Of a stretch of 60,868 bases of DNA, positions 1-60,868 are shown one piece after another (the stretch's first letter is position 1; each line of letters starts with the position of its first letter). Origin of the DNA: a virus; the IMG/VR virus record IMGVR_UViG_3300042402_003148, positions 1 through 60,868 of that record; one strand, written 5' to 3'. Below the pieces are notes generated by a model, which saw only the letters and a list, made by a program, of their open reading frames with translations, did no database searches and was not told the DNA's origin. The position numbers and the translations under genes were made by a program.

Positions 1-2287
1 TCCAAAGTTGTGAATCTGCAGCTAAGTTTTTAGCATCCCAATTAAATGATTTCAATATGTCAAATAATAACTTATCGGAAACATTTTTTGATTTATAACC
101 CAAACCTCTACTTCTTTCTATTGCCTTTGTATGAAAGTATATATTATCAAAGTGATGACCTATCATTGATAAAAATAATAAAACATCTTCATTTTCAGTA
201 TTGTTTACAATATGTTGAGGTATATTGTTTATTATATTATCTCTATTTTCTAAATCATAATCAGTAGCTAAATCTATTATATCGGTATACCATTGGGTTA
301 CACTATTATTAGTACTTGGTTGTCTATTATCACCGGAATACGGCCAAGACATTGATGAAGATGTGTATAAGAATGTATCTAATCCATCAAACCCTTGTAT
401 AATTTGTTCTTTTTTTATTCTATTTCTTTCAACATCCTGAATAGATGATATTGATGATGTATATGACGATGGAAATGCCGTAAAGTTTGCAGCATCAGTA
501 GATGAACTTAATATTAAACTCTCATATTCCTCAATCAATTGTACTTTATATACAAAATTGTCAACTCTTTCTTTTGCAGAACTAAAGTGTACAAAATTAT
601 CCCAAAGATACGTTGAACCACTTACATATTCGATATTCAAACCATCGGTACTTACCAAAGATGAACTTAAATATTGTGAAACTAATCCACTTGATGACGA
701 AACTGATGCATTTAGTATCAATTCATCTAATGATTCATAGTTAGTAGATTTACCTTTTGTAAAGTCTATATCTATGTCGAAATTCGGGCCTTTTAATGGA
801 GGACATATTAAATCCGATTGTTCCGATAAAACTACCGTTTCAATTAGTGGGTTAGTCAACAACTTAGTAATCCAAAGTGTTGAATTTTCCGTTATATTTG
901 CAGGAAGTGTTGAGTATAATTTTAATATCAAAGACTCAACTTCTTTGGTAACAATTGTATTTCCTAAATTATCTTGTCCTTTATCCGATAATGTAAAATT
1001 ATCCTCTTCCCATGATGAAATTATTATTTGTTCATCATTACCAAAATTTGCAAGATGTGTTAGATATTTACTTTCTTTCTCTGGTTCTGTGAATTTTATA
1101 TTTGCAGTGAACGCATCAAACAAAGTCTTTTTAAGTATATCTTCATCTAATTTTATACTTGATAATAATAATGATGTTTTTATTTCATATTCATTTCCAA
1201 CCAATTCTACTGCACCACTTCTATTATATGGTTTTAAGATAAGTGTTACATTATCACTACCACTCCATTTTGCAAATTTATTAGTTAAATCTTTTAAATT
1301 TATTTTAATTTTACCATTTGCAGGTAATGACTTAAATAATTGAATTCTACTTTTATCCTTTGCAATTAAATCAATGTCAACCGAAGAAACTGCAAATGAA
1401 TTCCATTCTACATCAATATCCAAATTTAAATCGGAAAACGAAGGAACATCTATAACATCAGGAAATATAATTTGTGTAATTGATGGAAAATCATTTACAC
1501 TATTAAAATTAACAATAATCTCTTCTTTGTTTCCCGTACCATATTCATCACTATATGGAACTACTATTAGTTTTTTACTACCATATACTCCTAAAAAATC
1601 TTTTTTAAATGAAAAGTCAATAAACCCTTTAGTTGCATCAACTCTTATTTTACTATTTGTGTTTAAATAAAAATCAACAAAGTCTGCATTAGATGAATTA
1701 AATGGTACATTAACTATTGTATCTAAATCGGAATCTTTTACATTATAGTCGTATTTTGTATCCTTAATAGATACAATTGGTTGTGGAGCTAATATTGTTT
1801 TTTCCATTACAACCGAAACCGCAAATCCACCTGTTAATAATTCGGTAGCTGGTACTGATATAACTTTGTCCCCAATTGTCCACTTCGAAACATCTTTTGA
1901 ATTTTTTTCTGCAACCTGTCTATTTGCATAAAATATTTTTAAAATTTTATAATTACTCGGAAGTGTTCCTTCTACATAGATTCTTAAAGTCGAATTTGTA
2001 AGATTGGATTTTAGTGTCGATTTACCATCCGTATTATAATCGGCCAAACTTATAGTATCGGTGGTTATTATATTATCACCAGAAACTATTTCATATTTTA
2101 ATTTTAATAAACTACCAATTTCATTTTGAAAATTAGATGCAAATACAATTTCATAATTAACAGAATAATCTGCAGTCAATATTTCATCGGCCGTTTGTTC
2201 AACCGGTGGAAGTGGAACAAACCCAATCTCGCCTCCGGTATTTACACCACCATACCCTAATCCTATATCTTCTGTACTTTCTACCAT
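1..2287 (-). CDS. Giant virion/tail protein, N-terminal part (runs off left edge)
   Basis: An uninterrupted minus-strand frame starts at ATG 2287 (MVESTEDIGLGYGGVNTGG) and stays open for 762 codons to the left edge, so the C-terminus is missing. The product is rich in Ser, Thr, Asn and beta-type segments, with no Cys-rich or catalytic motif that I can recognise. Its place at the head of a block of baseplate genes suggests a tail, fibre or baseplate-peripheral structural protein. An AT-rich motif (ATATTTATA, 2300-2308) lies 13 nt before the start. The gene is certain; the function is inferred from position only. Confidence 0.8.
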   Translation of the reverse strand, partial: MVESTEDIGLGYGGVNTGGEIGFVPLPPVEQTADEILTADYSVNYEIVFASNFQNEIGSLLKLKYEIVSGDNIITTDTISLADYNTDGKSTLKSNLTNSTLRIYVEGTLPSNYKILKIFYANRQVAEKNSKDVSKWTIGDKVISVPATELLTGGFAVSVVMEKTILAPQPIVSIKDTKYDYNVKDSDLDTIVNVPFNSSNADFVDFYLNTNSKIRVDATKGFIDFSFKKDFLGVYGSKKLIVVPYSDEYGTGNKEEIIVNFNSVNDFPSITQIIFPDVIDVPSFSDLNLDIDVEWNSFAVSSVDIDLIAKDKSRIQLFKSLPANGKIKINLKDLTNKFAKWSGSDNVTLILKPYNRSGAVELVGNEYEIKTSLLLSSIKLDEDILKKTLFDAFTANIKFTEPEKESKYLTHLANFGNDEQIIISSWEEDNFTLSDKGQDNLGNTIVTKEVESLILKLYSTLPANITENSTLWITKLLTNPLIETVVLSEQSDLICPPLKGPNFDIDIDFTKGKSTNYESLDELILNASVSSSSGLVSQYLSSSLVSTDGLNIEYVSGSTYLWDNFVHFSSAKERVDNFVYKVQLIEEYESLILSSSTDAANFTAFPSSYTSSISSIQDVERNRIKKEQIIQGFDGLDTFLYTSSSMSWPYSGDNRQPSTNNSVTQWYTDIIDLATDYDLENRDNIINNIPQHIVNNTENEDVLLFLSMIGHHFDNIYFHTKAIERSRGLGYKSKNVSDKLLFDILKSFNWDAKNLAADSQLW

Positions 2288-2312
2288 TTATTGTTTTTTT
2301 ATAAATATTTTA

Positions 2313-3617
2313 TTATCTAATATTTTCTACTCTACCCAATCCACCGTCTCTTCTCTCTGGCCCATCATCCGGGCCATTAAATGGATTTCCTCCACCACCA
2401 GAGTTGCCTCCACCACCTCCACTACCACCATCTGGAGGAGGTGGGGGTGTATATCCACAATTTGAAGAATTTGATGCAATTAATGATTCGTATGAACCAC
2501 CACTACCATCTGCATATTTTCCATACTGGTCATATCCTTTACACAATGTTGAAAGTAATACTCCCTTTGCAGGGTATGTTATTCCTAAATTAGAATCATC
2601 AAATACTGCAACTTCTCCTGTCGGTGAATAAACATTTACTTTAGTTTCTGTGAACGTTGAAAAAGATTCTAAATTATTTTGTATTTGTTTTTGTAACTCA
2701 GTAATTGCAAACTCTTTTGGTAATTGTTTTGTTTCAATACTTCTTCTTTTTAATATTTTAGAATTATTGTCAATGCAATTATTTAGTATTTTTTGTATTT
2801 CATTTAACATTACATCATAATCATATACTTCAAAATCATCAAATCTAGTTTCAGATTGTTTTCCAAAATTAGATTCACCAACATTATAATATTTGTTAGT
2901 TAAATAATATCCAACGGATAATTTAAAATCTTCAAATATTTTTGTTCTAAAAGTATCAAATTTACTCAATCCAAAGTCTTTTCTTAAAATTGCAAAAAAA
3001 TCTTTACCAAACTTACTTTCTAAATACGAATCTATTTTAGTTAAAAAAGAATTTTCATATGCATTTAAAGAATCTAATATAGAAGTTTTATAATATAAAA
3101 AATCTTTATTTAAACTTTTAAGATTCTTAAATTGTCTAGTAGTTGTTGCATTGATATTAGAGTCTTTGGTTTTCAAAGGTAAAATTCTTATCTCATTTCT
3201 GGATGGTGAAACTTCCTGTATCCAAACTTTCATTAGTTCATTTTCACTACCTACTTTTTGTTTTACAAAATTTATATTAACTTTAAGAATGCCGTTTTTA
3301 AATCCTATATCGTTTAATAATTTTTCAATATTGATTGCAAGTTCTTTTTGACCTACTTTATTTGTTATATTATAAAGATAATTTTGAATGTCACCTTTTT
3401 TTATATACGCAACATTATTTCCTGATTTTTGTGGTAATAAATTGTTATTGATGTCATATACGGAAACTTCCATTACATCGTATCTACCCATTCCAAAATC
3501 GGTTTTTTCAATTTCGTTTTTTGAAACTATAAACAAATCATCCGCTTGGATAAATTTACCCTCATTTGATGATTTATTATTTATATCATCTATATTTGTA
3601 TATTTTGTAATACTCAT
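2313..3617 (-). CDS. Putative virion protein with Gly/Pro-rich tail
   Basis: A 434-residue protein with no family I recognise. The first 380 residues are mixed alpha/beta; the last 40 are low complexity, a run of Pro (TPPPPPDGG) followed by Gly/Asn/Ser repeats. Such flexible Gly-rich ends are common in phage fibre and decoration proteins. It lies 25 nt from the giant tail gene and 13 nt from the coiled-coil gene, so it belongs to the tail operon. Function is inferred from context. Confidence 0.75.
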   Translation of the reverse strand: MSITKYTNIDDINNKSSNEGKFIQADDLFIVSKNEIEKTDFGMGRYDVMEVSVYDINNNLLPQKSGNNVAYIKKGDIQNYLYNITNKVGQKELAINIEKLLNDIGFKNGILKVNINFVKQKVGSENELMKVWIQEVSPSRNEIRILPLKTKDSNINATTTRQFKNLKSLNKDFLYYKTSILDSLNAYENSFLTKIDSYLESKFGKDFFAILRKDFGLSKFDTFRTKIFEDFKLSVGYYLTNKYYNVGESNFGKQSETRFDDFEVYDYDVMLNEIQKILNNCIDNNSKILKRRSIETKQLPKEFAITELQKQIQNNLESFSTFTETKVNVYSPTGEVAVFDDSNLGITYPAKGVLLSTLCKGYDQYGKYADGSGGSYESLIASNSSNCGYTPPPPPDGGSGGGGGNSGGGGNPFNGPDDGPERRDGGLGRVENIR

Positions 3618-3630
3618 AATCTATTTAAAT

Positions 3631-4776
3631 TTAAAAACCATCATACGATTTAGGATGTGCAACCTTTAATTTAGTTTTAAATGTTTTGGTGTCAGAAAAA
3701 CCATCTGCTCTTTTTACTGCTATGTTAAGTGCACCATCGTAAAAAATAGTTTTATCCCTTTTCTCAATAGCCAACTTGTTCGGAGTATCTATGAAGGTTA
3801 TTTCTTCAAACGAGCCCGCTGTTATCGTAAATGTTGATTTAGGTATACTAAACCAAGCTTGGGCCACATCTACCGTACTGAATATAGAACTTACTTTTGC
3901 TTTTGGAAATGATGCAGTTAAAGTAACAGTTACAGGTTCCAAATCATTATTGACCAATCTTAAAATTCTACCATTAACCCATTCTCTTCTATCTTTTCTT
4001 GCATTTTCAATTTTATAAGACATTACTGGGTCATTTGCACCTCCCTTTGGTGAGAAGTTTGCACTTACTATTTTATTTATTATAGTTCCACCTTGACTTT
4101 GTGCAGTTTGTTCTAAGTCTTTTTGTTGTCTTACTGCACCCAATTGAGATTGTAAACCTTCTATGATTGCATTTAATGAATTTATTTGTTGAATCAATGC
4201 CTCAATCTGTGCTTTAAATCCTGTTTTTTGTGATTGTAATGATGCTCTCAAAATACTCTCATCAACTGACTTTTGTAGTGATGTTGAAATTTGACTTGAG
4301 AAATCTTCAATCGTTGCATTTAGAGTTTCTATTTGATTAACTAATAAATCGTTAGTTTGTTCAATTGATAGTCTATTATTTATTTCTATTTGAACCTGTG
4401 ATTCTAAATCGGTTATTCTTACATTTAATGTTCCAATTGTATTTGTTAAATTAATTACTTGGGTTCTCAAATTTAACGAAGTTGTTAATTCGGCATTATA
4501 CACAGGCCTAGGAACTAAATCTAAATTAGTTGATGGTATATTTGGAAGTAATTCCACAACGGTAACATCAACGGCCTTTTTTAACTCCTCATCATCGTAT
4601 TTATCTTTTGTTAATTCTTTAAATACCAAAGATGATGCAATATTATTAGAATCGACAACATTTATTCCATACTCATTTTTACTAATAACTGCGGAACCGG
4701 AAACACTCAATATTTTTTCAAGTGATTCTGATTTTATTTGTTGTAATTTTTCGTTTATAGCTTCTAATCCAGTCAT
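3631..4776 (-). CDS. Coiled-coil tail-associated structural protein
   Basis: A 381-residue protein. Residues about 100-230 show heptad-like spacing of Leu, Ile and Val with many Gln, Glu and Asn, for example LNLRTQVINLTNTIGTLNV and IEALIQQINSLNAIIEG, indicating a long trimeric or dimeric coiled coil. The C-terminal 130 residues look like a beta domain (TVTLTASFPKAKVSSIF). It sits between the Gly-rich and DNRLRE-like genes in the baseplate block. It is probably a fibre, whisker or baseplate accessory protein; no precise T4 equivalent is recognised. Confidence 0.7.
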   Translation of the reverse strand: MTGLEAINEKLQQIKSESLEKILSVSGSAVISKNEYGINVVDSNNIASSLVFKELTKDKYDDEELKKAVDVTVVELLPNIPSTNLDLVPRPVYNAELTTSLNLRTQVINLTNTIGTLNVRITDLESQVQIEINNRLSIEQTNDLLVNQIETLNATIEDFSSQISTSLQKSVDESILRASLQSQKTGFKAQIEALIQQINSLNAIIEGLQSQLGAVRQQKDLEQTAQSQGGTIINKIVSANFSPKGGANDPVMSYKIENARKDRREWVNGRILRLVNNDLEPVTVTLTASFPKAKVSSIFSTVDVAQAWFSIPKSTFTITAGSFEEITFIDTPNKLAIEKRDKTIFYDGALNIAVKRADGFSDTKTFKTKLKVAHPKSYDGF

Positions 4777-4781
4777 ATGAG

Positions 4782-5855
4782 TTATTCAATTATTTCAAAA
4801 ACCATTTTTTCGTCTATAATAGTTGATATATTATCTTCTTCTATTTTCAATTTCAATTTATATACCCTACCAGCCGAAAGTGAATTTAAATCCATATCAA
4901 AATAATTAGATGTTGAATCACAACTAACTTTAGTATATTCACCAAATGGAAATATAATCTCACCGGTTATATAGTCTTCCAATTGATAATAAGTTGAACC
5001 TGCAGGTAAACTTTTAATTTGTTCGTATGAAAATGTTGTTCCAAACGACTTTGATGGATATGATTCTCTACCTTTAACTCTTACTCTAACTTTTGTATTT
5101 TTAAAATATTGATTTTTTAAATTATTAACTATTACTTTATAATCACCATCATATAGTGAACCAACTACTGGTTGTAAACTTCCAGTTGTGAATGAGTAAT
5201 CGTCATATACAATTTCTAATTTAGGTTCGTATATTGTATTGGTTTCCTTTGAAAAGAATTTTAATACTCCATAATCATTTGAGTCGATTGATGCAGATGT
5301 ATGGTGATGTATTATAAACCCATTATTAGGTAAAGACCCACTCAACCATAGTTTTACAATATTTGTAACATCCATTCTAACATCATCGGGTTCATTACTA
5401 AACGATTGTGATGACATAGATGCAGTATACCAAGTACCACCTCCACCATTTGATAGTGAACCGGTATCGGAGCCACTTACATATGAATCTGGAGTTACAT
5501 TATAATCCATCCATTTATCGGTTCCATTTTTATAATACCAACTCACACCATCCGATGTTATATTATCAAATTTAGTACCAGTTCCCATTGTCCAACTTTG
5601 AGAAACTGCATTTGCATAAATTGTATATTCCAATGGTATTTCGGATGAATTTGCAGACTTAAGATTTAAGAAAGCCTTCCAACCATTTTCGGTTTCAATA
5701 TTATTAACATCAAATTTAATCAATGTTCTATTGATATCCATAGATGAACCATAATAAAGTTTACCTACTTCCAATATTTCATCCCTACCAGTATTTTGGT
5801 CAGGTTGTTGTAAGTAAATACTAGCGTCATATGATGATGTGTAAAATTTATGCAT
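4782..5855 (-). CDS. DNRLRE-like beta-rich virion protein
   Basis: A 357-residue protein whose N-terminus (SYDASIYLQQPDQNTGRDEI, then INRTLIKFDV) resembles the DNRLRE domain, a beta-sandwich found in surface and phage appendage proteins. RMDVTNIVKLWLSGSLPNNG is also typical of that domain. The start overlaps the last base of the gp6-like gene, so the two are co-translated or tightly coupled. A virion surface or baseplate-peripheral role is inferred. Confidence 0.65.
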   Translation of the reverse strand: MHKFYTSSYDASIYLQQPDQNTGRDEILEVGKLYYGSSMDINRTLIKFDVNNIETENGWKAFLNLKSANSSEIPLEYTIYANAVSQSWTMGTGTKFDNITSDGVSWYYKNGTDKWMDYNVTPDSYVSGSDTGSLSNGGGGTWYTASMSSQSFSNEPDDVRMDVTNIVKLWLSGSLPNNGFIIHHHTSASIDSNDYGVLKFFSKETNTIYEPKLEIVYDDYSFTTGSLQPVVGSLYDGDYKVIVNNLKNQYFKNTKVRVRVKGRESYPSKSFGTTFSYEQIKSLPAGSTYYQLEDYITGEIIFPFGEYTKVSCDSTSNYFDMDLNSLSAGRVYKLKLKIEEDNISTIIDEKMVFEIIE

Positions 5856-7867
5856 TATAAAGCCCTCCCTTTTATGTCTTTGTTTGGATATTTTATTTCG
5901 AATATTGATGGGTCTAACGAAGGATAAACTATCTTACCTTTAGTTGCCTCATCTATGTTGTATCTATTTGGTGAATAATTACCATCTCCACCACATAAAT
6001 TTGAAAGCTTTACCGATGGTACACTCATTACTCCGTCTACATTTGCAAGAATCAATTCTATTTCTGAAATATTGATTGGTTTATTAAATGTCCAATTATC
6101 TATATTAAAATACTCTTGTAATTCGGTTAAACAATTTGTTACAACTTCTCTTTTATTGTAGTTTGAATAACAAATTATCTCAAAATCTACACCTATGTTT
6201 ATAATAAAACCATCTATGATATTAACACCATCGGTTAACATTCTATATTCGGAAATATAAGTTTTTAAATTCTCCTTAACAGCTCTATTTAGGTTTGTCA
6301 ATTTTTTATTTGAATCGTATCCTAAAATATATAAGTTTATTGCAAATGGGTTATTAACTTCACTTAGATTAGATTTCTTTTGAGTAAGATACTTAACTAA
6401 TTCTTTTTGAATATTTTCTTTATTACTATTTTTAAGACTATCTACCAAATTTACAAACTCAGATATGTTTTTAGGGTTTGCCAAAATTGACGAAGGTGAA
6501 TTATTATCTATCTCTCCGTCTGCACTAACATATGCCTTAGTTACACTACCATATCTTTCTGGCATCGATAAAGCTCTTACTATGTAATCCTCTTTAGTAA
6601 CTGCTCTATTTTGAGAACCAAAAGTTGCTAATGCATTTTGTCTAATTTCCTCTATTGTTTCCACACCTCTACCACCTGCTGCAGGTTCTAAGTTTTCAAC
6701 TGCAACGGATTGTTTCATTGAGTTATATAAAACTTCATTATCAACTGCTAATAAATCTTCATCATATTCTATTCTAGAAATACTAGTTAAGTCACCCGTA
6801 TTTACATTAGATTCTACACCACCACCAACTAAGTATTTTATAGTCAATGTTTTATTTACAGGTGCAATTCCAAATGTATTTGTTTTTAAAAAATTCGATG
6901 GGTCTATACCTTGATTTAATCTTTGTATTGAATTAGCCAATCCCAATCCTACATTTTTTGGATTAGGTAGTAATATTTCATCACTTAATGTAGTATCACC
7001 ACTTCCAAATTCTAAATCTAAGGTATTGTCTGAATTTACCTTAACCGAAAATCTACGAGGTACTTTTTGTACTTCCAAAATGTAAGGTACAACCGATGAT
7101 GATTGATATAATTCACTATTTGATTCTGTATTTGGTTTTTCAACAAATATACTTTCTTGTGCCAAATAAGGAACTTCATAGTATTTTAAATTATCCTGGT
7201 CCGCAACTGATGTTATACCAATTATATTCGTATCACTTAGTGTAGTTGTAGGATAATCGGTTGAGTCACCAAAAGTCTTAGTAGTGGTTACTTCTTGTGC
7301 AGATATTGCTTTAATTCTTTTTGTTAATAAGTAAAAAGTCGGATTACCTGTTGTGTCTCTTTCATGAACATCAATTTCTCTGTCAGTTGTATTTGAAAAA
7401 TCCAAAGAATCTACCGTTCTAAATACTATACTCGAATTTGTAGTAGATGCAACTTCCATTCCATCTTTTATTCTTAAACAATAACTTTCATCCGGGACAA
7501 CACTTGAACCTGAGTTTTTGGATGGAATCAATTGATACACCGTTAATGTTGTAACTGCAGGAGAGGATGTTTTTGGTTTATATCCCATTGTTTGTGCCAA
7601 TGCAACAACATTTTTTCTTTCCGTTGCATTTGCCAACATTGATTCTTTTAATTGAACATCTTGATAGAAAGATAAAATATCTCCTATAACAGCAGCTTGT
7701 TCCAAAAACACCATACCAGGTGACGATTCATTGAAATCAGAATATGTACTTGGAAAATATGTTTTAGTATAATCAATTAGGTTTTGTTTTAAAGTATTAA
7801 AATCTTTACCTAAATAATTTATATTTTTTTCACTCCCCCAACTTTTTTTAACAGGTTTAATAGCCAT
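5855..7867 (-). CDS. Baseplate wedge protein, T4 gp6-like (baseplate J family)
   Basis: A 670-residue protein close in length to T4 gp6, which forms the inner ring of the baseplate wedge. Supporting features are an N-terminus of the type YLGKDFNTLKQNLIDYTKTY with SSPGMVFLEQAAVIGDILSF, and a central segment with AVTKEDYIVRALSMPERYGS, both characteristic of gp6/baseplate J proteins. It is followed directly by a gp25-like gene, a common order in contractile tails. The assignment is made by reading, not by alignment. Confidence 0.85.
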   Translation of the reverse strand: MAIKPVKKSWGSEKNINYLGKDFNTLKQNLIDYTKTYFPSTYSDFNESSPGMVFLEQAAVIGDILSFYQDVQLKESMLANATERKNVVALAQTMGYKPKTSSPAVTTLTVYQLIPSKNSGSSVVPDESYCLRIKDGMEVASTTNSSIVFRTVDSLDFSNTTDREIDVHERDTTGNPTFYLLTKRIKAISAQEVTTTKTFGDSTDYPTTTLSDTNIIGITSVADQDNLKYYEVPYLAQESIFVEKPNTESNSELYQSSSVVPYILEVQKVPRRFSVKVNSDNTLDLEFGSGDTTLSDEILLPNPKNVGLGLANSIQRLNQGIDPSNFLKTNTFGIAPVNKTLTIKYLVGGGVESNVNTGDLTSISRIEYDEDLLAVDNEVLYNSMKQSVAVENLEPAAGGRGVETIEEIRQNALATFGSQNRAVTKEDYIVRALSMPERYGSVTKAYVSADGEIDNNSPSSILANPKNISEFVNLVDSLKNSNKENIQKELVKYLTQKKSNLSEVNNPFAINLYILGYDSNKKLTNLNRAVKENLKTYISEYRMLTDGVNIIDGFIINIGVDFEIICYSNYNKREVVTNCLTELQEYFNIDNWTFNKPINISEIELILANVDGVMSVPSVKLSNLCGGDGNYSPNRYNIDEATKGKIVYPSLDPSIFEIKYPNKDIKGRAL

Positions 7868-7870
7868 TTA

Positions 7871-8308
7871 TCAATTATTTATACTAACATTTAGTGTTTC
7901 GGTTAATGATGGATTTGACTTTAATGAAAATTTTACTTCTAAAGTAATTCTATTTGTATCTATATCATTATCATTATAATCAAATATTATATTATCTACA
8001 TTTATATAAGGTAACCAAATATTTACTGCATCTAATATGGAATTTTCAATATCAACTGCAATAGAGTTTTCAACAATTTGTTCAAAGATTAAATTATGAA
8101 TATCACATCCAAATTCAGGTTGCATTTCTCTTTCACCCTTTTTAGTTAATATTAAATTTACTAAATTATCTTTTGCCTGTGTTAGAGTAGTGTAATTAAC
8201 TGCAAATATACCACCAGAATTAGATTTCCTACCGAAACCAATCCCCAATGATTTATAATCATTTTCTTTTAAGTCATTTACGTTAATTCTACCTAACTCT
8301 ATTGCCAT
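7871..8308 (-). CDS. Baseplate wedge protein, T4 gp25-like
   Basis: A 145-residue protein with the gp25-like fold signature: TTLTQAKDNLVNLILTKKGE and then REMQPEFGCDIHNLIFEQ, followed by the alternating strands of the C-terminal half (NRITLEVKFSLKSNPSLTE). Proteins of this family are wedge components that contact the sheath. The start codon overlaps the end of the 164-residue gene and the stop lies 3 nt before the gp6-like start, so translation is coupled. Confidence 0.85.
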   Translation of the reverse strand: MAIELGRINVNDLKENDYKSLGIGFGRKSNSGGIFAVNYTTLTQAKDNLVNLILTKKGEREMQPEFGCDIHNLIFEQIVENSIAVDIENSILDAVNIWLPYINVDNIIFDYNDNDIDTNRITLEVKFSLKSNPSLTETLNVSINN

Positions 8309-8802
8309 TATTTAAATCTCTTTACTAATTCCGAATAATCTCTCGTTAATGCTTTTATTGTAGCATCTTGTAAACCATCTCCGGTTGATTCAAAATTTGG
8401 AACATTCGATGGTACATTCACATCTCTATAATCCATTGTTTCCCACTCACTTTCGTCCACTCTCATTTCTGGTTTAATCATATCCAATACACTACCTACG
8501 GCCTGTGCACCTTCTTTTCTTTGTTCTGCAGTAAATGGTTGTGTCATATTCAAAATCTCATTTATCATCGGGTCTTTTGAAAATTCTTTTTGTGGTCTTT
8601 GTGTTTGTTGAACCGGTTGTTGTTTTTTAACCGGTGCAGGAGTAACTTCCGTCATCTCCTTCAATGATGGAGTTGATTTTGTTTGTGAGTTTAAAGTAAC
8701 TGCACCAGATTTGATAAGTTTAACAAGTTCTTCTTTTACTTGTAACTTAACTTCGTTTTTAACAACTTCTTTAATTAAAGTTAGTAAAATTTCTGATTTC
8801 AT
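8308..8802 (-). CDS. Unknown protein in the baseplate operon
   Basis: A 164-residue protein with an N-terminal amphipathic helix (LTLIKEVVKNEVKLQVKEEL), a Pro/Gln-rich linker (PAPVKKQQPVQQTQRPQKEF) and a more ordered C-terminus. No family recognised. It lies between the Pro/Lys-rich structural gene and the gp25-like gene, so it is probably a virion or tail-assembly component. The motif AAATATTTATTA (8828-8839) about 26 nt upstream may be a promoter element. Confidence 0.6.
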   Translation of the reverse strand: MKSEILLTLIKEVVKNEVKLQVKEELVKLIKSGAVTLNSQTKSTPSLKEMTEVTPAPVKKQQPVQQTQRPQKEFSKDPMINEILNMTQPFTAEQRKEGAQAVGSVLDMIKPEMRVDESEWETMDYRDVNVPSNVPNFESTGDGLQDATIKALTRDYSELVKRFK

Positions 8803-8849
8803 AATAATTGTTTATATATGTTTTAGTAATAAATATTTGATTTAATAAT

Positions 8850-10274
8850 TTATCCAACATTCGGTATGGTTGGTGTTTTAATGTCTATGTTTGGCAAAGA
8901 TATTGTTAATAATGATGCCAAATCGGTAACACTTATATTTGGTAATTGTGGTAACTCAGGAAATTGTGGTAATTCTAAACTACCCAAATCAACTTGAGGG
9001 AACTCAACCGTAGATGGGAAATCAGGAACGGGTGGGCCCGTTTTAACTTGATATCCCGTATAATTTAAAATAGCAGGTGCTGGAGGTGCTCCGGGATATT
9101 GTGCCGTAACTACCATATTTCCACCGACATTTAATAAGTGTAATTGTGCCAATGATAAAAACGGGTCAAGTAACACATTTGTTTTTGTACTAAATACAAA
9201 ACTCGGTGGTGTAAAACTGATAAAAGGCGGGTCTGGTATTAACCCTTTTATTTTATCTTCAGCCAATGCTCTTATTTCTTCTTCCGTTGGTGTTTTTGCA
9301 TCAACTTGTTTTTTTAATTCTTCTTTTGTTGGAATATTGGGTATGTCGATTGGGATATCAATATCAGGCACTAATCCATTTGCCGTATCTTTTACAAATT
9401 TTTTAATTTCTGTAAGTGTTGGTTTTGGTTTTGGAATAGAATCTAATAACGCTACAACCACTTGAACATATTGATATATTGGTTGTAGTATGATATCTTC
9501 AATTGGAGGAATTATTTGTTTTTTAACTTCTTCAATAGCTTTTTCTAACAATTTTTCTTTATTTTCTTCTATTATTTTCTTTCTATCTGGTAGTTTTGGA
9601 AATTCAATTTTTAATGACTTTTTAATTTGTTTTCCAATTGCTGCTTTTTTCTTTTTTGCTTCTTTTAATTTTTTTATTATTTCTACCGCACCCTTAACTA
9701 TTGGATTATTTTTAATATCCGGTGTAACTTCTTCTTTCTTAATTATCTTTTGTGCAGTTTCATATACCGGAATTGCAATCGGTGGTAGAGGTGGAACGGA
9801 TGGTAGAGTAATTGTTTGTTTTTTTAATTCATCCTCTAAAATTTTCAATGCTTCTACTTCCGCTTTATGTGCTGCAGTAGTTGAAGCTAATGTAATTGGG
9901 TCTGGTCCAATGTTTTGAATAGCTCCAGGTGCAGGTGGTGTTGAAGGCCATCCTAAAGGTTTTACTAAGGGGTTTGGTAATGGTGACATTTCTGCACCTG
10001 ACCAATATGCATCAAATGCAGATGGATATATTTCGGCCAATACATTAAAATTACTACCTACACTATCTGTTCCTTTTTTTAATGCAATTTTTATAGCATC
10101 TGCCATACCTTTAACATTGCCATTGATAACATTTACACCGTATAATAAATCACCACCACTTTTAATTGCCTTATCGTATTCATTTGCATAAAATTCAGCA
10201 AATGTATCCGGGTCAGCTTTAAATTGGCCGGTAAGCATTGCAGTTAATACATTCAATTTAAAAATTGCCCACAT
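8850..10274 (-). CDS. Pro/Lys-rich structural protein
   Basis: A 474-residue protein. Residues about 1-110 are ordered. The middle is an alternation of Pro-rich stretches (ITLPSVPPLPPIAIPVYETA) and strongly charged helices (IIKKLKEAKKKKAAIGKQIK). The C-terminus again has PxxP-like repeats (LELPQFPELPQLPNISVTD). It lies next to the spike gene and may be a hub, tape-like or tail-assembly protein. No homologue is recognised. Confidence 0.65.
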   Translation of the reverse strand: MWAIFKLNVLTAMLTGQFKADPDTFAEFYANEYDKAIKSGGDLLYGVNVINGNVKGMADAIKIALKKGTDSVGSNFNVLAEIYPSAFDAYWSGAEMSPLPNPLVKPLGWPSTPPAPGAIQNIGPDPITLASTTAAHKAEVEALKILEDELKKQTITLPSVPPLPPIAIPVYETAQKIIKKEEVTPDIKNNPIVKGAVEIIKKLKEAKKKKAAIGKQIKKSLKIEFPKLPDRKKIIEENKEKLLEKAIEEVKKQIIPPIEDIILQPIYQYVQVVVALLDSIPKPKPTLTEIKKFVKDTANGLVPDIDIPIDIPNIPTKEELKKQVDAKTPTEEEIRALAEDKIKGLIPDPPFISFTPPSFVFSTKTNVLLDPFLSLAQLHLLNVGGNMVVTAQYPGAPPAPAILNYTGYQVKTGPPVPDFPSTVEFPQVDLGSLELPQFPELPQLPNISVTDLASLLTISLPNIDIKTPTIPNVG

Positions 10275-10275
10275 A

Positions 10276-11490
10276 TTACTTACTTAAAAAGTTTCTAGAT
10301 GATTGTATCTTAGATAATCTTTGTTTAATTGATGTGAATATTGCAGAATTATGGGGGCCTGCACCCGTTGGGCCGACACCTGTTGCAAATACCATTTTAT
10401 TTATAGCATCCAACATTTCACCCATCAAATCAATCAATTCACCTGATAATACCATTCTTTGAACTTCGGAACCTGCACCACCTGGATTTCCAACTTTACC
10501 AATATAAACAACTCCGGATGCATCACTATTTAATACTATATTTTTATTGGTATGTAATACGATGTCACTATCGGAATGTGCATATATCTCTTTTGCAGAA
10601 TCTATACTATATCTGCCATCAGTTATAACTCCAGTATTTCCTTTTCCAAATATAATAAACTCACTTGCCTTTGCAGATAATACTATTCTATCGGAATTTA
10701 CAAATAGTTGATTACCTGTTAGTTTTTCCGAATTAGGATATTCTCTAAAAGCTATTTTGGTTTTATTTATATTTTCTCTAAATGGTACTTTAATTTTATT
10801 AGACGTAAAATATACGGATGTACCATCTCCATTGATATCTTCGTCTATTAGTGTTCCTATTTTTGAATTATCAAGTTGTGGGTTTTGTTTATTTCTTATA
10901 AAAATACCAGGTGATGATGTTTTACCATCTTCCGTTAAAAAGAATTCACTAAAACGAATTGTATTACCAACTCTACCACTTAAAATGGTATCTCCACTTC
11001 TTGGTTTTAAGAATTTAATCTTTTCATTTACTTTATAACTTTTCTCATCTGATTTTTTAGGAGTACCTGTTTGACCCGTTGAACCTGTTTTGGTTTCTGT
11101 GTAATTCCTATTTTTGTTTTCTGAATTTCCAGTAGATATATTCTTTTCTCTAGACACTTCCGAAACTAATAAAGATTCTCTAAAATTTGGATATTGTGTT
11201 GCGGAGTATGGTAACCAATAGTGTGAATTTTCAATGTTTAATATCAATACCGTTTCACCTATTAGTGGATATGTTATATTATTTTTGTCAAATGGAAATG
11301 CATAGTCTTCTTTATTAATAAAACTTTCTCTTCTATATTCTATTGCACCCAAAAATCTAACATCAGTATCCGTAAAATCACTATTTTCATTGTATACCGG
11401 TACCAGTTTTTTCTCTAAGTCGTTTTTTATAGATTTATCCGATTCAGTATAAACTCTATATACGGTTGCCAAATAAGTTTCACCAATCAT
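10276..11490 (-). CDS. Baseplate hub/spike protein, gp5/gpV-like
   Basis: A 404-residue protein. The N-terminal third resembles the OB-fold domain of phage spike proteins (YPLIGETVLILNIENSHYWL, a gpV/gp5-type strand pattern). The C-terminal third (DRIVLSAKASEFIIFGKGN, then HTNKNIVLNSDASGVVYIG) has the short repetitive strands expected of a beta-helix or gp5C-like tip. I see no lysozyme domain, unlike T4 gp5. It neighbours other baseplate genes and abuts the 134-residue gene. Confidence 0.65.
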   Translation of the reverse strand: MIGETYLATVYRVYTESDKSIKNDLEKKLVPVYNENSDFTDTDVRFLGAIEYRRESFINKEDYAFPFDKNNITYPLIGETVLILNIENSHYWLPYSATQYPNFRESLLVSEVSREKNISTGNSENKNRNYTETKTGSTGQTGTPKKSDEKSYKVNEKIKFLKPRSGDTILSGRVGNTIRFSEFFLTEDGKTSSPGIFIRNKQNPQLDNSKIGTLIDEDINGDGTSVYFTSNKIKVPFRENINKTKIAFREYPNSEKLTGNQLFVNSDRIVLSAKASEFIIFGKGNTGVITDGRYSIDSAKEIYAHSDSDIVLHTNKNIVLNSDASGVVYIGKVGNPGGAGSEVQRMVLSGELIDLMGEMLDAINKMVFATGVGPTGAGPHNSAIFTSIKQRLSKIQSSRNFLSK

Positions 11491-11894
11491 TATAATTTAG
11501 TTTTAATTTCTTCAATTTCTATTTGTAAATCACCCATTCTTTCTTTTGCCTTTTCTTCAACGGCATTGATAGTATCTTCCATATCTGCAAGTAATTGTTC
11601 TTTTTCTTGTTCACTCAACCAACCATCCTCACCAATACCTTTAGCTTCTGCAGCTGCAAGTCTTTGTGCAATAGTTGCAAGTTTAATTAAGTGGTCATCA
11701 TTTTTAACCGATACCTCAATTAAGTCTTTTATGATAGGTGCAATAACCGTTGCTTCACCAACATTACGAATTAATTTTCTCAATGATTCAATTAAATCTG
11801 AAATGTTTTTCTTTTTGTTTTGTTGGTTTTCGTATATATCTTTGAATAGTGATGATAAGTTTTTACCATCAAATAGTTGAAATTCTGTTGCCAT
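11490..11894 (-). CDS. Helical protein upstream of the spike gene
   Basis: A 134-residue, mostly helical, charged protein (LIKLATIAQRLAAAEAKGIG; DMEDTINAVEEKAKERMGDL). No family recognised. It overlaps the spike gene by one base and shares its operon, so it is probably a structural or assembly factor. There is no signal peptide or membrane segment. Confidence 0.6.
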   Translation of the reverse strand: MATEFQLFDGKNLSSLFKDIYENQQNKKKNISDLIESLRKLIRNVGEATVIAPIIKDLIEVSVKNDDHLIKLATIAQRLAAAEAKGIGEDGWLSEQEKEQLLADMEDTINAVEEKAKERMGDLQIEIEEIKTKL

Positions 11895-11917
11895 TTTATA
11901 TGTTTATGTACTAATAA

Positions 11918-13621
11918 TTATTTACTTATTAAAAACTTACCCAAAACTAAGTAATCCATATCACAATTATGGAACGTCCAAATTGCTTTTTCTGGGTCAT
12001 TTGTCATTGTGTGGTCTTTTAAATTAAATGATGTATTCAATAGAATAGGTGTTCCTGTTAGTTTTTCGAACTCCTTTAGTAAGTCATAGTAAAGTGGGTT
12101 ATCTTCTCTTTTAAGTGTCTGTATTCTTGCAGAATTGTCAACATGGGTTACTGATGGAATGTTTACTCCACTTCTAACTTTGACAACCTGATTCATATAC
12201 GGAACGTCTTCTTGTGATATAAAATATTTTTTATAATCTTCAATTGTAACTGAAGGGGCAAATGGTCTAAACATTTCTCTCTTTTTGACAACCTTATTAA
12301 TTCTATCTCTAATATCGGATAGGTGTGGGTTGCCCAATATAGAACGATTACCCAATGCTCTTGCACCAAATTCAGTTCTACCTTGAAACCAACCAACTAT
12401 ATTTCCATCATTAATCAATTTTGCAACATCTTTACATAAGAAATCCATAGTATCATACATCATAATATTATTACCTCCAACTCTCTTTTGTAAGATAATT
12501 TTAAGTAATTCGGCATTACTCCACTCTTCACCCAAATATGGATTTTGATTATCACCACCTTTTACTTTTGGGTGACCCAATGTTTGGTGATAATGATATA
12601 AACATGCACCAATTGCAGAACCTGCATCGGATGGTGCAAATGGAATCCAAACATTTTTAATTGATGTGTATGTTTTAATTTTACCATTTGCTGTTCCATT
12701 ATATGCACAACCACCACCTAATACTAAATTTTCACATTCCCAAATATTTGTAATTCTATTAATAACAAAGTATAATGCACCTTCATACCATCTTTGTAAT
12801 GATGCAGCCAAATCTTTGTGACATTGTTCTATGGGTTCATCTTTAAATCTTGGAGGAAATCCAATCAAATCAATTAACTTATTATTAAACATATCATTAT
12901 CAGATGTATGCCATGTAAAATAAGACATATCCATCTTTACAATATCAATTTCACCACCTATTATTGCAACCTTATCAAATACACTATGATATCTTTGTTT
13001 ATCACCATATGGTGCCAATCCCATTACTTTATACTCACCTTCGTTTGGTTTGAATCCCAAATATGCAGTAAATGCCGAATAGATTAACCCCAATGAATGA
13101 GGAAAATGTAATGTTTGTATTTTGTGAAATCCTTTGTTATCACACATTGCCGCATATATCGTTTCCCTTTCACCTACACCATCAATTGACAACCCTATTG
13201 CTGAATCAAATGGTGATGTGTAATAAGATAGTGCTAAATGTGATAAATGATGTTTGGTATAAGTAATAATTCCATCATAACCGATGGATTTTAATATTTT
13301 CTTTAAATTACCTTCATTTTCATTCCATCTTTTATTAAATTGTCTCCATTTCATTGGAAATCTTAAACCACCCCATTTACCAATCGTTTCTTTAACTCTT
13401 TCATATTTCAAATTCGGGTCTTCATACCAACAAACCATATCAACTTCGTCAATTGTTATCTTTGTGTATTCTAAACACCATTGAATTGCCTTAAACGGAA
13501 AAGAACTATCATGTTTAATTCCAGATAGTTTCTCTTCTTCGATGGCACATATCACTTTACCATCTATTACGATTGTTGCAGCTGAATCGTGGTAAAATCC
13601 TGATAAACCTAATTGTATCAT
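11918..13621 (-). CDS. Carbamoyltransferase, NodU/CmcH/TobZ family
   Basis: A 567-residue protein with full family length. The N-terminus (LGLSGFYHDSAATIVIDGKV) and AIEEEKLSGIKHD are classic for the Kae1-like domain. HHLSHLALSYYTSPFDSA and LSIDGVGE carry the metal-binding His cluster. The C-terminal YrdC-like half has VGWFQGRTEFGARALGNRSI and LNTSFNLKDHT. Family members transfer carbamoyl from carbamoyl phosphate to hydroxyl groups of sugars, antibiotics or glycans. In a phage it could modify DNA, a virion glycan or a host envelope polymer; the substrate is unknown. It is 3 nt from the sigma-factor gene. Confidence 0.92.
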   Translation of the reverse strand: MIQLGLSGFYHDSAATIVIDGKVICAIEEEKLSGIKHDSSFPFKAIQWCLEYTKITIDEVDMVCWYEDPNLKYERVKETIGKWGGLRFPMKWRQFNKRWNENEGNLKKILKSIGYDGIITYTKHHLSHLALSYYTSPFDSAIGLSIDGVGERETIYAAMCDNKGFHKIQTLHFPHSLGLIYSAFTAYLGFKPNEGEYKVMGLAPYGDKQRYHSVFDKVAIIGGEIDIVKMDMSYFTWHTSDNDMFNNKLIDLIGFPPRFKDEPIEQCHKDLAASLQRWYEGALYFVINRITNIWECENLVLGGGCAYNGTANGKIKTYTSIKNVWIPFAPSDAGSAIGACLYHYHQTLGHPKVKGGDNQNPYLGEEWSNAELLKIILQKRVGGNNIMMYDTMDFLCKDVAKLINDGNIVGWFQGRTEFGARALGNRSILGNPHLSDIRDRINKVVKKREMFRPFAPSVTIEDYKKYFISQEDVPYMNQVVKVRSGVNIPSVTHVDNSARIQTLKREDNPLYYDLLKEFEKLTGTPILLNTSFNLKDHTMTNDPEKAIWTFHNCDMDYLVLGKFLISK

Positions 13622-13623
13622 AT

Positions 13624-14328
13624 TTAAATTTTTATATCACCATACTTATCAAATTCATTATATAATTCCATTTGTCTTTCTTTCATTTTGTTGACAACTT
13701 TGGTTATATAATGTGTAGGATGTCCTGTCATTTCTCTAATTAAAAGATATAATGATTTTTTATTAAAGTTTTCTATATAATTTGCTCTTCTAAATAATTC
13801 TAATACCGAATCTGCAATTTGCATATCTCTTTTCTTTGGGAAATAGTTTTCTAAGTGTTTATCCCAATATTGCAACATTCTAACATTGAAAGTTCTAAAT
13901 TCATCATTTCTTTCCTCTTCTCTAAAGTTATTTTCAGTATCAAAAGACTCAGGTAAACCAGACATTATATCTGTATCTTTATATCTTTTGTAGTTTGCAT
14001 TATTATTTAAAATTAAATAGTTTCTTGCAACAATTGTAAAGTAAGAGAATGCTTTACCTTTACCACTTTTATACATGTGAATTTTTTCAATCATAAATGT
14101 AACAACTTCTGCCATTACATCTTTGGGGTCATCATCAAAGTAAGTAAATTTCCATTTGTTATAAACTATCTCTGCAAGTTTGTCGAATGCAGATGCAATT
14201 CTTTCTCTATATAACTTATCCTTAATGGATTGGTCATCGGTTAGATTGTATTCAATGATAGCATCTTCCGTATCTTTTGTAAAGTATTGTCTATTCGGGC
14301 CTCTCTTTTTCCTCTTAGTTACTGGCAT
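13624..14328 (-). CDS. Late-transcription sigma factor, T4 gp55-like
   Basis: A 234-residue protein with a sigma-70 region-2-like segment (AEIVYNKWKFTYFDDDPKDV, MYKSGKGKAFSYFTIVARNY). The run AFSYF..VARNYLI is characteristic of gp55-type late sigma factors. It has a C-terminal helical part with no clear region-4 domain. T4 gp55 is shorter (about 185 residues). It would direct host RNA polymerase to late promoters together with a sliding clamp. It overlaps the upstream 91-residue gene by 14 nt. Confidence 0.85.
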   Translation of the reverse strand: MPVTKRKKRGPNRQYFTKDTEDAIIEYNLTDDQSIKDKLYRERIASAFDKLAEIVYNKWKFTYFDDDPKDVMAEVVTFMIEKIHMYKSGKGKAFSYFTIVARNYLILNNNANYKRYKDTDIMSGLPESFDTENNFREEERNDEFRTFNVRMLQYWDKHLENYFPKKRDMQIADSVLELFRRANYIENFNKKSLYLLIREMTGHPTHYITKVVNKMKERQMELYNEFDKYGDIKI

Positions 14329-14590
14329 TTTGTTTTGTTTTGAATTTTTCGATAGTTTCTTTTATTTGATAAAATATAGAACCTACTTCATCATCCTTCT
14401 CAAACATTTGACGAGTATCAATTTCTCGTAATGCCTCCAGTAATGCTTCGTTTCTTTCCAACTCTGTTTGTAAAAATATATCATTTTCTTCAATGATATC
14501 TTCGTATTTTTCTAATTTATTTAGAAGAATCCATACACTATATCCCGCAATTGCTAAAAATATAGTTAAAATTATTATCATTAATTCCAT
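14315..14590 (-). CDS. Small membrane-anchored coiled-coil protein
   Basis: A 91-residue protein with one N-terminal membrane segment (LMIIILTIFLAIAGYSVWIL) and a charged helical remainder with heptad-like spacing (KLEKYEDIIEENDIFLQTEL). It is probably anchored in the inner membrane with the helix in the cytoplasm. It overlaps the sigma-factor gene by 14 nt. No family recognised; a spanin-like role is possible but unsupported because no partner lipoprotein lies next to it. Confidence 0.6.
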   Translation of the reverse strand: MELMIIILTIFLAIAGYSVWILLNKLEKYEDIIEENDIFLQTELERNEALLEALREIDTRQMFEKDDEVGSIFYQIKETIEKFKTKQNASN

Positions 14591-14593
14591 AAA

Positions 14594-15229
14594 TTAAACG
14601 ATTTCGTATCCTTGTAAAAAATATTTGTTTGCATGTTTGTATTTAATCTCTTCCAAATTACCTTTTGGAGACTTCATAACAATCTTGTCATTTCTACCAT
14701 ATGTAGTTTTTTTGACAATTTGTGTATTATATACTCTATCTTTAATTGTAATTCCGTCTAAATGGTCAATTTCATGTTGAACTATAACCGTCATCATTGT
14801 TTCCTTTGAAACTGTTTTGTTTGCCTCATCCCCTTCTGGATTGATTTCAAAAGTTAATTCTCCCAAATTATCCGTATCTATTACAACTTTAGAAGCTCTA
14901 ATAGTTCTAATTGGTGACCTTAATGTTGATGGAATTGATAAACATCCTTCCATAAATAAGAATCCTTCTTTTGACTTTTCTTTTATAATTGGATTTACTA
15001 AGAATAATTCTTCATCTCCAAATTGAATATAACATGCTCTTTTTTTAATACCAATTTGTGTTGCCGATATACCTAAGCCTGGATTTTCTATCAAAGCTTG
15101 TGTTAATTTCATTCTTAACTCATCAGCTTCATCTTGTGTGATTTCACTTTTTAATACAGGTGTTTTTAGATATTCTCTAAATTCCTGAGTTTCTAAACCA
15201 AATTGATTTTTGTCTACTACTAATTTCAT
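14594..15229 (-). CDS. def: Peptide deformylase
   Basis: A 211-residue protein with all three catalytic motifs: PGLGISATQIG (motif 1), MEGCLSIPS with the metal-ligand Cys (motif 2), and QHEIDHLDG with the two His ligands and catalytic Glu (motif 3). It removes the N-formyl group from nascent proteins. Phage-encoded deformylases are known from marine T4-like phages. It lies in a run with the DUF2061 and nucleotidyltransferase genes. There is extra sequence after motif 3 (about 55 residues). Confidence 0.93.
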   Translation of the reverse strand: MKLVVDKNQFGLETQEFREYLKTPVLKSEITQDEADELRMKLTQALIENPGLGISATQIGIKKRACYIQFGDEELFLVNPIIKEKSKEGFLFMEGCLSIPSTLRSPIRTIRASKVVIDTDNLGELTFEINPEGDEANKTVSKETMMTVIVQHEIDHLDGITIKDRVYNTQIVKKTTYGRNDKIVMKSPKGNLEEIKYKHANKYFLQGYEIV

Positions 15230-15232
15230 TTT

Positions 15233-15442
15233 TTATTTTTTAAGTCCGTATTTTATAAATTTATACCAAATTCTTTCGTGTAGGTAATATTGAATAGGTT
15301 TATACACCAATTCTGCAATTCCAAATGCTGCACCTACTTTTATATCACCACTTACCCACCACATTATACCAAATCCGACTAATGTAGATATAACACGATA
15401 AGAAATAGTTTTAGCTATGTGTCGTTTCCTCTCTACTATCAT
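15233..15442 (-). CDS. DUF2061 small membrane protein
   Basis: A 69-residue protein. I chose ATG 15442 (MIVERKRHIAKTISYRVI) rather than upstream codons because the DUF2061 family begins with this basic segment. Two hydrophobic helices follow (STLVGFGIMWWVSGDIKVGA; FGIAELVYKPIQYYLHERIW). DUF2061 proteins are often found next to sulfate-assimilation or nucleotidyltransferase genes. It overlaps the nucleotidyltransferase gene by 32 nt in another frame. Confidence 0.8.
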   Translation of the reverse strand: MIVERKRHIAKTISYRVISTLVGFGIMWWVSGDIKVGAAFGIAELVYKPIQYYLHERIWYKFIKYGLKK

Positions 15443-15818
15443 TTTTTTCAATATTATAAACAATTACATCACCATTTGAGTCAATGTATTTTTGTCTAAT
15501 TGCAGTTCCACTAATTTTTTCGATTTCTTTTGGTGGTTCGTGATAAATTACCTCATATCCCACTCCTCTACCATAGTTTACCGATTCAATATCTGGAATT
15601 ATTGATAATAAGATTTTATTCCAATTTTGAGTAAAAAATGGTTCATTTTGTAATTCTTGTAATACTTCTTGTGCTGATTTTGGATTATTTTCATCCTTTT
15701 GTACATCTCTAATTGCAACCCAACAATTTTTTCCGTTTTCTAATTGTTGATTGATTAACCACTCATGTCCTTTGTGCCATGTTTGCCATCTTCCGATGAA
15801 TAATGCATATTTTTTCAT
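15411..15818 (-). CDS. Nucleotidyltransferase, NadM/NadR-like
   Basis: A 135-residue protein of the HxGH nucleotidyltransferase superfamily: FIGRWQTWHKGHEWLI has the nucleotide-binding HKGH, and EKISGTAIRQKYI has the second ISxTxxR-type motif. Likely reactions are adenylylation of nicotinamide mononucleotide or a related phosphate. It could support NAD salvage during infection. It is the first gene after the promoter at 15839-15869. The C-terminal 20 residues overlap the DUF2061 gene. Confidence 0.8.
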   Translation of the reverse strand: MKKYALFIGRWQTWHKGHEWLINQQLENGKNCWVAIRDVQKDENNPKSAQEVLQELQNEPFFTQNWNKILLSIIPDIESVNYGRGVGYEVIYHEPPKEIEKISGTAIRQKYIDSNGDVIVYNIEKNDSREETTHS

Positions 15819-15838
15819 AAATTATAATTTCGTATTTC

Positions 15839-15869
15839 TAATATACGAAAATAATTCTAATTTACCAAA
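15839..15869 (-). promoter_or_regulatory. Promoter-like site TTTGGTAA-N13-TCGTATATTA
   Basis: In transcription sense the site reads TTTGGTAA, 13 nt, TCGTATATTA. It matches seven other full sites and three variants in the window with identical spacing, and resembles a Bacteroidetes promoter (TTTG, about 20 nt, TAnnTT). It lies 21 nt upstream of the nucleotidyltransferase start and just after the stop of the membrane coiled-coil gene. Confidence 0.75.
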
Positions 15870-15871
15870 TA

Positions 15872-17005
15872 TTAATAAGTTTTAATATTTTCATTTTCAC
15901 TTCTCAATCTGGATAACTCTCTAACATTACCACCCTTAGTTGATAACCAATAATTAACGGCCTTTGGGTTATTTATCCATAAATTTCTTTTATTCCAAGG
16001 AAATTCTGGATGCATGTATTCTTCCCATTTTAAATCTGGAAGGGTTTCTTCTACATTTTCAGAAGTAGGTGTATCATCAACCACAACATCAGTAGATTCA
16101 ACATTTGTATCTTCTTTTTTCTCGTTAATCTCATTTTTTTCGATTTCGTTAACAATATTATCTCCGTAAACTTCGTAACCTTTATAGTTTTCTTCCATTA
16201 AATCATCTAAATTATCATATAAACCTAATTTTTCGTCATTTTCTATAATTTCACCCAAAAGCCTTCTTTGTTTTTGTTTTTTAGTTTCAATTAAACCATT
16301 AAATGCGATAATTAAAGCAACTGCCAGTGGGTCAAACACAATTACAATCAAAAATATAAAGAATTTTACTACATTTTTTAGTTCCATACCAAATGCTTCG
16401 GCAATAAACCTAAAACCACCCACTTCTTTCTCCAAATCTAAGTTTGAGGTCTTAATTTCGTTGATTTTTTCGTTATTTTTAGCATTTTCCGTTTGTAAAA
16501 TTTCGATTTTTTTGTTAATTTGAGCAGTTTGTCTATCTTTTTGGTCTATTGAACGCAAAAGACGAGAATTTACCTTACCTTTATCTAAAATTGTGTTTTG
16601 AGTTGACGATAACTGACCCAATTGGGTGTTTAATTGAGTAATTTGTGCAGTATTTTGGTCAATTTTAGTAGAATATACTAAAACTTCTCTATCTACCTGT
16701 TGCAATTTTAAGGACTGAGATTGGAATGCATTGGAAAGATATCCAAATATACCTGCAGAAGTGATTAACATCAATAATGCAACGGCAGAGGTCAAATACC
16801 ACTTATTAAATCCTTTTATGTTTTCCCACTCTTGTTTTAGATAAGTTGCAGCAACTAACTTTGCAAACTCCAATGCACCTGCCATTACCATAACCGATAC
16901 TGCCGCACCACTAAATAGAACACCCAAACCTGTTACGGAGAAATAAGCTGCACATCCGGCAATAATTAGTGCAGAAAATCCGACTAAATATTTAAGCCAA
17001 TTCAT
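15872..17005 (-). CDS. Polytopic membrane protein with periplasmic coiled coil
   Basis: A 377-residue protein. Hydrophobic segments are at about 4-50 (LVGFSALIIAGCAAYFSVTG and GAAVSVMVMAGALEF), 73-92 and 210-238 (FFIFLIVIVFDPLAVALIIA). Between the third and fourth is a long coiled coil (residues 95-205, Gln/Asn-rich heptads). The C-terminal 130 residues are acidic and soluble. The plan is reminiscent of DUF4407-like proteins, but I am not sure. It follows the 58-residue gene without a gap. Confidence 0.65.
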   Translation of the reverse strand: MNWLKYLVGFSALIIAGCAAYFSVTGLGVLFSGAAVSVMVMAGALEFAKLVAATYLKQEWENIKGFNKWYLTSAVALLMLITSAGIFGYLSNAFQSQSLKLQQVDREVLVYSTKIDQNTAQITQLNTQLGQLSSTQNTILDKGKVNSRLLRSIDQKDRQTAQINKKIEILQTENAKNNEKINEIKTSNLDLEKEVGGFRFIAEAFGMELKNVVKFFIFLIVIVFDPLAVALIIAFNGLIETKKQKQRRLLGEIIENDEKLGLYDNLDDLMEENYKGYEVYGDNIVNEIEKNEINEKKEDTNVESTDVVVDDTPTSENVEETLPDLKWEEYMHPEFPWNKRNLWINNPKAVNYWLSTKGGNVRELSRLRSENENIKTY

Positions 17006-17182
17006 TTATCGATTGATTCTGGTTAATTCGGCAACGCGCTCTACTATCTTTCTTGCATCTTCCAAAGTAGTGTGAGCAACCGATGGTGTCATTGATTGTG
17101 CACCAGTAATTCCGTTTTGTAAAATCCTTAATTTTCCGTCTAAAGATTCTAATAACATTTGTATTTTTTCGTTGTATATCAT
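17006..17182 (-). CDS. Small helical protein, 58 residues
   Basis: Starts at ATG 17182 (MIYNEKIQMLLESLDGKLRI) and ends at TAA 17006, directly next to the ATG of the membrane coiled-coil gene. The sequence is amphipathic and charged with no membrane segment. The tight packing and normal codon use support a real gene. Function unknown. Confidence 0.65.
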   Translation of the reverse strand: MIYNEKIQMLLESLDGKLRILQNGITGAQSMTPSVAHTTLEDARKIVERVAELTRINR

Positions 17183-17204
17183 AGTAATAAATATTTGTTT
17201 ATAA

Positions 17205-17239
17205 TAAAAAAGGTAGAAGTGTTTAATCTCCTACCTTTT
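17205..17239 (-). terminator. Rho-independent terminator after hsp20
   Basis: The arms AAAAGGTAG and CTACCTTTT (17208-17216 and 17231-17239) form a 9-bp stem with a 14-nt loop, followed in minus sense by a run of T. It ends the Hsp20 transcript. Confidence 0.8.
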
Positions 17240-17270
17240 CAATATACGAAAAATAACTGAATTAACCTAA
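17240..17270 (-). promoter_or_regulatory. Promoter-like site TTAGGTTA-N13-TCGTATATTG
   Basis: It overlaps the 3' end of hsp20 and has the same 13-nt spacing as the other sites, with a weaker upstream box. The terminator at 17205-17239 begins immediately downstream, so initiation here would give a very short RNA unless the terminator is read through. Confidence 0.45.
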
Positions 17271-17639
17271 TTTTAAGGTTAATTTTTTTGGTTTGGACTC
17301 TTCCTTTCTTTCAATGGTAATTAAAAGAATTCCATTTTTAATATCAGCTTTTGCTTTTTTACCATCAAAGTTTTTACCTACTTGGATTCGTTCTTCGATG
17401 TCTGAAACTAATTGATTAAAAGGACTTTCTTTATCCTCTCCTATCTTTTTAGCTTTAATTTCTATTTTGTCCTCAAAGCAATTAATTTCAATATCTTTAG
17501 GGTCGTGGCCTAATACCGATAATGCAATTGTTGCAGATTCATCTTTAATGTCTACTGCGAATTTGTTTGGAACATAAGTTGTTGTTTTTGGTTCATTAAA
17601 GAACTCTTCGAATAATTTACTGTAATCAATTGTGTACAT
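17262..17639 (-). CDS. Small heat-shock protein Hsp20 (alpha-crystallin family)
   Basis: A 125-residue protein with the alpha-crystallin beta-sandwich: DESATIALSVLGHDPKDIEI, NCFEDKIEIKAKK, and KADIKNGILLITIERKEESK, which contains the A-x-x-x-N-G-[IVL]-L-x-[IVL] motif. It would be an ATP-independent holdase. Hsp20 genes are common in T4-like aquatic phages, where they may help scaffold or protease function. A clear terminator follows. Confidence 0.92.
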   Translation of the reverse strand: MYTIDYSKLFEEFFNEPKTTTYVPNKFAVDIKDESATIALSVLGHDPKDIEINCFEDKIEIKAKKIGEDKESPFNQLVSDIEERIQVGKNFDGKKAKADIKNGILLITIERKEESKPKKLTLKLG

Positions 17640-17715
17640 AATAAATGTTTTTTTGTTAATAATACTCTATATAGTCCAAATACTATACCAAAGGACTACT
17701 TTTGACATTTTGACA

Positions 17716-18357
17716 TTAAAGTATGTTATCTTGTCTTTCAATGATTGTAGACATATGGTCTGCCCAATGCATAATAAATTGTAACTTATAAACTAATTGT
17801 TTCTTTAAGTCGTGACCTGCTAAATACTTTTGATTATCTTCATCATACATACCATCGGTAAGTTTGATTGCAAAATACTCTTTCTCATTATACTGAATAC
17901 CATAATGGTTCAATGTAAAGAAAGTTCTATCAGTTAATGTCATATATGGAATATTCTCATTGCGAACAAACAAAGTTCCGTATTTCTTTTGAGACCATTC
18001 TTCCTGATTTGGTAAATAATGTAATTCACCTTTAACACCTAACTTTCCTAAGTCGTGGTGTAGACAACTAAATATCAATTCTTCTTCGGTGAAATCAATC
18101 TCTCCACCTTGCATTACGAACAGGTCTCTCATTTTAAGAGCGTTCTTACATACATTAAAGATGTGGTCTATATACCCACCTATATATGCGTTATGATAGT
18201 GTTTTGAGCCAGATGCGGCAGATAGTGTAAGGTTAACACCCAATTCTTCTTCGGAATACATATGGAGCAATTTGTCTAATCTTTCTCCGGTAAAATACTT
18301 TTTGATAATTCCAATGAATCTATCGTAGTTTGCTTCTAATTCTTGTTGTGTTTTCAT
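17716..18357 (-). CDS. HD-domain phosphohydrolase
   Basis: A 213-residue protein with an HD metal site: GGYIDHIFNVCKNALKMRD gives the first His, and FSCLHHDLGKLGVKGEL gives the HHD pair followed by the usual DLGK. Family members hydrolyse nucleotides or cyclic nucleotides; the substrate here is not predictable. A promoter-like site lies about 30 nt upstream (18387-18417), so this may be the first gene of its unit. Confidence 0.8.
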   Translation of the reverse strand: MKTQQELEANYDRFIGIIKKYFTGERLDKLLHMYSEEELGVNLTLSAASGSKHYHNAYIGGYIDHIFNVCKNALKMRDLFVMQGGEIDFTEEELIFSCLHHDLGKLGVKGELHYLPNQEEWSQKKYGTLFVRNENIPYMTLTDRTFFTLNHYGIQYNEKEYFAIKLTDGMYDEDNQKYLAGHDLKKQLVYKLQFIMHWADHMSTIIERQDNIL

Positions 18358-18386
18358 AATTTAGAGTTTAATGATTTATAATACTC

Positions 18387-18417
18387 TAATATACGAAAAT
18401 TATTTTATATTACCAAA
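18387..18417 (-). promoter_or_regulatory. Promoter-like site TTTGGTAA-N13-TCGTATATTA
   Basis: The boxes are at 18410-18417 and 18387-18396 with 13 nt between. It lies between the modification cassette (stop at 18419) and the HD-domain gene (start 18357). Confidence 0.75.
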
Positions 18418-18418
18418 T

Positions 18419-18928
18419 TTAAATTAATGAACTTAATTTTAAATTACCTACCCTTAATCTTTCTGTTGAATTTAAATCGAATATATCTTCATAATAAATA
18501 ATATCAATATTCAATAATTTACCCAATATATGTAAATCTTCATTTTTACTAATTACATATTTATACCATTGATTAAAATTTGGAGTTGAATACCATTCAT
18601 ATTTTTCATTATATTGAAATCCATTTCGGTGATTATAATCCAAAAACGATAAACTCTCTGCACATGCTTTTAAATCCTTTCTTGATAATAAAATAATTTT
18701 ATCAAATTCTTTAGATTTATTAAACCAATAATTTACATAATCTTTTTGGCCTATTGGGTATGTTTGGTCTATAATTGTTTTTAAAACTACATTATCTTCT
18801 CCATTATAAATAACTCTATTTTGACCATCAAATGGTTCAAATATAGGATTTAAATTATTATCATCGGCTATTTTATTTGTTAAAGATGTAGACCCCGTTC
18901 TAGGTAAACATATTATTAGAATTTTCAT
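18419..18928 (-). CDS. Sulfotransferase-like P-loop protein
   Basis: A 169-residue protein starting KILIICLPRTGSTSLTNKIA, a good match to the 5'-phosphosulfate loop (PRTGSTSL) that binds PAPS in sulfotransferases. IILLSRKDLKACAESLSFL matches the 3'-phosphate contact region. It is short for the family (200-300 residues). It overlaps the next upstream gene by 4 nt (ATGA). It could sulfate a glycan, tyrosine or lipid; the acceptor is unknown. Confidence 0.75.
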   Translation of the reverse strand: MKILIICLPRTGSTSLTNKIADDNNLNPIFEPFDGQNRVIYNGEDNVVLKTIIDQTYPIGQKDYVNYWFNKSKEFDKIILLSRKDLKACAESLSFLDYNHRNGFQYNEKYEWYSTPNFNQWYKYVISKNEDLHILGKLLNIDIIYYEDIFDLNSTERLRVGNLKLSSLI

Positions 18929-19425
18929 ATTAATTTATTCGTTTCTAATTTTATATGTTCATTTTGTAAAAACCAAAGTAATGAATATCTTTCCCCATCT
19001 AAAATAGATGTTATTTCATGTTCAATTCTTACATCAAATAAATAGGTGTTTCCAACTACTTTATTTAAAATTATTTCATCTGGATTGTATAATTTAAAAT
19101 CACCACCACTAAAATCATTATTTAATAAAACACCAACAGCATATACCCTATCGTCTCTAATATCGTTATGTTTTCCGAACCAATCACCTTTCGTAAATTT
19201 ATGAAAATGTATCCTTTTGTTTATTGTTCTGATTTGAATGTTTGTTTCCTTTTGTAAAAACTCCTTCAACTTATCAAATAACCAAATAGTATTTTTATTA
19301 TATTCTATACTCATTGATTCATACATTCTATCTTTATAGTTCCAATTTTGTTTTTTTGATTTTGATATATCAATAATTGATTGACATTCTTCTTGATTAA
19401 ATAATATTTTTTGTTTTAATATCAT
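18925..19425 (-). CDS. Fe(II)/2-oxoglutarate dioxygenase (prolyl hydroxylase type)
   Basis: A 166-residue protein with the metal triad in GKHNDIRDDRVYAVGVLLN (HxD) and FDVRIEHEITSILDGERYSL (distal His and the Arg that binds 2-oxoglutarate). SGGDFKLYN is the usual GG-strand. It would hydroxylate a protein or small-molecule side chain. ATGA overlaps on both sides place it in a translationally coupled operon with the radical SAM gene. Confidence 0.85.
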   Translation of the reverse strand: MILKQKILFNQEECQSIIDISKSKKQNWNYKDRMYESMSIEYNKNTIWLFDKLKEFLQKETNIQIRTINKRIHFHKFTKGDWFGKHNDIRDDRVYAVGVLLNNDFSGGDFKLYNPDEIILNKVVGNTYLFDVRIEHEITSILDGERYSLLWFLQNEHIKLETNKLI

Positions 19426-20480
19426 AAAAGTTTTGATAAGTTTTTTCTTAATTTGTGTTTTTTAATTATATCATTCATATTATGAATACACATTTGATTA
19501 AAACAAACTTTATTTATTTCATTTAAAAATTCTTTAAATTCAGGATGTGATTCTGACCATATTTGTTTTATTAAAAATTCACCATCACTATATGTTCCCC
19601 AATTTGTAATTTTATTAAAATATATTTCAACCTTTTCTTTAAGTATATTTTTCATCAATTTATAAAATGAGTCCATCTCTGTGTAATTTGTATCTTGCAC
19701 AACGAATGAAGCTCTAACTTTTTTTATTGTTTCACATTTAGAAATAAAATTTAAGTTTTCAATTAAAACACCCCAATCCCCACCTCTTCTAATAATTTCA
19801 TATGTTTTTTGAGTTGATGCATCTATACTTATTTCTATTGTTTTTATTAAATGGTGTATGTGGCTTAAACTATTCCACATTTTTTCATTTAATAATAATC
19901 CATTGGTATGTAAATGAATTTGTTTTACATTTGGGAATTTTTTATTATCAAAATTTAGTAACAATTTTCTAATTGATTTTGAAGCAAATGGGTCAGCTGA
20001 CCCTGAAAGATATAACATCTTTATATTTTTACCATAAACATCGGCAATTTTATTTATTGTATTATCAATAAATTCTAATTCACTTCCATCTGCCATAATT
20101 GCAACATTTCTACAAGATGGACATGATAAATTACAACTTCTGTCAAATGCAAAATTTATATTAGTAGGCCCTTTTTTGTATTTTTCGTATTTAAAATTTT
20201 CTTTAGAAATAAAACCTTGGGGTATTTGTTTATTATTTATTAAATTTGATAAATATGGGCATTGCGTTTTTGAACAATATTTATACGAACCATCTATAAT
20301 GGATTCTTGAATATTTTTTAGTGTTTCACTTTCCCAAGCGGTTTCAATATCATCTAAACTACATAATCTATCAGGTAACCATGAGGGACAACAACTATAA
20401 ACTCCATTTTTATGTGCCTCTAAATAAACAAATGGAGTTGTACATAGATATTTTTTTAGTATTTCTTCCTTTTGACTCAC
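19422..20480 (-). CDS. Radical SAM protein with N-terminal SPASM-like Cys region
   Basis: A 352-residue protein. NFAFDRSCNLSCPSCRNVA has the CxxxCxxC that binds the catalytic 4Fe-4S cluster. The N-terminal 90 residues contain more Cys (VYSCCPSWLPDRLC, SKTQCPYL) in an arrangement like a SPASM/twitch auxiliary-cluster domain placed before the radical SAM barrel. SPASM enzymes modify peptides or carbohydrates. It sits between two dioxygenase genes with ATGA overlaps, suggesting sequential modification of one substrate. Confidence 0.85.
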   Translation of the reverse strand: MSQKEEILKKYLCTTPFVYLEAHKNGVYSCCPSWLPDRLCSLDDIETAWESETLKNIQESIIDGSYKYCSKTQCPYLSNLINNKQIPQGFISKENFKYEKYKKGPTNINFAFDRSCNLSCPSCRNVAIMADGSELEFIDNTINKIADVYGKNIKMLYLSGSADPFASKSIRKLLLNFDNKKFPNVKQIHLHTNGLLLNEKMWNSLSHIHHLIKTIEISIDASTQKTYEIIRRGGDWGVLIENLNFISKCETIKKVRASFVVQDTNYTEMDSFYKLMKNILKEKVEIYFNKITNWGTYSDGEFLIKQIWSESHPEFKEFLNEINKVCFNQMCIHNMNDIIKKHKLRKNLSKLL

Positions 20481-21064
20481 ATCAATGTTTTTTTCTCTTT
20501 TAAAATTGGAAAATCAAATAATACATTTCCTGCAATTACAATTCTATCGATAGTAGAATTAATAGAAGTATCAGGTCTATGATATACATCTGCGGGGAAA
20601 ATAACGAGTTCATTTTCTTCTGGTAAAAACATCCTTTGTACATTATCTTCGTTATCCACAAAAAATAATTTACCATCGTTCCCATTTAAATTATTCGGCA
20701 TTTGTACATAATATGTGAATGTATAATTGCTTTCTATTGATTTTTTTACATGTGGAGAAAACATTGTGTGATTATGATAATGAGATTGTGTGTTCTCATT
20801 TCTTGAAATAAAAATCCATGGATATAAACAATAATCAACTTCTTCAACGTTTTTATCTTTTTTAAATAATTCTATACATTTCTTAACACCATAATTTAAA
20901 ATAAAATCAATTTCTTTACATTTTAATATTATGTTAGTTTGAATTCCTGGAGTTATATATGATGATTCATTATTAAATAATGATACGTTTTGGTGGATTT
21001 TTTTTATTAAAACGTCCTTCTCGTATGGATATTTTATTTTTTCTCTAAATATTTTATCAATCAT
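20477..21064 (-). CDS. 2OG-Fe(II) oxygenase-like protein (2OG-FeII_Oxy_5 type)
   Basis: A 195-residue protein with SHYHNHTMFSPHVKK as the first metal-binding segment, YTFTYYVQMPNN, a GKLFFVDNEDN strand, and VIFPADVYHRPDTSI with the distal His. A C-terminal RIVIAGNVLFDF completes the pattern of the putative 2-oxoglutarate oxygenase family seen in aquatic phages. It is coupled to both neighbours by ATGA overlaps. Confidence 0.75.
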   Translation of the reverse strand: MIDKIFREKIKYPYEKDVLIKKIHQNVSLFNNESSYITPGIQTNIILKCKEIDFILNYGVKKCIELFKKDKNVEEVDYCLYPWIFISRNENTQSHYHNHTMFSPHVKKSIESNYTFTYYVQMPNNLNGNDGKLFFVDNEDNVQRMFLPEENELVIFPADVYHRPDTSINSTIDRIVIAGNVLFDFPILKEKKTLM

Positions 21065-21675
21065 AGTAAACTAATTGTATTTTTTGTTTTAAGATTTGTT
21101 TCATAAATCCATCCACTTATAGAATATCGTTTATAGTTTTCATCAACAATTTCATCTACATAATGTAAATCTTTTATATTTTCAACATCAAATATATTTA
21201 AACTATTAAATTTTGGTAATAATTTGTATGTAATATTATTTTTATCATCTATGAAGTTTAAGCAACCTCCCTTTGTCTCATCTGCATTTTTTGTCAAATT
21301 ATAAACAAAAGCATATTTTCTATCTAAAGATATATCATTATGTGGAGATAAAAAATGACCATATGTATATTTTGAAACAAATATACTCTGTGCTGTAAAA
21401 AACTTATCTTCTAGTAATTTACTAATTTCTAATTCGAAATTTAACAGAAAAAATAAGTTTTGTATAAATTTTTTATTTTCAATACTACTATACCAATATG
21501 AAAATTCACCTTCTTTAAATTTTGATTTTTCATATTCATAAGATTTTTTATGTTTTGAATTTGTAATCCAATCGGTTTGAGAATTGATTATATCATATAC
21601 ATTATTTGCCTTATCTTCAGATAAAAAATTTTCTATTTGTATTGGTTTTCTTTTTAATTCCTCAATATAATCCAT
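21061..21675 (-). CDS. Fe(II)/2-oxoglutarate dioxygenase
   Basis: A 204-residue protein with SPHNDISLDRKYAFVYNLTK (HxD), KGGCLNFID, a second His in IKDLHYVDEIV and the 2-oxoglutarate Arg in NYKRYSISGWIYE. It resembles the SM-20/prolyl hydroxylase group. It is the third such enzyme in four consecutive genes. It overlaps the downstream gene by 4 nt and lies 11 nt after the sulfotransferase-like gene at 21687. Confidence 0.8.
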   Translation of the reverse strand: MDYIEELKRKPIQIENFLSEDKANNVYDIINSQTDWITNSKHKKSYEYEKSKFKEGEFSYWYSSIENKKFIQNLFFLLNFELEISKLLEDKFFTAQSIFVSKYTYGHFLSPHNDISLDRKYAFVYNLTKNADETKGGCLNFIDDKNNITYKLLPKFNSLNIFDVENIKDLHYVDEIVDENYKRYSISGWIYETNLKTKNTISLL

Positions 21676-21686
21676 AACACTTAATT

Positions 21687-22373
21687 TTATACTAAATTAC
21701 CTTTTTTTACAAATCTTGATTCAAAAGTATCCCACAAAAAAGTTTTTAGTTCATCATTAACTTCTATTTTATTTTTTATTTTTTTAGTATCATTCATTTT
21801 GTTAATTTCTAATTTTACTCCAAATCTATCGTTTATAAAATCAATAAATTTATCAATTTCAGTTATATCAAATTCGTATGTACATTTTTCATTTTCAGTC
21901 CAAAAGTTTTTAGAACCAAAAATACATAAAGTGCCAGTTAAATTTTTATTTATTTTAGTAAAAAAACTATTGTAACAATCCCGCATTTCTTCTAAATTTT
22001 CTGAATATATTGCATTTGCAAAATTAGTATTGAAATGTTTGTAGATAAATTCATTATCAACATCTTTCCAATCTATAATTAGTTCATTTTTATGTGTGTT
22101 TTTAGAAACATCAAAAAAAAATTCTAATGCACTTAACCATCTATCAAACCAATTTCTATTAATACAAAACGTTTCTTTTATTCCAAACTCATCTATACAT
22201 TGACTTTTTCTTAAATGGTAATGTTTTAAATTACTTTTACTATTTTTAATAAATGATTCTATTAAAGGTGATTTTTTAATTTTTAAAACTGACGATTCAA
22301 ATGAATTTATTAAAGAAACAGATGCACACCTTGGTATTGAAATCCAAATAAGTTCATTATTTATGAGTAACAT
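21687..22373 (-). CDS. Sulfotransferase-family-2-like protein
   Basis: A 228-residue protein. LIWISIPRCASVSLINSFE aligns with the nucleotide loop of sulfotransferases (usually PRxGSTSL or PKTGSTSL) but has PRCASVSL, so the usual Gly is replaced. FCINRNWFDRWLSALEFFF matches the RDPxxRxxSA region. It may bind PAPS weakly or act on another donor. It is the second sulfotransferase-like gene in this cassette; the other (18419-18928) has a canonical loop. Confidence 0.65.
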   Translation of the reverse strand: MLLINNELIWISIPRCASVSLINSFESSVLKIKKSPLIESFIKNSKSNLKHYHLRKSQCIDEFGIKETFCINRNWFDRWLSALEFFFDVSKNTHKNELIIDWKDVDNEFIYKHFNTNFANAIYSENLEEMRDCYNSFFTKINKNLTGTLCIFGSKNFWTENEKCTYEFDITEIDKFIDFINDRFGVKLEINKMNDTKKIKNKIEVNDELKTFLWDTFESRFVKKGNLV

Positions 22374-22385
22374 ATTAAAATATTT

Positions 22386-22655
22386 TTATAGTAATCTATT
22401 TGATTCTGATTTTACTTTTGTAAAAAATTCATCATCAACATCATCCCATTTTCCTTTAGGACATGCATTTTGTTTTTCTGAAAATATTTTTTTTGAAAGT
22501 GGGCAACCACAGGCCGAACAAATAGGTTTTTTAATTACATATTTTTTGTATTCACATGTATCACATATGTTAACTCTATTTAACGCAAGTGTTTTTTGTT
22601 CTTCATTTGGATTAAATGAAATAATCCATGCATTAATTATCTCTGCAATTTTCAT
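22386..22655 (-). CDS. Zinc-ribbon protein, paralogue of 38779-39039
   Basis: An 89-residue protein with a Cys pattern NICDTCEY, CSACGCPLSKKIFS and NACPKGKWDD, probably binding one or two metals. A second gene at 38779-39039 shares EIIN.W, LC..C, CGC.ISAK..S and CPLSKW, so the two are paralogues about 16 kb apart. It lies between the sulfotransferase-like gene and the 25-codon ORF. Function unknown. Confidence 0.7.
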   Translation of the reverse strand: MKIAEIINAWIISFNPNEEQKTLALNRVNICDTCEYKKYVIKKPICSACGCPLSKKIFSEKQNACPKGKWDDVDDEFFTKVKSESNRLL

Positions 22656-22672
22656 AACCTATTTAGTAAAAT

Positions 22673-22750
22673 TTAAGAATTTGAACTTACAATTAATGAA
22701 CCTATTTGTGTCATTATTGTATTGATTGTGGTAATTTCTTGTGTTGTCAT
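22673..22750 (-). CDS. Possible 25-residue peptide gene
   Basis: A short ATG-to-TAA frame (MTTQEITTINTIMTQIGSLI, then VSSNS) lies in the 117-nt gap between the Hint/Cys-tail gene and the zinc-ribbon gene. It is rich in Thr, Ser and Ile, all hydroxylatable or sulfatable, and its spacing suits an operon gene. At this length chance occurrence is quite possible; only the location argues for it. Confidence 0.3.
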   Translation of the reverse strand: MTTQEITTINTIMTQIGSLIVSSNS

Positions 22751-22772
22751 ATTTTAAGTATTTTTAATTATA

Positions 22773-24281
22773 TTATAATGGTAAACAAACCAATCCACCT
22801 GCAAAACAAGGGTTTCCACCATTATATGTGCAGTATTCATACATTTTGTCACACCCGCCATTTCCAATACCAAATGCGTAACAAGGTTGGCATTGGTAGT
22901 TATGTTCAATTGCCACAAACATACCAGCATCGGTTTTAGTAAGGAATAAATGTTCATCTTGAACAGTTATTGTCCATCCGTCAAAACCATTAACACTATT
23001 AGTTATATTTGTAACAATTTTTTCTACTACATTTACCGTTTCTAAATTGTCTGTTTTAATTAAAAGTATTTTGTCTCCGATTTGCAACATGTCTACATCG
23101 GTTCCTTCCGAATTTAAAGTAACCCATTTAACAATATCACCTCTTTTAATTAGATATTGTGATATTGATGTATCTTCCCAAGTTGTATTATCATCAAATG
23201 TAATAGTTGTCATTGGTGACAAAATATTTGATTTTTGTTTACCTAAAACTACATTTGTTGAAAAGGTTGAGTTTGATAAAAATTCAGTAAAATTTACACT
23301 ATATGTTTTGAGTTCATTTGAATCTGTTAAATTTGGTTGATTTTCGTATAACTTTATTGTTTTTATTACATCTCCAGCTTGTAATTCTAATCCTGTCTTA
23401 TATGTCCCATCTGCCATCATAACCAAATCGTCATTCATTAATTTTGGTTTATTAATAGTTTGAGTATTCGTTATATATGATTTTCTGAAATTAGAATTTA
23501 TTTCAAATGTTTCAGCATCGTAAGTAACATTTTCAAATAATTGAACATTACCATGTTTAGTATATGCACCAATTGAAATTGATTCCAATGTAGGTGGATA
23601 TAATAGATTATATGAACGAACTATTGTTACTACATTATTTTCAATCTTATTCAAATTTAAATGATATTCCATTAAAAAATATTCATCAGTTACATTTTGT
23701 AATACCACATCTAATTCTTCTAATGTAGAAACTTTAAAAAATTTAGGATATTCATTTCTGTCGTATACCGGATATTTTGCCTTCAAAATAAAATTTGGAT
23801 GTATACCATTATCAGGTATTGTAGTTATGTTTGATACTATTTCATCATTTTCATTTTTGTATGCAAATTGATGTCCAAATTCGGTAGGTTGTATTAACTT
23901 TAAAAAATTAACTTTATCCTTACAATAAGTTTCATCTACTACGGCAGTAACATCATATGCACTTCTTATAATTAAATGTGTATCAGAATCCTCAACATAT
24001 GGGATAGTTATATTACCACTTACTTCTTCAAAGTAATATTCAACATTTAAACTAGTACATAAGGTTTCTAATTTTTCATGGAATTTTCTTATACCACCAA
24101 TATATGTTACTTTATTGAAAGTATTGGTAGTTATAAAATTAGATAAATCATCTAAATTAAATAAAGTATCAATTTCTTCTTGTGTTAATCGGTTAATACC
24201 TGAATTTGTATTTATTTCAATTGGTAATAAATCACCAGCCTCATTATATACAAAATCTGTTCCTAATAATACTGTTCTCAT
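22773..24281 (-). CDS. ATP-grasp-like / Hint domain protein with six-Cys tail
   Basis: A 502-residue protein in three parts. Residues 1-270 resemble an ATP-grasp ligase (LLGTDFVYNEAGDLLPIEIN, then NGIHPNFILKAKY and EYFLMEYH). Residues 277-461 resemble a Hint (intein/hedgehog) domain: VMMADGTYKTGLELQAGDVI at the start, LIKRGDIVKWV and MLQIGDKILLI inside, and WTITVQDEHLFLT...AIEHN at the end. The usual first Cys is absent (Lys/Pro there), so splicing is doubtful. Residues 464-499 contain six Cys and many Gly. An AT-rich motif is 21 nt upstream. Confidence 0.6.
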   Translation of the reverse strand: MRTVLLGTDFVYNEAGDLLPIEINTNSGINRLTQEEIDTLFNLDDLSNFITTNTFNKVTYIGGIRKFHEKLETLCTSLNVEYYFEEVSGNITIPYVEDSDTHLIIRSAYDVTAVVDETYCKDKVNFLKLIQPTEFGHQFAYKNENDEIVSNITTIPDNGIHPNFILKAKYPVYDRNEYPKFFKVSTLEELDVVLQNVTDEYFLMEYHLNLNKIENNVVTIVRSYNLLYPPTLESISIGAYTKHGNVQLFENVTYDAETFEINSNFRKSYITNTQTINKPKLMNDDLVMMADGTYKTGLELQAGDVIKTIKLYENQPNLTDSNELKTYSVNFTEFLSNSTFSTNVVLGKQKSNILSPMTTITFDDNTTWEDTSISQYLIKRGDIVKWVTLNSEGTDVDMLQIGDKILLIKTDNLETVNVVEKIVTNITNSVNGFDGWTITVQDEHLFLTKTDAGMFVAIEHNYQCQPCYAFGIGNGGCDKMYEYCTYNGGNPCFAGGLVCLPL

Positions 24282-24327
24282 ATTTTATGTTTCTATTTGT
24301 CTATAAATATAAATTAATTAAATAAAA

Positions 24328-26127
24328 TTATATTATTTTTTTTCCATATTGAGGTTTTGGAATATCGTTTAAGTCTTCAAATATAATAATAGGTTCTTCA
24401 ATGGTTTCAATCTCATTTGAGATTATAATGTTTGATTGTGATTCTCTTTCTTGTTCTTCTTTCAATTCTAAATATAATCCTCTATTATAGATTGAATAAG
24501 GTATACCTATTCTTTTAAATGTTTCCTCAGCTTGTTCAATTCTTCTCAATCTATCCATTGGAGTATTCCACTTTGTTGTAAAATTAACTCCGTTATGATA
24601 TTCCAAATATTCTTTTTCAACATCTCTCCATTTCACTAATAGAGTTTGATGTAATAAAAATACAGAACAGGTTACTATTTCTGCCATACAATCTCTAAAT
24701 TCTTCTACAAAGTCCAATGTTTTTTGAAAATCTTCATCCGTTTCGTTTAGATATCCAACAATGATTTGCATACCAAATAGTAAAGGAAATTCTAATTCGG
24801 TTCCTTTATTTTCTTCATTTACTTTTCTTACATTTTCAAAAATTTCTCTAACACCTTGAACATCGGTATACTTCTTCATATGTTTAAGAACGGGTTCTGA
24901 ATAAGATTCGAATCCTGTAATAAACTTTGTTAAACCTGCTCTACGATATAATCTTATAGTTTCTATATCTCTCATTTGAGATTGTAATCTAACATTACCA
25001 CCAATATTAATATCTAATCCTCTTTCTATAATTTTTTCACACAATTCTTTTAACCACTTCGGATTACCATTAATAATTGAATCGTGACAAAAGAAATACT
25101 TTTTACCTTTTGCAACCCATCCTTCTATTTCCTCTAACACATTTTCAACGGTTCTATAACGATATTCAGGTATATAATCTGGCACGGAACAAAAAGAACA
25201 CCTATAAGGACATCCTCTACTCATTGTAATAGGCTTAGTGTCCTGATAAACTGACTTATAATAAAAGTTATCTTCTAAAGATGAATAATCTGGAATAGGT
25301 AATGCATCCATTGGAATATTTGCTCTCATTTTATTATGAATGAAAATACCATTACAATTCCAAATTAATCCAGGTATAGACATTAAGGACTCCTCACTCC
25401 AGTCGGACTTAAGTATTTCTACAAATGTCATCTCACCATCACCTCTACTAATTGCATCGATGAAAGTATAGTCGTTTGTTTTATAATTTGAATTAGGCAA
25501 TCTACCAAAGTCTAACACTTCAACACCATTACCACCAACTAAAATTTTAACCTCTGAATATTTTTCTTTTACTAATTTTGCAATTGCAAGTGTTCCATCT
25601 ATATTACCATCAATGATACTAAATCCTAAAAATTTCGGTTTTGCCTTTTCAATATATCTACCTACAAATCCATATGCAATGTCGTATGTTTCCTGAAAAT
25701 TGTATAATAGATGAAATTGACTTTGTTTAGAGTATGTGTTAAATAAATTGAAAAACTCACCCTGTTTATCCGGTGGGTTCAAAAAGAAATAATCGATTAC
25801 AGGGTCTATAATTGCAACCCTTAATTCGGGTTCATATTTATCTATCCAAGACTTTAAACCAACTATACCAGAATAATATCCACTTTCATTGATATTAGGA
25901 ACTTGCATTAACAAACAATCTTGTTCTTCGATGTCTTGGAAATGGAATTTGTGTTCTATCTCTAATCCTTTGCCTTTCTCTGCAAAAACAGTTTGACGCA
26001 TGTATTGTAGTAAATCGACTTTGATATCAAATACCTCAACACCACTTTTCATTTGGTCATCTACCCTATTCTCAACTTTTTGAATTTGACTTTCAATATC
26101 AGGACTAATGATTTCGTCAATTTGCAT
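24328..26127 (-). CDS. B12-binding-domain radical SAM protein
   Basis: A 599-residue protein. Residues about 150-260 form a cobalamin-binding Rossmann domain (FLGFSIIDGNIDGTLAIAKL, VKILVGGNGVEVLDFGRLPN). ITMSRGCPYRCSFCSVPDY has the CxxxCxxC cluster motif, and the barrel continues to GMQIIVGYLNETDEDF. Family members carry out methylations and other difficult C-C or C-P chemistry. It is 47 nt upstream of the Hint-domain gene. A promoter-like site (26147-26177) lies 20 nt before its start, so it may begin the modification cassette transcript. Confidence 0.88.
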   Translation of the reverse strand: MQIDEIISPDIESQIQKVENRVDDQMKSGVEVFDIKVDLLQYMRQTVFAEKGKGLEIEHKFHFQDIEEQDCLLMQVPNINESGYYSGIVGLKSWIDKYEPELRVAIIDPVIDYFFLNPPDKQGEFFNLFNTYSKQSQFHLLYNFQETYDIAYGFVGRYIEKAKPKFLGFSIIDGNIDGTLAIAKLVKEKYSEVKILVGGNGVEVLDFGRLPNSNYKTNDYTFIDAISRGDGEMTFVEILKSDWSEESLMSIPGLIWNCNGIFIHNKMRANIPMDALPIPDYSSLEDNFYYKSVYQDTKPITMSRGCPYRCSFCSVPDYIPEYRYRTVENVLEEIEGWVAKGKKYFFCHDSIINGNPKWLKELCEKIIERGLDINIGGNVRLQSQMRDIETIRLYRRAGLTKFITGFESYSEPVLKHMKKYTDVQGVREIFENVRKVNEENKGTELEFPLLFGMQIIVGYLNETDEDFQKTLDFVEEFRDCMAEIVTCSVFLLHQTLLVKWRDVEKEYLEYHNGVNFTTKWNTPMDRLRRIEQAEETFKRIGIPYSIYNRGLYLELKEEQERESQSNIIISNEIETIEEPIIIFEDLNDIPKPQYGKKII

Positions 26128-26146
26128 GAATGTAATTTTTATCTAT

Positions 26147-26177
26147 TAATATACACATAATTATCGACATTACCAAA
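26147..26177 (-). promoter_or_regulatory. Promoter-like site TTTGGTAA-N13-GTGTATATTA
   Basis: The two boxes are at 26170-26177 and 26147-26156, again 13 nt apart. It lies 20 nt upstream of the B12 radical SAM gene and directly downstream of the G-tract element. Confidence 0.7.
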
Positions 26178-26190
26178 AAAAAGAAAATGA

Positions 26191-26242
26191 GAGGGAGGGG
26201 GTTGGGGGAAAGTCGAAAAGTCGTTTTTTAAGAAAATTTTTG
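26191..26242. repeat. G-tract element, copy 1
   Basis: The plus strand has GGGAGGGGGTTGGGGG, then GTCGTTTTTTAAGAAAATTTTT. Copy 2 at 34725-34770 has a related sequence in the opposite orientation (GGGGTGGGGGTTGGGGG, then GTCGTTTAAGGAAATTTTTTT). The G runs could fold as a quadruplex. It lies between the small-membrane-protein genes and the radical SAM promoter. Confidence 0.6.
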
Positions 26243-26290
26243 TATCTCCTATTGATAGTTGCAACTTCTTTCTTTTTTATATAGATACCC

Positions 26291-26446
26291 TTATTTCCTC
26301 ATTATATCCCTTTTAAGACGTTTGACATACCATATAGGAAAGTATACCACCCAATAGAGAGAAACCACAAAGGTTGCAATGAAAAGTACCGACATCATCA
26401 TTATAAGACGCAAGAATAGTAATATAAATTTAATGATTGATACCAT
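26291..26446 (-). CDS. Small membrane protein, 51 residues
   Basis: Start taken at ATG 26446 (MVSIIKFILLFLRLIMMMSV); the frame is open further upstream but the region overlaps the 90-residue gene. Nearly the whole sequence is hydrophobic, with a basic C-terminus (YVKRLKRDIMRK), suggesting one or two inner-membrane helices. It overlaps the preceding gene by 17 nt. Function unknown. Confidence 0.5.
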   Translation of the reverse strand: MVSIIKFILLFLRLIMMMSVLFIATFVVSLYWVVYFPIWYVKRLKRDIMRK

Positions 26447-26702
26447 TTCCAAAGATTGATGTGTAAATGCCAACAAATCCGACAATCATCCAAAATATGT
26501 TTAGAATAAGATAAGCTTTGTTGTTTCTTTCCCATGCACAATATGTTAAAATGATTGCATCGATGGTATTCCATATCCACATAAGTAGGAAAGGAGTTTG
26601 AGGGCCCATAATAGATAGAGTACCGAATGCAATAACTCTCATTACAACTCCGATATGTTCCATCCATTTAATTGTACTTTCTTTTAGTAACTTTAATTTC
26701 AT
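26430..26702 (-). CDS. Small polytopic membrane protein
   Basis: A 90-residue protein with three hydrophobic segments: VVMRVIAFGTLSIM, PFLLMWIWNTIDAIILTYCA and AYLILNIFWMIVGFVGIYTS. The layout resembles small PnuC-like or CBU_0592-like membrane proteins. The start is ATG 26702, 5 nt after the 347-residue gene. A transport role is possible but not shown by any motif. Confidence 0.65.
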   Translation of the reverse strand: MKLKLLKESTIKWMEHIGVVMRVIAFGTLSIMGPQTPFLLMWIWNTIDAIILTYCAWERNNKAYLILNIFWMIVGFVGIYTSIFGNGINH

Positions 26703-26707
26703 AATAA

Positions 26708-27751
26708 CTATTTATCTTGTTTCTTTGTAAGTGCTTGTCTTAGTTCTTGAATCTTATCTGCAAGGAAGTTTTGATTTTGTGCATCCGTAGATTGGCCTTG
26801 TTGTATTCTTTGTTCAATACTTATCCTTTGTTCTTCAATTCTTCTCCTTACTCCTTCATTGGTTTCTGCAATACTATCCTCTAAATCTATTTTGGTCTTT
26901 TCTATTTCGGACTTAAGTTGTTGTGCAGGAGAATCTTCAATAGAAAGAATATCACTACTCTCAGTTCTTCTATTACTATTGATAGTATTATCGTCATCAT
27001 CTGTATCAGTTCTTGCAAGGATATCTTGTTGAATAATACCATATGGATTAGGAGTAGGTATAGTACCATCAAAGAATGTACTCTTAATAGTATTAAAATC
27101 TCTTCTTAATAGGTTTAATTGGTCATCCAGTCCTATGAGAAAAGTTCTTAGTTTATTTGGTATGAAAATGGTTTCTTCTTGGTCGGTTTGAGTTCTTATA
27201 GGTACAAAGGTATAATGTGGATTTGCCGACTTATCCACCATCTTAAAGTAGTCTACCACTTCAAATTTATCCTTAGGCCTACTACTTTCTTTATCTAATG
27301 TATAGTTGATTTGGTCTATTAACTTTTGTGATATTCCATCTATTAACTCTTTGCCCTCATTTGTGTATTCGATATCAACAACACCGGATTGTCTATTCTG
27401 AAAATCTCTACTATCGATAAGTCCTTGTAACTTACTTATATCCAATTCAATAATCTTAACCGTCTTACCCATCACCACTTCTTTATCCTTTACTTTGATA
27501 CTGCCATTTTGTACTATATCGTAATGAGGGTTCTTAGATTCTTTTATTAAGTTAAGAGTCTCTAATGAACATAGATAATTCTCACCTACCTTCACTACAA
27601 TGCCACTTCCTGAGATTAGAGGTTTTAAGTTTTGTAACTCAACACCAATAGGTAAGTATATAGGTTTAATGTCCTTTGATGCAGAAATCTTCCAATTCTT
27701 GCCATCGATTGTATATCTTTCCGGATTTTGGTTAATTTCTTTAATTCTCAT
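26708..27751 (-). CDS. Unknown 347-residue protein with C-terminal coiled coil
   Basis: The N-terminal 200 residues are mixed alpha/beta with a repeated local pattern (ESKNPHYDIVQNG and KSANPHYTFVPIR). After an Asp-rich linker (TDTDDDDNTINSN) there is a charged, Gln-rich coiled coil (residues about 285-345, EEQRISIEQRIQQGQSTDAQ). It could be a virion or scaffold protein; no family is recognised. It overlaps the next upstream gene by 11 nt. Confidence 0.6.
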   Translation of the reverse strand: MRIKEINQNPERYTIDGKNWKISASKDIKPIYLPIGVELQNLKPLISGSGIVVKVGENYLCSLETLNLIKESKNPHYDIVQNGSIKVKDKEVVMGKTVKIIELDISKLQGLIDSRDFQNRQSGVVDIEYTNEGKELIDGISQKLIDQINYTLDKESSRPKDKFEVVDYFKMVDKSANPHYTFVPIRTQTDQEETIFIPNKLRTFLIGLDDQLNLLRRDFNTIKSTFFDGTIPTPNPYGIIQQDILARTDTDDDDNTINSNRRTESSDILSIEDSPAQQLKSEIEKTKIDLEDSIAETNEGVRRRIEEQRISIEQRIQQGQSTDAQNQNFLADKIQELRQALTKKQDK

Positions 27752-28043
27752 TTGTTATTTCTTTATATGCCTTCCTATATAACTTTAATTCGTCCTGAAT
27801 CTTTGTCTTTCTTATTACTCTTAATTCGTATAGTTTCTTTTGCAAGCTTTGGTATAATCCTTCATATATTGAATCGGTTATAATATAATTAAGAGTCAAT
27901 CCTTTTTCGTATTCCTTATATGATTCCGTATCTTTAAATTCCGATTGAACTTCATCTAAAGGTTGTATAGAGAATATCTTTGCAACACCGATAGATGTTC
28001 CATATTCTTTTGCAACTCTGTCAAAGACTTCTTCTTTTAACAT
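27741..28043 (-). CDS. Unknown helical protein, 100 residues
   Basis: A charged, mainly helical protein (MLKEEVFDRVAKEYGTSIGV ... YRKAYKEITNEN). It overlaps the 347-residue gene by 11 nt and is probably translated with it. No motif is recognised. Confidence 0.6.
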   Translation of the reverse strand: MLKEEVFDRVAKEYGTSIGVAKIFSIQPLDEVQSEFKDTESYKEYEKGLTLNYIITDSIYEGLYQSLQKKLYELRVIRKTKIQDELKLYRKAYKEITNEN

Positions 28044-28072
28044 ATTACTTCGTTTAATTCGTTAACACTCAC

Positions 28073-28270
28073 TTACTTCTTTTTAATTGGTATAGGGATA
28101 ACGATTTTCTTTTTCATTGCAAGAGGTACATTACTTCTTTGTGCAACTGAACCAATAGGGTTGTAGATGTCGTTTGCACAACGGGTTAAGAACTCATTGT
28201 CCGTTTCGTTGGGTAGTCTCTCACAAACTCCTTCCTCTAATTCTTTTATTAATATTTCTTTTAGTTTCAT
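28073..28270 (-). CDS. Unknown small protein, 65 residues
   Basis: Starts MKLKEILIKELEEGVCERLP and ends with a basic tail (AMKKKIVIPIPIKKK). No recognised domain. The GC-rich non-coding segment lies just upstream of it. Confidence 0.55.
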   Translation of the reverse strand: MKLKEILIKELEEGVCERLPNETDNEFLTRCANDIYNPIGSVAQRSNVPLAMKKKIVIPIPIKKK

Positions 28271-28315
28271 ACACCTATAAATATAACTTAAGTAAATAAA
28301 ATTCCCTTAATAGTC

Positions 28316-28530
28316 AGATGTGAGTGTCAACTCTCATGTCAAAAAACGCGCTATAGGGGAAAATTGGACCCCGGTATTCGCACGTATCCGACCCGGTTTT
28401 GCATATCGCACTTTTTGCGACCTACACGAAACCTCGACTCGTCTCCACCCCACACGAAAAAATGAGCACAAAGAGACCGACAGCATTTACGCTATCGGTT
28501 CATCCTATGATTAGGAGCTCTTTGCAATTA
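28316..28530. other. GC-rich non-coding segment with hairpins
   Basis: This part of the gap 28271-28566 is much richer in G+C than the surrounding sequence by eye. It contains several short inverted repeats: GAGTGTCAACTC (28323-28334), TCGCACTTTTTGCGA (28406-28420) and CCGACAGC-atttac-GCTATCGG (about 28477-28498). There is no good minus-strand frame. The one plus-strand frame (28320-28514) would be the only rightward gene in the window, so I treat the segment as a candidate non-coding RNA or DNA signal. Confidence 0.5.
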
Positions 28531-28566
28531 AAATAAAAATATGAAAACCAAGGAAAACTTCTCTCT

Positions 28567-28779
28567 TTAAAATTGTCTACTTACCCACTTAGGATAATTA
28601 CTATATTGTTGCATGAGTTCAGTTGCTCGATAATCTTTCACTTCTACTCTACAACCTATATGCATCTCTTTGCACCAATGTTGAAAGTTCTCATCTGCTA
28701 ATACCTTCTCTCTTTCTTTCTCTATACTATGTAATCTATCTATGTCTATACTATTGATTGTCTCTACTATTGTATTCAT
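28567..28779 (-). CDS. Unknown small protein, 70 residues
   Basis: Starts MNTIVETINSIDIDRLHSIE. Helical, charged N-terminus and a C-terminal half with CRVEVKDYRATELMQQYSN. No family recognised. It precedes the GC-rich non-coding segment. Confidence 0.55.
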   Translation of the reverse strand: MNTIVETINSIDIDRLHSIEKEREKVLADENFQHWCKEMHIGCRVEVKDYRATELMQQYSNYPKWVSRQF

Positions 28780-28827
28780 ACTACTATTGTTTATTGAACT
28801 GAATTTATTTTTATTAAGATTGTCCGA

Positions 28828-29058
28828 TTAAGCTTTTGCTTTGGGTGGACTCTGCGTGAATAACTCTTTAAGGTATTCTTCTTCATCCTCCATTTGTTCA
28901 GCGGTCATCTCATTGTATCTATCTAACAATGCAATTGCGGACCTGATTTCACTTAACTGTTCACTTGCAGCCCACTTCGGTTTGCCGTCTTGCAGACCTT
29001 TAATCTTCTTCATCAATACTATCTCATCTTGTTTTAACTTCTTAATTGCGTAATCCAT
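28828..29058 (-). CDS. Unknown small coiled-coil protein, 76 residues
   Basis: Charged and helical throughout (KKLKQDEIVLMKKIKGLQDG ... AEQMEDEEEYLKELFTQ). It overlaps the upstream metallopeptidase-like gene by 17 nt, suggesting coupled translation. Function unknown. Confidence 0.6.
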   Translation of the reverse strand: MDYAIKKLKQDEIVLMKKIKGLQDGKPKWAASEQLSEIRSAIALLDRYNEMTAEQMEDEEEYLKELFTQSPPKAKA

Positions 29059-29464
29059 CCTTATACTTTTTATTTATTTTATCTTTAATTTGTTTCCACA
29101 CTATCGGTGTATACTTATCTTCGTTTCTTCTTGCTTGTCTCTCATACGGGTTTCTACTATATGAACCGGGGTACTTATAGTATTTCGTTCTTATTGGTTG
29201 TAGTTGGTGTGTCCATTCGTGTACACAAGTATTGATTAACTCTCTCACATCACTACATTGGTCCCAGTATATCCATACCTCATTGTCGTCCGCGTCGTAT
29301 GCACCACAATCGGTATCATATCCTTTCACTACGGACCAGATAGGGTCAAACTTCTTTCGTTTGTTTACTCCCATATTCGTGCGACACCATCTCAGGACCA
29401 TATTTGCAATTCGCACTGCAGGTTCTCTACCTAATTTTGTTATAGGTGTTTTTAAATATATCAT
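29042..29464 (-). CDS. HExxH zinc metallopeptidase-like protein
   Basis: A 140-residue protein with NTCVHEWTHQLQP, an HExxH zinc-binding helix, and NPYERQARRNED downstream, which could give the third ligand, as in SprT-like or related zincins. I start it at ATG 29464 (MIYLKTPITKLGREPAVRIA); the longer frame to 29527 would read through the terminator hairpin at 29484-29515. Its substrate is unknown. Confidence 0.7.
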   Translation of the reverse strand: MIYLKTPITKLGREPAVRIANMVLRWCRTNMGVNKRKKFDPIWSVVKGYDTDCGAYDADDNEVWIYWDQCSDVRELINTCVHEWTHQLQPIRTKYYKYPGSYSRNPYERQARRNEDKYTPIVWKQIKDKINKKYKDGLRN

Positions 29465-29483
29465 ATTCGTTTTAATATGGTTA

Positions 29484-29515
29484 TAAAAAAAGTGGTACTC
29501 TCGGGGTACCACTTT
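29484..29515 (-). terminator. Strong rho-independent terminator downstream of the tRNA
   Basis: Arms AAGTGGTAC (29490-29498) and GTACCACTT (29506-29514) form a 9-bp stem with a 7-nt loop, followed in minus sense by seven T. It ends the tRNA transcript just before the metallopeptidase-like gene. Confidence 0.9.
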
Positions 29516-29516
29516 G

Positions 29517-29592
29517 TTAACTATCAAAGTTTTTCTTGTAAAGTAAATCGGAGAATAACCATTTGTAAAGTAACCGAGATAACTTTGATATA
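29517..29592 (-). ncRNA. Structured spacer RNA between tRNA and terminator
   Basis: The ends TATCAAAGTT and AACTTTGATA form a 10-bp inverted repeat. Inside it are two copies of TTGTAAAGTAA followed by ATCGGAGA or CCGAGAT, whose CGG and CCG parts could pair. There is no T-loop signature, so it is not a second canonical tRNA. It would be part of the tRNA primary transcript and might be cut out. Confidence 0.4.
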
Positions 29593-29593
29593 G

Positions 29594-29692
29594 AGCGGTG
29601 AGCTAGATTTGAACTAACCCCTTTAGTCTGGATGACTATCGTGCAACCCATGGGCTTTTACGTCCGTGAGGTAACCATTACACTTTCACCGC
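29594..29692 (-). tRNA. tRNA-Gly(UCC)-like gene with enlarged D loop
   Basis: In transcription sense the arms are: acceptor GCGGTGA/TCACCGC (7 bp, perfect), D stem GTGT/GCAC, anticodon stem TAGT/ACTA with loop CATCCAG (anticodon TCC), and T arm GTTAG-TTCAAAT-CTAGC. The D loop (29645-29679) has 35 nt instead of about 8 because of an insertion bordered by the related strings ATGGTT and ATGGGTT. Base 33 is A rather than the universal U. CCA is not encoded. It may be a degenerate or specialised tRNA. Confidence 0.65.
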
Positions 29693-29699
29693 TTCATTG

Positions 29700-29720
29700 G
29701 TACGAACTAATAGTCCGTAC
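29700..29720 (-). other. Hairpin between lipoprotein-like gene and tRNA
   Basis: GTACG and CGTAC enclose ACT-AAT-AGT, giving a two-tier hairpin directly after the stop codon of the 105-residue gene. No T run follows, so it is more likely a processing site or mRNA 3' stabiliser than a terminator. Confidence 0.45.
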
Positions 29721-29724
29721 TAAA

Positions 29725-30042
29725 TTATTTTACTACTGATGTAGTGTCTACTACTGGAATAGATGTTGTATCAACACTCGTTGAATCAACTACTACTGCT
29801 GTTGAATCAGTTGTTGCTTCAGTTGAAGCAGAACCACAACTAGCTAAACCGATAACTAATACTAAAGACATCGCACCTACTTTTGCTTTATTCAAAATAG
29901 ATGATAATCTTTTCGCGTTGTAAAGAGCTTTAGTTGTATAAAAATCTCTCTTTTGTTCACTCAAAGTCGTACTCGCTTCGTTTAAGTTGTTTACTAATTC
30001 AGTTACTTGATAGTTCACTTTTGTTGCAATTTTCTTTGCCAT
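29725..30042 (-). CDS. Lipoprotein-like protein with long N-terminal tail
   Basis: A 105-residue protein. Residues 1-54 are charged and soluble (MAKKIATKVNYQVTELVNNL). A hydrophobic stretch then ends in a lipobox (MSLVLVIGLASCGSAS), followed by a Thr/Ser/Asp/Val repeat tail (TTDSTAVVVDSTSVDTTSIP). A lipobox 69 residues into the protein is unusual; initiation at the internal Met 57 or so would give an ordinary short lipoprotein. The leader from the promoter at 30156-30186 is about 110 nt. Confidence 0.65.
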   Translation of the reverse strand: MAKKIATKVNYQVTELVNNLNEASTTLSEQKRDFYTTKALYNAKRLSSILNKAKVGAMSLVLVIGLASCGSASTEATTDSTAVVVDSTSVDTTSIPVVDTTSVVK

Positions 30043-30155
30043 GTTATTTTTTTGCTTCCCATTAAGTTATTAATTGTTCAAACTCCATTGAGGCGGGTCG
30101 CTTTTACCTCAGCTTCGTTTGTATCTTTATTTTGTTATTGTCTCTTTGTTATATG

Positions 30156-30186
30156 TAATATACGACAAATTTTTGACATTACCAAA
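30156..30186 (-). promoter_or_regulatory. Promoter-like site TTTGGTAA-N13-TCGTATATTA
   Basis: A perfect copy of the window's promoter consensus. It would transcribe the lipoprotein-like gene and then the tRNA, ending at 29484. The leader contains TGAGG/CCTCA arms that could form a hairpin (about 30088-30112). Confidence 0.8.
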
Positions 30187-30192
30187 TTTATT

Positions 30193-30549
30193 TTATTTGA
30201 AATCTATCACATCAGGTAATCTGAATTTAAATGCATCTACGATGATATCTAATTCTAGAGCCGAATAATATTGTTTCTTACTCAATTTAACATAAGTTGC
30301 TTTAGGACCTGTAATATATAATTTCTTATCCTTTAATTCAGTTATTGATTTCTTCGTCAAATGTTCCATTAGATATGTGTAGTGGTCTTTAGTTCCGTTT
30401 GGTTTTGCTAAAGCGTAAGGATATGCCGTCACTTCAAATTTACCTTGAGGATTTTCGTATATTGAAATAATCCATTGTTTCCATACTTCGTGAATATGTC
30501 TTTTTTGTTTTGTAGATGATAATCTTTTTACAGTAATATGCTTTTTCAT
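30193..30549 (-). CDS. Unknown basic protein, 118 residues
   Basis: A Lys-rich protein (MKKHITVKRLSSTKQKRHIH) with a beta-type middle (QGKFEVTAYPYALAKPNGTK) and a helical C-terminus. No family recognised. It ends 7 nt before the promoter for the lipoprotein-like gene. Confidence 0.6.
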   Translation of the reverse strand: MKKHITVKRLSSTKQKRHIHEVWKQWIISIYENPQGKFEVTAYPYALAKPNGTKDHYTYLMEHLTKKSITELKDKKLYITGPKATYVKLSKKQYYSALELDIIVDAFKFRLPDVIDFK

Positions 30550-30572
30550 TTTGTTTCTTTTTTATTTATTAA

Positions 30573-30971
30573 TTATTTGTCGGTGTCCTCACCATTTGCA
30601 GTTGTTGATTCTACATTGATACTACCACCATTGTAGTATGTACTATAAGCGGTGTCTAAGGTTAATTTGTTTGAAACCAATGCACCTTCTAATACATTAG
30701 TTGCAATCAATTCCTTTTTATCTTTCTTACTCAATACATTTTTTATCAATGAGGTTTCTAACTTATCCATTTTAGTTTCGATTTCAATTTCACCCACATA
30801 CTTACGAACACTTTCTTCGTCAACAAAGATACGAGGCTTGTCCATCTTCGGTCCTGATAACTCAATCACTTCGTAGATATGTTTACCATCACCGAAATTG
30901 AATTTCTTATTCTTCACTACAGCTTTATAACCTCTCTTACCTAATTTAATTTCTTTTACTTTCTTATTCAT
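30573..30971 (-). CDS. Unknown protein, 132 residues
   Basis: A Lys-rich N-terminus (MNKKVKEIKLGKRGYKAVVK) and the segment YEVIELSGPKMDKPRIFVDE, which resembles FEVYKVTGPKGIKKFFSNRK in the gene at 32276-32539. The two may share a small domain. The C-terminus is low complexity (Asn, Thr, Ser). Function unknown. Confidence 0.6.
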   Translation of the reverse strand: MNKKVKEIKLGKRGYKAVVKNKKFNFGDGKHIYEVIELSGPKMDKPRIFVDEESVRKYVGEIEIETKMDKLETSLIKNVLSKKDKKELIATNVLEGALVSNKLTLDTAYSTYYNGGSINVESTTANGEDTDK

Positions 30972-30975
30972 ATTA

Positions 30976-31035
30976 TTATCTTTTAATGTTTTTAATTACT
31001 TCGTTGAATGGATACCAGGGTATTGACCTTTGCAT
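30976..31035 (-). CDS. Possible 19-residue peptide gene
   Basis: An ATG-to-TAA frame (MQRSIPWYPFNEVIKNIKR) fills the gap between two genes with operon-like spacing. At this length it may be chance. Confidence 0.2.
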   Translation of the reverse strand: MQRSIPWYPFNEVIKNIKR

Positions 31036-31036
31036 A

Positions 31037-31204
31037 TTATCTATTTATATTATCTTCAATTTGCTTTATTAGATGTTGTGCAGTATCTGCTATCTTATCA
31101 ATACTATCTTCACTTCTACCGGATGTCCATGTATCACTATTAAACAATTCACTTAATGCTATTAGTACAGTTTGTTTTTGTTCGCTTGTTAACTTTAATG
31201 TCAT
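31037..31204 (-). CDS. Small unknown protein, 55 residues
   Basis: Starts at ATG 31204 (MTLKLTSEQKQTVLIALSEL) and ends at TAA 31037. Helical and charged, and the stop of the GIY-YIG gene lies 10 nt upstream. The size and packing are typical of this accessory region. Function unknown. Confidence 0.6.
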   Translation of the reverse strand: MTLKLTSEQKQTVLIALSELFNSDTWTSGRSEDSIDKIADTAQHLIKQIEDNINR

Positions 31205-31213
31205 ATCTTTATT

Positions 31214-31531
31214 TTAGTGTGTTGAATTTAATTCATAATGAAACTTTTGCAATTGTTTCGTTTCGTATTGGTGAGCTTCTGCTTTACCTCTAATCACTTT
31301 GAGGATAAACAAATCATATACTGACTCACTATGTTCTCTCATATCATTGTATAAGGACCAGTTTTTGTTTTCCTTTCTCGCTCGACTAAAGTGTTTTTGT
31401 AATCTTAATTTAGCAGAATAGTGAAACCTTCTACCGATTGCAACTGTAACTCCTATATAACTCTTACCATTTTCAGTATTTACTATTTCGTAAATTACAT
31501 GGTTTCTATCGTTTCGTTTCTTTCGTACCAT
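31214..31531 (-). CDS. GIY-YIG nuclease-like protein
   Basis: A 105-residue protein with HVIYEIVNTENGKSYIGVT, a good GIY-YIG motif (IYE...SYIG), followed by IGRRFHYSAKLRLQKHF with the conserved Arg and the usual His. The Glu expected later in the fold may be in REHSESVYDL. It is short and lacks an extra DNA-binding domain. It could be a free-standing homing endonuclease or a nuclease used on host DNA. No intron was recognised around it. Confidence 0.75.
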   Translation of the reverse strand: MVRKKRNDRNHVIYEIVNTENGKSYIGVTVAIGRRFHYSAKLRLQKHFSRARKENKNWSLYNDMREHSESVYDLFILKVIRGKAEAHQYETKQLQKFHYELNSTH

Positions 31532-31764
31532 TTCTTAATCTCTTTATCTATTGAAAAATTTGTTTCTTCTTTGTTCGTATATTGTACACCTAGTTTTTGT
31601 GGTTTCTTACGACAAAGATAAGTTTGTTTTTTCGATTTTAGTTTTTTAATTTTCCCTAATACAAATGCAAACCAAACTTTATCCGATTGGTGAACTTCAG
31701 GTAATACCTTCTCCCACACTTTTAATTGGTGGTTGATAAGGTGTAATGTTAAATGCTTACTCAT
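31495..31764 (-). CDS. Unknown basic protein, 89 residues
   Basis: Basic, with LKVWEKVLPEVHQSDKVWFA and a Lys-rich middle. It overlaps the GIY-YIG gene by 37 nt in another frame. No family recognised. Confidence 0.5.
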   Translation of the reverse strand: MSKHLTLHLINHQLKVWEKVLPEVHQSDKVWFAFVLGKIKKLKSKKQTYLCRKKPQKLGVQYTNKEETNFSIDKEIKKWYERNETIETM

Positions 31765-31781
31765 ATTCTATTTTATTTATT

Positions 31782-32174
31782 TTATTTTACTATTGTTCCA
31801 TATCCGCCCGAATTAGTGTTAGTAATAAACCAACTCCAATCTTCATCACCATAAAACCTATCCCAATTCTTACCTTTACTCAATCCCTTACGACCATTGT
31901 ATTGTATTACTCCAATGTCCTTTAAGTTTTTTCGTATCGTTGAATAGTATCCGTTAAGACTTACCTTACCTAATCTACCATCTTCAAATAGCATTGAGGT
32001 TATTACTTTTATCCACGATGGTTTGACTTCTAATTCCATTACATTGTAAAGGTGTTTATATACTTTTGCAACCATTCGTTTATTTGCAGAATCATATCCT
32101 ACTTTCTCTTCCCATATTTCGTTTGGTGTATCAATTGGACTTTGTAAATGTGTTGGTGTTATATTCTTATTCAT
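31782..32174 (-). CDS. Unknown protein, 130 residues
   Basis: I take ATG 32174 (MNKNITPTHLQSPIDTPNEI) as the start because it lies right after the stop of the 32-residue gene. An in-frame ATG at 32195 is possible. The middle (LEVKPSWIKVITSMLFEDGR, YYSTIRKNLKDIGVIQYNGR) suggests a winged-helix-like DNA-binding fold, but this is a guess. Confidence 0.55.
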   Translation of the reverse strand: MNKNITPTHLQSPIDTPNEIWEEKVGYDSANKRMVAKVYKHLYNVMELEVKPSWIKVITSMLFEDGRLGKVSLNGYYSTIRKNLKDIGVIQYNGRKGLSKGKNWDRFYGDEDWSWFITNTNSGGYGTIVK

Positions 32175-32175
32175 A

Positions 32176-32274
32176 TTATTTCGTTTTAATTTCATTAAAT
32201 TTTATATCTTTGTCGGTTAGGTTTAAAGTATGTCCGACATATACTATACTTAAAAAGATTATTAATCCTATCAT
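32176..32274 (-). CDS. Tiny membrane protein, 32 residues
   Basis: ATG 32274 to TAA 32176 encodes a hydrophobic N-terminus (MIGLIIFLSIVYVGHTLNL) and a short polar tail. It lies 2 nt from the stop of the upstream gene and 1 nt from the ATG of the next, which supports translation in the operon. Confidence 0.45.
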   Translation of the reverse strand: MIGLIIFLSIVYVGHTLNLTDKDIKFNEIKTK

Positions 32275-32275
32275 A

Positions 32276-32539
32276 TTAGATTGTTTTAATTGGTAACTTC
32301 ATATTTTCGATTCGTTTGATTTCAGTAAACACATCAACGATATTCATTTTTGTATCGGTATGTTTTTTAACGAACTCACTCGCGTCCTTTCTATTACTGA
32401 AAAACTTTTTAATACCTTTAGGACCTGTTACTTTATATACTTCAAATTCAGCAGGTTTAAAGTTCTCACTTTTCATTCTCAATACTCTTTTGACTTTCTT
32501 TATAGAGTAGTTACTCTTTACATTTTCTTTACTTTTCAT
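32276..32539 (-). CDS. Unknown basic protein, 87 residues
   Basis: Lys-rich; contains FEVYKVTGPKGIKKFFSNRK, which resembles the segment in 30573-30971. The C-terminus is helical. It is followed immediately by the 32-residue gene. Confidence 0.6.
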   Translation of the reverse strand: MKSKENVKSNYSIKKVKRVLRMKSENFKPAEFEVYKVTGPKGIKKFFSNRKDASEFVKKHTDTKMNIVDVFTEIKRIENMKLPIKTI

Positions 32540-32562
32540 ACTTTACAATTTTAATGGTTAAC

Positions 32563-32592
32563 AAAAATAGTGTTAGATTAACCTAACACTAT
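32563..32592 (-). terminator. Terminator after the iteron-linked gene
   Basis: ATAGTGTTAG and CTAACACTAT (32567-32576 and 32583-32592) form a 10-bp stem with a 6-nt loop, followed in minus sense by TTTTTG. The stop codon of the 124-residue gene lies inside the stem. Confidence 0.85.
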
Positions 32593-32952
32593 ATCAATAG
32601 CTCGTTTTGACAAACCTAAAGTTTGTTTCAACTCTTTACGACATTGACTAATAAACTTCTTTTCTACTTTACCCATACTAATAGGATAAGATGAAATAAT
32701 TTGTGAAATAGTCAAAGACTCTTTTTTCAACTCAGCGAAAAACTTCATTTGTTTTTTCAATTCAGTATTATTCTTAACTGAAACTTTATGGACTCTACCC
32801 ATAAAATCCTTAAACTCTACAATTGAATTTGGTTTAGTAGGTATGTTAAACTTACTACCCGCGAAATTACGATATTGAGGTTTTTCGTTACGAGATGTAT
32901 TATACGCGACTTCCGTATATTGGTTAAATTCGTTTGTTTTGTAGTTATTCAT
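32578..32952 (-). CDS. Unknown 124-residue protein driven by iteron-linked promoter A
   Basis: I start it at ATG 32952 (MNNYKTNEFNQYTEVAYNTS) because the longer frame to 33030 would run through the promoter at 33018-33048. The C-terminal half is basic and helical (FISQCRKELKQTLGLSKRAI), possibly DNA- or RNA-binding. It is a single-gene unit: promoter and 25-bp dyad repeats upstream, a strong terminator at its stop codon. Function unknown; a regulator acting on the repeats is one hypothesis. Confidence 0.65.
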   Translation of the reverse strand: MNNYKTNEFNQYTEVAYNTSRNEKPQYRNFAGSKFNIPTKPNSIVEFKDFMGRVHKVSVKNNTELKKQMKFFAELKKESLTISQIISSYPISMGKVEKKFISQCRKELKQTLGLSKRAIDIVLG

Positions 32953-33017
32953 ATTCTTTACAATTTTAGATATTAGAAAAATTTTATATATACTCCCCTC
33001 ATTGTTGGGATATACCC

Positions 33018-33048
33018 AAAGATACGACAATTTAGGACCCTGGCAATG
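33018..33048 (-). promoter_or_regulatory. Variant promoter A (CATTGCCA-N13-TCGTATCTTT)
   Basis: It has the same 13-nt spacing as the main promoter set, but the upstream box is CATTGCCA and the downstream element is TATCTTTG, a perfect Bacteroidetes -7 box. A small hairpin TTGGG-TATAT-CCCAA (33004-33018) would form at the 5' end of the RNA. Dyad repeats lie directly upstream. Confidence 0.7.
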
Positions 33049-33054
33049 GCTTTT

Positions 33055-33095
33055 TGAAACTATTTTGAAAAGTTTTTATGGGCAATCAACGAGTT
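33055..33095. repeat. 41-bp identical block, copy A
   Basis: The sequence beginning TGAAACTATTTTGAAAAG is identical over 41 bp to 55751-55791. Both copies stand between the variant promoter and the dyad repeats and run into the first 25-bp unit. Confidence 0.85.
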
Positions 33096-33325
33096 GCACA
33101 TATATTTTTTTACTATGTGTAAGTTATTAGGAATCAATCTGTTATAACTCATTGAAAATCAACCAGTTACGGGCCGGGATTTAACATAATATCAGTTATA
33201 TGTCTTTTTGAGCATAACTCGTTGATACTGAATAAGTTACCCATTTAACATAATATCTTATATAAGAACACTCTAAAGCGTTGAAAATCAGTCAGTTATG
33301 TAACTCATTGATTATCAGTAAGTTA
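33072..33325. repeat. 25-bp dyad repeat array A (5 units)
   Basis: Units lie at 33072-33096 (half-degenerate), 33145-33169, 33215-33239, 33274-33298 and 33301-33325. The best copies read TAACTCRTTGA-NNN-TCANNNAGTTA, an interrupted palindrome (TAACT..TTGA / TCA...AGTTA). Spacing varies from 2 to 48 nt. The right arm alone also occurs near 33119. The layout is like operator or replication-origin iterons. Confidence 0.8.
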
Positions 33326-33359
33326 TAAAAAGGGTATAAAATTGAATAAAAAATAACTT

Positions 33360-33714
33360 TGAATTAATTGATTACAGCAGGACCCGTCAAACCCTTGCCA
33401 CCAATGAGTTTCAGAGGAGGACTAAAATAAATTCACTTTACCAAATCCGTGCAATCCACTGCCAGTAAGGGTTTGACAGAATATTTTTCTACCAGGTCCG
33501 TGCTACAACAGAAAATTTTTCGGTGTATTTTCGTATAGGGGAAAAAAATACTTTCAAAGCGTGGATGTGCAGGATACATTGACTTCGTTTGATATACTTT
33601 TATTGATATGTTCGTTTATGTAGTGTGTTAGTATGTTAGTAGTTTATAATGATACATAAAAACTTTTGACACTCTTTAACACAATTTACCACTTTCACCC
33701 ACAAATTAACACTA
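33360..33714. other. Non-coding stretch with long inverted repeat
   Basis: No credible gene. CGTCAAACCCTT (about 33385-33396) is inverted as AAGGGTTTGAC (33467-33477), enclosing about 70 nt. Related strings CCGTGCAATCC, CCGTGCTAC and GGACCCGTC recur nearby. The string TATAGGGGAAAA (33534-33545) also occurs in the GC-rich segment at 28352-28363. It may be a structured RNA or part of an origin; the rest shows nothing recognisable. Confidence 0.4.
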
Positions 33715-33894
33715 CTATTTTAATTTTGATATAGTATCGTTTGATATACTATTGATTGAATATTGAATACGATTGAACGCACACATTGTATCAAAGTCTT
33801 TATACATTTGTTCATATATCATTGCAAATATTCTATCCTTAACTTCTTTAGTTGGTTTAATATTTAGACTTCTTAACCTTCTATTCTTATTCAT
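33715..33894 (-). CDS. Small unknown protein, 59 residues
   Basis: ATG 33894 (MNKNRRLRSLNIKPTKEVKD) to TAG 33715. Basic N-terminus, then a soluble helical part. The ATG lies 4 nt inside the reading direction from the stop of the 53-residue gene, so the two are packed as an operon. Function unknown. Confidence 0.55.
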   Translation of the reverse strand: MNKNRRLRSLNIKPTKEVKDRIFAMIYEQMYKDFDTMCAFNRIQYSINSISNDTISKLK

Positions 33895-33897
33895 ATC

Positions 33898-34059
33898 TTA
33901 TTTTTGATTTGTTATACTCCTAAAGTTTCTTGCATCCTTTGTTAACCTCTTTAATTCCTTTACTTCATATAGTACACACATCAATCCTATTATTGCAATA
34001 CACATTAATATAAACGATATCCCTTCTAATACATCTTTTGTTTTTAGTTCGTTATTCAT
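33898..34059 (-). CDS. Small membrane protein, 53 residues
   Basis: ATG 34059 (MNNELKTKDVLEGISFILMC) to TAA 33898, with one membrane helix (FILMCIAIIGLMCVLY) and a basic soluble tail. Part of a run of six tiny genes. Confidence 0.55.
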   Translation of the reverse strand: MNNELKTKDVLEGISFILMCIAIIGLMCVLYEVKELKRLTKDARNFRSITNQK

Positions 34060-34062
34060 ATC

Positions 34063-34227
34063 TTATTTTATTAATCCGTTATCTTTTAATCTTTGTTCTC
34101 TTTCCTTATAGTACCTATCCAGCATATCTTCTAATTCCTTTATTTTCTTTTTATCGTTCATATAGTTTGTATGTTGGTTATACATTACTATTACACTTAC
34201 TATCATTACTACTATTATTCCTATCAT
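34063..34227 (-). CDS. Small membrane-anchored helical protein, 54 residues
   Basis: ATG 34227 (MIGIIVVMIVSVIVMYNQHT) to TAA 34063. An N-terminal membrane anchor is followed by a charged helix (KKKIKELEDMLDRYYKEREQ). Confidence 0.55.
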   Translation of the reverse strand: MIGIIVVMIVSVIVMYNQHTNYMNDKKKIKELEDMLDRYYKEREQRLKDNGLIK

Positions 34228-34233
34228 ATTTGT

Positions 34234-34326
34234 TTATTTATTTTTGTTCTTTATATAGTCTCTTAACCATAGTACATACATTATCATTATACATACTATA
34301 TACATTATTGTTTGCTTTACATACAT
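34234..34326 (-). CDS. Tiny membrane protein, 30 residues
   Basis: ATG 34326 (MYVKQTIMYIVCIMIMYVLW) to TAA 34234. A single hydrophobic helix with a basic end. Operon-like spacing supports it, but the size makes it uncertain. Confidence 0.4.
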   Translation of the reverse strand: MYVKQTIMYIVCIMIMYVLWLRDYIKNKNK

Positions 34327-34369
34327 TACTATTAGCTGAATTTATTTTATCTCGTTCTTCAAAATTGTT

Positions 34370-34522
34370 TTACTTATTCCACTCACCACTTCTCAATATA
34401 CTCGCAATGTAATCCCAACTTTGTAATGTAGAAAGGTATACAGGTGTCTCAAACCTTTTACCTTTGTATATTACGCATGTGGGTATGTATGTCAATCCTA
34501 TTGTATCAGTTTCTAAATTCAT
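34370..34522 (-). CDS. Small unknown protein, 50 residues
   Basis: ATG 34522 (MNLETDTIGLTYIPTCVIYK) to TAA 34370. Soluble, beta-like. The ATG directly follows the stop of the upstream 47-residue gene. Confidence 0.55.
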   Translation of the reverse strand: MNLETDTIGLTYIPTCVIYKGKRFETPVYLSTLQSWDYIASILRSGEWNK

Positions 34523-34523
34523 A

Positions 34524-34667
34524 CTAATCATTTTTAATTGTTTCATTCGTTGCGAATAGAATAAATAAACATCCTAATCCTACTTCACCTATCCACATAT
34601 ACATTCCACCCAAAAAGAATGCCGTTGGTGCACATATTACATTCCAAATCTTTTTAATCTTTTCCAT
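34524..34667 (-). CDS. Small membrane protein, 47 residues
   Basis: ATG 34667 (MEKIKKIWNVICAPTAFFLG) to TAG 34524. Two short hydrophobic segments (APTAFFLGGMYMWIG and LGCLFILFA). First of the mini-gene run, just downstream of the G-tract element. Confidence 0.5.
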   Translation of the reverse strand: MEKIKKIWNVICAPTAFFLGGMYMWIGEVGLGCLFILFATNETIKND

Positions 34668-34724
34668 TTTACTATTGTTTTATTTGTTATTACTATCTTA
34701 TTACTGTTTTTGACTTTGCATGAC

Positions 34725-34770
34725 TATCAAAAAAATTTCCTTAAACGACTCACCCCCAACCCCCACCCCT
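34725..34770. repeat. G-tract element, copy 2 (inverted)
   Basis: The minus strand reads GGGGTGGGGGTTGGGGG, then GTCGTTTAAGGAAATTTTTTT, matching copy 1 (26191-26242) in the opposite orientation. It lies between an MLTIKN-family gene and the mini-gene run. Confidence 0.6.
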
Positions 34771-34795
34771 TCGGTTCGTGGTTTGTGGTTTCGTA

Positions 34796-35113
34796 TTAAC
34801 CTAATGCAACTAATCTTAATTTATCAATGAATATATCCATGTTACTAATTTCGTCTTTTGATATATACAATTTATGTCCCGTACTACTATGTAATGTAAA
34901 ATATGTTCCTAATGCATTATATTGAGCCGGTTCTCTATTCAATATAATTGTTATACCATATTTTCTATTGGTTATTTCAAATTTGTATTGATGTTCAACT
35001 GCAAGTAAGTTTTTATTATCCATACTAAATTGTTCAGTTATCCTTTCAACATAAAAGTTTTTCTTACCCAATCCTTTATTGTTTAATTTATTTAAGTTTT
35101 GTATTGTTAACAT
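34796..35113 (-). CDS. MLTIKN-family protein
   Basis: A 105-residue member of the paralogous family: N-terminal MLTIQNLNKLNNKG, a central ITIILNREPAQYNALG strand with the conserved Arg, and a C-terminal helix (MDIFIDKLRLVAL). The family is recognised by shared N-terminus and layout rather than high identity. Function unknown. Confidence 0.7.
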   Translation of the reverse strand: MLTIQNLNKLNNKGLGKKNFYVERITEQFSMDNKNLLAVEHQYKFEITNRKYGITIILNREPAQYNALGTYFTLHSSTGHKLYISKDEISNMDIFIDKLRLVALG

Positions 35114-35116
35114 ATA

Positions 35117-35335
35117 CTATCCTTTTATTTCAAATTCTTTATTGTAGATATTATTTTCTTTTATCCATTCAATTGCATAGTTTATACCTATTCCCTTTTG
35201 ATACATTCCTGCATCTTCTATCTTACTACCCTTATCCATCAATTCATCTGCTAATCCTTGTAATTGATTCAATTCCCTTCTTTCAATTGTTATAAATTGT
35301 TTAAAGTCTCCTATTAATTGATTTGTCTTGTCCAT
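35117..35335 (-). CDS. Unknown helical protein, 72 residues
   Basis: Helical (FKQFITIERRELNQLQGLAD) with a C-terminal YAIEWIKENNIYNKEFEIKG. It overlaps the upstream 175-residue gene by 22 nt. No family recognised. Confidence 0.6.
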   Translation of the reverse strand: MDKTNQLIGDFKQFITIERRELNQLQGLADELMDKGSKIEDAGMYQKGIGINYAIEWIKENNIYNKEFEIKG

Positions 35336-35841
35336 AATCCGTTTATTAATTTATAATGTTTAATTCCACTAAATTCTTTTATATAATTGTAGGGTATTGT
35401 TATAAAACTACTTTCTCGTTCACTCCATTGTTTTGTTAATGTATTATCAATATATAAATTATCTTTGTAGTGTTTTATTGTTTTCCAATTATACCAAAGC
35501 AATTCAGTCAAATCATTATTAAGAAACTGAATATAATCTATATACCAATCGTGATACTTATTGTATTTTTCATTTTCGTTTTTGTCTTTGTATGTTGGCA
35601 ATTCACTCCAATATTTATATTTCCTAACAGGTATTCTAAAATGATTATGTTTTTCAAACCTATCCATTCCGTAGTTAATCATTTCAATATCACATCCTCT
35701 TTTAAATTTAGGTACTTCTAAATCCAAATCATATTTTCCACCTAATTTGATATCCCACCAACCTTGATTTTCTAAAAATGATTTTGCAATTATCCTATCG
35801 TTTGTATCGTCGTGAGCTAATGCATCAATTCTATTTACCAT
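35314..35841 (-). CDS. Unknown protein, 175 residues
   Basis: Rich in Trp, Tyr and charged residues (YDLDLEVPKFKRGCDIEMIN, YKYWSELPTYKDKNENEKYN). RIIAKSFLENQGWWDIKLGG at the N-terminus is the best-ordered part. No family recognised. Confidence 0.6.
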   Translation of the reverse strand: MVNRIDALAHDDTNDRIIAKSFLENQGWWDIKLGGKYDLDLEVPKFKRGCDIEMINYGMDRFEKHNHFRIPVRKYKYWSELPTYKDKNENEKYNKYHDWYIDYIQFLNNDLTELLWYNWKTIKHYKDNLYIDNTLTKQWSERESSFITIPYNYIKEFSGIKHYKLINGLWTRQIN

Positions 35842-35849
35842 TGTCTTTT

Positions 35850-36101
35850 TTATTTATCCATTTCGTTTTCAAAAGCTTTCATCGCTCTCTTTACATTATC
35901 CATTTCGGGTATATCTAACTTTTCACCCATTGAAACGAATCCTATTGTTAATATTGCAAATACAATACCAATACTAAACTCTACCGCTCGTTCACTATAC
36001 AATGTGTCATTTTGTGCAGTCACTCCGTTATGTGTAGTTATTTGCAATCCTAATAGTGTTTCTCTTTTACTTAAAAAACTAAATCCTAATTCTATTTTCA
36101 T
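35850..36101 (-). CDS. Small protein with one membrane helix, 83 residues
   Basis: A soluble N-terminus (MKIELGFSFLSKRETLLGLQ), a membrane helix (FSIGIVFAILTIGFVSMG) and a charged C-terminal helix. No family recognised. Confidence 0.6.
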   Translation of the reverse strand: MKIELGFSFLSKRETLLGLQITTHNGVTAQNDTLYSERAVEFSIGIVFAILTIGFVSMGEKLDIPEMDNVKRAMKAFENEMDK

Positions 36102-36111
36102 ATTATTTGTT

Positions 36112-36459
36112 TTAAAACGGGTTATTGAAATTTATATTACCCTGTGTTTGTTTTGCTTTTGGTTTACATTTTACTATCAATGATTCAAATATTAATGCAG
36201 TTAGTTCTAATGATTTTAATTTTCTACCTACAATCCATTCTCTGCCGTATTGTGTTATATCTGCACCATCCCTCAATACCATTTCATATTCGTTTGTAAT
36301 AAGTTTTGTTCTAAATATTTTTATTGTGTATGGCATAGAATTATATGCAACTCTAAAACTATATTCCGTTTCGGTTTCAATCACTTCACCTATTCTAAAG
36401 TCTTTGTAGTGATGTGCCCAACCTTCTAATTGTTTATAATTCTTTATTGTCAAACTCAT
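36112..36459 (-). CDS. MLTIKN-family protein
   Basis: A 115-residue member: MSLTIKNYKQLEGWAHHYKD, TIKIFRTKLITNEYEMVLRD (conserved Arg then Tyr) and a C-terminal helix (LKSLELTALIFESLIVKCKP). It overlaps the upstream 51-residue gene by 26 nt. Confidence 0.65.
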   Translation of the reverse strand: MSLTIKNYKQLEGWAHHYKDFRIGEVIETETEYSFRVAYNSMPYTIKIFRTKLITNEYEMVLRDGADITQYGREWIVGRKLKSLELTALIFESLIVKCKPKAKQTQGNINFNNPF

Positions 36460-36589
36460 ATACTAAATAGTTTTGTTCTTTGTGTGTTTCAACTCTTGTC
36501 GGTTTTGTGTGTAATAAACTATCTGCTGACAATTCAATTTCATTTTTAACAATCATTTCAATTGTTCTTTGCATGTATATTATTTTCAT
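36434..36589 (-). CDS. Small unknown protein, 51 residues
   Basis: ATG 36589 (MKIIYMQRTIEMIVKNEIEL) to TAA 36434, overlapping the next gene by 26 nt. Soluble and charged. Function unknown. Confidence 0.5.
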   Translation of the reverse strand: MKIIYMQRTIEMIVKNEIELSADSLLHTKPTRVETHKEQNYLVYEFDNKEL

Positions 36590-36602
36590 ATTACTTCAAT
36601 CT

Positions 36603-36749
36603 TTAAAATTTAACATAAAAAAATAAAGATTCCCATTTAGAATGTGCAAGAAAACGAGTCCCATCTTTACATTCATATAGAAAAACGGCCTTACCATTTA
36701 CTGTATCGGTGAATCTATATTCTATTAACTTTGCAAATAATCGTTTCAT
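36603..36749 (-). CDS. Small unknown protein, 48 residues
   Basis: ATG 36749 (MKRLFAKLIEYRFTDTVNGK) to TAA 36603. Two or three predicted strands (AVFLYECKDGTRFLAHSKW). It directly follows the flavodoxin-fold gene. Confidence 0.55.
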   Translation of the reverse strand: MKRLFAKLIEYRFTDTVNGKAVFLYECKDGTRFLAHSKWESLFFYVKF

Positions 36750-36750
36750 A

Positions 36751-37320
36751 CTATCCTTTTAAATCTTTTCTAATATCCTGTTTAACCTTTTCCAAATATA
36801 CCATTCTTTCATTTTGAGAAACAAAGGGTACACTCCAAAATTGACGAGTCTTTGTTTTAAACCAACCGAATACAAATGAATACACACCCATAACCAATCT
36901 CAATTTAACTGAATTAAAATACATTGTTAATACAGGCAATGCAGGTGCTCCATGTGTCAAATAAGTTCTAACTTTTTTATCACTCAATAGAGGTGTTGGA
37001 TAACCATACACTTTTGTAACGGGTGTAAACTTATATGCAAACCCTGGTGTAAATATTTGGTCAAAGAATGCCTCCATTGCAGGTGTGCATCTAAACCACC
37101 ATACGGGAGAAATAATATAAATCCTATCTGCCCAAGTTATTAACTCTTTGTATCTTTTGATTGTATCTTTTGAAAATTCAAATGTTATATTTTCTTTGTA
37201 TAAATCAATAACACACGTTTCCTCTTTATTTTGTTTTAAAAATCCTTCAATGGTTTTCATTATACCATTGTAGCAGAAACTCTTTTTATCAGGGTGTCCT
37301 ATTATAATTAAGTTTTTCAT
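36751..37320 (-). CDS. Flavodoxin-fold NAD(P)H oxidoreductase
   Basis: A 189-residue protein with IIGHPDKKSFCYNGIMKT as the FMN/FAD phosphate site and IYIISPVWWFRCTPAMEAFF DQIF-type segment (about residues 72-96) that is characteristic of the NQO1/KefF/MdaB group. It would reduce quinones or flavins with NAD(P)H. It abuts the UV endonuclease gene by 1 nt. In a phage it may handle oxidative or light stress; that is an inference. Confidence 0.85.
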   Translation of the reverse strand: MKNLIIIGHPDKKSFCYNGIMKTIEGFLKQNKEETCVIDLYKENITFEFSKDTIKRYKELITWADRIYIISPVWWFRCTPAMEAFFDQIFTPGFAYKFTPVTKVYGYPTPLLSDKKVRTYLTHGAPALPVLTMYFNSVKLRLVMGVYSFVFGWFKTKTRQFWSVPFVSQNERMVYLEKVKQDIRKDLKG

Positions 37321-37321
37321 T

Positions 37322-38209
37322 TTATATAAATTTTAATATTGCTAAATCTTTTTGTTTTGCTTCAACCATAATGTCCACGTCCAATTCGTATGTATCGGGG
37401 ATGGTATCAATATAATCGGAATGTGCTTGTGCTTTGACTTTTGTATTGTTTTCATGTAATGCTTTACTTTCGGAATAATGAACTGCTGGTGTTATACCTT
37501 TCGGCCAGGTTGATACTGCTAACTTTAATGCATCTCGTTCACTTAAATCTCCTGTGTTAAATGTGTGGTGGTGATAATCAAATGTAATCGGTATGTTAAT
37601 CTTATTATGAATATACATTAAGTCTTTAACTGAATACATACTTGCCTTATCATCATTCTCTATTGTTAGTCTTGTCTTAACTGAATTAGATAGTTTGTCA
37701 AAGTTAGTACAAAATCTATCCATTGCTGCAATCTTGTCACCATATACTCCGTTGCAATGTATATTAATTTTATTGTAAGGTGTTTTGGATAAATTCATTG
37801 CGTCCATTATTTTACCATGCACTTCTAAATCTTTTATTGTATTTTCTACTACACTTTCTTTTGGTGAAACTAATACATTAAACGGACCTGGGTGAAATGA
37901 TAATCTTTGTTTATACTTTGTTGCCTTCTCACCACATCTTTGTAGTATTGTATGTATTGCTTTCCAATCTTTTAATTGTTCAAATTCATATTCAGTTGCC
38001 CACGGAAACATCTCGCTACTCATGCGATACATTTTAATCCCCATTTCCTCATTCCAATCTATAATTCGTTCGAGGTCTGCAACATTCTGCAATACCAAAT
38101 CCGATACATAGTCAATACCCTTTGCTATGAAAGTTCGTTTGACCATTGTCCTATTCGTTGTAATCTTTTTACCTAATGAAAGGTTAATACATGCATATCC
38201 TATATTCAT
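37322..38209 (-). CDS. uvsE: UV damage endonuclease UvdE/UvsE
   Basis: A 295-residue protein of the UVDE TIM-barrel family: MNIGYACINLSL at the start, MYRMSSEMFPWATEYEF, RLSFHPGPFNVLVSPKE with metal-binding His, NIHCNGVYGDK, RLTIENDDKASMYSV and PITFDYHHHTFN. It nicks DNA 5' of pyrimidine dimers and other lesions. The start is ATG 38209 because a longer GTG frame would overlap the promoter at 38215-38245; this leaves almost no leader. It suggests a sunlit habitat. Confidence 0.92.
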   Translation of the reverse strand: MNIGYACINLSLGKKITTNRTMVKRTFIAKGIDYVSDLVLQNVADLERIIDWNEEMGIKMYRMSSEMFPWATEYEFEQLKDWKAIHTILQRCGEKATKYKQRLSFHPGPFNVLVSPKESVVENTIKDLEVHGKIMDAMNLSKTPYNKINIHCNGVYGDKIAAMDRFCTNFDKLSNSVKTRLTIENDDKASMYSVKDLMYIHNKINIPITFDYHHHTFNTGDLSERDALKLAVSTWPKGITPAVHYSESKALHENNTKVKAQAHSDYIDTIPDTYELDVDIMVEAKQKDLAILKFI

Positions 38210-38214
38210 ATAGT

Positions 38215-38245
38215 AAATATACGACAAATTTTTCACTTTACCAAA
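38215..38245 (-). promoter_or_regulatory. Promoter-like site TTTGGTAA-N13-TCGTATATTT
   Basis: The boxes are at 38238-38245 and 38215-38224. The ATG of the UV endonuclease gene is only 6 nt downstream of the -7 box, so the mRNA may be leaderless. Confidence 0.75.
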
Positions 38246-38515
38246 TTAGATAGTCTGCATGCAAATGATAATTTTATCTATTGTATCAAACTCATTCGTA
38301 TTTAACCAAAGGGTTTTACTATTGTATTCCATTACATACATTCCGTTGTCGGTTTGTTCTCTATGTAGTAATATAGTTTCTACTGCCGGTTTTATAGTAG
38401 CATCATATCCTAATGTAAATTCGTAGAATTGTTTATGTTCTTTAACTCCAATAATATTAAACACTTCGTTATATTCTTGTCCGATTAACTTTTGCGGGTT
38501 TTTTATTGTTAACAT
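38246..38515 (-). CDS. MLTIKN-family protein
   Basis: An 89-residue member: MLTIKNPQKLIGQEYNEVFN, ILLHREQTDNGMYVMEYNS (Arg, then Gly-x-Tyr) and a C-terminal helix (FDTIDKIIICMQTI). It overlaps another member by 7 nt, so the two form a tandem pair. Confidence 0.75.
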   Translation of the reverse strand: MLTIKNPQKLIGQEYNEVFNIIGVKEHKQFYEFTLGYDATIKPAVETILLHREQTDNGMYVMEYNSKTLWLNTNEFDTIDKIIICMQTI

Positions 38516-38775
38516 AGTAATCGTTTTATTTGTTTACAAAAGAAATCTAAATTGTGTATGTCTGAAAATTTCAAATACAAAGAATAGTTACCATGTGATA
38601 TTGTATATTTACCTCGTTTATTTTTTATACGATTAAGTTTTAAATCTCTATATTGTCCTTTACCATCTATCAATGAAATATGATAAGTTGTATGTCCACA
38701 CACCATTGATTTCACACGAAAGGAATATCCTATCGGGTACCTAACTATTTTATCTAAATTATTTATTGTTAACAT
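38509..38775 (-). CDS. MLTIKN-family protein
   Basis: An 88-residue member: MLTINNLDKIVRYPIGYSFR, LKLNRIKNKRGKYTISHGNY and a C-terminal helix (LDFFCKQIKRLLC). The upstream half of the tandem pair. Confidence 0.75.
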   Translation of the reverse strand: MLTINNLDKIVRYPIGYSFRVKSMVCGHTTYHISLIDGKGQYRDLKLNRIKNKRGKYTISHGNYSLYLKFSDIHNLDFFCKQIKRLLC

Positions 38776-38778
38776 TGT

Positions 38779-39039
38779 TTACCATTTACTTAGTGGACAT
38801 TTACTTTCAGGACTTAAAGTCTTTGCTGATATATTACATCCACATCCTTTTGTTTCTTGTTTTGTTATTTCGTTTATTCCTATATTTTTAGGACTACATG
38901 TATTATTTATCCTCATATGACATACATTACATAGTAATAATCTATTCTCTGCCATTTGTTTTATATTCGGGTCTAATGTTCCTATTCTATCTTTAACTAC
39001 ATTTGCCCATCCATTTATTATTTCATTTAACTTTGACAT
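38779..39039 (-). CDS. Zinc-ribbon protein, paralogue of 22386-22655
   Basis: An 86-residue protein with LLLCNVCHMRINNTCSP, KGCGCNISAKTLS and KCPLSKW. The order of Cys residues and the N-terminal EIINGWANVV match the zinc-ribbon protein in the modification cassette. Probably metal-binding; role unknown. Confidence 0.7.
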   Translation of the reverse strand: MSKLNEIINGWANVVKDRIGTLDPNIKQMAENRLLLCNVCHMRINNTCSPKNIGINEITKQETKGCGCNISAKTLSPESKCPLSKW

Positions 39040-39054
39040 ATTATGTATTTTATG

Positions 39055-39435
39055 TTAATTATATAATTGTGTTGCAATTGAATAACTAACTGGTGTCGAT
39101 GTTAATTGCATTTTCAATATTTCATCCACCATTTCCTCAAATGTTTCTCTAAAATTTGAAATAGACTTCATCTTTTGTTTATTCATTTTACGAGTTGCAC
39201 TAAATTTATTATCATCCCACATTGATATAAAAAATATACCATCTGCGGTATTTTCACCTACTATAAATTTATGTTGTGGTGTCAATACTGATAATTCCCA
39301 TTTTGGTTTTTGTGGTAAATTCAAATTTAATATTGTTGCTTCATACTTTGTTTCATGTGCATTGTGTATTGGGTTAACTATACAATAACCTTTATATGTA
39401 ATCCCACTTAATTTTTCCCAACCTTTTATTTTCAT
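39055..39435 (-). CDS. Diverged MLTIKN-family protein
   Basis: A 126-residue protein. Start ATG 39435 (MKIKGWEKLSGITYKGYCIV) chosen because it follows the upstream stop at 39437 and matches the family N-terminus. Strands and a long C-terminal helix (FRETFEEMVDEILKMQLTST) follow the family layout, but the Arg motif is weak. Confidence 0.6.
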   Translation of the reverse strand: MKIKGWEKLSGITYKGYCIVNPIHNAHETKYEATILNLNLPQKPKWELSVLTPQHKFIVGENTADGIFFISMWDDNKFSATRKMNKQKMKSISNFRETFEEMVDEILKMQLTSTPVSYSIATQLYN

Positions 39436-39436
39436 A

Positions 39437-39877
39437 TTAATATTTTTTGACTTCTGCAATCATTCTATTTATTAATTCATTCCTATCTTTTACCAACTCA
39501 ACAGGTATACTATCGACAGTCATACTTTTATTAATATTCCAAATATTGAATTGAACTTTACCATTTTTAATATCAGTATGTATTTCAAATATTGTATGAT
39601 GATTAGACGAACCATTTTTAACTCCTGCGAATTTGTATAAAGTATAAGGTTCATTGTCCGATGCGTTGGTACGTGCCTCATGTTTCATATAACATATTTC
39701 AATCGTAGAACCATCCAAACACAAATTTTTACTATTAATCTTTTCGGGATTAGTTATCTTTAATTTTGTTTTCATTTTGTTATTTTCTAATGCACATTGT
39801 AAATGGTCAGTACCTACTAAATAATCCATGTCAATCCATTTGGTATCTTTACCACAATATCTACAAATCCAACTCAT
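39437..39877 (-). CDS. Zinc finger fused to MLTIKN-like domain
   Basis: A 146-residue protein. From ATG 39877 the first 25 residues form a compact zinc site (MSWICRYCGKDTKWIDMDYL, then HLQC). After that, KLKITNPEKINSKNLCLDGS begins an MLTIKN-like domain that ends in a helix (ELINRMIAEVKKY). This is the only family member with a metal-binding extension. Confidence 0.6.
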   Translation of the reverse strand: MSWICRYCGKDTKWIDMDYLVGTDHLQCALENNKMKTKLKITNPEKINSKNLCLDGSTIEICYMKHEARTNASDNEPYTLYKFAGVKNGSSNHHTIFEIHTDIKNGKVQFNIWNINKSMTVDSIPVELVKDRNELINRMIAEVKKY

Positions 39878-40236
39878 TATTTTTTTCCACTCTTTTCTCT
39901 TATCCACTTATACATAAAATCGATATCCCTTTTTTCAATTTCTTTTTGGGATTCTAATTCATGTCCAACACAGGGTGATATCTTTGCATGCTCTCTTTGA
40001 TAATCGGTTTGTGTTTTTGGTTTACTACCTATTGTACCCATTGTATCTACTGAACTTGTTGGTGGTGTCCAACTTGGCATATGTTCATAAGGATAAACTG
40101 CTCCTGTAATTTCCATATCAAAGTATCCACCATCCTTTTTAATTTTATCTATTAATTGTTTTGTACTTTGTTTTGCTCCAACTAAATATCCAATACTGAA
40201 TACAATAGTCAATACGAATGTTACTAATACTACCAT
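39877..40236 (-). CDS. Membrane-anchored protein, 119 residues
   Basis: N-terminal membrane segment (MVVLVTFVLTIVFSIGYLVG) followed by a soluble domain with a Pro/Thr-rich stretch (PSWTPPTSSVDTMGTIGSKP). It shares its last base with the ATG of the zinc-finger gene. Function unknown. Confidence 0.6.
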   Translation of the reverse strand: MVVLVTFVLTIVFSIGYLVGAKQSTKQLIDKIKKDGGYFDMEITGAVYPYEHMPSWTPPTSSVDTMGTIGSKPKTQTDYQREHAKISPCVGHELESQKEIEKRDIDFMYKWIREKSGKK

Positions 40237-40239
40237 AAC

Positions 40240-40428
40240 TTATTTTTTAGATTTTAATTCTATTATTTGTTTTTCTACTTTTGCAAACCTTTCTTTCAAT
40301 CTTTCTAATCTTATACTACGACCCCACTTACCTAACCAATTCACTCCCTGAAATTTCTCCCAATAAATGATTTGTTCTTGCAATTCTTTTTTTCGTTTAT
40401 AGAGTGCCATAACTTTTTCCGATTTCAT
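40240..40428 (-). CDS. Unknown basic coiled-coil protein, 62 residues
   Basis: Charged and helical (MALYKRKKELQEQIIYWEKF; KERFAKVEKQIIELKSKK). No family recognised. It is packed between neighbouring genes with 3-nt gaps. Confidence 0.55.
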   Translation of the reverse strand: MKSEKVMALYKRKKELQEQIIYWEKFQGVNWLGKWGRSIRLERLKERFAKVEKQIIELKSKK

Positions 40429-40431
40429 TCT

Positions 40432-40623
40432 TTACTTCTTTTGTAATGTGAAATAGTAATTCCACTTCAACCAACTAATTGCTATTCCAAATGCCGGTGT
40501 AAATGTATTCGGCCCTGCGTAATATTTTTTACTATACCATAATTTTAATATTGGTAATACCACTACAATATCTTTATTCTTTTGTAGTTTGTTGTTGTCA
40601 ATAACCCATTCTAATTTTCTCAT
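40432..40623 (-). CDS. Unknown small protein, 63 residues
   Basis: Starts MRKLEWVIDNNKLQKNKDIV; contains short hydrophobic strands and a Trp-rich end (ISWLKWNYYFTLQKK). It may be membrane-associated. Function unknown. Confidence 0.5.
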   Translation of the reverse strand: MRKLEWVIDNNKLQKNKDIVVVLPILKLWYSKKYYAGPNTFTPAFGIAISWLKWNYYFTLQKK

Positions 40624-40624
40624 T

Positions 40625-40819
40625 TTATTTTGTATTTTGTTTTGTATTTTCTATTGTTTCGTTTTGTGTTTGAACTTTTGAATTATACATTTGTCTAACT
40701 ATACTACCCAATTGTTGGTCGGTAGTATTTTCGTCTAATATAATTTCTTTACGGATAGTCAAATATTGTTTTGCTTCCTCAGCCCATTCTATTATTTGTT
40801 TTGCGTATTGTTGTTTCAT
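40625..40819 (-). CDS. Unknown small protein, 64 residues
   Basis: Helical, Gln/Thr-rich (MKQQYAKQIIEWAEEAKQYL). First gene after the promoter at 40836-40866. Function unknown. Confidence 0.55.
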   Translation of the reverse strand: MKQQYAKQIIEWAEEAKQYLTIRKEIILDENTTDQQLGSIVRQMYNSKVQTQNETIENTKQNTK

Positions 40820-40835
40820 AACTTTATTTATAATG

Positions 40836-40866
40836 TAATATACGAAATTTATTTCATTCTGCCAAA
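40836..40866 (-). promoter_or_regulatory. Promoter-like site TTTGGCAG-N13-TCGTATATTA
   Basis: It begins immediately after a terminator (40867-40902), a clean transcript boundary. It would drive the genes from 40819 leftward. Spacing is again 13 nt. Confidence 0.8.
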
Positions 40867-40902
40867 TAAAAAGGGGACACCCTAATCAAAAAAGGTATCC
40901 CC
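40867..40902 (-). terminator. Rho-independent terminator
   Basis: GGGGATACC and the partner GGTGTCCCC pair with one mismatch (40873-40902); a T run follows in minus sense. It ends the transcript carrying the 32- and 59-residue genes. Confidence 0.8.
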
Positions 40903-40926
40903 GTACGCACATGGCATGCAAGATTT

Positions 40927-41025
40927 TTATGTATGTTTCCTATAAGATTTTGCTTTTAATTGCTCACTTCTAGTTTTGTTTCCCATCTTTTTTCTATTCA
41001 GGGATTTTGTTTCTTTCTTAGTCAT
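40927..41025 (-). CDS. Small basic protein, 32 residues
   Basis: ATG 41025 (MTKKETKSLNRKKMGNKTRS) to TAA 40927. Very rich in Lys and Arg, possibly nucleic-acid binding. It starts 4 nt after the stop of the 59-residue gene and is followed by a terminator. Confidence 0.45.
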   Translation of the reverse strand: MTKKETKSLNRKKMGNKTRSEQLKAKSYRKHT

Positions 41026-41029
41026 TTCT

Positions 41030-41209
41030 TTAATTCACTTGTCCAACTGGCATGAATATATACTTTTGAGTATCTGCACAATCTTCAGTTTGTTCAACAT
41101 CTTCATTGTGGTCTGTCATCCATTCGTATACTTGTTCCATTGTCATTGATTCACAACCAGCAACTACTGGTCCACCACAACATTCTCTGATACAAAATAA
41201 TTCTTCCAT
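41030..41209 (-). CDS. Small acidic Cys-containing protein, 59 residues
   Basis: ATG 41209 (MEELFCIRECCGGPVVAGCE) to TAA 41030. It has several Cys near the N-terminus and many acidic residues later, so a metal site is possible. An AT-rich motif (about 41231-41240) lies 22 nt upstream. Confidence 0.6.
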   Translation of the reverse strand: MEELFCIRECCGGPVVAGCESMTMEQVYEWMTDHNEDVEQTEDCADTQKYIFMPVGQVN

Positions 41210-41241
41210 TTTTATTAATTTTAATTGTTCCTATATAAATA

Positions 41242-41445
41242 TCAAAAAATTTCCAATTCATCGATTTTATTTACAAATAAATACTCCTGTGTTTGATGAA
41301 ATTTCAATATCTTTTCAACTCCATAATACTTTTTTAGTGCTTCTGCATATTCACCCGTTACTTCTTGTGTAAATCTTTGTATTGGTAATTTCTTTACTAT
41401 TTCGTATAAGTCCTCACCAACTTTTGCTGTTTCTATTTTTCTCAT
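41242..41445 (-). CDS. Unknown small protein, 67 residues
   Basis: ATG 41445 (MRKIETAKVGEDLYEIVKKL) overlaps the stop of the membrane-protein gene as TAATG, so I prefer it to the longer frame. Soluble and charged. Function unknown. Confidence 0.6.
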   Translation of the reverse strand: MRKIETAKVGEDLYEIVKKLPIQRFTQEVTGEYAEALKKYYGVEKILKFHQTQEYLFVNKIDELEIF

Positions 41446-41786
41446 TATTTCCAAAATATTTGTACTAATAAAATACTCGCTGCTAACATTAGACACGTTA
41501 GTGTTTTTAATGTCAATGGTTCTTTAAATAATATCATACTCAAAAGTACAAATACAATCATACCAATACCAAATCCAATAAGACGAGAAGGCCATAATTG
41601 ACCATCACCCCATGCAACTAAATGTTCTACCGATTTAATGTAAAACCACGCTGCTGGTATTGAACTTAATAATATTATAATTGGATATTTTTGATACCAA
41701 CCATATTTAATACTTCCCTGCAATTGCATAAAAGAAAATATTTGTCCTAAGATACCATAAAAGATACCATATAATAACCTATTCAT
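41445..41786 (-). CDS. Small multipass membrane protein (EamA-like half)
   Basis: A 113-residue protein with about four hydrophobic helices (PIIILLSSIPAAWFYIKSVE; LIGFGIGMIVFVLLSMILF; LTCLMLAASILLVQIFWK). LLSMILFKEPLTLKTLTCLM resembles the end of EamA/SMR transporter units (the FKEPLT segment). It is about half the length of an EamA protein. A transport role is possible. Confidence 0.6.
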   Translation of the reverse strand: MNRLLYGIFYGILGQIFSFMQLQGSIKYGWYQKYPIIILLSSIPAAWFYIKSVEHLVAWGDGQLWPSRLIGFGIGMIVFVLLSMILFKEPLTLKTLTCLMLAASILLVQIFWK

Positions 41787-41797
41787 TTTGTTTTGTT

Positions 41798-42778
41798 TTA
41801 AAAGTAATCCTTCATTAAATGATTTACAATCAAATCACTATAAAGTATTGTTGATGGATGTTGACCAAATAAGTTTTGGTCATTATTTTTATCTTCATAC
41901 ACCTTTATACCATATTTGTCAATTGCAAATTCATCTATTCCACCCCAAATAATATTTTTTTCTTTGTTTTCATAAAACCACCAACCACTCCAATCAATCA
42001 TATTGTATAATATTTTTATTATAGAATTTATTTCCCAAATATGTTTGGAATTTAAATAATCTTGATATAGAAAATGTTCACCCGAAATTAACTTTGTTTT
42101 TTTAATATCTTGTAAACCATTTTCATTATACATTGAAAATTGATTATTTATTAAACAAAATTTATATTTAATTCCTTTAGATTTTAAATATTGTTCCGAT
42201 AATAAAATGTTTTGAAAATATCTAATAGCTCTATCAATCAATTCAATATTTCTAATATCCATTGATTGCACATTCAAACCACTTACATAGTTTTCCAAAA
42301 TGTTTTGAATTATATCATTTGGAAATTTTGGTTGATGTTCCTTTTCAGGATTTATTACATAATAATTTCTAAATTTAGGATAATCACCTGGAAATATTTT
42401 TTTAACCACCAGATTATCCAAAACATTTTTAGAAAAATCGGTATGTTTTATAATTACTCTATCTGGATAATTTATTGGGTCTACTTCGAATGCCCCATCA
42501 ATTTGATTGACTAAAAATTCGTTTTGAATTACGATATCTTTTCTATATATTTCTGAAAATTCAGCTAAAACAAATATATCATTTGGGTTAACTCCGATTG
42601 AAAGTAATTTATCAATTGTATCGATAATGCTTATCATTTGAAAATTAGAACCCATTGATATAGAATGTAAATCTATAACTAATTCTAAATTTTCAATATC
42701 ATTTATTAATTTTTGGTCAAAAACATGTGAGAATTTACCATAACTACATCCAGTTGTTAACAATATTTTTGGAACCAT
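41798..42778 (-). CDS. SGNH-hydrolase-like protein
   Basis: A 326-residue protein. ILLTTGCSYGKFSH matches block I of phage SGNH-like proteins (GCSx instead of GDSL), and NDQNLFGQHPSTILYSDLIV matches block V with the catalytic Asp/His. ANDIFVLAEFSE-type strand lies between. It could act on an acyl or acetyl group of a glycan, possibly a virion or envelope polymer; the substrate is unknown. Confidence 0.6.
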   Translation of the reverse strand: MVPKILLTTGCSYGKFSHVFDQKLINDIENLELVIDLHSISMGSNFQMISIIDTIDKLLSIGVNPNDIFVLAEFSEIYRKDIVIQNEFLVNQIDGAFEVDPINYPDRVIIKHTDFSKNVLDNLVVKKIFPGDYPKFRNYYVINPEKEHQPKFPNDIIQNILENYVSGLNVQSMDIRNIELIDRAIRYFQNILLSEQYLKSKGIKYKFCLINNQFSMYNENGLQDIKKTKLISGEHFLYQDYLNSKHIWEINSIIKILYNMIDWSGWWFYENKEKNIIWGGIDEFAIDKYGIKVYEDKNNDQNLFGQHPSTILYSDLIVNHLMKDYF

Positions 42779-42785
42779 AATTTAT

Positions 42786-42968
42786 TTAATAATCGTCATC
42801 CTCAAATGATAATGCGTCTGCTTGTGCATCATCTTCATAAATTTCATCTTCAATCAATTCCAATTTTTCATAAACATCATCGATTAGTGGGTGAGAAACT
42901 CCCTCTTTATCGATTGACTTTAGATTTTCTTTGATTTGATTTACCAGTTTTAATATTTCCTGTTTCAT
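42786..42968 (-). CDS. Small acidic protein, 60 residues
   Basis: Helical with an acidic C-terminus (IYEDDAQADALSFEDDDY). It overlaps the upstream gene by 62 nt in another frame, an unusually long overlap here. Acidic ends of this type occur in DNA-mimic proteins, but that is speculation. Confidence 0.5.
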   Translation of the reverse strand: MKQEILKLVNQIKENLKSIDKEGVSHPLIDDVYEKLELIEDEIYEDDAQADALSFEDDDY

Positions 42969-43275
42969 TTTCTAAGTTTTGAATAAGTATATCCAAATCA
43001 CGAATTTCGGCACATTTTTCGTATTCTTCCATATCCATAAAATATTCCATTGCTTTTTCCAAAGTCAATTTAAGATTTTCTCTCTTTAGAATGAATACTA
43101 AATTGTCATAGTAATTAGATACCATTATTGCCTGAACATTGTCCAAATCTTCAGTTAATAACTTCCTCGAATACCTAACCAATTCTGAAAAAATAATATA
43201 ACGGTTTTCTTCTAACCAACCATTAACTGATTGATTTTCTAAGTCTATGTGTAATATAATTGGTACATCTTTCAT
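42907..43275 (-). CDS. Unknown protein with UVR-like C-terminal helix, 122 residues
   Basis: AMEYFMDMEEYEKCAEIRDL resembles the UVR (UvrB/UvrC interaction) helix motif found also in Clp regulators. The N-terminal 80 residues are not recognised. The C-terminal 20 residues overlap the 60-residue gene. Confidence 0.5.
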   Translation of the reverse strand: MKDVPIILHIDLENQSVNGWLEENRYIIFSELVRYSRKLLTEDLDNVQAIMVSNYYDNLVFILKRENLKLTLEKAMEYFMDMEEYEKCAEIRDLDILIQNLENETGNIKTGKSNQRKSKVNR

Positions 43276-43767
43276 CTACAATAAATATTCCAAACCTTTA
43301 ATATTCGGGCGTTTTAATTGTATGTCAGTTTCCGACTTAGTAGTTCCAATTTTACATTGTTTCTTATACCAATTATATAAGTCCTCCAATCTTCCCTTAC
43401 CTCTACTTCGTTCCATTGCCTTATCCCACAAATCCTTTCCAAATTCCTTAGTAAGTTCACTTCGTAATTTATAGAGTATCATATTCTCATCTCTATTTGC
43501 TTCAAATTCTAACTTTAAAGCTTTAACTCGTTTCATTTGTGATGCTTCTAATGCAACCTGTATTCTATTTTGTTCATCCGTTCCACCATAGTTTTTATAA
43601 GCTTGTTGGTATACTTTGTCCGATGTTTCTCTCATTTGTTTTGCCTCACCAAACATATACGAATAATCAAAATCACCATTTCGTATTTTCAATAACAAAG
43701 GTGCATCTGCTTTTAATGGTTTATGTGTTCTTCCTTTTGTCCACCATCGAAATTTATTATATCCCAT
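43276..43767 (-). CDS. Unknown protein, 163 residues
   Basis: Helical and basic (MKRVKALKLEFEANRDENMI; MERSRGKGRLEDLYNWYKKQ). No family recognised. It ends 1 nt before the start of the upstream-binding 122-residue gene, so they are co-translated. Confidence 0.6.
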   Translation of the reverse strand: MGYNKFRWWTKGRTHKPLKADAPLLLKIRNGDFDYSYMFGEAKQMRETSDKVYQQAYKNYGGTDEQNRIQVALEASQMKRVKALKLEFEANRDENMILYKLRSELTKEFGKDLWDKAMERSRGKGRLEDLYNWYKKQCKIGTTKSETDIQLKRPNIKGLEYLL

Positions 43768-43769
43768 AA

Positions 43770-45203
43770 TTAAAATGTTTTAAATATTGATTTAAATAAG
43801 TTATACTCTATTCTTAAAAAGACACTTACTTTATTTTTTTCATCAACAAATACTTTATATACATCAGGTTCTTTTTTATGCACATCACCTATCCAACCAT
43901 TATAGTATAATTTTAATTTGTATTTACCATCTATTAATTTATAATAATAAGAATCGTTTCCCTTTTTATAACCCAAACCACTTGCTGGGAGTATTTCATT
44001 TATCCCATCATTATCTAAATCTACAAATGTGTAATAAATAAATCCAGTTTGCCATCTTCCAATCCAATCAATTTGTTCATATGATAATGGTTTTGCAATT
44101 TCATCATCTACAAATTTTGATGTAACATTTGTTCCACTTTCATCAACTATCATTAAATATGGTATAGCCGGTATTGTGTTATCGTTATTTTCCGATATTA
44201 ACATTGGAATTACATATTCAAACTTACCATCTTTATCTAAATCTTCTACATAAATTTCTTGTGCAGGGCCTGAATTTGGATATGTTGGTTTAAATTTTAT
44301 TTTAGGGATAAGTTTATTATTCTCAAGTTTTAAAATAAAATATGTTTCACCAAAGCTATTTTCAGATGTAAAAATCATACCTGCTTTTTTATTTCCATAT
44401 TTTGGCGTTATAACATTTAAATTATATGATTGATTTTTAAAATTATTGTCTAAAGATAATTTATTTTTCGAAAAAGAATTTCCATTAAATTCGAAATAAC
44501 ATAAACAAGATTGTGAATATATCTCATCAAAACCATTTTGGTTATTATCAAAAATGATGGATATTGTGGATGCCCCATCATTTTCAATTGATAAAGTATG
44601 TTTTGTAAAGTTTTTGTTTTTATTATTCATAAACACATAACTATTCATACCACCTCTACCATTTTGGTTATAATATGTTGGTCTTGATGCAATATCACCT
44701 TTCCAATATCCAGTCATTTGATAGATATCCAAATACCCATCATGATTTATATCGGCAACTGATATATCACTATATCCACCCAAATAAGAATATACCATAT
44801 TGGTATCTAATTCAAAATAGGTTTTATTGTTTATAAAAACTCCAACAACAATTCTACTTGATTCATCTTTTTGGAACATATATTTAGCCTCCGTATTGGA
44901 TGCGAACATAACCACCAAATCTTTTCTTCCATCATTATTAAAATCACCTTCACCTCTGCCATTATGTGTCTCTATCCAAAATCCAGGATATTTAGATTTG
45001 AACCAATTGGTATCAATAACAAAACCAACTTTTGGGGAAGTTGGATTCATTTCATTTTTTCTAAGTATTTGACATTCAATATTACAATATGATGTGTCTA
45101 ATTTTTTGCTGGAAAGTTCATCTAATTGTTTTATGTTTATTGATAACTCTTTATTACAACTAAAGCAAATCAATGCTATTAATATCACTAATAACCTTTT
45201 CAT
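43770..45203 (-). CDS. FG-GAP/VCBS-repeat lipoprotein
   Basis: A 477-residue protein with a lipoprotein signal (MKRLLVILIALICFSCNKEL; lipobox Cys 16). It has repeated Asp-rich calcium-type loops: FNNDGRKDLVVMF, DINHDGYLDIYQM, DLDKDGKFEYVIP and DLDNDGINEILPA, as in FG-GAP/VCBS beta-propellers. It is probably exported and anchored to a host membrane. The residues after Cys (NKE) resemble a flavobacterial surface-export signal. It could be acquired from the host; role in infection unknown. Confidence 0.8.
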   Translation of the reverse strand: MKRLLVILIALICFSCNKELSINIKQLDELSSKKLDTSYCNIECQILRKNEMNPTSPKVGFVIDTNWFKSKYPGFWIETHNGRGEGDFNNDGRKDLVVMFASNTEAKYMFQKDESSRIVVGVFINNKTYFELDTNMVYSYLGGYSDISVADINHDGYLDIYQMTGYWKGDIASRPTYYNQNGRGGMNSYVFMNNKNKNFTKHTLSIENDGASTISIIFDNNQNGFDEIYSQSCLCYFEFNGNSFSKNKLSLDNNFKNQSYNLNVITPKYGNKKAGMIFTSENSFGETYFILKLENNKLIPKIKFKPTYPNSGPAQEIYVEDLDKDGKFEYVIPMLISENNDNTIPAIPYLMIVDESGTNVTSKFVDDEIAKPLSYEQIDWIGRWQTGFIYYTFVDLDNDGINEILPASGLGYKKGNDSYYYKLIDGKYKLKLYYNGWIGDVHKKEPDVYKVFVDEKNKVSVFLRIEYNLFKSIFKTF

Positions 45204-45360
45204 ATTCTTTTATTTTATTTTCTAAAAAGTTAATTGCATCAGAATCACCTGACCAACTATCGTATTTTCTAAATCGTTTATATAACATTTCCAAACCAAA
45301 TTCATTATAGTATTTAGTTAATTCAGTTAGGTTCGGTATATAACAATTATTGAAACCCAT
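45160..45360 (-). CDS. Unknown small protein, 66 residues
   Basis: Starts MGFNNCYIPNLTELTKYYNE; the C-terminal helix is charged. It overlaps the lipoprotein gene by 44 nt and shares one base with the upstream gene. Function unknown. Confidence 0.55.
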   Translation of the reverse strand: MGFNNCYIPNLTELTKYYNEFGLEMLYKRFRKYDSWSGDSDAINFLENKIKEYEKVISDINSIDLL

Positions 45361-45989
45361 TATTTTTTATCTTTTTTCTTTTTAGATTTCATTTTCTTCA
45401 CTTCCTTTTTATACCTATCGTTTGCTTCAACTAACTTTTGATTTAGTTTCCACCCATCACCTTCAAATAAATTATCATCTTCGGGTGTTTCGTTTTTCCA
45501 ATGATTGAACTGACCATCGTAATCTTCTTCAGGTTCATCACCCCACTCAAAACTTACTGCATCTTTCTCAATTCGTTTTCCGTAATCATCAAACTCAGCT
45601 TCATCCTCTTCGGTTGCTCTATAATGTAATCCATCATTTCCGTTTTGTCCTATGATGTCCATTCTCTTTTCTGCTTCAGCATCATAACTACCAAAGAAAT
45701 CATTTTCCAATTCCTCACGATCTTCGTATTGATGTCTTAAAACAATATCATTGTCATCATCAAACTTCCATGCTTCTAACTTTTCTTTTAAGTCCTCTGC
45801 ATCGGTTTCATTATATTCATCCGCTCTTTCCAATACCCAATTCTTAAATGAATTTTCGTGATATCCCAATCCTATAATTAAAGTTTGAAATGCATCCATT
45901 ACTTCATCTAAGGTTAAATCACTATGGTCAACTTCTACTGAAATCTTTGTACCATATTGTTGTGCTGTAATTATTGTTGGTTTATTCAT
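45360..45989 (-). CDS. Acidic protein, 209 residues
   Basis: The N-terminal 60 residues look folded (ISVEVDHSDLTLDEVMDAFQ). The rest is very rich in Asp and Glu (EDREELENDFFGSYDAEAEK, GDEPEEDYDGQFNHWKNETP) and ends in a Lys run (MKSKKKKDKK). No family recognised; a nucleic-acid mimic or scaffold is conceivable. Confidence 0.6.
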   Translation of the reverse strand: MNKPTIITAQQYGTKISVEVDHSDLTLDEVMDAFQTLIIGLGYHENSFKNWVLERADEYNETDAEDLKEKLEAWKFDDDNDIVLRHQYEDREELENDFFGSYDAEAEKRMDIIGQNGNDGLHYRATEEDEAEFDDYGKRIEKDAVSFEWGDEPEEDYDGQFNHWKNETPEDDNLFEGDGWKLNQKLVEANDRYKKEVKKMKSKKKKDKK

Positions 45990-46239
45990 TATTTTTGTTT
46001 TTATCTTTTATAAATTTTTCGTATCCTTTTTGTTCGTTCTCTTTTGCTATTTGTTTTACACTATCGTAGTCAAATTCGGTTTTGGATATTGCTGCTCCGA
46101 TACTTGCAAACTTTTTTGTTTTATAACTACTCAATGGTGAGGTGTGTTGTTTTAAGTGTGTTACTTTTGCATCTAAATACTCAAACAATTCATCATCACT
46201 CATTCCCTTTAATTCATCATCAGTCTTATTGAAATTCAT
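45982..46239 (-). CDS. Unknown protein, 85 residues
   Basis: Start uncertain; I use ATG 46239 (MNFNKTDDELKGMSDDELFE), with nearby ATGs at 46245 and 46248. Charged and helical with a Lys/Asn-rich C-terminus. It overlaps both neighbours slightly. Confidence 0.5.
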   Translation of the reverse strand: MNFNKTDDELKGMSDDELFEYLDAKVTHLKQHTSPLSSYKTKKFASIGAAISKTEFDYDSVKQIAKENEQKGYEKFIKDKNKNNE

Positions 46240-46570
46240 CGTCATCATCTTTATCAAATTGATAATCTTTGTTTGCTGAATATAGTATTTCCCCATCTTC
46301 GTTTACACTCATATTCAGTGCACCTTTGTCTACCAATGACTCAATTGTATTTGCAATTTCATTATTAGAAACACTTTGACATACTTCTAAAAATTCATCA
46401 TCACTCAAAAAGATTTCCTCTTCTTGTTCCCACTTTTGTTGCATCCTAATTTGTAATGCTCGTCTCAATGGTATTTGTTCTATAAACGGATTTTCAATAA
46501 AGAAATCGTTTTCATCTAAAGTATCAATAAGTTGATTTGACACTTCGATTATTTCACTAAGTATGTCCAT
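46226..46570 (-). CDS. Unknown acidic protein, 114 residues
   Basis: Starts MDILSEIIEVSNQLIDTLDE and ends in an acidic run (DKDDDDEFQ). ISNNEIANTIESLVDKGALN-like segment (about residues 67-85) suggests a winged-helix fragment, but this is weak. It overlaps both neighbours by about 14 nt. Confidence 0.55.
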   Translation of the reverse strand: MDILSEIIEVSNQLIDTLDENDFFIENPFIEQIPLRRALQIRMQQKWEQEEEIFLSDDEFLEVCQSVSNNEIANTIESLVDKGALNMSVNEDGEILYSANKDYQFDKDDDDEFQ

Positions 46571-46814
46571 TTTGTTTTACTTGTTTAAAGTTTTCATTCT
46601 CCTCTTCGGGGGTTGGTAGATAACTTGATTTATAATATTCATCATCATATTCCATACCTTCTGGAAATATAGAATGACTTTGTTTACTTTTCCATTGCCA
46701 ATATTCTTCATTCATTTGTTCTTGTGCAATATATTGTTCGTATAAATAGTCCTCATCACCACCGATAGAACCTGTCATTGTTTGTTTCATAAACTCCTGA
46801 TTTGTTTTACTCAT
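46557..46814 (-). CDS. Unknown protein, 85 residues
   Basis: Start ATG 46814 (MSKTNQEFMKQTMTGSIGGD) chosen because the longer frame (to 46904) would overlap the lipoprotein gene and the promoter-like site at 46836-46866. Rich in Glu, Gln and Tyr. Function unknown. Confidence 0.6.
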   Translation of the reverse strand: MSKTNQEFMKQTMTGSIGGDEDYLYEQYIAQEQMNEEYWQWKSKQSHSIFPEGMEYDDEYYKSSYLPTPEEENENFKQVKQNGHT

Positions 46815-46835
46815 AATTATCATTTTTACATTATC

Positions 46836-46866
46836 AAATATAAGAAAATTATTTGTTATTTCAAAA
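46836..46866 (-). promoter_or_regulatory. Weak promoter-like site TTTTGAAA-N13-TCTTATATTT
   Basis: A diverged copy of the promoter set with the same 13-nt spacing, about 22 nt upstream of the 85-residue gene. Confidence 0.45.
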
Positions 46867-47428
46867 TAATCTTTTGAATGACTAAAGTTGAATCCGACTT
46901 CCATTCAGTTTCAAACATACCATTCTTTTTAGTTGCGTAGGTATATTTTACTCTAGCTGTTATTGTCATAGTATCCCCTCTCATTTCACTTACGGGTGCA
47001 ATGTTTGTGTTTATCTCTCCGGTTTCTCTATTGGAATAACAAGATTTATTTATCGTTGTAATAATATAGTCTGCATTTGCAGTTAAGTCAGGTAATTGAG
47101 CATTTGTCCATTGACCATTATATTGGTTTAGATAATTCTTATATACCTTAAAAACCGTACTACCAGCCTTTAGCATCCAAAAGTGTGAACTCTCCCAATT
47201 AACTATTACTGGTTCGGGACTGGGAGGTAATCCATCGATTAACACCTTACCACTTATTCTATGTATACTTTGTCCATCTGGATTGTATAAAGTAAAATAA
47301 GGATATCCATTTGTATCCAATGGTAATCTAGTATTCAATACCAAACTAATAACTGGTTTCTTAACGGGTGCCTCTACTTCTTTACTACACCCACTTAATA
47401 CCAATAAACTAATCAATAACCATTTCAT
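46856..47428 (-). CDS. Lipoprotein, 190 residues
   Basis: From ATG 47428 the protein starts MKWLLISLLVLSGCSKEVEA, a clean lipoprotein signal with lipobox LSGC at Cys 14 and CSKE after it. I reject the longer frame because its N-terminus has no signal. The mature part looks beta-rich (VISLVLNTRLPLDTNGYPYF; MTITARVKYTYATKKNGMFE). Possibly an Ig-like domain. Probable host-surface or outer-membrane destination. Confidence 0.75.
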   Translation of the reverse strand: MKWLLISLLVLSGCSKEVEAPVKKPVISLVLNTRLPLDTNGYPYFTLYNPDGQSIHRISGKVLIDGLPPSPEPVIVNWESSHFWMLKAGSTVFKVYKNYLNQYNGQWTNAQLPDLTANADYIITTINKSCYSNRETGEINTNIAPVSEMRGDTMTITARVKYTYATKKNGMFETEWKSDSTLVIQKIILK

Positions 47429-47429
47429 T

Positions 47430-48023
47430 TTATGCCGTTTTAAGTTGTTTAATATGCTTACATTCATTCCCACCGGTATATGTGTATGACGGACAATCAC
47501 ATTCCCAATTTCCATTATCATTTTTTACTTTGTATGTAACATTTGGGTCTTTTGAGGATGGCATTACAAATTCTTTCACTTCGGTTAATCCTTTCTCTTT
47601 TAACTTTCTTTCAATCAAAGAGTCAACTTGACTATCCGATATCCAACTTGCTCTATTTTTACGAAATTCCGTAAAGAAATACTGGTCATCACAAAGTGCA
47701 TCCAATACTTTTATCGATATATCTTCACCTTCATTACTTGCTACATTGTAAAGATTTCGGGAAGTTTCTTTTACAAACTTACCTTCATCTGCGTAATCAC
47801 CTGCGACAACAATGTTATCACCTGCCCAACTACCTACGATATCGTTTTCACTATGTAAGTCTCCACCACCTCTACCATTTCCGTCAGCAAGTAATATTGC
47901 CAAACCGGCCAATACACCATTTGCGGACATACTAAATTCCATCAACTTTGCACCATCACCAAATGTGTATGGTGTAATATATTGTTTCTTTTTGATATTT
48001 ACTATCTTATAATATTGTCCCAT
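47430..48023 (-). CDS. MGQYYKI-family protein fused to SWIM zinc finger
   Basis: A 197-residue protein. The N-terminal 110 residues (MGQYYKIVNIKKKQYITPYT; ADGNGRGGGDLHSEND) belong to a small family seen in phages and bacteria. The C-terminal 30 residues contain WECDCPSYTYTGGNECKHIK, a SWIM zinc finger (CxC...CxH). The same tail, with about half its residues conserved, ends the protein at 49752-50084. SWIM domains bind DNA or protein. Confidence 0.7.
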   Translation of the reverse strand: MGQYYKIVNIKKKQYITPYTFGDGAKLMEFSMSANGVLAGLAILLADGNGRGGGDLHSENDIVGSWAGDNIVVAGDYADEGKFVKETSRNLYNVASNEGEDISIKVLDALCDDQYFFTEFRKNRASWISDSQVDSLIERKLKEKGLTEVKEFVMPSSKDPNVTYKVKNDNGNWECDCPSYTYTGGNECKHIKQLKTA

Positions 48024-48025
48024 AA

Positions 48026-48229
48026 TTATTTCTTTTTTCTTTTATCATATCCAACTGGATAATATGCTACTCCATCTAATTTAATATTAAGTACTTTAAA
48101 TCCGTTATCTGGGTCAGTTATTTCAATTGCTTTGTCTGCGTTATTACTCCATACCAATCCATCTAATACGATACGACCATCGTCTAATCTTCTAAATTCA
48201 TTCATTTGTGTTGTTACTGTTTGTGCCAT
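48026..48229 (-). CDS. Unknown small protein, 67 residues
   Basis: Starts MAQTVTTQMNEFRRLDDGRI; beta-like with a basic end (YDKRKKK). It stops 2 nt before the SWIM-containing gene. Function unknown. Confidence 0.55.
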   Translation of the reverse strand: MAQTVTTQMNEFRRLDDGRIVLDGLVWSNNADKAIEITDPDNGFKVLNIKLDGVAYYPVGYDKRKKK

Positions 48230-48240
48230 GTTATTTGTTT

Positions 48241-48651
48241 TTATAATTTGTAAATTTTTACTTTTTTCAATTTTGTTTGTTTGTCGTTATGTCCAATCAA
48301 TACATCGATTCTATTTTTATATCGTTTGTTCATTACATCATGTACTCTATAAGTTCCGTTGTATTTTCCGGCACCTGTTATCCTAACCTTTTGTCCGAAT
48401 TTGTATTTCTTTTTAAGGTCTCTACTAACTGCAATTATTCTATGTTTCTTTGGGTTAGTAATCTTAAATCCACTTGCTGTAATATTAGGTGTTGAATCCG
48501 TTTCACTTTCACTTGCTTTGTATGTAGTTAGTGTTACGATTTCAGGTGTTATCGTTTCTATCATTTTGTTTATCCTAATTTCCTCTTTCTCCATTTCGTA
48601 AGGTAAACATATCAATACCATTGAAAGTATTATATTGTAATTCATAATCAT
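48241..48651 (-). CDS. Exported 3D-domain (double-psi beta-barrel) protein
   Basis: A 136-residue protein with an N-terminal hydrophobic signal (MIMNYNIILSMVLICL). ASESETDSTPNITASGFKIT, HRIIAVSRDLKKKYKFGQKV and YNGTYRVHDVMNKRYKNRID fit the 3D domain of MltA/RlpA-type lytic enzymes, including the Asp-x-Met and final Asp residues. It could act on or bind peptidoglycan, perhaps during release. No holin or endolysin is recognised nearby. Confidence 0.7.
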   Translation of the reverse strand: MIMNYNIILSMVLICLPYEMEKEEIRINKMIETITPEIVTLTTYKASESETDSTPNITASGFKITNPKKHRIIAVSRDLKKKYKFGQKVRITGAGKYNGTYRVHDVMNKRYKNRIDVLIGHNDKQTKLKKVKIYKL

Positions 48652-48656
48652 AACTT

Positions 48657-49004
48657 TTAATTTTGGAATGTTCCATCTTTAATTTCATTTGAAATACATT
48701 TTGAAATATATTGAATAAATGTATCTTTTGTTTTCATCCATTTTGGGTGTATCAAATCGTCTTGAAATATATAATTACCAATTGTTCCCTCACCTAATAC
48801 ACATTTTTTCATACTATAACAATCATGTTCCCATTTTAATTCAAATAGAACTGCATAATCACCTAATATTTGTCCGTTACAAAATACCCATAACCAACTA
48901 CTTTCTTTTTTATTTTGTAAGTTATCTAAATCGGTATAAAAAGAATGTCCATGTATTTCAAAATCCGCCGCATCTATTGTTTCAAAGTTTACTGGTCGTT
49001 TCAT
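48657..49004 (-). CDS. Unknown protein, 115 residues
   Basis: Starts MKRPVNFETIDAADFEIHGH. Mixed alpha/beta with Trp and Cys residues (SSWLWVFCNGQILGDYAVLF). The layout is slightly like the MLTIKN family but the N-terminal motif is absent. Function unknown. Confidence 0.55.
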   Translation of the reverse strand: MKRPVNFETIDAADFEIHGHSFYTDLDNLQNKKESSWLWVFCNGQILGDYAVLFELKWEHDCYSMKKCVLGEGTIGNYIFQDDLIHPKWMKTKDTFIQYISKCISNEIKDGTFQN

Positions 49005-49363
49005 TATAATTTTCTTTTATGTCTTTCTTCAAATTTGTCCTCTACTAATTGTGCTGCTTTACTATATCCTTTATCTAACAATAATATTCTTGCAAACATA
49101 TCAGCGGACATTTCATCATCATCGTTTCTATCCTTTGTATGTTTCAACATTATGTGTGCTAACTCATGTGCTTCTACCCACCTCAATTCATCTTTGGTTA
49201 ACTTCACTTCACCATCTATGAATACACAACCCGAACTTGTCTCAGCAAAACCAAAACCACACATTTCAAATAGTGGTTTCATCACTTCGTATCGGTAGTC
49301 ATCTTTGGTTAGTATTGCAACTGCAACATCACTTTTGAACTCACTAAAATATGTCTTACTCAT
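49004..49363 (-). CDS. ImmA/IrrE-like HExxH metallopeptidase
   Basis: A 119-residue protein. RWVEAHELAHIMLKH has the HExxH zinc helix, and DDDEMSADMFARILLL provides the ExxxAD-type third ligand typical of ImmA/IrrE. Start ATG 49363 (MSKTYFSEFKSDVAVAILTK). ImmA-type proteases cleave phage repressors or stress regulators; here the target is unknown. Confidence 0.75.
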   Translation of the reverse strand: MSKTYFSEFKSDVAVAILTKDDYRYEVMKPLFEMCGFGFAETSSGCVFIDGEVKLTKDELRWVEAHELAHIMLKHTKDRNDDDEMSADMFARILLLDKGYSKAAQLVEDKFEERHKRKL

Positions 49364-49373
49364 AACTTCATTT

Positions 49374-49748
49374 TTAATATACAATGTGGATAGCGTCTTT
49401 AATTTTTACATCACCACCATTTCGTTTACCCCATCCTTGGTCGGGGTCTCCTTCACTTTGTGTTGTTGGTATCTTATCTGTGAAATACTTTTCTAATACT
49501 ACGGCAATACCATCACCTGCATTATCATTGAACATCATATCACATACATCACTCCAATGCATTTTCCATTCAAACGAATCTTCATAAGTTCTATCTTTGA
49601 ATACTCTACCATAAGAGTCGTAATGACCTCTCATCTCCTCTATAACCTCACCATTTTTTAATAGATACAATCTTACCGCATCACCACTAAAAGAGTCTGA
49701 TGCAACTGGCAATCCACTCTCTTTACATATAAAACTAAAACATCCCAT
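49374..49748 (-). CDS. Unknown phage-type protein, 124 residues
   Basis: MGCFSFICKESGLPVASDSF is the N-terminus of a small protein type that I associate with phage accessory regions. The rest (LYLLKNGEVIEEMRGHYDSY; YEDSFEWKMHWSDVCDMMF) is beta-rich. No function known. Confidence 0.6.
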   Translation of the reverse strand: MGCFSFICKESGLPVASDSFSGDAVRLYLLKNGEVIEEMRGHYDSYGRVFKDRTYEDSFEWKMHWSDVCDMMFNDNAGDGIAVVLEKYFTDKIPTTQSEGDPDQGWGKRNGGDVKIKDAIHIVY

Positions 49749-49751
49749 AAC

Positions 49752-50084
49752 TTATTTATTTTTTATTTCTTTAATGTGTTTACAATCTTTTCCTCTACTA
49801 AATCCATGTGCGGGACAACTGCAACTCCAAAATCCCTCATCATTTACTACCTTATATACATTGTCTTTACTTCCTTTGATTTTGTATTCTTTTTTCACTT
49901 TGACTTTGTTGAACTCTTTTGGTTTTATGTAGTCAATTTTATCCCAAAGTTTTTCCAATTCATTCCAACTATAATGTCTATTTACTTTAACCCAGCCATC
50001 ACCATCGGAGCTGCATATCACATATTTTTGATTGCTGAATATTCCTTCGTATGAAAATGGTGGATGATTTGATTTGAATCTCAT
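49752..50084 (-). CDS. SWIM zinc-finger protein, 110 residues
   Basis: The C-terminal 30 residues (VYKVVNDEGFWSCSCPAHGF, then DCKHIKEIKNK) form a SWIM zinc finger nearly parallel to that of 47430-48023. The N-terminal 75 residues differ from that gene. It probably arose by shuffling of a shared tail. Confidence 0.65.
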   Translation of the reverse strand: MRFKSNHPPFSYEGIFSNQKYVICSSDGDGWVKVNRHYSWNELEKLWDKIDYIKPKEFNKVKVKKEYKIKGSKDNVYKVVNDEGFWSCSCPAHGFSRGKDCKHIKEIKNK

Positions 50085-50085
50085 G

Positions 50086-50394
50086 TTATAATAATTTTGG
50101 TTTCCAATCGTCAGTCATTAATTTAAGTTTGTCCATTAGACTATCTATGTTCATTATATCCGTATGCTTTATCCAATAGGGATATCTTACACACATTGCT
50201 TCATTACTCCATTTTCCAATTTTGTAATAACCATTTTCTACCGGCCTTCTTTCTAAAATAATAAAATGTCTCATATGTTCTCTCCATACATTAATTCTAT
50301 ATTCATTCCTATTTTCATCAATGTCCTCAATGTAGTTTTTATCATCCCATTCTTTACGGAATAGTTTTTCATAATTCTTTATAGTCAATTTCAT
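50086..50394 (-). CDS. MLTIKN-family protein
   Basis: A 102-residue member: MKLTIKNYEKLFRKEWDDKN, FIILERRPVENGYYKIGKWS (Arg, then Gly-Tyr-Tyr) and a C-terminal helix (NIDSLMDKLKLMTDDWK). It stops 1 nt before the SWIM gene begins. Confidence 0.7.
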   Translation of the reverse strand: MKLTIKNYEKLFRKEWDDKNYIEDIDENRNEYRINVWREHMRHFIILERRPVENGYYKIGKWSNEAMCVRYPYWIKHTDIMNIDSLMDKLKLMTDDWKPKLL

Positions 50395-50404
50395 AACTTA
50401 TATT

Positions 50405-50782
50405 TTACCACCAACTTGTATAATAAACTGTCTTACCTTCTTTGATTGCTTCTCTTGCTTTACTAACGAACTCTAAATCGTAATCATTTTCTTCATCATT
50501 GTTAGAACTTTCACCAAAAAAGAAACCCGATGTATCGGGTAAATTACCATCCTTAATATCTTGTTCTAAATTGTCTAAGTCTTCACTATCCAATACAACA
50601 CAATCACCATTAAAGTCGTCTGATGTTCCACCCTTTGCGTCATATAAGTTCTGCATCCAACCATGTAAGTTAGGGTGCTTTCTCCAATAGTGTAATTCAT
50701 CTTGTTCAAAGTTCTTCGTTGAAAAGTCTACATCCGTTTCCGGTTTTGCTTTTGTAGCTAAAGCGTACATATCTAATCCCAT
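50405..50782 (-). CDS. MGLDMY-type conserved phage protein, 125 residues
   Basis: MGLDMYALATKAKPETDVDF, LHYWRKHPNLHGWMQNLYDA and GNLPDTSGFFFGESSNNDEE match a conserved family common in phage accessory regions. No biochemical function is known to me; database names for this family are unreliable. Confidence 0.7.
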   Translation of the reverse strand: MGLDMYALATKAKPETDVDFSTKNFEQDELHYWRKHPNLHGWMQNLYDAKGGTSDDFNGDCVVLDSEDLDNLEQDIKDGNLPDTSGFFFGESSNNDEENDYDLEFVSKAREAIKEGKTVYYTSWW

Positions 50783-50783
50783 C

Positions 50784-51047
50784 TTAGTTTAAGTTTATAT
50801 TGTTTGTTAATACATTGTTTAATATTCTATCTCCGTTTAATTGTCTAACTATACTTTGCATCTCACTATCCATTGCCGTTGATAACTGAATTAACTCATC
50901 ATTCAAAAACGGACTACCTTCTTCACCAATCAAATGTTGAAATGTTGATATCGTTGCTTGTTTAGTTGCTTGTGGTGTGTGTTCACTTTTTACTATTGAA
51001 CATAATACACCGAATAATTGTGCTATTGCTTTTTCACTATTTGTCAT
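50784..51047 (-). CDS. Unknown helical protein, 87 residues
   Basis: Start ATG 51047 (MTNSEKAIAQLFGVLCSIVK) chosen because the longer frame overlaps the upstream gene. Helical and polar, Thr/Gln-rich. Function unknown. Confidence 0.55.
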   Translation of the reverse strand: MTNSEKAIAQLFGVLCSIVKSEHTPQATKQATISTFQHLIGEEGSPFLNDELIQLSTAMDSEMQSIVRQLNGDRILNNVLTNNINLN

Positions 51048-51057
51048 TTGTTTTAAT

Positions 51058-51789
51058 TTATATGTTACTAACTTTATATTTTCCATCGGTATCTTTATAC
51101 AAATACCTACCACACCTTCTACCAATTGCATTACGCATATCAATCAAAGAATGTAAGTGGTGAATGAAACTTCCACCATTTTGTGTGGTTGCATTACCTC
51201 TCATTACAATATCATAATGACTTTTTAATTGTGAAAATGATACTCTATTACATAGGTAAGTGTAGTCTAATAACTCTTGTGCTATATAACCCCAATCACC
51301 TTTTTGTAATTTGTAATTCTTATTCATATACTTTCGTTTCATTTCCTTTCTACGAAACTTCGGGTCTTGCATTTGAGTTTGATATTGTAATTCCTTAATT
51401 GCCATCAAAGGAGAACTTGGTTTTGATTGTTCGGTATGTTTAACACCATCTGCTAAACTATAACCCATACTACCCAATGTCCTAGCAATCATTACATTCG
51501 TATCATTCAATTGTAAGTTCTTTCGTTCCATACCTTGCTTTTTCCATATCCTTATACGATTTGGATTATCATGATGTAAGTAAATGTCAATGTATTGTGC
51601 TACTCTCCACGGCACATCATTTTGTCTACTTTTACCCCAACTTTTCACTACGGATTTTCTATCACTATGTCTACCTCTCAATGTAACCCACCCAAATATT
51701 TGTTCTAATACTTTTTTCACTTCTAACACCTGCTCCTCATTCTTCATTGGAATAGTTGCGATGTAGTTTGATGTTCTATTTGATGCCAT
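51058..51789 (-). CDS. Unknown basic protein, 243 residues
   Basis: A basic protein with ATIPMKNEEQVLEVKKVLEQ near the N-terminus and VAQYIDIYLHHDNPNRIRIW as a strand-rich middle. The C-terminus contains VSFSQLKSHYDIVMRGNATT, possibly a helix-turn-helix. No family recognised. Confidence 0.55.
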   Translation of the reverse strand: MASNRTSNYIATIPMKNEEQVLEVKKVLEQIFGWVTLRGRHSDRKSVVKSWGKSRQNDVPWRVAQYIDIYLHHDNPNRIRIWKKQGMERKNLQLNDTNVMIARTLGSMGYSLADGVKHTEQSKPSSPLMAIKELQYQTQMQDPKFRRKEMKRKYMNKNYKLQKGDWGYIAQELLDYTYLCNRVSFSQLKSHYDIVMRGNATTQNGGSFIHHLHSLIDMRNAIGRRCGRYLYKDTDGKYKVSNI

Positions 51790-51790
51790 G

Positions 51791-51952
51791 TTATTTAATT
51801 TTCTTTTCGTATTGTTTTGTAATTGTGATTGATTTTAATTCAGTATTATTACTTGCTATATTCATAATAGTAGAATAACTCAATCCCTTAATTGTAATTG
51901 TGTCACCTGATTTAGATACTATTTCAATATCGTGCATCGTTTTGTAATTCAT
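51791..51952 (-). CDS. Small unknown protein, 53 residues
   Basis: ATG 51952 (MNYKTMHDIEIVSKSGDTIT) to TAA 51791. Beta-like with a basic C-terminus. It starts 1 nt after the stop of the ATPase gene and ends 1 nt before the next ATG, so it fills the gap exactly. Confidence 0.6.
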   Translation of the reverse strand: MNYKTMHDIEIVSKSGDTITIKGLSYSTIMNIASNNTELKSITITKQYEKKIK

Positions 51953-51953
51953 A

Positions 51954-53555
51954 TTAAGCCATTGTTTTATATAATGAACTATTTTTGGTAGTTTTCTTCA
52001 CTTCAATTATGGCTGTTTTTTCAGTAACTTCGTATTTAATATATTCACCATCATTATTGAATAGATAAATAAAATCTTTTGGTTCATCCATATAATAAGA
52101 ATATGCAATATCCAACAAATTTATTTCACTTTGTTTTTTTCCATTTATGGCAATAGTCCATCTCTTTTGGAATTGTTCTGGATTATTAAATCTACATTCA
52201 CGTAAAGTATTTGCATCCTCTTTTAATAGTTTTGAAATGGTTATACCACTCATTTTTTTATCCGTTATATCTTTTAATTTCAAATTTAATTTTGAAATTT
52301 TACCAGTTTCTACATATTTAGCCGGTATATAGTTTCTTTCACTTGTGCTTACTTTAATATTGGTGGATGGTTTATTATGTTCCGATAATTCACTTTCGGT
52401 TAATTCACCATTATCCAACATATCGTGGTGGTCACGATATACTTCGACTGCACTTTCATCTGCAATCAAAGTGTATGTTGGTTTAAATGATTCACCATTA
52501 CTATTTACATAGTAACCAGAAAATCTACCAACTAAACTTTGTGCCGTTGTACTACCAACCGATGATGTATCATATCCAAAACGAATCGCATCTTGCATTT
52601 TTAAATCTTGACTCAATCTAACACCAGCACCCAAACCATCAATCATAACCAATACAACTTTATTAATTAATGCCTCTGATTGTGCTTCATTGATTTTACT
52701 TTTTATATAGTCTTTAGCTTTTGTAGAATCATACGCATCTATTGTTGTGTATTGTGGATACTTTTTATTAAAGTATTCAATAACATTGTCACATAATGTA
52801 ATTGATGTATTATCTATTTCTGCTCTAAGTTTAATTTTGATAATTGCCAAACCATTTCGTCTACCTTCAAATGCTGCTTCAAATGCTTTCCAAAACTTTT
52901 TTGTAAACTTACCATCGTTAATTGCATAATCACCATCTCTCGGGTCTCCGATATCAATTATTTTTCCTTCGGTTAAGATTTCTCTCGGTCCAAAGTAGTT
53001 TTTACCAACAGGTAATTTAATATGAGATGTTGTAATCGAAACACCATCCAACAATTGTGAATATACAATAGTATAATTTGTTGCTCCAATTAAAACAATA
53101 TGACAATTATAATTTGCAATTGGATTATTGGCAGAATCTAACGCTGATAATAATTGTTTCAACATACCTTCTTCACCATTTCCAAATTCAGCTTCTTCAA
53201 TGATGATTAAACTATATTTTCTAATCAATAAATCAAATTCATTTGGATTTGTTTTTAATAATGTCACTAACGCATGTAATTTAAGAGTACCGGCCAATGA
53301 ACCATAATCATTTTCTACTTGCGACCATAAATGTATGTGTGGGTATGTAAGTGTAATCAATGGTTTACTATTAAATTTTCTTATATACTCTCTACATATC
53401 ATTTGTGTAGCATTTGTTTTACCAGATTGTACCTCACCATGCAATACCGAAAATCCTATCGAGTATCTTTTCTTTTTTTGTTGTTCGATGTTTAACATAA
53501 CTTGTTCTACAACTTCTTCTACCGTATTTGGTGTTATAACTTCAATTCTTTTCAT
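51954..53555 (-). CDS. SF2-helicase-like P-loop ATPase, 533 residues
   Basis: Walker A is at residues 40-48 (GEVQSGKTNA) and Walker B at 115-123 (SLIIIEEAE). GATNYTIVYSQLLDGVSITT resembles motif III surroundings, and TAQSLVGRFSGYYVNSNGES (about 338-357) resembles motif VI (Q..GR..G). It might be a Z1-type or restriction/helicase-related ATPase. No nuclease or DNA-binding domain is seen. The C-terminal 150 residues are unassigned. Confidence 0.65.
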   Translation of the reverse strand: MKRIEVITPNTVEEVVEQVMLNIEQQKKKRYSIGFSVLHGEVQSGKTNATQMICREYIRKFNSKPLITLTYPHIHLWSQVENDYGSLAGTLKLHALVTLLKTNPNEFDLLIRKYSLIIIEEAEFGNGEEGMLKQLLSALDSANNPIANYNCHIVLIGATNYTIVYSQLLDGVSITTSHIKLPVGKNYFGPREILTEGKIIDIGDPRDGDYAINDGKFTKKFWKAFEAAFEGRRNGLAIIKIKLRAEIDNTSITLCDNVIEYFNKKYPQYTTIDAYDSTKAKDYIKSKINEAQSEALINKVVLVMIDGLGAGVRLSQDLKMQDAIRFGYDTSSVGSTTAQSLVGRFSGYYVNSNGESFKPTYTLIADESAVEVYRDHHDMLDNGELTESELSEHNKPSTNIKVSTSERNYIPAKYVETGKISKLNLKLKDITDKKMSGITISKLLKEDANTLRECRFNNPEQFQKRWTIAINGKKQSEINLLDIAYSYYMDEPKDFIYLFNNDGEYIKYEVTEKTAIIEVKKTTKNSSLYKTMA

Positions 53556-53584
53556 TTTCTTTTGTTTATTTTTTAATTATTTTA

Positions 53585-53932
53585 TTAAAGGTACTCAGGT
53601 CCGTATATACCATAACGAGCAGTTCCGTCAATGATATTTCCTCTCGCGTGTTTTGCTGGTGCTTTCCACGTTGCACATTTTAATAAGTCACCTTTCTTAA
53701 TTGGTGAACCTTTTAAGTCCCCATCCACTCTACTAATGAAACCCCAACAAGATGTTCCATACCATAAACGAATATACTTTTGTCCAACCTCAACTGTTAA
53801 CTCTTTCCATTGATTAACCATATCTGCTTTCACATAGTGGTCTTTTCTTTGAATGTTTAGTTTGTTAATAAAGTTTGCAACAATAGGATTACCTTTAAGG
53901 TATTCCATTGATTTTTGATTTGTTGTTCTCAT
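53585..53932 (-). CDS. Unknown protein, 115 residues
   Basis: Starts MRTTNQKSMEYLKGNPIVAN and has a Trp/Cys-containing beta core (IRLWYGTSCWGFISRVDGDL; LKCATWKAPAKHARGNIID). A folded domain of this kind is common in phage accessory regions, but I cannot name it. Confidence 0.6.
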   Translation of the reverse strand: MRTTNQKSMEYLKGNPIVANFINKLNIQRKDHYVKADMVNQWKELTVEVGQKYIRLWYGTSCWGFISRVDGDLKGSPIKKGDLLKCATWKAPAKHARGNIIDGTARYGIYGPEYL

Positions 53933-53936
53933 ATTG

Positions 53937-54137
53937 TTATTTTTTCACTTCGTTATGTAATGCGGTTTGTATTTTATCCAACAACTGAACTGACTTATCT
54001 AATTCTCTATCAAAATAATTTTCTAATTCAGGTGTAGTTCTTTTAGCTATCTCAACCAATTCTTTGTGAGACTCTACTCCTTTACTAACTACATAATAAA
54101 GGTCATTCAATTCCATCAATGTTAATTCTAAATTCAT
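53937..54137 (-). CDS. Unknown small helical protein, 66 residues
   Basis: Helical and charged (MNLELTLMELNDLYYVVSKG; LDKSVQLLDKIQTALHNEVK). No family recognised. Confidence 0.55.
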   Translation of the reverse strand: MNLELTLMELNDLYYVVSKGVESHKELVEIAKRTTPELENYFDRELDKSVQLLDKIQTALHNEVKK

Positions 54138-54143
54138 ATTATA

Positions 54144-54407
54144 TTATTTATAGTTTCCTTTAATTCCTTTACTAACTCCATACCCTTGTCTTTGTGATAG
54201 TGTGTATAATCTATCAGCATCTTCTTTAGGCATAATTTGTATCTCATTACCTGTCTTATGATTTGCAATTGCAACACCACCAACTTTTTGAATAGTGGAA
54301 CAATCAACACAACTTTTGTAACCATATTTCACTACTCGCAAAACTGGCATCTTACCACCACACTTTACACATTCTGTCATTTCTAATTTTACTTTCACTC
54401 CTTTCAT
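54144..54407 (-). CDS. Zinc-ribbon protein, 87 residues
   Basis: TECVKCGGKMPVLRVVKYGY with KSCVDCSTIQKVGGV gives two CxxC pairs, a zinc ribbon like those of TraR/DksA-type or related phage proteins. NHKTGNEIQIMPKEDADRLY follows. It may contact RNA polymerase, but no secondary-channel coiled coil is present. Confidence 0.65.
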   Translation of the reverse strand: MKGVKVKLEMTECVKCGGKMPVLRVVKYGYKSCVDCSTIQKVGGVAIANHKTGNEIQIMPKEDADRLYTLSQRQGYGVSKGIKGNYK

Positions 54408-54408
54408 A

Positions 54409-54819
54409 TTATCTATCGTTGTTTAATGTGAATAATTTTCTTTCAGTTTCAGTATAAGGTTTAAACCAACTCTTAATTACTCTATGTGTTAAATCATCTC
54501 CGTTACTATCCTTATCATTGTATTCTTGTTTGACTAAAGATAAAACTCTATCTAACAAATCATCAGCATCGTACCTACATACTGAAATCAATATGTGTAA
54601 TTTTTCTTCAATTTGTCTTTCAAAACTACGACCATTCATATAAACATTGTGGTCATCACTCATCATATAGGAATAGTCGTGTCGTTTCACTTCATCCATA
54701 AACTCACCATACAATTTACTTTCTTCATTATACGCATCATTGATAAATGCATCGTTATTTACTTTCATATTTTCTTTTTTTAATTGTTGTGCAAATGCAA
54801 CTATTTGATAATAATTCAT
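54409..54819 (-). CDS. Unknown protein, 136 residues
   Basis: Starts MNYYQIVAFAQQLKKENMKV; helical and acidic (YGEFMDEVKRHDYSYMMSDD). It follows the gp88-like gene by 1 nt and is probably co-transcribed with it. Function unknown. Confidence 0.55.
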   Translation of the reverse strand: MNYYQIVAFAQQLKKENMKVNNDAFINDAYNEESKLYGEFMDEVKRHDYSYMMSDDHNVYMNGRSFERQIEEKLHILISVCRYDADDLLDRVLSLVKQEYNDKDSNGDDLTHRVIKSWFKPYTETERKLFTLNNDR

Positions 54820-54820
54820 A

Positions 54821-55666
54821 CTATTTTATTTTAAGTTTACTTTGTGCTGCTTTTGTTATCATAGGGTTAACATCATACACACTAAATTGACTATCCATTG
54901 GTATAATGAATTTGTTATTAGATGTGTCAATCTTATTACGGACAAACTTAAACTTCAATCCTACAATAACACCTTGTTCATCCAAATATCTCATATCGTA
55001 TTCATCACCATCAATTACCTTATAACCCATAAATGTAGTAGGTAATTGTTTACCTTCAAATACCATTGCAACTCTACCTTTATTTTCACTTAACAATTCT
55101 AATGATTGTAACATATTATAACCACTAAAAGAATAAGTCAAATCATAGTTAGGATATTTGTCCATTAACTTAAATCGTTTACTTACCTTTGTATAATCAT
55201 AGAATTGAGTATCGTTAAACAATTCTAATATGTTTCGTTTACCATTTAATTTGAAAGTAGTAATATCAATATCACTCGTACCATTGATACGAACTGAAAA
55301 ACGATAACCTAATTGTTCAGCGTTATATTTAGCTTTTTCAATTTCGGTTACCAACCAACTCATAAAGAAATTTCTATGTTCAAAGAATAATTTAGTTTTT
55401 GCAATCCTTGCTTTATTAATATTATTCTTTTTGACATCAATACGATTATGTCCACTTTCAGTTAAACACGCCGTTCTACATTCTTCGGTAGACATTGGAC
55501 AAACATTATAACCCGATTGACTAGCGGGAGCGAGATACAAAATGTAAGTCATTTCGTTATACTTTAACCCTTTAGCGATTTTTGAACTACTCGCGACACT
55601 ACCTAAATAAGATAACTTAGTTAATTTCTTCGCCGAACTAATTGTTGTAAATTTCATTATATTCAT
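54821..55666 (-). CDS. gp88-family protein under iteron-linked promoter B
   Basis: A 281-residue protein. TYILYLAPASQSGYNVCPMS and EECRTACLTESGHNRIDVKK are the Cys-containing signature of the phage gene-product-88 family. RINGTSDIDITTFKLNGKRN and YDLTYSFSGYNMLQSLELLS follow. Biochemical function unknown; the Cys residues suggest a metal site. Start is ATG 55666, with a second ATG at 55657. Promoter B and the dyad repeats lie directly upstream. Confidence 0.8.
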   Translation of the reverse strand: MNIMKFTTISSAKKLTKLSYLGSVASSSKIAKGLKYNEMTYILYLAPASQSGYNVCPMSTEECRTACLTESGHNRIDVKKNNINKARIAKTKLFFEHRNFFMSWLVTEIEKAKYNAEQLGYRFSVRINGTSDIDITTFKLNGKRNILELFNDTQFYDYTKVSKRFKLMDKYPNYDLTYSFSGYNMLQSLELLSENKGRVAMVFEGKQLPTTFMGYKVIDGDEYDMRYLDEQGVIVGLKFKFVRNKIDTSNNKFIIPMDSQFSVYDVNPMITKAAQSKLKIK

Positions 55667-55713
55667 ATTATATTTTTTTTATATATGTTGGGGTGTACTT
55701 TAACCCGATACTC

Positions 55714-55744
55714 TAAGGTACGACTTTTTGGGTTACTGGCAATA
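55714..55744 (-). promoter_or_regulatory. Variant promoter B (TATTGCCA-N13-TCGTACCTTA)
   Basis: It matches promoter A in the ATTGCCA box, the 13-nt spacing and the TCGTAyCTT downstream box. A possible 5' hairpin (CGGGTT...ACACCC, about 55688-55708) follows. It drives the gp88-like gene. Confidence 0.7.
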
Positions 55745-55750
55745 CCATTA

Positions 55751-55791
55751 TGAAACTATTTTGAAAAGTTTTTATGGGCAATCAACGAGTT
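55751..55791. repeat. 41-bp identical block, copy B
   Basis: Identical over 41 bp to 33055-33095. It joins the variant promoter to the dyad repeats. Confidence 0.85.
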
Positions 55792-55928
55792 ACATATATG
55801 TTTTTTTGTAATAAACATAACCCATTGAGGGCCAATAAGTTAGAATTTGAGGTCTAAAGCGTTATGGGCCAATGAGTTATATATACGAAAAACCCCCATT
55901 TCATAACTCGTTGATTTCTAAGGAGTTA
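55768..55928. repeat. 25-bp dyad repeat array B (4 units)
   Basis: Units lie at 55768-55792, 55818-55842, 55855-55879 and 55904-55928. Each has the 25-bp length and the AGTTA right end seen in array A. The TAAAGCG variant at 55855 matches the variant unit at 33274. Spacing is 12-25 nt. Confidence 0.8.
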
Positions 55929-55943
55929 TAAAATAGGGGTTTT
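55889..55943 (-). terminator. Large terminator hairpin containing a dyad unit
   Basis: The arms AAAACCCC[C]ATTT[C]ATAACTC and the inverted GAGTTAT[A]AAAT[A]GGGGTTTT pair over about 22 bp. In minus-sense RNA the two odd positions are G-U pairs, and a T run follows. It would end the DUF262-HNH transcript. The last dyad unit forms the top of the stem. Confidence 0.75.
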
Positions 55944-55975
55944 GGGGTTATATTATGAATTTAATCTATATATAA

Positions 55976-57454
55976 CTACACATTTTGATTTACCATTAAT
56001 TCATCGGTATTTAATTGTAAATTGGAAAGGTCTACTCCGTTCATTTTCTTAACAGCGTGTACCCAACCATCCCAAGGTAAAGAACTTTTCATTGAATTAC
56101 AGTCTTTACAAGATACTGCTAAGTTTTCATATATAGTTCTACCACCTCTACTATGTGGTATCATATGGTCACCAATTGCTTGATTCAATTCAATCGACTC
56201 ATTACAATATACACACTTACAATTTTGTTCATCTAATTTTGATTCTATTTCACTTCGAGAGAATGTTCTTTTATCATCTTTATAGATAATACCTGTGTTA
56301 TTAATTTCACTTATTAAACATCCAATTACGAATTCAATATAATCTTTATCAGTACCCAAACGCCATACAGTTGCAAAATCCGATATCTCACCATTTTTGT
56401 CGGTATACATCAATTTTTTGTTTTTTCTACATTTAGAAATTGCTGAATAGAATTTTTCTATGAATACATCAGGTTGTGAAATTGACCCACCCAATGCAGT
56501 ATAATGATTAAGTAATAACATTAAATGTAATAAATCTTTCTTTTTTGTTTCTTTGACCTTCCATGATTTCGTACTTACCAATTTATCCAAAATGGATAAA
56601 ATCGATTGGAAATCTTTTTGATTTTTTTTGTTAAATTCAGTTGGACTATCTTTCATTATGGTATATAATTTATTTAACTCATTTTGAGAAAATGTTTGAA
56701 TACCATTTTTATAAATAACCAAATATAAATAAGACATCATCTCATCCATAGTACGACCATAGTGTGGAAAACTAAAATACTTTAGTTGTAATTTACCATC
56801 CACATCTTGAAATTTAGAAAATTCATAAGCTGGATTGGGGTAAAATGCAATTTGTCTTATAAAGTCAGCGAAATCGGATACTTGTGGACTTCTTTTATCT
56901 TGTGCGGATAATGGGTTACCATTATTAATACCAATAAATCTTTCAACGGCATTTTCCAAAGAAATATAAGAAGCTACAACCAAAAACCTGTACTCAATGA
57001 ATTTAATACGAATTTGGTCTGGTAAACCAGAGTAATGCATATCACCACAATCAATCCCATCGATTACCAATCCTTTTGGAGTTTTAACACAATCATCAAA
57101 TATAGCTTTTAATGTTCTCAATCTTTGTTGAGCATCTAATACTTCATAATGATTTTCTTTTGAATTGTACCATAGTTCTACAGTACCAACAGGTTCCCCC
57201 ATTAAATAAGATTTAAACAAACTTCTTTGCCAAGGATGACCTTTGCCCAATGTTACATCATTGAATAAATACATTCTTTGAATGTTTGGGTTAAATACGA
57301 ATTTAACTTTTCCAACTTGAAAATCTTGTGATGTAAAAGAGGTGTACTTGTAATCGGGATTTGGTAGATTGCCAATTTGGTTATCTTTTAATACACCCAC
57401 TAGGTCAATTATGAAGCCCGAACCTATAAGGGCTTTCTGGATTTGTTTTTCCAT
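55976..57454 (-). CDS. DUF262 (GmrSD/ParB-like) plus HNH nuclease protein
   Basis: A 492-residue protein from ATG 57454 (MEKQIQKALIGSGFIIDLVG); a TTG frame reaches 57481. VLDAQQRLRTLKAIFDDCVK is the DUF262 [DE]xQQR motif, used for nucleotide-driven DNA cutting in GmrSD-type systems. The C-terminus has CKCVYCNESIELNQAIGDHM-IPHSRGG and CKDCNS, an HNH nuclease with Zn-binding Cys pairs. It may be a restriction-like nuclease against competing phages or host DNA. The leader contains a hairpin and a palindrome. Confidence 0.85.
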   Translation of the reverse strand: MEKQIQKALIGSGFIIDLVGVLKDNQIGNLPNPDYKYTSFTSQDFQVGKVKFVFNPNIQRMYLFNDVTLGKGHPWQRSLFKSYLMGEPVGTVELWYNSKENHYEVLDAQQRLRTLKAIFDDCVKTPKGLVIDGIDCGDMHYSGLPDQIRIKFIEYRFLVVASYISLENAVERFIGINNGNPLSAQDKRSPQVSDFADFIRQIAFYPNPAYEFSKFQDVDGKLQLKYFSFPHYGRTMDEMMSYLYLVIYKNGIQTFSQNELNKLYTIMKDSPTEFNKKNQKDFQSILSILDKLVSTKSWKVKETKKKDLLHLMLLLNHYTALGGSISQPDVFIEKFYSAISKCRKNKKLMYTDKNGEISDFATVWRLGTDKDYIEFVIGCLISEINNTGIIYKDDKRTFSRSEIESKLDEQNCKCVYCNESIELNQAIGDHMIPHSRGGRTIYENLAVSCKDCNSMKSSLPWDGWVHAVKKMNGVDLSNLQLNTDELMVNQNV

Positions 57455-57480
57455 TTTGTTTTGTTTTTCTGGATTCGCCA

Positions 57481-57572
57481 AACTAATTAGTTTAGTTATC
57501 CATTTTGTTAAAAATAAGGCAATATGCCTGTTGTTATAATTAAATATACAAATAATTTTTTATTCTACCAAA
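57481..57572 (-). promoter_or_regulatory. Promoter and leader of the DUF262-HNH gene
   Basis: A site TTTGGTAG-N13-TTGTATATTT (57542-57572) overlaps the end of the ligase gene. Downstream, AGGC-ATATT-GCCT followed by TATTTTT (57512-57529) could terminate or attenuate. Next come a minimal ORF (ATG GAT AAC TAA) and the palindrome AACTAATTAGTT (57481-57492), a possible operator. The leader is long (about 80 nt), which suggests regulation. Confidence 0.55.
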
Positions 57573-57573
57573 T

Positions 57574-58686
57574 TTATTCGTAACTATTTCTGTCTATGTT
57601 TACAACATATGGAAAGCGTGGTATACCGGCAGGTGTCAAGTTGAAATACTTAATCGTTGCTTCCTTACCTATCAATTTCTTTTTGTTCTTTAACATTTCA
57701 GCAGTTTCTTCCCAAGTACCTTTTACATTACTTTTGAATCTATCACCATTTTCAGTTTCAAATACAAAATATCCTGCGGTACCTGTTCGGTTTCCTTCCC
57801 CCTCTACAATATCCAAAATAGTATATTCCTCATCTACGAATGACTTATGTTTCATTAAAGATTTACTTCTCTTATTTTCGTATTTTTTATCTAATCGTAA
57901 CATCTGACCTTCGAATCCTTTATCCACATAGTCACCATACAATTCCATCACTTCATCCTCATTGTTACAAGTATCGGTTTCAACTAATACACAATGCTGT
58001 TCAAATTTATTTAAGTAATTATCAAATAATACATCCAATCTATAACATCTTTCACCAAAATTGTAATGTTCACTTGGTATATCGTAAATCCAATACTGAA
58101 TATTCTTTTTACTTTCTTTTAGGTCAGCATCAGTTGGTTTTGTTTTCTTAACCAATGATACAATCTTATTAAAGTCATTTGCGAATTTGTCTGCATATAA
58201 CTCACCATCCAATATCAATTCAGGATATGATTCAAATACTTCACTTAAACTTTCTATAATATGTGGTGCTGAAATGATTGGTTTACCATTACGACTAAAC
58301 ATACCATCCTTTGTAACGATACATCTAATACCATCTAATTTTGGTTGTGAGAATATTGGGTAAGTAATTTTATCTTTACTATCCTCCCACTTACTCGCCA
58401 ACATTGGTTCAAAGTATTGTGTTTTGTTTATGTGTTTAATGTTCTCAAAGTAACCACTCTCTAATTTCTTTGTTCTCTTTGCAACTGCTTCTTTCATTGT
58501 TTGTTCCTTATCAGTGGTTTCGTTTAACTTACCGGTATTCTTACCATACACTATTGTCCATTCGTTAGTCGTAATTATACCACCAACTTGTCCACTATGT
58601 GTTCGGTATTTGTTACCTACTACTTCAATTGTCCACTCTTGTGTTGCACCTGTCTTTGTCTTTTTGTATATTGTTTCTAATTTCAT
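57574..58686 (-). CDS. lig: ATP-dependent DNA ligase
   Basis: A 370-residue protein. Motif I with the adenylated Lys is at residue 116 (FSQPKLDGIRC); motif III-like LILDGELYADKF, motif IV-like DKGFEGQMLRL and motif V-like LMKHKSFVDEEYTI follow. The C-terminus (GKEATIKYFNLTPAGIPRFP) is the OB-fold end. Residues 1-50 resemble a WGR-type domain (MKLETIYKKTKTGATQEWTI). Start ATG 58686 is used because a longer frame overlaps the upstream gene. It seals nicks in replication and repair. Confidence 0.93.
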   Translation of the reverse strand: MKLETIYKKTKTGATQEWTIEVVGNKYRTHSGQVGGIITTNEWTIVYGKNTGKLNETTDKEQTMKEAVAKRTKKLESGYFENIKHINKTQYFEPMLASKWEDSKDKITYPIFSQPKLDGIRCIVTKDGMFSRNGKPIISAPHIIESLSEVFESYPELILDGELYADKFANDFNKIVSLVKKTKPTDADLKESKKNIQYWIYDIPSEHYNFGERCYRLDVLFDNYLNKFEQHCVLVETDTCNNEDEVMELYGDYVDKGFEGQMLRLDKKYENKRSKSLMKHKSFVDEEYTILDIVEGEGNRTGTAGYFVFETENGDRFKSNVKGTWEETAEMLKNKKKLIGKEATIKYFNLTPAGIPRFPYVVNIDRNSYE

Positions 58687-58687
58687 A

Positions 58688-59029
58688 TTAATTTGTTTTT
58701 TGATTTTCCCACCAGTATTTTGTTGTTCGTAACACTTCGGATATTTCAACCAATAAGGATGTAAAATGTTGTATTTCGGCTAAAATAAGTCTCCGTTCCG
58801 TTGCTACTTGTAATCCCATAGTAAATAATCCATATGTTCCATCAAACTCATTACGAACTAAATGAACTTCTTGTGCTGCATTCCATCCACCGAAACCACT
58901 TTCATGTATATCAAATTCAAATACATATGCTCCTTGTCCGACACTATTTGTAAATTCTCTTACATGATAAATCTGTCTACCATAACAGGTCATATTTATT
59001 ACCTTATCTATATTTTTAATTGTTAACAT
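58688..59029 (-). CDS. MLTIKN-family protein
   Basis: A 113-residue member: MLTIKNIDKVINMTCYGRQI, VHLVRNEFDGTYGLFTMGLQ (Arg, then Gly-x-Tyr) and a C-terminal helix (FTSLLVEISEVLRTTKYWWE). It ends 1 nt before the ligase ATG. Confidence 0.75.
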   Translation of the reverse strand: MLTIKNIDKVINMTCYGRQIYHVREFTNSVGQGAYVFEFDIHESGFGGWNAAQEVHLVRNEFDGTYGLFTMGLQVATERRLILAEIQHFTSLLVEISEVLRTTKYWWENQKTN

Positions 59030-59030
59030 A

Positions 59031-59321
59031 CTATAAATCTTTTAATGCTTCTGTAAATGTAAATTTCATATTCCTAATTATACCAAAGTATTTAGCTGAT
59101 ATCCAATGGTTGTCAAATTTACCATTATCAACTCTATACATATTTACATTTTGTTCACTATCCCATTTTGGTTGTCTATATACATCAATATACACCCACC
59201 TACCCGTTTCCTTAAATGCAAATCTATATTTGTCATAATAGGTTTCAACATCTCTTAATGTAAATCTACCATCTACAAAATTCATTCCTGTTATATCGTT
59301 TGGATTTTTAATGTGTAACAT
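59031..59321 (-). CDS. MLTIKN-family protein
   Basis: A 96-residue member: MLHIKNPNDITGMNFVDGRF, IDVYRQPKWDSEQNVNMYRV and a C-terminal FTEALKDL. It lies 1 nt from the next member, forming a tandem. Confidence 0.7.
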   Translation of the reverse strand: MLHIKNPNDITGMNFVDGRFTLRDVETYYDKYRFAFKETGRWVYIDVYRQPKWDSEQNVNMYRVDNGKFDNHWISAKYFGIIRNMKFTFTEALKDL

Positions 59322-59322
59322 A

Positions 59323-59688
59323 TTATATTGATTTTGCCATATTATAAAATACTTTTTTTAGTCCACTCAATGAACTCAATTTTGATTTAGTAACCATTAC
59401 TTTTGTCAAAGGTAAATTACGATTATTTGGTCTTACTTCAAACATATTCACATTTGCAGGTTCACCATTAGCATCGGTGTCTGGTATAAACAAACTAACA
59501 ATTATTTTTTCTGGAACCGAATAGTTTTGTTTTACTTCACTTAAAGAAATATTATAATCTTTACCTTCCGATGTTTTTATCCATTCTACATCAGTGCAAA
59601 GATACATTTGTTTTTCTGCATTGAATACGGGAATATTAAACTCTATACCTTTCAAAAATTGTGGGGCTTTCTTTGTCATCTTTCTCAT
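59323..59688 (-). CDS. Unknown protein, 121 residues
   Basis: Starts MRKMTKKAPQFLKGIEFNIP (ATG 59688; ATG 59679 is possible). The C-terminal SKLSSLSGLKKVFYNMAKSI is helical, like the MLTIKN proteins, but the N-terminal signature is absent. The start overlaps the HAD gene stop by one base. Confidence 0.55.
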   Translation of the reverse strand: MRKMTKKAPQFLKGIEFNIPVFNAEKQMYLCTDVEWIKTSEGKDYNISLSEVKQNYSVPEKIIVSLFIPDTDANGEPANVNMFEVRPNNRNLPLTKVMVTKSKLSSLSGLKKVFYNMAKSI

Positions 59689-60209
59689 TATCTATTTAGT
59701 TTTGTTATACATTCATCAATCTTGTCTCGTAACTTACCACCATATCCAAAATCACCATCAACTTGTACATGTCTCCATTGTGGAATACCTAATGACTTAT
59801 ATCCAAAGTTTAATTGCATATCATCAATAGAAATCCAATTAGTAGGTTTGAATGACTTAACCCACATTTCAATCTCACATGCTCTATCCCATTCCAACGA
59901 TGAACTCAGTTTTTTACGGGGATTAAAATGTGTTGTAGTATCTAATAAGTTCCACCTACCAATACCATAATGTTCAAATATCATACTCAACTGAATAAAA
60001 CCAAAATGCTTTCTCCAATCGGATGATACTACTAATTGTGCATCGGTTTGTTTTATAATCTCACTTAATGCCTCACAATCAGCTTTGTCCCATGCGTAAG
60101 GTATAGTAAACTCATTCATCGTTCCTTCCATTATCTTCACTTTACCATCTCCCCAATTACCCCATGCAAGTGGGCCATCTACATCTATGAATATTACCTT
60201 ACCTCTCAT
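59688..60209 (-). CDS. HAD-superfamily hydrolase-like protein
   Basis: A 173-residue protein. KVIFIDVDGPLAWGN supplies the nucleophile Asp pair (DVDG), and AQLVVSSDWRKHFGFIQLSM supplies motif II (SSDWR). NWISIDDMQLNFGY supplies the acidic motif IV. This is the compact HAD type common in phages. It may dephosphorylate nucleotides or an RNA 3' end; substrate unknown. Confidence 0.8.
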   Translation of the reverse strand: MRGKVIFIDVDGPLAWGNWGDGKVKIMEGTMNEFTIPYAWDKADCEALSEIIKQTDAQLVVSSDWRKHFGFIQLSMIFEHYGIGRWNLLDTTTHFNPRKKLSSSLEWDRACEIEMWVKSFKPTNWISIDDMQLNFGYKSLGIPQWRHVQVDGDFGYGGKLRDKIDECITKLNR

Positions 60210-60212
60210 AAC

Positions 60213-60476
60213 TTATTTCATTATCTTATTAACTAATTTATTCCACTCTTGTCTTTCAATCTTGTCTGCATTAAACATTTCAAACTCATCCGTATCTTTA
60301 TTATTTCTCAATGTTATGATATGATAGTCATCTGCCAATGGAGACTTAAACAATGTATCTTTAACATGTCCAAACTCACTATCCACCATTGAATTACGAA
60401 ACCTCATTACGAATACGGGTTTAGGTTTAATTTGTGTTACCGATGGAATTGAATTATTTGGTATTAAATGTGCCAT
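60213..60476 (-). CDS. Unknown small protein, 87 residues
   Basis: Starts MAHLIPNNSIPSVTQIKPKP; contains YHIITLRNNKDTDEFEMFNA and a C-terminal helix. Function unknown. Confidence 0.55.
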   Translation of the reverse strand: MAHLIPNNSIPSVTQIKPKPVFVMRFRNSMVDSEFGHVKDTLFKSPLADDYHIITLRNNKDTDEFEMFNADKIERQEWNKLVNKIMK

Positions 60477-60485
60477 AATCTATTT

Positions 60486-60803
60486 TTATTTGTTTGTTAC
60501 ATTATCCCAATCATTTATTACATCATGTAAATACGATAGTAGTGTGAATGGGTCTTTTACATCATGCAATCCAAAATTATATCCCAATGTATTATTACTT
60601 ATACCATCCCACAATTGTAATGTGTATGAATGTTTATGTCCACTTTCGGGTTCTCTATGCATATGAACTTTGAAAGTTGTTGAATGTATGTTATCATCAA
60701 TAAATTCAAATTCATAAAAATATTTATATTCCTGAAAATGTATCACTTCAATATTTTGTGAATTGATTGATAATATTTTTTCTATATTGTTTATTGTTAA
60801 CAT
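60486..60803 (-). CDS. MLTIKN-family protein
   Basis: A 105-residue member: MLTINNIEKILSINSQNIEV, VHMHREPESGHKHSYTLQLW (Arg, then Tyr) and a C-terminal helix (FTLLSYLHDVINDWDN). Confidence 0.75.
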   Translation of the reverse strand: MLTINNIEKILSINSQNIEVIHFQEYKYFYEFEFIDDNIHSTTFKVHMHREPESGHKHSYTLQLWDGISNNTLGYNFGLHDVKDPFTLLSYLHDVINDWDNVTNK

Positions 60804-60804
60804 A

Positions 60805-60868
60805 CTATAATTTTTGTATTTTTTCCATTACATCCGTTACATCAATTTCTCTTAAATAACCAATCACA
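60805..60868 (-). CDS. C-terminal fragment of a gene running off the right edge
   Basis: The frame ending at TAG 60805 encodes VIGYLREIDVTDVMEKIQKL and is open to the window edge. It ends 1 nt before an MLTIKN-family ATG, and its short amphipathic end fits that family, but too little is present to assign it. Confidence 0.5.
   Translation of the reverse strand, partial: VIGYLREIDVTDVMEKIQKL

Follow-up and report, generated by a model that had tools for sequence, protein, structure and literature searches.

What does a Hint domain do for a phage once it has lost its N-terminal Cys? The question is raised by the open reading frame P0001 in IMG/VR virus record IMGVR_UViG_3300042402_003148, which was analyzed over its whole length of 60.9 kb (hereafter, the window). 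Its T4-type baseplate wedge genes, along with a gene for a DNA ligase, mark the window as part of a contractile-tailed phage. A first-pass annotation made from the letters alone had placed an open reading frame at positions 22773 to 24281 and had seen in it a Hint domain devoid of the usual nucleophile, with a six-Cys tail that might be cut off as a peptide. The reading frame was borne out: it lies on the minus strand and encodes 502 amino acids, made up of a permuted ATP-grasp-like half, a degenerate Hint domain, and a Cys-rich tail.

Results

The P0001 family

Searched on its own, P0001 had no match in Pfam and no sequence match in PDB, and the PHROG search likewise returned nothing useful. 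Relatives were collected by scanning IMG/VR with the protein and then with growing alignments. The scans yielded 95 distinct sequences, 22 to 83% identical to P0001; together with P0001 they form the 96-sequence alignment (A7) on which the residue counts below are based. No member of the family was found in GTDB genome contigs, and no convincing homolog was present among the annotated phages searched (INPHARED). An AlphaFold2 model of P0001 built on the 96 sequences had a mean pLDDT of 83.8 and was confident except in the tail; it replaced a model built on eight close sequences (pLDDT of 33).

A Hint domain that retains its C-terminal Asn

Residues 277 to 461 (22899 to 23453, minus strand) have a Hint fold in the model, in line with the first-pass annotation. 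The best Foldseek match in PDB was BIL2 of Tetrahymena (6y75, E = 4e-10); further BIL domains (6tmm and 2lwy), many inteins, and the Hedgehog Hint domain (1at0) were also recovered, and nearly all of the 45 matches at E ≤ 1e-3 were Hint proteins. The motifs MADGTY, LQAGDV, TVQDEHLF, and EHN are located at residues 289 to 294, 300 to 305, 439 to 446, and 459 to 461, respectively. The single-sequence Pfam and PDB searches gave no Hint match; a profile of the family aligned to complete Hint domains (CLLFGT or CLVYGT and a final His-Asn) carried by different proteins in two related phages. These domains, which have Cys-1, are part of probable fiber or structural proteins (L210, 1006 to 2766; L211, 661 to 2001), and both phages also carry a P0001-family protein with the degenerate domain.

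In the alignment to the complete Hint domain of L210, the place of the lost Cys-1 is taken by Lys280 (codon at 23442 to 23444, minus strand). Of the Lys and Pro that had been proposed for the nucleophile position, Lys280 is thus the residue opposite the lost Cys, and Pro279 is merely adjacent. Cys was found at this site in none of the 96 sequences, which have Lys (52), His (29), Ile (14), or Phe (1) instead. The block-B His, which serves the N-terminal step, is missing as well: the TxxH motif reads TSIS in P0001, with Ser374 in place of His, and the position is occupied by Ser in 73 sequences, Cys in 19, Val in 2, and Thr in 2. The block-F His site contains His in 41 and Asp in 44 of the 96 sequences. 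At the other end of the domain, the proposed Asn-cyclization site, His460-Asn461 (22899 to 22904, minus strand), is kept: His is present in 95 of 96 sequences and Asn in all of them. Asn461 is the sole invariant residue of the ~185-residue domain in an alignment that extends down to ~22% identity. The residue that follows it (+1) is unrestricted and can be Gly, Ser, Ala, Tyr, Val, Pro, Phe, Thr, or others.

In the accepted mechanism, the N-terminal acyl shift is initiated by Cys-1, and cleavage at the C-terminal end is the work of the final Asn, with help from the penultimate and block-F His residues, each of which is dispensable in some inteins (PMC4031507; PMC7664689). BIL domains resemble the P0001 domain in their fold, their C-terminal His-Asn, and the absence of a required nucleophile at +1, but they keep Cys-1 and, with Cys-1 and Asn, cleave at both ends; all 96 sequences of the P0001 family lack both Cys-1 and the block-B His. 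Class 2 and class 3 inteins also lack Cys-1. Class 2 inteins still splice via the +1 nucleophile, whereas the Cys, Ser, or Thr that class 1 or 2 inteins require at +1 is not maintained across our 96 sequences. Class 3 inteins splice via a WCT motif with a block-F Cys; this motif was not found, residues 266 to 460 of P0001 contain no Cys, and the Hint-domain Cys residues of the relatives are clade specific, with none conserved family-wide.

The complete absence of Cys-1, combined with an invariant Asn461, a nearly invariant His460, and a free +1 position, is the pattern expected from selection for C-terminal cleavage alone. Such one-sided cleavage, which the first-pass annotation had suggested, is the best-supported chemistry for the Hint domain by virtue of the invariance of Asn461; that the bond is cut we infer from this conservation. 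Since inteins usually couple Asn cyclization to the earlier steps, a Hint domain that lacks Cys-1 might work slowly or not at all. In the extreme case, the domain would be dead and kept as a fold only, with His-Asn playing a structural role and the tail attached as a metal-binding or disulfide module. Such an outcome agrees with the loss of Cys-1 and the block-B His and with the Asp found at the block-F site in 44 of 96 sequences. However, it would be odd for a dead fold to have, as its only invariant position, the very residue responsible for C-terminal cleavage, and we consider this explanation unlikely.

The N-terminal half

Residues 1 to 270 (23472 to 24281, minus strand) look like a circularly permuted ATP-grasp domain. 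The assignment is based on the residue pattern and on one ATP-grasp match of the model in Foldseek (1m0t, E = 3e-4), which is yeast glutathione synthase, a permuted ATP-grasp enzyme; Pfam searches gave no ATP-grasp match for this half. The pattern looked for comprised two Lys, a hinge acid, an Arg, and a D...E-x-N metal site. In the permuted order, Asp9 and Glu22-x-Asn24 stand at the N terminus and are followed by Lys123, Lys167, Glu205, and Arg222. Asp9, Glu22, Asn24, Arg106, Asp110, Asp116, Lys167, and Arg222 are invariant in the 96 sequences, and Lys123 (94 of 96) and Glu205 (85 of 96) are nearly so. The putative E-x-N metal site of P0001 comes ahead of the remaining ATP-grasp-like residues, as the E-x-N site does in eukaryotic glutathione synthetase, which, unlike P0001, is not fused to a Hint domain and a Cys-rich tail.

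A hypervariable Cys-rich tail and the modules that follow it

The 41 residues after EHN (residues 462 to 502; 22776 to 22898, minus strand) contain six Cys, as had been noted on first reading, and are modeled with low confidence. In most members, the tail is 23 to 56 residues long, added domains being left out. Six Cys are present in 59 sequences, eight in 32, and seven in 2, with 4, 10, or 12 also occurring; the number is even in 94 of 96 sequences and equals six or eight in 91. With counts of 96/96, 96/96, and 91/96, the loss of Cys-1, the retention of Asn461, and the tail Cys cannot be ascribed to chance. When proteins that are 65 to 80% identical are compared in pairs, their tails are 35% identical (24% outside the shared Cys), compared to 73% for the N-terminal half and 68% for the Hint domain. 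The paired Cys suggest disulfides, metal binding being another possibility. Comparison of the tail with a plant hevein-like antimicrobial peptide gave a nonsignificant E value of 5. Branch-B members of the family (e.g., L136-L187) mostly have a Lys or Lys-Leu/Ile C terminus after a Gly-rich stretch, unlike the branch to which the window belongs.

In several relatives, the tail is followed by a further module. In L166 (8001 to 9950), a complete second Hint domain comes directly after it (Pfam Hint, E = 8.5e-9; Intein_splicing, E = 6.6e-9), so that the same protein has a cutting module on each side of the Cys-rich segment, the degenerate one first. In three other relatives, L130, L189, and L061, the tail is directly followed by an S74-like chaperone. 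The L061 module matched PF13884 at E = 0.0033, which falls below the cut-off of that family; the L130 module weakly matched an annotated S74 structural protein (E = 0.04); and the L189 module matched those of L130 and L061 at E ≤ 5e-21. The modules of L130 and L189 are 93% identical despite belonging to distant proteins from separate branches, which indicates that the S74-like cassette moves and is exchanged at this position. Release of the tail as a peptide, proposed in the first-pass annotation, fits the arrangement in L166, while the S74-like chaperones allow for a tail that stays bound to the virion.

The S74-like modules of these three relatives point toward a virion fiber. P0001 could be an adhesin built into the phage tail or fiber, in which the Cys-rich tail forms a disulfide-stapled, fast-evolving receptor-binding tip, the neighboring enzymes modify this tip or the fibers, and the Hint domain acts as a structural spacer or as a clipper during assembly. 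Apart from the exchangeable S74-like module, such a role is favored by a long fiber-like gene located downstream of the P0001-family gene in 12 loci, by the complete Hint domains in fiber-like proteins of related phages, and by cyanophage Syn9, whose halogenase and 2OG genes also adjoin tail-fiber genes. The S74 cassettes and the proximity of fiber genes are explained better by an adhesin than by a self-processing precursor. On the other hand, an ATP-grasp domain with invariant proposed catalytic residues would be unexpected in a fiber, most members of the family have no trimerization module, and a spacer role leaves the invariance of Asn461 unexplained. We regard the adhesin as a serious but rather doubtful alternative.

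The gene neighborhood

All eight neighboring genes considered in the window are on the minus strand. A B12-binding radical SAM protein ending in KKII is encoded at 24328 to 26127 (PF04055, E = 1.4e-18; PF02310). On the other side of P0001 are genes for an 89–amino acid zinc-ribbon-like protein ending in SNRLL (22386 to 22655); a sulfotransferase-like P-loop protein ending in GNLV (21687 to 22373; recognized by the motif IPRCASVS only, cluster 3, no Pfam match); two 2OG-Fe(II) oxygenases ending in ISLL (21061 to 21675; PF13661, E = 1.6e-17) and KTLM (20477 to 21064; PF13640); a radical SAM protein ending in SKLL (19422 to 20480; PF04055, E = 2.9e-8); a 2OG-Fe(II) oxygenase-like protein ending in NKLI (18925 to 19425; PF13640, E = 2.3e-5, just under the cut-off); and a second sulfotransferase-like protein ending in SSLI (18419 to 18928; motif only, cluster 5, no Pfam match).

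Open reading frames surrounding 102 P0001-family genes were clustered. The zinc-ribbon protein recurs in 86 loci and the sulfotransferase-like protein (family 3) in 85. Also recurrent are many 2OG-Fe(II) oxygenases, a second sulfotransferase-like family, radical SAM/SPASM proteins, an APS kinase (PF01583, E = 3.6e-17), a nucleotidyltransferase, and a carbamoyltransferase; a flavin (Trp) halogenase (PF04820, E = 3e-88) is found in 20 loci. The sulfotransferases are putative, being named from P-loop motifs, with support from the APS kinase nearby. When the search was started from the sulfotransferase-like family, a P0001-family gene was located within 6 kb in 63 of 71 loci, many of them on contigs from the earlier set. 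In the other eight loci, where the sulfotransferase-like genes bear the C-terminal tag described below, no P0001-family gene was found in the contig sequence, and most of these contigs are short. On a 93.7-kb contig of this group (L249), the tagged gene (5998 to 6708) adjoins genes for an APS kinase and a carbamoyltransferase.

In one phage, two full-length flavin halogenases (G010:C1:45838-50442) lie ~25 to 30 kb from the P0001-family gene. Action of the halogenase on Trp of the tail was considered and set aside: Trp occurs in 18 of 18 tails with the gene versus 42 of 77 without it, but the comparison is confounded by ancestry, since almost every branch-B tail contains Trp, whether or not the halogenase is present, and there are large branch-B genomes that lack the gene.

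A common C-terminal tag

In the window (18419 to 26127), seven of the eight neighboring proteins end in Leu or Ile followed by Leu, Ile, or Met; the eighth ends in GNLV. Across the loci, 17 cluster families end in [L/I]-[L/I/M/F], typically after Lys/Asn and Thr/Ser, in 644 of 717 cases; the motif was first spotted by eye, and these counts come from the loci in which it was spotted. Its consensus reads K-K-x-K-[T/S]-L-I. Most neighboring enzyme families, which are mutually unrelated, carry the tag in 71 to 100% of their members: 87% for 2OG oxygenases, 91 and 93% for the sulfotransferase-like families, 74% for the zinc-ribbon protein, 81% for radical SAM proteins, and 90% for the halogenase. 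The frequency is ~9% in background singleton reading frames, 0 to 2% in the neighboring APS kinase, nucleotidyltransferase, carbamoyltransferase, and HSP20, and 0% in the P0001 family.

In two further large phage genomes analyzed end to end, 18 of 207 and 8 of 207 reading frames are tagged, and these concentrate, though not exclusively, around the P0001-family genes. That the tag belongs to these enzyme classes in general was rejected, as 2OG and halogenase proteins were found to be untagged in the three marine phages HTVC008M, Syn9, and P-SSM2. Leu codons of the tag follow background usage, which places the constraint on the amino acids; Ile shows a mild preference for ATA. We rejected the idea that the tag arises incidentally from overlaps between translation starts, given this codon usage, the location of 138 of 670 tagged genes more than 30 bases from the next gene, and the 0 to 2% frequency in untagged families of the same clusters. 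Similarity among the tags of a single locus is slightly above expectation (0.421 versus 0.404 after permutation, SD of 0.005). One phage genome (G013) has two P0001-family genes (L024 and L111), each with its own zinc-ribbon and sulfotransferase-like neighbors and with differing tags; the two tagged neighbors of one copy end in Phe, and those of the other end in Ile or Leu.

Overall, the tag on enzymes surrounding the P0001-family genes suggests an undescribed viral peptide-modification pathway. The tagged cluster, the permuted ATP-grasp-like order, and the loss of the block-B His go beyond what the first-pass annotation had reported.

Discussion

The reading that we prefer, with a probability of roughly 0.4, is that P0001 is a self-processing precursor and the hub of a phage-encoded peptide-maturation pathway whose enzymes are recruited by their tag. 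The Hint domain would have given up the N-terminal acyl shift and kept only C-terminal Asn cyclization. With the help of His460 and, in the branch of the window, of His444, Asn461 would cyclize and break the chain just before residue 462, which would set free a short peptide containing paired Cys. Before or after release, the peptide may be tailored by the cluster enzymes through hydroxylation, sulfation, and radical-SAM chemistry and, in some phages, halogenation. The enzymes would be gathered by the common tag K-[T/S]-[L/I]-[I/L], read by a receptor. Our guess for this receptor is the ATP-grasp-like domain, because the P0001-family protein is the one constant protein of the cluster that is never tagged. 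The eight contigs with tagged sulfotransferase-like genes and no P0001-family gene imply that the tag may have another receptor. The precursor explains the invariant Asn, the paired hypervariable Cys, the modules flanking the tail, and the lack of a tag on P0001 itself. It can be combined with the adhesin if the tailored peptide is displayed.

The ATP-grasp-like domain could instead be a ligase. Once Asn cyclization had freed the amino group of the peptide, it would attach the peptide to the tagged proteins at their C-terminal carboxylates, making the tag a site of conjugation and not of docking. The ATP-grasp ligases RimK and tubulin tyrosine ligase, which act on protein C termini, provide precedents, and in every case the last residue of the tag bears the C-terminal carboxylate. 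However, most of the tagged proteins are enzymes, docking is the simpler explanation for these, and we find conjugation very improbable.

Returning to the self-processing precursor, several known systems share some of its features. Short C-terminal peptides common to unrelated enzymes that need to be co-located are known from encapsulin cargo loading and from peroxisomal PTS1; the phage tag differs from them in sequence, in being phage encoded, and in its concentration in one gene cluster. RiPP clusters (graspetides and others) likewise combine a hypervariable Cys-rich C-terminal segment after a conserved N-terminal part with surrounding modifying enzymes; they also involve an ATP-grasp domain, to which the ATP-grasp-like half of P0001 may correspond. 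P0001 differs in having a folded N-terminal part of ~460 residues in place of a leader peptide and, as proposed here, a self-processing Hint domain, and its cluster differs in the C-terminal tag common to the enzymes and in being encoded by large contractile-tailed phages. We tentatively suggest, as a possibility below even odds, that these phages have a new type of peptide–natural product pathway, in which a folded precursor is served by at least 10 unrelated enzymes addressed by one C-terminal tetrapeptide. The precursor would consist of a permuted ATP-grasp domain, a Hint domain reduced to C-terminal cleavage, and a hypervariable disulfide-rich core, and the pathway would reverse the leader-peptide logic of RiPPs, where the precursor carries the address.

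We know of no natural targets for phage 2OG oxygenases, sulfotransferase-like proteins, radical SAM enzymes, or halogenases. The cyanophage flavin halogenase VirX1, for which we found only unnatural substrates described (PMC8407142), belongs to the same Pfam family (PF04820) as the halogenase present in 20 of our loci. The marine-phage homologs that were checked are untagged and have no P0001-family gene nearby.

The Hint part of P0001 is an unusual version of a known domain type, and the tag-organized cluster, if confirmed, would have no described counterpart in the literature searched. A Hint domain conserved across deep divergence with Asn cyclization as its one conserved chemistry would be a natural single-cut protease, of interest for both mechanism and biotechnology, and the C-terminal tag on unrelated enzymes would amount to a simple address system by which a biosynthetic pathway is put together. 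The Cys-rich peptides would also offer a candidate class of substrates for the 2OG oxygenases, sulfotransferase-like proteins, radical SAM enzymes, and halogenases that phages encode.
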